DNA from: Chloroflexota bacterium
GTDB taxonomy: Bacteria; Chloroflexota; Ktedonobacteria; Ktedonobacterales; Ktedonobacteraceae
Reading direction: 5' to 3'
Assembly: GCA_902812455.1 (NCBI GenBank)
Contig: CADDZH010000126.1
Span: 1-14,083, forward strand
Length of the DNA: 14,083 nucleotides
Below the pieces are notes generated by a model. It was not told the DNA's origin, ran no database searches, and worked only from the letters and a program-made list of their open reading frames with translations. Position 1 is the first letter of the stretch; every line of letters starts with the position of its first letter. Below, in pieces: positions 1-14,083 of this stretch. The translations under genes and the position numbers were made by a program.

Positions 1-70
1 ACAATACGTTTCTCTGATTGTCAAGGAAGCAAGCCATGTTATAGATGATTTGGAGATAAGCATGGGCAGC

Positions 71-1444
71 CTAAGGTTGACCGAGGGTCAGAAAGAGTGC
101 CAGGGCGGCGGCAAACATGACGACGGCGGTAATCCAGCCGCCAAGATTGAGCCAGAGATTATTGACGCGCTCTCCCATGACCTTGCGATTATTGGCGATG
201 AGCATGAGCAGTACGAGCAGCGGAGGGGCGAGCACTCCATTAATGACAGCGGTCCAGAACAAGGCTGCGATAGGATTGATACCGATAAAGTTGATGAGCA
301 TGCCGGCCAGGGTTGCTGCTGCAATAATGATATAAAACTGTTTAGCTCCTCTCAGTCTCTTGTCCAGCCCATGCCTCCAGCCAAGCGCTTCGGCCAGGGC
401 GTAGGCTGCTGATCCTGTTAGCACCGGGACTGCCAGGAAGCCGGCTCCAATCAGTCCCAGCGCAAGAAGGATACTGGCAGCATTGCCTGCAATGGGACGA
501 AGCGCCACGGCAGCATCGGTGGCTGACTGCACATCATGTTTGCCTGCTTTGAAAAGCGTTGCCGCTGTGGCCAGGATAATACAGTACATCACCACATTCG
601 AGAGTAGCATGCCGATATTGACATCCCAGGCGGCATAGGTCAATTCCTGGCCGGTTGCCCCTTTACGTAGCCGGAGGTTGGTGCGGCCCTTGCTAATCTC
701 TTCTTCGACTTCCTGGCTGCTTTGCCAGAAAAACAAGTAGGGGGAGATGGTGGTTCCCAAAATCGCGACAAGGGTGGAGATAAAGGCGTTATCCCAGCGC
801 AAGGTTGGTATGAAAGTGCCTTTCAAGACCGCCAGGGCATCAGGATGGGCGAAGAACACCGAACCAATATAGGCAAAGAGAGCCAGCGTCAACCAGCGAA
901 ACACTCTGGCAATCAGCCGGTACGATCCCCAAATCTGTAGGGCCAGGATCAGCAGGGAGATGGGAACGATGAAGACGACCAGAGGAATGGGAACGAGCAG
1001 ATTGATGGCCGCTGCAATCGCGCCGATATCTGCTCCAGCATTGAGCGTGTTGGCCAGCAGGAGCCCAATGATAGCCGGGTAGACTATCCAGGGCGAGTAG
1101 TGGCGTTTGAGGACTCCGGCCAGACCCCTGCCGCTCACCATGCCGACTTTGGCACATATGTACTGCACCGTTGCCATGAGCGGAAAGGTGAGCAGAGCCG
1201 TCCAGAGGGTGGTAAATCCCAGCGAGGCTCCGGCCGTTGTATAGGTTCCGATACCAGAAGGGTCGTCATCGGAAGCGCCGGTAATGAGACCTGGTCCAAG
1301 AATTTTTAAGAAGCGCTTGATCGGGCTTATACCTTCGGCCAGGGCAGCTTCCAGGCTGCCTGTACCGGCAGCAGGTTCAGCATGAGGGATAGCGGGAGGG
1401 TCCTGCTGGTCTGAGGTATCCTCCTCCGGGAGTTGTTGCTTCAT
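71..1444 (-). CDS. Nramp-fold divalent metal transporter with altered metal-site motifs
   Basis: This is a 457-residue inner-membrane protein of the Nramp/SLC11 fold, expected to move a divalent cation by a proton- or ion-linked LeuT-type mechanism. The first ~45 residues are hydrophilic, acidic and proline-rich. Hydrophobic segments then run from about 46 to the C-terminus. Family landmarks are GPGLITGASDDDPSG at 50-64 (TM1) and the TM6 segment at 230-243 ending in QSSQEVEEE. In classical Nramps TM1 carries DPGN and TM6 carries MPH. Here these read DPSG (61-64) and SPY (234-236), so the Asn and the metal-binding Met are both absent while the TM1 Asp is kept. The substrate may therefore not be the usual Mn or Fe. 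The ATG at 1442-1444 has only a weak purine-rich ribosome site. No gene precedes it on the same strand, so it is probably transcribed alone. Confidence 0.9.
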   Translation of the reverse strand: MKQQLPEEDTSDQQDPPAIPHAEPAAGTGSLEAALAEGISPIKRFLKILGPGLITGASDDDPSGIGTYTTAGASLGFTTLWTALLTFPLMATVQYICAKVGMVSGRGLAGVLKRHYSPWIVYPAIIGLLLANTLNAGADIGAIAAAINLLVPIPLVVFIVPISLLILALQIWGSYRLIARVFRWLTLALFAYIGSVFFAHPDALAVLKGTFIPTLRWDNAFISTLVAILGTTISPYLFFWQSSQEVEEEISKGRTNLRLRKGATGQELTYAAWDVNIGMLLSNVVMYCIILATAATLFKAGKHDVQSATDAAVALRPIAGNAASILLALGLIGAGFLAVPVLTGSAAYALAEALGWRHGLDKRLRGAKQFYIIIAAATLAGMLINFIGINPIAALFWTAVINGVLAPPLLVLLMLIANNRKVMGERVNNLWLNLGGWITAVVMFAAALALFLTLGQP

Positions 1445-1553
1445 AGTCTCTTTCTCTCAAAGCCCGCAAGCCAAGCTAGGGCTTCTTCCTTTCAATGTAT
1501 AACACGGTCGAAGCGCTTCAGAGGCTTCATTCGCCACAAACCCCCAAAAGAGC

Positions 1554-1570
1554 CAGGGCGACCACAAGGG
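1554..1570. repeat. Truncated REP-like hairpin (left arm and loop only)
   Basis: A left arm GGGCGACC is followed by the loop ACAAG and GG, after which similarity stops (ATATTG). The same left arm occurs in the truncated copy at 10632-10652 on the other strand. I read it as a decayed member of the palindromic repeat family, on arm and loop similarity alone. Confidence 0.4.
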
Positions 1571-1600
1571 ATATTGTTGACCAATGCGGTTGGGAGCAAG

Positions 1601-1630
1601 CAGGACAGGGACAAGCCCTGTCCCTACCCT
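1601..1630. repeat. REP-like palindrome, complete copy
   Basis: A perfect 8-bp stem GGACAGGG/CCCTGTCC (1603-1610 with 1616-1623) encloses the loop ACAAG (1611-1615). It is followed by CTAC (1624-1627), which is GTAG on the opposite strand. An outer A1602-T1625 pair closes it with C1624 bulged, the same base layout as in the smc copies. No T-run follows, so it is not a typical intrinsic terminator. It lies about 70-100 bp before the smc start. Confidence 0.75.
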
Positions 1631-1658
1631 GGACGTATCTGCTGCACTATGCTATTAT
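1630..1658 (+). promoter_or_regulatory. Candidate sigma-70 type promoter for smc
   Basis: TGGACG (1630-1635, 4/6 to the -35 consensus) and TATTAT (1653-1658, 5/6 to the -10) are 17 bp apart, and the -10 ends about 42 bp before the smc GTG. The -35 overlaps the tail of the REP-like repeat. Sequence match only. Confidence 0.4.
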
Positions 1659-1700
1659 CAGCACACTTAGGACAAATAGAGAACAAGGTGGAGCGAAGCA

Positions 1701-4700
1701 GTGTATCTCAAACGCCTGGAAATGCTGGGTTTTAAGAGCTTTGCCACGCGCACTGTCCTGGAGTTCAGTCCAGGCATTACGGCTGTGGTAGGGCCGAACG
1801 GCGCGGGGAAATCAAACGTTGCCGACGCCATACGCTGGGTGCTGGGTGAGCAGAGCATGCGCCAGTTGCGTGGGAAGAAAAGCGACGATATTATTTTTGC
1901 CGGCGCTCATGGTAAGTCCCCACTTGGTATGGCTGAGGTTTCGCTCACCCTCGATAATAGCACGAGCTGGATGCCTTCAGAATATAGCGAGATTACGGTC
2001 ACGCGACGCAGCTATCGTTCAGGAGAAAACGAATACCTGATCAATAAACAGAGAGTGCGCCTGAAAGATGTGATCCTGCTGCTGGCCCAGGCGCGTATTG
2101 GCCATGATTCATATACCGTTATCGGCCAGGGCCTCGTCGATGCTGCCCTGAGCCTGCGCGCTGAAGAACGCCGCGGCCTGCTTGAAGATGCTGCCGGGAT
2201 ACGCCCGTTCCAGGTGCAGCGTGCGGAGGCAGAGAGTCGCCTTCGCCAGACCGAACAGAACCTGGAGCGCCTGCGCGATATTGTGGCCGAGATTGAACCG
2301 CGCCTGGCTCCACTAGAGGAACAGGCCCGCAAGGCGCTTGAGTTCAAAGAAGTGGATAGTGAGTTGCAGGAGGTGTTGACGGCATGGTATGCCTTGCAAT
2401 GGAGGCGCTTACGTGCGGCAAGGGATCAGGCAGAGGCGACAGAGCAAGAACAGGCGCAGAAGGTGCGCCAGGTGGAACAGTTCCTGCAAACTGCCGGCGA
2501 GCAGGGAAATATGCTACGCCAGAAGCGGCAGAACATCTATAGCCATATTGCAGAAGCGCGCAAAGCATGGAACCAGGCCAATGATGCTGTGCAGCGCCTG
2601 GAGCGCGAGCTGGCTGTCAGCGAGGAGCGCATTAGCGGTTTAGCGCGGCAGAGAGGCGAGCAGCAGCAGGAAGAGCAACGCTTGCGAGAGCGCCTCATCT
2701 CGATCCAGCAGCAGATCATTGACCAGGAAGAGCAATGCGCCCTTGCTGATGAAGCGGTGGCTAGTGAGGCTGCGGCCCTTGCAGCATTTGAGGCACAGGT
2801 AGCCCAGGCGCAACAAGATTATGAGGTGGAAGAACGCCGCCTGCGCGCCGTGCAAAGCGATCTCTTCCAGGTGCAGGCGCGTTTAGGGGCCAGCCAGGCT
2901 GACCTGGGACGGCAGCAAAAGCACCTGGGCGAGCGGAATAAGACGCTGGCAGCCCGGCGAGAGGCCATAGCCCAGGCAGAACAATCATTGCGTGCCCTGA
3001 ACGCCCGCCTGGCGGAAGAACGCTCTCGCCTGGATACTGTACACAGTGAAGAGCAGCAGGTTACACAACGTAAACAGGCGCTGGCACGTGTCATCTCGGA
3101 TGCACAGCAGGAAAGCGAGCGCTTGAAATCCCTGCTGGCCGATGCGGAGCGGCAGCGCCGCCTGGTTTCTGATCGCTTGAATATGCTGAAGAACTGGCGG
3201 CAAAGCCTGAGCGGTTACAGCGATGGGGTACGTGCGCTCTTGCGTACAGGTGCAAAGACAGAGCAAGCGCCAGGATTCGTGGGGCCAGTTCCCCAGCTCG
3301 GCGTTGCTCCAGCCGGCATGGAGAGCGCGCTGGAGGCTGCGCTTGGACCGTATTTGCAAGCGGTCGTGGTACATACGCTCGATGATGCTTATGCTTGCCT
3401 GGTGTATTTGCGTGAAAAGAAAGCGGGAAAGGCCATGATCGCCTGGATGGAAGAAGGGCGTGATGGCTCTGCATTGGATGATATTGAAGATGCCGGGTAT
3501 CAACAGGAGGAAGATGCCCTGGCTTGCTACCTGGCAGGAAGGCCTTCTTTGAAGGATCGCGTTGTGGGCTTTGCCTGGCAGCATATCGAGTGCGAGCCTC
3601 GCTACCTGCCGCTTTTCCATAGAATGCTGCGGGGCGTTGTAATTGCGCGCGATGGAGAAACTGCGCGAGAACTGATAGCCTCTGCGGAGGCAGATAGAGC
3701 TTCTGCTGCGCCTGAACCTCCTTTTCAGATGGTGGTTACGCTTGATGGAGAGGTTTTCCACACGTCCGGCTGGCTCGCGGGTGGGAGCGCGAAAGCAGGC
3801 AATCAACAGGGCTTGCTGGCCTACGAGCGAGAACTGCGTGAATTACCCAGGCAACTCGATGAGCATATTGCTTTGATAGACCAGTTCAATAGCATGATCA
3901 GCGAGATACAGCGAGCCCAGGAAGGACGGCGCGCAGAGCTGGCTACCATTGATAAAGAATTGCAGAAGATCACCGGCCGCATCAACGAATTGAACAGAAA
4001 CGTGACAACGACGCAGCGAGAACAGGAGCGCGTGCAAGCGGAACTGCGTCTTGCCACCTCGGTTGAGCAGCAGCTAGCGGCTGAGGTAGCCGGACTGGCG
4101 CAGGAGCTTGAAGCGGCTCAGGAGCGGGTGCGCGCACATGAGAAGTCACAGCGAGAGCTGGCGGGCCTGGTAGAGGAACTTCAACGACGAGTAGAGGAGC
4201 ATTCTAGCATATATCGCCGCCAGCAGGATGAGCTTGGCCGCAAACGAACTGCCCTGGCAGTAAAGCGGCAGGAGGCTCGTTCCCTGCCCCAGCAACTGGC
4301 GATACAGCAGGCGCAGGCGCAGGAATTGCAATCGCAGCTTGATCAACAGGCAGCGCGAATGAAAGAGGCGGAAGAGAAACAGCAGGCCCTGCAGGAGAGC
4401 ATAGCAAGTCAACGCAAGGAACTTGCGGCAGCACAAACACGGGCACAAGAGCTTGCGGCTGACTTGAGCACGGTAGAAGAAGAGGCCAGGGAGGTCGATC
4501 GCGAGATCGCCACGCTGGAACAGCGCTCGATACAATTGCGCAACACCATGAGCGAGGTCGAGGCTGCGTACCGCCGTTGCCTTTTAGAGAGCCAGAAGGC
4601 CCAGGACGCCCTTGAATCGCTATTGACGCAACTCCAGGAGGAAATGGGCATCAAGGCCAGGGCGATGGCAAGCATAGCCCCTACCCTTGACGTTGATGCT

Positions 4701-5540
4701 GGAAGCGAAGAGGTCAGGGCAATGGCAAGCATAGCCCCTACCCTTGACGTTGATGTCGGCACCAGATTTTCGGTAGAATCTGCATCTCGCGAAACGCCAG
4801 AAACGTTATCGGAAGAAGACGAGACTCAATTGCGCAAACTGCGCCGGCGCGTCGATGCCTTGAGAAGTCGTCTCAGAGCGCTGGGAGGGTGCGATCCCGA
4901 TGCTCCTCAACAGTACGAGGAGACGCGCACTCGCTTTGAATTTCTCACGACTCAGATCGCTGACATGGAGCAGGCAGCGTTGCACCTGCGTTCGATCATC
5001 GGACAACTTGACGCCACGATGGCACGGCAATTCGAGATGACGTTCCAGGCGGTCAATACCCGTTTCCGCGAGCATTTCATCACACTCTTCAATGGTGGCA
5101 ATGCTCGCCTGGAACTGACGGCACTCAAGGCAGACGAGGATGAAGAAGGGAATGGTTCAACCCCATCCAGCAACATGCCTGTAGGCGTGGAGATCATTGT
5201 GCAGCCACCGGGGAAGAAGGCCCAGGATCTCTCGTTGCTCTCAGGCGGCGAGCGAGCGCTGGTTTCTGCGGCGCTTCTCTTTGCCCTGTTGGAGATTAAC
5301 CCGCCGCCGTTCTGCCTGCTTGACGAGGTTGATGCCGCTCTCGATGAATCAAATCTGGCCCGCTTCTGTGATATCTTGAAACGATTGGCCGAGCGCACGC
5401 AGTTCATCGTTATTACCCACAACCGGCTAACGATGGCCGAAGCCCAGGTTATTTACGGCATCTCGATGGGGAGTGATAGCGTCTCCCGTGTGATCTCCAT
5501 GAAGCTCGATGACCTGCCTGTGGGCGTTGGAGGTCACTGA
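1701..5540 (+). CDS. smc: Chromosome segregation ATPase SMC, with in-frame palindromic repeat insertions
   Basis: SMC dimers form ATP-driven rings that, with ScpA and ScpB, extrude DNA loops and organise the nucleoid. The protein has 1279 residues, longer than the roughly 1190 usual in bacteria. The N-terminal head has Walker A GPNGAGKS at 31-38. A coiled coil runs from about 170 to 500, and the hinge from about 505 to 700 with LAGGSAKAG near its end. The second coil runs from about 710 to 1080. The C-terminal head has the signature LSGGER at 1180-1185 and Walker B CLLDE ending at D1208/E1209. The start is GTG, with AGGTGGAG about 8 bp upstream. Residues 987-999 and 1006-1018 are the same 13-residue peptide, RAMASIAPTLDVD, encoded by tandem 45-bp DNA repeats. 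These fall between LQEEMGI and the LRALGG segment, where the family has a helix junction near the joint. The stop overlaps the end of the convergent small gene by 7 bp. Confidence 0.97.
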   Translation: MYLKRLEMLGFKSFATRTVLEFSPGITAVVGPNGAGKSNVADAIRWVLGEQSMRQLRGKKSDDIIFAGAHGKSPLGMAEVSLTLDNSTSWMPSEYSEITVTRRSYRSGENEYLINKQRVRLKDVILLLAQARIGHDSYTVIGQGLVDAALSLRAEERRGLLEDAAGIRPFQVQRAEAESRLRQTEQNLERLRDIVAEIEPRLAPLEEQARKALEFKEVDSELQEVLTAWYALQWRRLRAARDQAEATEQEQAQKVRQVEQFLQTAGEQGNMLRQKRQNIYSHIAEARKAWNQANDAVQRLERELAVSEERISGLARQRGEQQQEEQRLRERLISIQQQIIDQEEQCALADEAVASEAAALAAFEAQVAQAQQDYEVEERRLRAVQSDLFQVQARLGASQADLGRQQKHLGERNKTLAARREAIAQAEQSLRALNARLAEERSRLDTVHSEEQQVTQRKQALARVISDAQQESERLKSLLADAERQRRLVSDRLNMLKNWRQSLSGYSDGVRALLRTGAKTEQAPGFVGPVPQLGVAPAGMESALEAALGPYLQAVVVHTLDDAYACLVYLREKKAGKAMIAWMEEGRDGSALDDIEDAGYQQEEDALACYLAGRPSLKDRVVGFAWQHIECEPRYLPLFHRMLRGVVIARDGETARELIASAEADRASAAPEPPFQMVVTLDGEVFHTSGWLAGGSAKAGNQQGLLAYERELRELPRQLDEHIALIDQFNSMISEIQRAQEGRRAELATIDKELQKITGRINELNRNVTTTQREQERVQAELRLATSVEQQLAAEVAGLAQELEAAQERVRAHEKSQRELAGLVEELQRRVEEHSSIYRRQQDELGRKRTALAVKRQEARSLPQQLAIQQAQAQELQSQLDQQAARMKEAEEKQQALQESIASQRKELAAAQTRAQELAADLSTVEEEAREVDREIATLEQRSIQLRNTMSEVEAAYRRCLLESQKAQDALESLLTQLQEEMGIKARAMASIAPTLDVDAGSEEVRAMASIAPTLDVDVGTRFSVESASRETPETLSEEDETQLRKLRRRVDALRSRLRALGGCDPDAPQQYEETRTRFEFLTTQIADMEQAALHLRSIIGQLDATMARQFEMTFQAVNTRFREHFITLFNGGNARLELTALKADEDEEGNGSTPSSNMPVGVEIIVQPPGKKAQDLSLLSGGERALVSAALLFALLEINPPPFCLLDEVDAALDESNLARFCDILKRLAERTQFIVITHNRLTMAEAQVIYGISMGSDSVSRVISMKLDDLPVGVGGH
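4654..4755 (+). repeat. Tandem in-frame REP-like repeats inside smc
   Basis: Two 45-bp units (4654-4698 and 4711-4755) are identical at 43 positions and offset by 57 bp, exactly 19 codons. Each contains a hairpin of the window-wide family. In copy 1, GGGC (4660-4663) pairs with GCCC (4677-4680) and ATG (4665-4667) with CAT (4673-4675), around the loop GCAAG (4668-4672). CTAC follows at 4681-4684. Copy 2 has the same hairpin at 4716-4739. Compared with the copy at 1601, several stem pairs differ but remain paired, so these are repeat-family members and not chance similarity. They encode residues 987-999 and 1006-1018 of SMC. Confidence 0.8.
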
Positions 5541-5743
5541 GCGGTGTCGCGATTCTCTCGTTCATTCCCCTGGATTGTGTCGGCCAGGGCATTCCTATAG
5601 CGGTACAGGTAGTCCAGCAGAGAGAAGGCTGCCTGTGCGCTCATTTCCAGGTGCTGGTTTGGGTCTTGCTCGGAGGTGATCAATAGGCGGTCATTCACAA
5701 TTTGAAATTTCCAGCCTTGAGCAACCATTTCTGCAACGTCCAT
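5534..5743 (-). CDS. Small conserved-looking protein of unknown function, 69 residues
   Basis: I do not recognise this family. The frame is open further upstream, but I chose the ATG at 5741-5743 because a strong ribosome site (AAGGAGGG) precedes it by about 7 bp, while the longer version has none. The product begins MDVAEMVAQGWKFQIVND, continues with a short beta-rich part to about residue 34, and has a helical stretch (about 35-58, ALSLLDYLYRYR-like). Its charged tail is ERENRDTAQ. There are no cysteines, membrane segment or signal peptide, so it should be a small soluble cytoplasmic protein. Its end overlaps the end of smc by 7 bp. It shares the 5744-5915 control region with the divergent VOC-DinB gene, and an operator-like palindrome lies in its leader. 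Confidence 0.7.
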   Translation of the reverse strand: MDVAEMVAQGWKFQIVNDRLLITSEQDPNQHLEMSAQAAFSLLDYLYRYRNALADTIQGNERENRDTAQ

Positions 5744-5771
5744 ACTGTTTCCCTCCTTAATTCTTGTTCTG

Positions 5772-5789
5772 AAGTAAAGGTCTTTACTT
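5772..5789. promoter_or_regulatory. Operator-like palindrome in the leader of the 69-residue gene
   Basis: AAGTAAAG and CTTTACTT form a perfect 8-bp inverted repeat around GT. A further half-site CTTTACTA follows at 5791-5798. On the minus strand a TTGAAA (5821-5816) lies 17 bp before a weak TAGTAA (5798-5793), so the palindrome would fall just downstream of a leftward start point. That is a suitable position for a repressor site. The binding protein is unknown. Confidence 0.4.
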
Positions 5790-5831
5790 TCTTTACTATC
5801 TGATTCTAAGGGAGGTTTCAAGGGATATTCC

Positions 5832-5861
5832 TTGTCAGGGATATCCTAGAAACTATATACT
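5832..5861 (+). promoter_or_regulatory. Candidate sigma-70 promoter for the VOC-DinB gene
   Basis: TTGTCA (5832-5837) and TATACT (5856-5861), each 5/6 to consensus, are separated by 18 bp and would start transcription near 5868. GGGATATTCC (5822-5831) precedes the -35 and GGGATATCC follows it, so the -35 is bracketed by two near-identical GGATAT motifs that could be regulator sites. Confidence 0.5.
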
Positions 5862-5915
5862 GGTGTTAGTATCAGGATGCCTCGATGTTCATAGTGTAAA
5901 CAGGTAGGAGAAGGT

Positions 5916-6791
5916 ATGGCAAATCGCCCAAGAGTAGCGCTGGTGGTGACGGATGTCGCAGCTAGCCTCGCGTTTTATACAGACCTCATTGGTTTCACCA
6001 TAGCGGATTCCGAACCCGAAGCTGATATGGCAACCATCATTGATAGCGACGGGGACCCTATTTTGCTGGCTGGCCGACGTACAAAGGATATCAGAAGTTT
6101 TCTCGATGAACCCCGTATCATTTTTAAGCCGGGCGATACGCTCGATTTTATTGACAACGACCTCGAAGCCCGGCGTGCTAAGCTGGCCAAGCATGGACTA
6201 CAAGATGTGACCCTAGTAGAAAACGCATGGGGTGATCGCAAGCTTACTGTGAAAGATCCCGATGGGTATATCGTATCGTTTATCACGGCGGCCCGGCGCT
6301 CACCAGAAGAAATCCTGAAGCTCTACGAGCAGGGACCTGCTGACTTAGAGAATGTACTGTCTAGCCTCAGCGAATCTGATCTTGATATGCGCCGCGCTCC
6401 AGGCGAGTGGACGATCCGCCAGATCGTGCATCACCTTGCAGAAAGCGCCTCGCTGTTCCTTATGATGATCAAAACCGCTCTGGCTCAATCCGGCGCTACA
6501 TATGTACGTAATCCCTATGACCAGGATGAATGGGTGAAAGCGCTTGACTACGCGCATCGTCCTATTGAGCCATCGGTGGCGCTCGTCAAAGCCATCCATG
6601 CCCATATCTCGCAATTATTACATCACTTTCCTGATGCATTGGACCGCTACGTCCTGATGAAATTCTCTGACGAGGACCCGAGTTCTGAGGGCAGGAAAAT
6701 GACTGTGGGTAGATGGATTGAAATTCTGGCCAGGCACTTGCAAGAGCATTGCGAAGAGATCCGCGAAACCCGGCGGGTACATTCCCACTAA
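5916..6791 (+). CDS. Fusion of a glyoxalase-fold (VOC) domain and a DinB-like domain
   Basis: This 291-residue soluble protein has two domains. Residues 5-125 match the vicinal oxygen chelate fold of the glyoxalase/bleomycin-resistance family: RVALVVTDVAASLAFYTDLIGF at the start and DPDGYIVSF near 114-122. Residues 135-285 match the DinB/YfiT four-helix fold, with GEWTIRQIVHHLAES (163-177) and HLQEH (274-278). H173, H274 and H278 fit the metal-binding His triad. In the VOC half, the usual first ligand position is Arg (R6) and the usual Glu in the DPDG strand is Ser (S121), so this half probably binds no catalytic metal and may be a binding domain. DinB-fold proteins include thiol-dependent transferases, but no substrate can be inferred here. 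The ATG follows AGGAGAAGG closely. Its stop overlaps the convergent kinase gene by 4 bp. Confidence 0.85.
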   Translation: MANRPRVALVVTDVAASLAFYTDLIGFTIADSEPEADMATIIDSDGDPILLAGRRTKDIRSFLDEPRIIFKPGDTLDFIDNDLEARRAKLAKHGLQDVTLVENAWGDRKLTVKDPDGYIVSFITAARRSPEEILKLYEQGPADLENVLSSLSESDLDMRRAPGEWTIRQIVHHLAESASLFLMMIKTALAQSGATYVRNPYDQDEWVKALDYAHRPIEPSVALVKAIHAHISQLLHHFPDALDRYVLMKFSDEDPSSEGRKMTVGRWIEILARHLQEHCEEIRETRRVHSH

Positions 6792-7732
6792 GCTAGTAGA
6801 AGTCTAATATCTCTTGTTATCGATCTCAGCCCTTGATGGTTGCGAATGTCCTGATGCTTGCTCATCGCTCGCGCCAGTGCTCTTATGGCGATGAGCAAGC
6901 TCGTAAAAGTAATTCTTTCTTGATAGTCGGACGGCAAGGATGCAACCTGCTTGTAACCTTCTATCAGATAAGGAAGCACAGGGGCAGGTAGCGATTCGCC
7001 ATCATGCATCTTGAAATGGCCGAGATCATATAAAGCATTCGCCCCTCGAATCTCTCCAAAATCGATGATCCCAGTATAGCGCCCTGAATCCTGATAAATA
7101 TGGGCCACATCAAAATCGCCATGTGCGAGCCATGACTGCTCCTCATTAAGCCAGGAATCAAAGCGATTGAGAATCTGGCGAATTGCCATAATCTGGCTTT
7201 TAGTGAGTACTTGCCCTTTTAAGGTGGCGAGGTCGCTTTCTAAATGCTCGGCGAGGAAAGCCCTATATGAAGGATGTTCAGCTTCGAGGTAAGTAACTTC
7301 ACTGCTATCTCGTTGTATCCATCCAAAGTGCTTCACCGGAACACTATTGATGACGGCGAGATCTCTTCCTGCTTCTAACAGAACGCTTTTCTGGTCATGC
7401 TTTGCAGAGCAGTAGTTGATAGGTCTTCCCTTAATCTCAGACACCACCATAATAGATCGCTGCAGTAGCTCATTGCAGTGCTCGAAATGTACGACTTCGG
7501 GAACTTTCACCTGCATATCTCGCAGCAATTGATGTGCATACACTTCAGATGCGAAACTCGCACCCGCTTCAGGTAACACCCGTAGGTAAAAGATCTCGCT
7601 GGTGTAATCGATCCTGTAGACATATGTAGAGATGCCTTCGGCTACCCGTTCAATAGCAAGCTGAGATGAACGAAGAAAGATTTTTGTTATCACTTGCTCT
7701 ATTAGCCTTATGTCAAGCAAATCTTTCTCCAT
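6788..7732 (-). CDS. APH-family phosphotransferase (aminoglycoside/choline kinase-like)
   Basis: A 314-residue soluble kinase of the aminoglycoside phosphotransferase/choline kinase-like superfamily, which transfers the ATP gamma-phosphate to a small hydroxyl compound. The N-lobe has FYLRVLPE (48-55), with Arg where protein-kinase-like folds have the ATP lysine, then SEVYAHQLL. The catalytic loop is HGDFDVAHIY (204-213) with D206 as likely base. The usual Asn of HGDxxxxN is His (H211), a variation I recall from other members. IDFGEIRGANALYDLG (223-238) carries the metal-binding D224. The start ATG lies 9 bp after the stop of the class V PLP gene on the same strand, so the two are almost certainly co-transcribed. 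The substrate cannot be read from sequence, and an antibiotic-resistance role should not be assumed. A homoserine- or thiamine-kinase-like role is equally possible. Confidence 0.85.
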   Translation of the reverse strand: MEKDLLDIRLIEQVITKIFLRSSQLAIERVAEGISTYVYRIDYTSEIFYLRVLPEAGASFASEVYAHQLLRDMQVKVPEVVHFEHCNELLQRSIMVVSEIKGRPINYCSAKHDQKSVLLEAGRDLAVINSVPVKHFGWIQRDSSEVTYLEAEHPSYRAFLAEHLESDLATLKGQVLTKSQIMAIRQILNRFDSWLNEEQSWLAHGDFDVAHIYQDSGRYTGIIDFGEIRGANALYDLGHFKMHDGESLPAPVLPYLIEGYKQVASLPSDYQERITFTSLLIAIRALARAMSKHQDIRNHQGLRSITRDIRLLLA

Positions 7733-7741
7733 GTTTGCCTA

Positions 7742-8911
7742 CTATGAGCCTTGCATCTCTTTCAGTGCTCTCACCAGGGTATCGATTTCCTCCTCGGTGT
7801 TGTAAAAGCCGGTTGAGATGCGCAGGGAGTCCATTGTTGGGATGTTGCGGATAAGGATGTTATATTGCTCGCTCAAGCGTTTCACAACTGCTGCCGTGTC
7901 CTGGCCTTCGAGCTTGAAGGCGATCAGGCCGCTGGTCCCTGGCTTTGGTGTCAGCATAGTCACGCCTGGAACGTCCTGGAGCTTATAGTAGGCATAGCGA
8001 TGGAGCGAGGCAATATGCTCGAAGAGCCACTGATAGCCAACGGTCTCTTCTAGCCACTTGAGCACGGCGCACTGCCCTGCCAGCGACGGCGTTTGCCTGC
8101 CGCCCAGCTCGAAACGCTGCGCGCCATCCACCAATGCCCACTCGACGTCATCTTCGTGTTTCGTTGAAAAGTAACCAACATATGTTGGTGAGACTTGATG
8201 TAACGCCTCGTGGCTCACATACAACGCGCCTCTGCCATCAGGCCCGCAGAGCCATTTTTGCATGGGAATAGCGTAAAAGTCTACGCCAAGCGCCTTCACA
8301 TCGACAGGAATTGCTCCCGCCGATTGGGCGCCATCAATCAGCACCGGGATACCGGCATCGCGACCCAGCGCTGCAACTTCGCTGACGTTCAGGACGGCAC
8401 CTGTCGTCCAGGTGACATGCGAAAGTACAATCAGGCGTGTTCGCGGCGTCATTTGCTCAGCAATGGCTTTGCGCGCTAGCACTTCCGCTCTCGGCCCGAG
8501 GTCTGCAATGCGAAGTACGACCCCGTAGCGTTCTCCTATCTGGTAAAGAGGAGCGAGCGCGCTGATATGCTCGTGATTGGTTGTAATAACCTCGTCGCCT
8601 TCGCGCCAGTTGATTCCGTAAGTGATAATATTCATTCCCTCGCCGGTGCTGTCGGTCAGGGCAATCTCGCTGGCATCCGCGTTAAGCAGGCGAGCAACAC
8701 TGCCACGAGCGTTCTCGTAGATTGCACTCATAGTTGCCCATGCCTCGGTGCCGATACGCCCATGGGTGTGCTCAAATTGCAGGCATTCGTGCATGGCCTG
8801 GATCACGCAGGCCGGCAGCGGGCCAAATGTTCCGGTATTGAGGTAGATATGTGCCGTAGTGGCTGGCATTTCCTGCCGGATTTGCTGGATGTGTGTCTGG
8901 TCGGACAACAC
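7742..8911 (-). CDS. Class V PLP-dependent aminotransferase/desulfurase-like enzyme
   Basis: A fold-type I, class V PLP enzyme of 389 residues, related to cysteine desulfurases, isopenicillin N epimerase and EgtE-like lyases. TDSTGEGMN (86-94) forms the phosphate-binding turn. LIDGAQSAG (191-199) supplies D193 for the pyridine nitrogen. MQKWLCGPDG (217-226) carries the internal-aldimine lysine K219. LRIS (363-366) supplies the likely carboxylate-binding R364. The frame is open upstream into the repeat at 8934-8962, but I place the start at GTG 8911, just after AAAGGAG. TTG at 8908 has the better spacing (7 bp against 4) and is the alternative. No mobile-loop Cys typical of NifS/IscS is evident, so a simple cysteine desulfurase role is unlikely. 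It is the first gene of a two-gene operon with the APH-type kinase. The reaction is undetermined. Confidence 0.85.
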   Translation of the reverse strand: MLSDQTHIQQIRQEMPATTAHIYLNTGTFGPLPACVIQAMHECLQFEHTHGRIGTEAWATMSAIYENARGSVARLLNADASEIALTDSTGEGMNIITYGINWREGDEVITTNHEHISALAPLYQIGERYGVVLRIADLGPRAEVLARKAIAEQMTPRTRLIVLSHVTWTTGAVLNVSEVAALGRDAGIPVLIDGAQSAGAIPVDVKALGVDFYAIPMQKWLCGPDGRGALYVSHEALHQVSPTYVGYFSTKHEDDVEWALVDGAQRFELGGRQTPSLAGQCAVLKWLEETVGYQWLFEHIASLHRYAYYKLQDVPGVTMLTPKPGTSGLIAFKLEGQDTAAVVKRLSEQYNILIRNIPTMDSLRISTGFYNTEEEIDTLVRALKEMQGS

Positions 8912-8933
8912 AGAACTCCTTTGACAGTAAACT

Positions 8934-8962
8934 CCTGGCCCCCACAAGGGAGGCCACTACAT
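8934..8962. repeat. REP-like palindrome, copy A of an identical 29-bp pair
   Basis: TGGCC (8936-8940) pairs with GGCCA (8952-8956). A C-A mismatch and a CC/GG pair lead to the loop ACAAG (8944-8948). CTAC follows at 8957-8960. Loop, stem length and tail match the other family members although the stem bases differ. Copy B at 9003-9031 is identical over 29 bp. Confidence 0.75.
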
Positions 8963-8965
8963 TTT

Positions 8966-9066
8966 ACTAGTACTGCGTCAATGTTCATGTGATCGATGGA
9001 TGCCTGGCCCCCACAAGGGAGGCCACTACATCTCACCAGTCACATGAAGCTTGACGCAGTACTAGT
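8966..9066. mobile_element. 101-bp inverted-repeat element enclosing a REP copy (MITE-like)
   Basis: The left arm (8966-8992) and right arm (9040-9066) are 27-bp inverted repeats matching at 25 positions. The outer 16 bp, starting ACTAGTACTGCGTCAA, match perfectly. The 47-bp interior contains REP-like copy B. I see no transposase and no clear target duplication at the borders, so mobility is inferred from structure alone. The arms may instead be regulator sites. Confidence 0.5.
9003..9031. repeat. REP-like palindrome, copy B of an identical 29-bp pair
   Basis: Identical over 29 bp to 8934-8962 and offset by 69 bp in the same orientation. It forms the same hairpin with loop ACAAG and tail CTAC (9026-9029). 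It sits between the arms of the 27-bp inverted repeat. Confidence 0.75.
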
Positions 9067-9090
9067 CATGTGAAAGTTGACAGAGTAGTA
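9039..9090. repeat. Two adjacent degenerate 26-bp direct units
   Basis: Units 9039-9064 and 9065-9090 both follow the pattern GTCA--TGAA--TTGAC--AGTA-TA and match at 19 of 26 positions. The first unit is also the right arm of the 27-bp inverted repeat, so a third, inverted copy exists near 8967-8992. Confidence 0.5.
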
Positions 9091-9259
9091 ACTACTATTC
9101 AGTAATATAGTTCATTCTGGGGAGATTGACCAATGCTTTTAGCATAGAGGTTCCCCCAAAAATCGGATAGTGTTGGTGAAGAGGGGCGTTTCATAACTCG
9201 GAATCCTTTCCCAAAGGGGAGCTAGGATATGCTTTGTTCTTCTCTCATCCTCGAGTTGT

Positions 9260-10147
9260 TTAAACGAGCACTGCTAGCTGCTTGCACACCGCCTGCCCAT
9301 AGTCAGTCTGCGCAAAGAGTGCGCGCAGTTCCTCGAAGCGGGCGTCAGCTTGCGTGGTGAGCGTGGCGATCTGGTCCAGCAGCCCGAGATCAGCGCTGGT
9401 CAACTCGGCTTCGGGCTTGCTAATCAGCTCGCCCCAATCGTCGCAGCCCAGCACTTCGCATTTATTGAGATAGGCAAAGTCATGCAGGAGCGCATAGCGA
9501 ATCGGCGGCATACCCCTGTCTATATCGCTGTCGCCAAAGTCCTGTGGATCGAGTTCGCCAGCCCGGCAGCGCTGCCAGACCTCGCCAGCCAGCCAGAAAG
9601 GGTCGCCAGGGCCTATGTCCAATGTGTCAAAGGTGAGGTTGCGGCCAGCCCGTTGGATCTCATCGATCATCGAATCAACGCGCACCCAACGCTGCTGAGC
9701 CTCGTACCAATATTCTGTAATGCGATGGTCGACGGCGTAAGCTGGCGCGAAGTAGCCGCCAAAACCAACTCTTGCGCGTGCTGGGATACCCTGCTGGCGC
9801 AGCATTGAGGCCAGCAAGACCGCATAATTGCGACAGATCACGCCAATTCGTAAGACGGGTGGCCGTGCTACGGTCAGCGGTGCGGTGTAGCGAACCTGAA
9901 TACGCTCGATGAGGTCTTCCATGCGCCGTGCCCCAAATGGCCCGAATGGCTCGTTGTCAATTTCCTCCGGGTCAACGTGATACAGGTCGCGTAAAAGCGC
10001 GACGTAAGGTGGGATAAGCAGCCCTTGCACAACCCGCACGAGGCCGGGCACGTCGCGGGGCAACTCCTCGTAGAGCGCTGCATACTTCCCTGGATCGGTA
10101 GACGCACTGTGTTCGCGATAATACTGAAGTACCTGAGTTGCATCCAT
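9260..10147 (-). CDS. Transglutaminase-like (cysteine protease fold) domain protein
   Basis: A 295-residue protein with a transglutaminase-like core. The region at about 101-131 reads IGVICRNYAVLLASML and then GIPARARVGFGGYF, with C105 as nucleophile. VDHRITEYWYEAQQRW follows with H141, and VRVDSM supplies D158, completing a Cys-His-Asp triad in the usual order. No signal peptide or membrane segment is visible, so it is probably cytoplasmic. Bacterial members of this superfamily act as proteases, amidases or peptide-linking enzymes, and the sequence does not say which. I start it at ATG 10147 (MDATQVLQYY), after AAAGGAA. An in-frame TTG or ATG start further upstream would add about 13 residues with no better ribosome site. 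A small hairpin (GAAGCA 10180-10185 with TGCTTC 10193-10198) lies in the leader. Gaps of several hundred bp on both sides suggest it is monocistronic. Confidence 0.85.
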   Translation of the reverse strand: MDATQVLQYYREHSASTDPGKYAALYEELPRDVPGLVRVVQGLLIPPYVALLRDLYHVDPEEIDNEPFGPFGARRMEDLIERIQVRYTAPLTVARPPVLRIGVICRNYAVLLASMLRQQGIPARARVGFGGYFAPAYAVDHRITEYWYEAQQRWVRVDSMIDEIQRAGRNLTFDTLDIGPGDPFWLAGEVWQRCRAGELDPQDFGDSDIDRGMPPIRYALLHDFAYLNKCEVLGCDDWGELISKPEAELTSADLGLLDQIATLTTQADARFEELRALFAQTDYGQAVCKQLAVLV

Positions 10148-10413
10148 AACAGGTTCCTTTCCTGCACATAAGTGATGAAGAAGCATAATCTCTGCTTCAT
10201 AAAGGACGGGTGATAGTTTACATGATACACCCTTCTACCTGACATCTGCTGTCATATTTGGCTCGGATGATGTTGAGGCGGAGGAGATGAAGGCGATTTT
10301 CGTCATGCCAGTAAAGAGAGTGCGACAGTTGGGACAGAAGTGGGCGGTATCAGGGACGGGAGGCTATTTGCAAAGGTAGGTTTGTTGGGGTGAATGAGGA
10401 GCGAGAAGGCGCG

Positions 10414-10464
10414 AGGGCAAGTGCAAGACCCCCACACCGCATCCCCACTACTCCTTGCCCCTAA
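10414..10464. repeat. Possible REP-like copy interrupted in its right arm
   Basis: AGGGCAAG (10414-10421) precedes a GCAAG loop-like motif (10423-10427). The matching arm CTTGCCCCT appears only at 10454-10462, followed by TAA in place of TAC. About 25 bp of C-rich sequence separates loop and arm, as if inserted. Family membership is tentative. Confidence 0.35.
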
Positions 10465-10469
10465 TGATT

Positions 10470-10572
10470 TTTGACAACCGAAACAGGGAATAAGGAGCTC
10501 CCTCTCGTGGAATCCCGGGCAGGACAGGCACAAGGCACTGTCCCTACAGCCTTTCCTCATTCGGTTGTCAAA
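10470..10572. mobile_element. 103-bp segment with 13-bp perfect inverted repeats enclosing a REP copy
   Basis: TTTGACAACCGAA (10470-10482) is repeated inverted at 10560-10572 without mismatch. The 77-bp interior contains the REP-like hairpin at 10521-10547. Size and layout match the segment at 8966-9066 although the arm sequences differ. There is no transposase, and mobility is inferred from structure. Confidence 0.45.
10520..10547. repeat. REP-like palindrome with one bulge
   Basis: GGACAG (10522-10527) pairs with CTGTCC (10538-10543) and GC (10528-10529) with GC (10535-10536), around the loop ACAAG (10530-10534). A10537 is bulged and CTAC follows at 10544-10547. It differs from the copy at 1601 by a G-C to C-G swap at the pair next to the loop, so pairing is conserved. 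Confidence 0.7.
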
Positions 10573-10631
10573 GTCCATCGGGCGACGATCCGCTTCCGAG
10601 GCGTGTTCACGGAACAACCTACCCTTGTGAA

Positions 10632-10652
10632 GACCCTTGCGGTCGCCCTGGC
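10632..10652. repeat. Truncated REP-like hairpin in opposite orientation
   Basis: Read on the minus strand it is GGGCGACC, loop GCAAG, then GGTC, where similarity ends. Four of the eight stem pairs remain and the CTAC tail is missing. The left arm is identical to that at 1554-1570. Confidence 0.45.
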
Positions 10653-10681
10653 AAACACGCCCAGTTCATTGGCATTGAGCT

Positions 10682-10957
10682 TTAGAATGCTCGCTGTTGA
10701 TAGGGCTGCTGGTATGGCTGGGAGGCGTAGTAGGGCTGCCCGAACATGACACGGCGGCGCGTTTGGCCAAACAGCAGGTAGATCAGGGGGCCAATTACCG
10801 GCGTTGACCAGATCACGACCAGCCAGAGGATGGTAGCCGCAGGTGAATGTTCATCCTCAAACACCATGACTGTCTCGATGATATGCCCGAGGATGGGTAC
10901 AAAGACGATAACCAGAAACAGTAGTGAATTCATGACACAACCGCGATTTCCTGACAT
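10682..10957 (-). CDS. Small PLDc_N-type membrane protein
   Basis: A 91-residue protein with two transmembrane helices (about 10-32 and 41-63). The second contains PVIGPLIYLLFG, the hallmark of the PLDc_N domain found at the N-terminus of cardiolipin synthases and as stand-alone small proteins. There is no catalytic HKD domain, so it is not itself a phospholipase. The tail after LLFGQTRRR is short and repetitive in Tyr, Gln and Pro (PYQQPYQQ). The start at 10957 has AGAAAGG about 11 bp upstream. An internal ATG at 10933 (MNSLLFLVIV) would give 83 residues and is equally plausible. The start lies 16 bp after the tnpB stop on the same strand, so the mobile element probably displaced the native promoter, or the gene is now read from it. 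Function unknown. Confidence 0.75.
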   Translation of the reverse strand: MSGNRGCVMNSLLFLVIVFVPILGHIIETVMVFEDEHSPAATILWLVVIWSTPVIGPLIYLLFGQTRRRVMFGQPYYASQPYQQPYQQRAF

Positions 10958-10973
10958 GTATCTTGCTGCCTTT

Positions 10974-12179
10974 CTAAACGTGTTGAGACGTATTGATTAC
11001 GGTGAAAACAGCCGCACACCGCGTAGCATCGGCTACGTGTGGCCCTAGCCGGGCAAAGTACCGGGAAAGGATATTGATCGCGCTGTTCTCATCTCGATCA
11101 AGCACCAATCCACACTCGGTACACATATACGTCCGCTTGTAGAGGGGCATGGGCTGTACATGCCCACAGCCTGAACAAGCCTTTGACGTATTTCTCTCAT
11201 CTAGGAATACCAGTTCTTTCCCCTTGAGCACACATTTGTAGACCAGCATCTGGACAAAGCCGTAGAGTCCCCACTCATTGAGCACGGCTCGGTTCAGGTG
11301 CTTATTCCGTTCCTGATGCGCTTTCATGACCATCTGCCGTTGGGAAAGATCACCGATGACAACAGTTCTCTCAACCAGTTTGCCAGCGATGAGATGCGAT
11401 GCTTTATGCAGACAGTCCTTTTGCTTGCGCCGTTTCTTCTCGGAAACGCGCTTGTAGACTCGACTCAGGTAGAGATAGCGCCGGGACTTCTTCTTGCACT
11501 TGTCCCTCTTCGAGCGAATCTTGTCGAGTTGTTTATTGTACCAACGAGCGCCTTTGAAACCGCCTACATGATAGACCTTGCCCTGTTCATTCATGCCCGT
11601 TGCAAGCGTCTTGATCCCCAGATCAAACGCCACAACTGCTCCGGCTTGCCGTTCCTGTTCCTGCGCTCGGTAGCTGAATGAGGCGTAGTAGTTGCCCCGT
11701 GCATCTCTGGAGATGGCAACCTCACGGAAACCAGCCGGTGGCTGTTCGGTGAGGCGTGCCATGATATTCGGGAAGCGCTTGTGTTTGCCCTTGCTACCCG
11801 TTGGCAGGATGAGAACGTTCCCCATGATCTTGAGGTACATGGCGGGATAGCAGAGGGTGAAAAAGTTATGGCGCGGGCGCACACGAGGAAAGCCTGGCTT
11901 CTCTCCTGCGAGCACTCGCCGGAAAAAGGCTTGCATGGCATTGTCCAGGCGATAGAACACCTCATGTAAGAGCTTGCCATAGACCCAATCGAGTTCAGGA
12001 TCATACTGCTTGCTCTCTTGCAACGTCTTCTTTGCCATATAGACGCCTGGCCATTGCTCACTGTTCCGCAGGCGCATGACCCACCAGTTGTAGAGGCCGC
12101 GACACTTGGCCTGCATGAACTCAAGCGCCTCTGCCTCTTCCTTGGTGACTTCAAGCCTGATCTTTTTGGTCAGCAGCAT
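10974..12179 (-). CDS. tnpB: TnpB RNA-guided nuclease with a shifted RuvC-II glutamate
   Basis: TnpB proteins are RNA-guided DNA nucleases of IS200/IS605 and IS607 elements that cut donor sites and help the element persist. This one has 401 residues, typical for the family. RuvC-I is VVAFDLGIKTLATG with D186. RuvC-II reads RTVVIGDLSQ, with Gly276 where the canonical catalytic Glu sits. The zinc finger has C335, C338, C353 and C356. RuvC-III is LDRDENSAINI (360-370) with D361/D363. E328 in FLDERNTSKACSGCG, 52 residues after G276, fits the alternative glutamate described for rearranged TnpB and Fanzor proteins. The ATG at 12179 begins MLLTKKIRLEV. The frame is open further upstream, but that part is out of frame with the small RHH-like gene and lacks family similarity. 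It overlaps that gene by 29 bp and probably depends on its promoter. Confidence 0.92.
   Translation of the reverse strand: MLLTKKIRLEVTKEEAEALEFMQAKCRGLYNWWVMRLRNSEQWPGVYMAKKTLQESKQYDPELDWVYGKLLHEVFYRLDNAMQAFFRRVLAGEKPGFPRVRPRHNFFTLCYPAMYLKIMGNVLILPTGSKGKHKRFPNIMARLTEQPPAGFREVAISRDARGNYYASFSYRAQEQERQAGAVVAFDLGIKTLATGMNEQGKVYHVGGFKGARWYNKQLDKIRSKRDKCKKKSRRYLYLSRVYKRVSEKKRRKQKDCLHKASHLIAGKLVERTVVIGDLSQRQMVMKAHQERNKHLNRAVLNEWGLYGFVQMLVYKCVLKGKELVFLDERNTSKACSGCGHVQPMPLYKRTYMCTECGLVLDRDENSAINILSRYFARLGPHVADATRCAAVFTVINTSQHV
10975..11045 (-). ncRNA. Candidate omega-RNA scaffold at the tnpB 3' end
   Basis: TnpB guide RNAs usually overlap the last part of tnpB and run past its stop. Here a hairpin CACAC(cgc)GTAGC / GCTACGTGTG (11015-11041, four-base loop) lies 39 bp before the stop. 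A smaller GGTGA/CAGCC-type hairpin with a four-base loop follows. The exact limits and the guide boundary cannot be set from one copy. Confidence 0.3.
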
Positions 12180-12339
12180 TGCGCTTGTCTCCTTCCCGTT
12201 GCAAGCGTTGCAGTTCTTGCCGGACCAGCTCATCCAGAAGCTCAAGGCCACGCTTTCCAGCAAGAGCAGCGGCAATGCGTAGGTTCCGCTGTGTTGTGCG
12301 TAGGACACGCATATGCGCATATCTCTCTTTGTCTTCCAT
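12151..12339 (-). CDS. Ribbon-helix-helix-like small protein coupled to tnpB
   Basis: A 62-residue basic protein. Residues 9-19 could form a beta strand (HMRVLRTTQRN). Helix A follows (NLRIAAALAG), then the turn KRG and helix B (LELLDELVRQELQRLQ). This is the pattern of the ribbon-helix-helix (Arc/CopG-like) DNA-binding fold, ending in a charged tail. A role as regulator of the element or as antitoxin-like accessory is inference. The last 29 bp overlap the start of tnpB in another frame, which suggests translational coupling. The ATG at 12337-12339 has no ribosome site. A near-consensus promoter places its expected start point on the A of this ATG, so the transcript is probably leaderless. 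A later ATG (12312, residue 10) also lacks a good ribosome site. A 12-bp perfect palindrome, ATATGCGCATAT (12311-12322), lies inside the gene and could be an autoregulatory site. Confidence 0.65.
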   Translation of the reverse strand: MEDKERYAHMRVLRTTQRNLRIAAALAGKRGLELLDELVRQELQRLQREGDKRNAADQKDQA

Positions 12340-12345
12340 GCATCA

Positions 12346-12374
12346 ATTGTATCGCATGGGTTACGAAGAGTCAA
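12346..12374 (-). promoter_or_regulatory. Strong sigma-70 type promoter for the RHH-tnpB pair
   Basis: On the minus strand TTGACT (12374-12369, 5/6) and TACAAT (12351-12346, 5/6) are spaced by exactly 17 bp. Six bases separate the -10 from the ATG of the small gene, so transcription should begin at or next to that A, giving a leaderless message. Confidence 0.7.
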
Positions 12375-12376
12375 GC

Positions 12377-12444
12377 AGGAGCAAGATGCTTGAAAAGCAC
12401 ATGTTTGAACACGTTTTCGTACATTTTCAAGCATTGTTGCTCCT
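12377..12444. repeat. Long stem-loop at the 5' side of the TnpB element
   Basis: AGGAGCAA (12377-12384) and ATGCTTGAAAA (12386-12396) pair with TTTTCAAGCAT (12424-12434) and TTGCTCCT (12437-12444). This gives 19 base pairs with one small internal bulge and a 27-nt loop. It begins 3 bp upstream of the -35 box. It could be the left-end structure recognised by a trans-acting TnpA, or a transcription barrier. Confidence 0.6.
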
Positions 12445-12686
12445 TATGCTCTTGTATAATGCTTTTCTCATTGACTTATACCAAATCCGTTTAGAAAGTG
12501 ATTCAGGGACACCCCAAACCCGGCAAAGGACTGCGTCCTCTGCACTCCTGCTCCTTGTCCATCCTATAGTACGTACTTGGTATGTGCTGTGTTGCATTGT
12601 GTTTGATCGTGATATAGCTCATGCAAAATAGCTTGGCAATCAGCACAGTGAGGCGATATGATAAGGGATGAGGAGAGGTAGAGAAT

Positions 12687-13223
12687 ATGCGTATACGTAA
12701 TTACCGGCCGGTTGATATGCCAACTTTGATTGCAATACAGCAGCGAGCAGCCAGGGCAGATGGTCTTGATATCAAAATGCTTCCCGATCTTGAGGCATGG
12801 TTATCGACGCATGAATTCGAGGCGGAGCAGGACGTTTTTGTGATTACCGATGACGATGATGAACTGAATACCTGGGGGCAGGGAGAGACGCTGGAAGGGA
12901 TCGAGGGTGAAATTGCCGGCTTTACCATGCTTGAATTGCGGCAGGATAGAGATGGCTATCATTTTCTCTGCCAGGGGGCAGTTGATCCGCGATATCGAAG
13001 GCAGGGAGCCGGTCGTGCTTTATTGATCTGCGCGCTCAACCGAGCGCGCATCTGGTCAACTGAGGTTGAGTTTGAAGCCGAGCAGGAGGGCCGTCCTATC
13101 TACTTTGAAGCGCTACTGCCTGCGCACGATCCTGCCTCACCTCGCCTGGCTGCGAAATGTGGGATGCAGCCAGCCGGCGAACCGGCTCTGGATGGCATGG
13201 TACTATACCGGCGAGCATTATAA
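12687..13223 (+). CDS. GNAT-family N-acetyltransferase
   Basis: A 178-residue soluble protein of the GNAT fold, which transfers an acyl group from CoA to an amine or similar acceptor. It opens with MRIRNYRPVDMPTLIAIQQRA, the usual first strand and helix. GAVDPRYRRQGAGRALL (97-113) is motif A. RRQGAG (104-109) is the pyrophosphate-binding R/QxxGxG/A loop, followed by an alpha helix. The C-terminal part (about 150-178, SPRLAAKCGMQPAGE) is the typical late segment, where the acceptor rides against the last strands. The acidic stretch ITDDDDEL (53-60) sits in a loop between early strands. The substrate cannot be predicted. The ATG at 12687 is preceded by GAGGAGAGG about 9 bp away. The gene converges on thyX with a 7-bp gap and no visible terminator. 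Confidence 0.85.
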   Translation: MRIRNYRPVDMPTLIAIQQRAARADGLDIKMLPDLEAWLSTHEFEAEQDVFVITDDDDELNTWGQGETLEGIEGEIAGFTMLELRQDRDGYHFLCQGAVDPRYRRQGAGRALLICALNRARIWSTEVEFEAEQEGRPIYFEALLPAHDPASPRLAAKCGMQPAGEPALDGMVLYRRAL

Positions 13224-13230
13224 TATCTGC

Positions 13231-14040
13231 CTACACCTTCCTGTACTCGGTTTTCACAGTGTAGGTACCATCGGGGAGTTGCTCGATGAGATAATCGCTG
13301 AAGAGGACGGGGTCAACCAGGCGCAAGCAGAGGAAAACGCGCAGCGCAAGCTCGCGTATCTCGACCTCGGCATGAGCATCTGCACGCATCTCGATCACAT
13401 GGCGCCACGCGCGAGCATTAGCGGTAACAACGATGGGAGCTTCTGTCTCGTTGGGCAGTACAGAGCGGGCGCTTTGCTGCACCTTCTTGCGCAAATCGGT
13501 GCGCGCTTCTGCGCTGAGGATGCTTACTCCGGCTTGCTGTAATGCCAGTAAGCGATCGGTGAGCGCGGCGTATTCGCTCGCGGCGCGCTCGATACGAGCC
13601 AGAAATTGGGCATGAAGGTCTTCATCTTGCTGGTACTCGGGGCGCTCGACGAAACGGAGCATTTTTCCAGTCACAAACCGTTGACTCAATTGGGAAAAAC
13701 CGAATCCAGCTCTGTGGCGCACAAGCTCGTGTGTCAGGCTGCGCGAGACACCGTACAGTAAGAAGCTGAAGTTCGCGTGCTCAAGTACCGAACCGTGCCC
13801 CGAAGACTTCAGGTTGTTGAAGTAGCGTTCAGCCTTCTCATTGAATGTGCGCCTGGGGCCAAAGCTCATGTAGCAGACTTGCCCGGCAACCTTGCAGAGC
13901 TGGGCGCCATCAGGCAGTTGTACCGGATCATCCAGGTACTCAGAAAAGTGTAGTGTGGGATCGAAGCCTTCCAGGAAACCGGCCAGCCCTGCGATGTGAA
14001 CATGCGGGCGCGACAGCGTGACTACTCCAGGCCTGATCAA
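13231..14040 (-). CDS. thyX: FAD-dependent thymidylate synthase ThyX
   Basis: ThyX makes dTMP from dUMP using methylene-tetrahydrofolate and FAD/NADPH, and replaces ThyA in many bacteria. The 269-residue product has GHGSVLEHANFSF (81-93), the FAD/folate-binding segment, and the ThyX motif at 108-121. The later conserved block is ARSVLPNETEAPIVVTANAR, followed by HVIEMRADAHAEVEIRELA. The signature is usually RHR-X7-S. Here it reads RHRAGFGFSQLSQR, which is RHR-X8-S with the key Ser at 119, so the loop is one residue longer. I recall RHRAGF-type versions from other bacteria, so it is probably functional. The start is TTG at 14038-14040, with AGGTGG about 10 bp upstream. No in-frame stop lies between it and the window edge, so an earlier start outside the window is possible. 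Confidence 0.93.
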   Translation of the reverse strand: MIRPGVVTLSRPHVHIAGLAGFLEGFDPTLHFSEYLDDPVQLPDGAQLCKVAGQVCYMSFGPRRTFNEKAERYFNNLKSSGHGSVLEHANFSFLLYGVSRSLTHELVRHRAGFGFSQLSQRFVTGKMLRFVERPEYQQDEDLHAQFLARIERAASEYAALTDRLLALQQAGVSILSAEARTDLRKKVQQSARSVLPNETEAPIVVTANARAWRHVIEMRADAHAEVEIRELALRVFLCLRLVDPVLFSDYLIEQLPDGTYTVKTEYRKV

Positions 14041-14083
14041 GTAGGCGACGCCACCTGGAGAGTAATGAACTGGAGAATGAATT

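Follow-up and report, generated by a model that had tools for sequence, protein, structure and literature searches.

GTAG-tagged REP-like palindromes lie twice, in frame, in a variable linker of a Ktedonobacteria smc gene

The smc gene of a Ktedonobacteria contig contains a 45-bp palindromic unit that is present twice, in the same orientation and in the reading frame of the gene. Both units have the anatomy of a GTAG-tagged REP, and the best explanation, to which we assign a probability of about 0.78, is that a REP-type palindrome of this class entered smc in frame, that the 45-bp unit now lies there twice and that it has been kept at a tolerant linker. The contig, analysed over its whole length of 14,083 bases and referred to below as the window, carries the following features:

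1701..5540, plus strand: smc, chromosome partition protein, 1279 aa (open reading frame with Pfam SMC_N and SMC_hinge)
4653..4805, plus strand: SMC variable linker (residues 985-1035) with both units inside (homolog comparison and model)
4654..4698, plus strand: unit 1, in-frame palindromic insert encoding RAMASIAPTLDVD (repeat comparison, pattern count and frame check)
4711..4755, plus strand: unit 2, second copy of the palindromic insert, in frame and oriented like unit 1, with 43/45 bases identical
4658..4684, minus strand: GTAG-tagged REP-like hairpin core of unit 1, whose minus strand begins GTAG
4715..4741, minus strand: GTAG-tagged REP-like hairpin core of unit 2
1603..1627, minus strand: GTAG-tagged hairpin lying between genes upstream of smc; its stem is 8/8 paired and the tail of the units follows it
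10522..10547, minus strand: further intergenic GTAG-tagged hairpin, weaker, with a 6 bp stem and a loop of 10

Two palindromic units in the smc reading frame

The smc reading frame is open across 1279 codons despite both units, and its product has SMC_N (E 2.9e-68) and SMC_hinge (E 1.1e-17) domains. A sequence-only reading of this DNA had described two 45-bp units, 57 bp apart in the smc frame and each encoding RAMASIAPTLDVD, and their positions, identity and frame were verified. The units share 96% identity with two differing positions and a start-to-start distance of 57 bp; within the part coding for RAMASIAPTLDVD the sole difference is synonymous. Unit length and spacing are both divisible by three, and of the three forward frames that of smc alone is stop-free in both units, so that predicted translation continues through the inserts. 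The borders of the units are sharp, with identity breaking off abruptly at either end, and the bases common to both extend past the REP tail (GTTGATG).

It is a real possibility, which we place somewhat below even odds, that a REP inserted only once and that a piece of 45-57 bp was then duplicated locally, the second copy being ordinary repeat expansion; this fits the preferred reading except for the word 'twice'. The shared orientation and the extension of identity past the REP tail in both copies favour such a duplication, whereas the 12-bp spacer is not repeated after unit 2 and both borders are sharp, unlike a simple 57-bp tandem duplication.

Each unit contains an imperfect hairpin, CAGGGC-RATG-GCAAG-CATA-GCCCCTACC, which on the minus strand reads GTAG-GGGCTATG-CTTGC-CATYGCCCTG with 7/8 stem pairs and a loop of 5. 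GTAG-tagged REPs are recognised by a hairpin of 20-40 bp that carries an unpaired GTAG at one terminus, and the smc units have this structure. The family hairpin named in the sequence-only reading is present in the units, with an imperfect stem. The intergenic relative at 1597-1641 is only 62% similar to the smc units, though it has the tail CCCTACCCTKGACG in common with them. The core pattern CAGGGC-N{6,24}-GCCCCTACC, which was derived from these units, occurs twice in the window, both times in the smc units, and in none of 200 dinucleotide shuffles. Other GTAG hairpins on the contig number two, against a mean of 0.5 and a maximum of 3 in 60 simulated sequences. As RNA, the smc hairpins were no more stable than shuffled sequences (z 0.28 and -1.05).

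Pairing was also analysed across 11 REP sequences of equal length, two of them from the window, that had been chosen by fixed ends. The 8-pair helix reached 89.8% pairing. In 8 cells both sides of the stem had changed, by comparison with 0-3 when the helix was slid, and stem positions 9-17 and 10-16 covary; the four outer stem pairs are invariant and uninformative because the sequences were chosen by their ends. Two of the five pair measures for these sequences were not above shuffles (161/500 shuffles reached the double-change pair count and 375/500 the count of pair types). In Rfam, no family reached its gathering score.

Elsewhere in the window, at 8934-9040, a palindrome that reads GTAGTGGCCTCCCTTGTGGGGGCCAGG on the minus strand is present as two direct copies of 38 nt (92%), accompanied by an inverted repeat of 27 nt with arms at 8966-8992 and 9040-9066.

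The linker in SMC homologs and in structure models

A search for SMC homologs gave 298 matches, of which 120 were listed, including the window. Those that carry an organism name are labelled Ktedonobacteraceae, Ktedonobacter or Chloroflexi; the reference genus Thermogemmatispora belongs to the Ktedonobacteria. In these the variable linker is the segment between LQEEMG-like and LSEEEE-like motifs. The insert peptide was found in the window alone (1/120) and in none of the other 119 listed homologs, including the sister sequences P0006 and P0034, whose linkers lack it; a tree of 36 taxa built with the linker removed groups the window with these two against 33 others (UFBoot 91). The sequence-only reading had proposed aligning SMC orthologs from close relatives to see whether the segment is absent or varies in copy number, and had named as refuting evidence a peptide pair kept in distant relatives that lack the palindrome; no such pair occurred among the 119. 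The units accordingly behave as a translated in-frame palindrome, absent from orthologs and with the frame kept, translation here being predicted. Outside the linker, the closest of the listed SMCs shares 74% identity with the window, and a near-identical smc allele without the insert was not found.

The window linker has 51 residues by comparison with a median of 36 (20-62) in 115 others. A DPxEL-like motif is present in 116/120 listed SMCs and was not found in the window, P0009, P0062 or P0101; it is truly lost only in the window and P0009, as P0062 and P0101 read NPGEL at this point. The longer linker together with the missing DPxEL indicates that sequence has been both gained and lost there. 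The inserts alone thus do not account for the length of 1279 residues, which the earlier suggestion was that they help to explain.

Among 112 SMCs the linker is the segment that varies most in length (sd 6.9), followed by a head loop and by hinge or hinge-adjacent segments (sd 2.3-4.9), with the remainder below 0.6; between the anchors, natural linker loops in the same set span 22-64 residues. The second most length-variable segment in these 112 SMCs is the head-domain loop at residues 1139-1159 (window 5115-5177), with a range of 32 residues.

In a structure model of the window protein, residues 983-1037 lie outside helices, mostly with pLDDT under 50, and the insert peptide is modelled in a disordered loop between helices. 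The model of an uninterrupted ortholog has a short helix where the window carries the insert, at low confidence (block pLDDT 62 and 48). The linker follows the C-terminal arm helix and precedes the final helices ahead of the head; it is probably the Smc joint. A PDB sequence search with the linker region returned no SMC joint match, and the position of the joint was therefore taken from numbering carried over from the match to the head, from helix order and from a profile alignment to 5xei, which is poor in the linker.

This position bears on whether the insert was selected, with a longer loop altering joint angle or flexibility, or mRNA hairpins tuning smc translation. In favour are the location near a joint of mechanical importance and the comparable inserts of other lineages (below), but we consider selection unlikely: the sister sequences do without the insert, loop length is little constrained and the RNA hairpins are of ordinary stability. 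Most likely the insert is tolerated, near-neutral baggage.

Related palindromes in Ktedonobacteria genomes

We searched 47 Ktedonobacteria genomes for relatives of the units. A single genome, G023, contains 10 copies of the hairpin CAGGGCGAGGGCAAGCCTCGCCCCTACC (control 0), which has 3 mismatches to the degenerate pattern and to unit 1 and 4 to unit 2; in loop, spacing and flank the smc units thus resemble this dispersed family at 24-25 of 28 positions. None of the 10 copies is inside an open frame that reaches 200 codons, although contig ends truncate some of the loci. The wider pattern CAGGGC-N-GCCCCTACC was found at 66 places in 20/47 genomes and its reverse at 12, and several of the 66 resemble lone chance matches within long open frames.

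The tail pattern SYCCCTACCMTKGACG occurs at 11 places in 4/47 genomes (control 1), after a hairpin in only 6 of them (five in G047 and one in G021); the four identical cases in G036 and the one in G004 are inside open frames and have no hairpin. The tail CCMTKGACG adjoins GTAG in the window copies and in some copies of G047 and G021.

The identical 45-bp unit was not found elsewhere in the 47 genomes or in the searched proteins. BLAST of the double unit against these genomes (best 18 candidates or fewer per genome) gave only short pieces of chance strength, the best covering 33/108 bases at 85%, and against plasmids gave six records, all from E. coli, covering 25% of the query at chance strength (E 0.9). 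A search for the insert peptide among proteins about 193-612 aa long scored 87 candidates, none of which had an E value of 10 or lower.

That no identical unit was found, and that homolog linkers vary freely, would suit a native linker that resembles a REP by chance, the repeat then being a duplication at the protein level within a disordered loop that evolves fast. The core pattern, however, was absent from all 200 shuffles, the dispersed G023 family matches the units in loop, spacing and flank, and two stem pairs covary, so that we regard a native origin as improbable. The absence of the insert from the 119 listed homologs, its dispersed relative in G023 and the modelled loop instead support the earlier claim of a protein-coding insertion at a coiled-coil break.

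Different palindromes are associated with the same linker in other lineages. The smc linker of G013 contains SLPLSRSVGEGQGWGP, encoded by a palindrome, CCCTCTCCCGC...GGGGAGGGGC, that differs from that of the window and was seen in the DNA; this smc reaches the end of its contig about 31 codons past the palindrome. The G013 family is present at 198 places in 5/47 genomes (six in G013, 100 in G014, 58 in G016, 33 in G017 and one in G018; control 0), and was absent from the smc loci of G014, G016 and G017.

The proteins P0002, P0003 and P0009, which form one clade (UFBoot 100), carry PVGAGLAPA in the linker, seen as protein sequence only, and a palindrome encoding VGAGLAPA occurs at 76 places with up to one mismatch in 8/47 genomes (control 5), with full matches at 23 of the 76. 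G045 holds 32 such palindromes, most of them starting GTAC instead of GTAG. With the P0009 linker as query, 105 candidates yielded a match to P0009 itself only. P0019, P0021 and P0027 have AQGIAPTMDG-like linker peptides, again at protein level, and the tail CCCCTACCATGGACG, which would encode PTMD, follows REP hairpins five times in G047; this case is weak because the back-translated pattern matches only those five places, at 3 mismatches.

For the window and G013 the palindrome was seen as DNA, and for P0002/P0003/P0009 and P0019/P0021/P0027 putative captures are proposed from their peptides; we infer that those in other lineages were independent. On balance we lean, by a small degree, towards the SMC joint linker of Ktedonobacteria being a recurrent natural landing site for unrelated translated palindromes. 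Four or more lineages, namely that of the window, G013, P0002/P0003/P0009 and P0019/P0021/P0027, would have taken up different REP-type elements at this linker, with DPxEL lost in the window and P0009, and dispersed repeats would repeatedly rebuild a mechanical element of the machinery that organises the chromosome.

Palindromes also occur in other genes: 12 open frames were listed and four were given to Pfam, three of which had domains and one none. An in-frame GTAG palindrome separates the CoA-binding and CoA-ligase domains of a frame in G021 (L110, 946-2613, minus strand), and in G045 a palindrome lies at residue 44 of an MgtE/CBS open frame.

Origin of the units and relation to known repeats

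Transposition is the presumed source of the units, which would make them mobile in nature. No direct repeat of 4-12 bases, the target-site duplication expected of a MITE or IS, was present within 4 bases of the unit ends, the true ends being uncertain. Ten proteins of the window were scanned and none had a Y1 transposase domain; Y1_Tnp domains occur in 41/47 genomes, RAYT and IS200/IS605 TnpA being pooled in this count. RAYT transposases are the proposed mobilisers of GTAG-tagged REPs, but a link between REPs and Y1 transposases found no support, with 10 REP-like matches at 30 Y1 loci against 18 in the reversed control. The window also encodes a TnpB/OrfB of IS605 type at 10974-12434 (minus strand), with OrfB_IS605 and Cas12f1-like TNB domains.

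The GTAG-23 repeats of T. roseum presumably represent the Chloroflexi case. They are clustered in blocks, unlike the window units (Di Nocera et al., 2013; PMC3733652). Passages of the same paper describe GTAG-tagged REPs as short hairpins with a terminal GTAG, mostly intergenic and sometimes intragenic, the latter often in DNA synthesis and repair genes and sometimes paired at close sites; in recB, X. campestris and X. oryzae carry different REPs at about one site. Head-tail pairs are under-represented according to these passages, whereas the smc units form such a pair. Rickettsia palindromic elements, also mentioned there, are likewise in-frame palindromes in frames likely to encode functional proteins, in another host. 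They had been invoked in the sequence-only reading as the precedent; the principle does have one, but the nearest found is instead the intragenic GTAG-tagged REPs (PMC3733652). In-frame REPs within genes having already been described, the principle is known, and smc and the Ktedonobacteria join the known cases. The terms 'smc' and 'Ktedonobacter' do not occur in the main text of PMC3733652, and no report of REPs in smc or of Ktedonobacter REPs was found in the open PMC literature; what would be new is recurrent capture at the SMC linker, which was not found in print.

In B. subtilis, as reported in passages of PMC5344682 and PMC5526789, a screen recovered viable 14-residue inserts in the SMC arm with hotspots at coiled-coil breaks and near the hinge, and arm length and integrity were needed except at such sites. 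Those inserts were laboratory-made, whereas that in the window smc is natural and repeat-derived. We propose that chance brought a REP-type palindrome of the GTAG-tagged class into the smc reading frame and that the 45-bp unit came to lie twice, in one orientation, in the linker, where its peptide would loop out and replace a segment that is helical in the model of the uninterrupted ortholog. A filter on arm integrity like that in B. subtilis would purge inserts elsewhere and spare those in the linker, and the insert may have been kept because the linker is one of the few arm sites where added flexible residues leave function intact; the same filter would explain the other palindromes there in relatives. 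Captured repeats may then be a natural counterpart of the B. subtilis screen, reporting where the SMC arm takes flexible additions, and natural loops of 22-64 residues offer test material for arm integrity and joint geometry. Dispersed palindromes could more generally be raw material for protein linkers.

An open frame of G047 (L116, 34-2523) joins aminotransferase class III and M20 peptidase domains with a GTAG hairpin between them, which would be either a fusion linker or a read-through of two genes.
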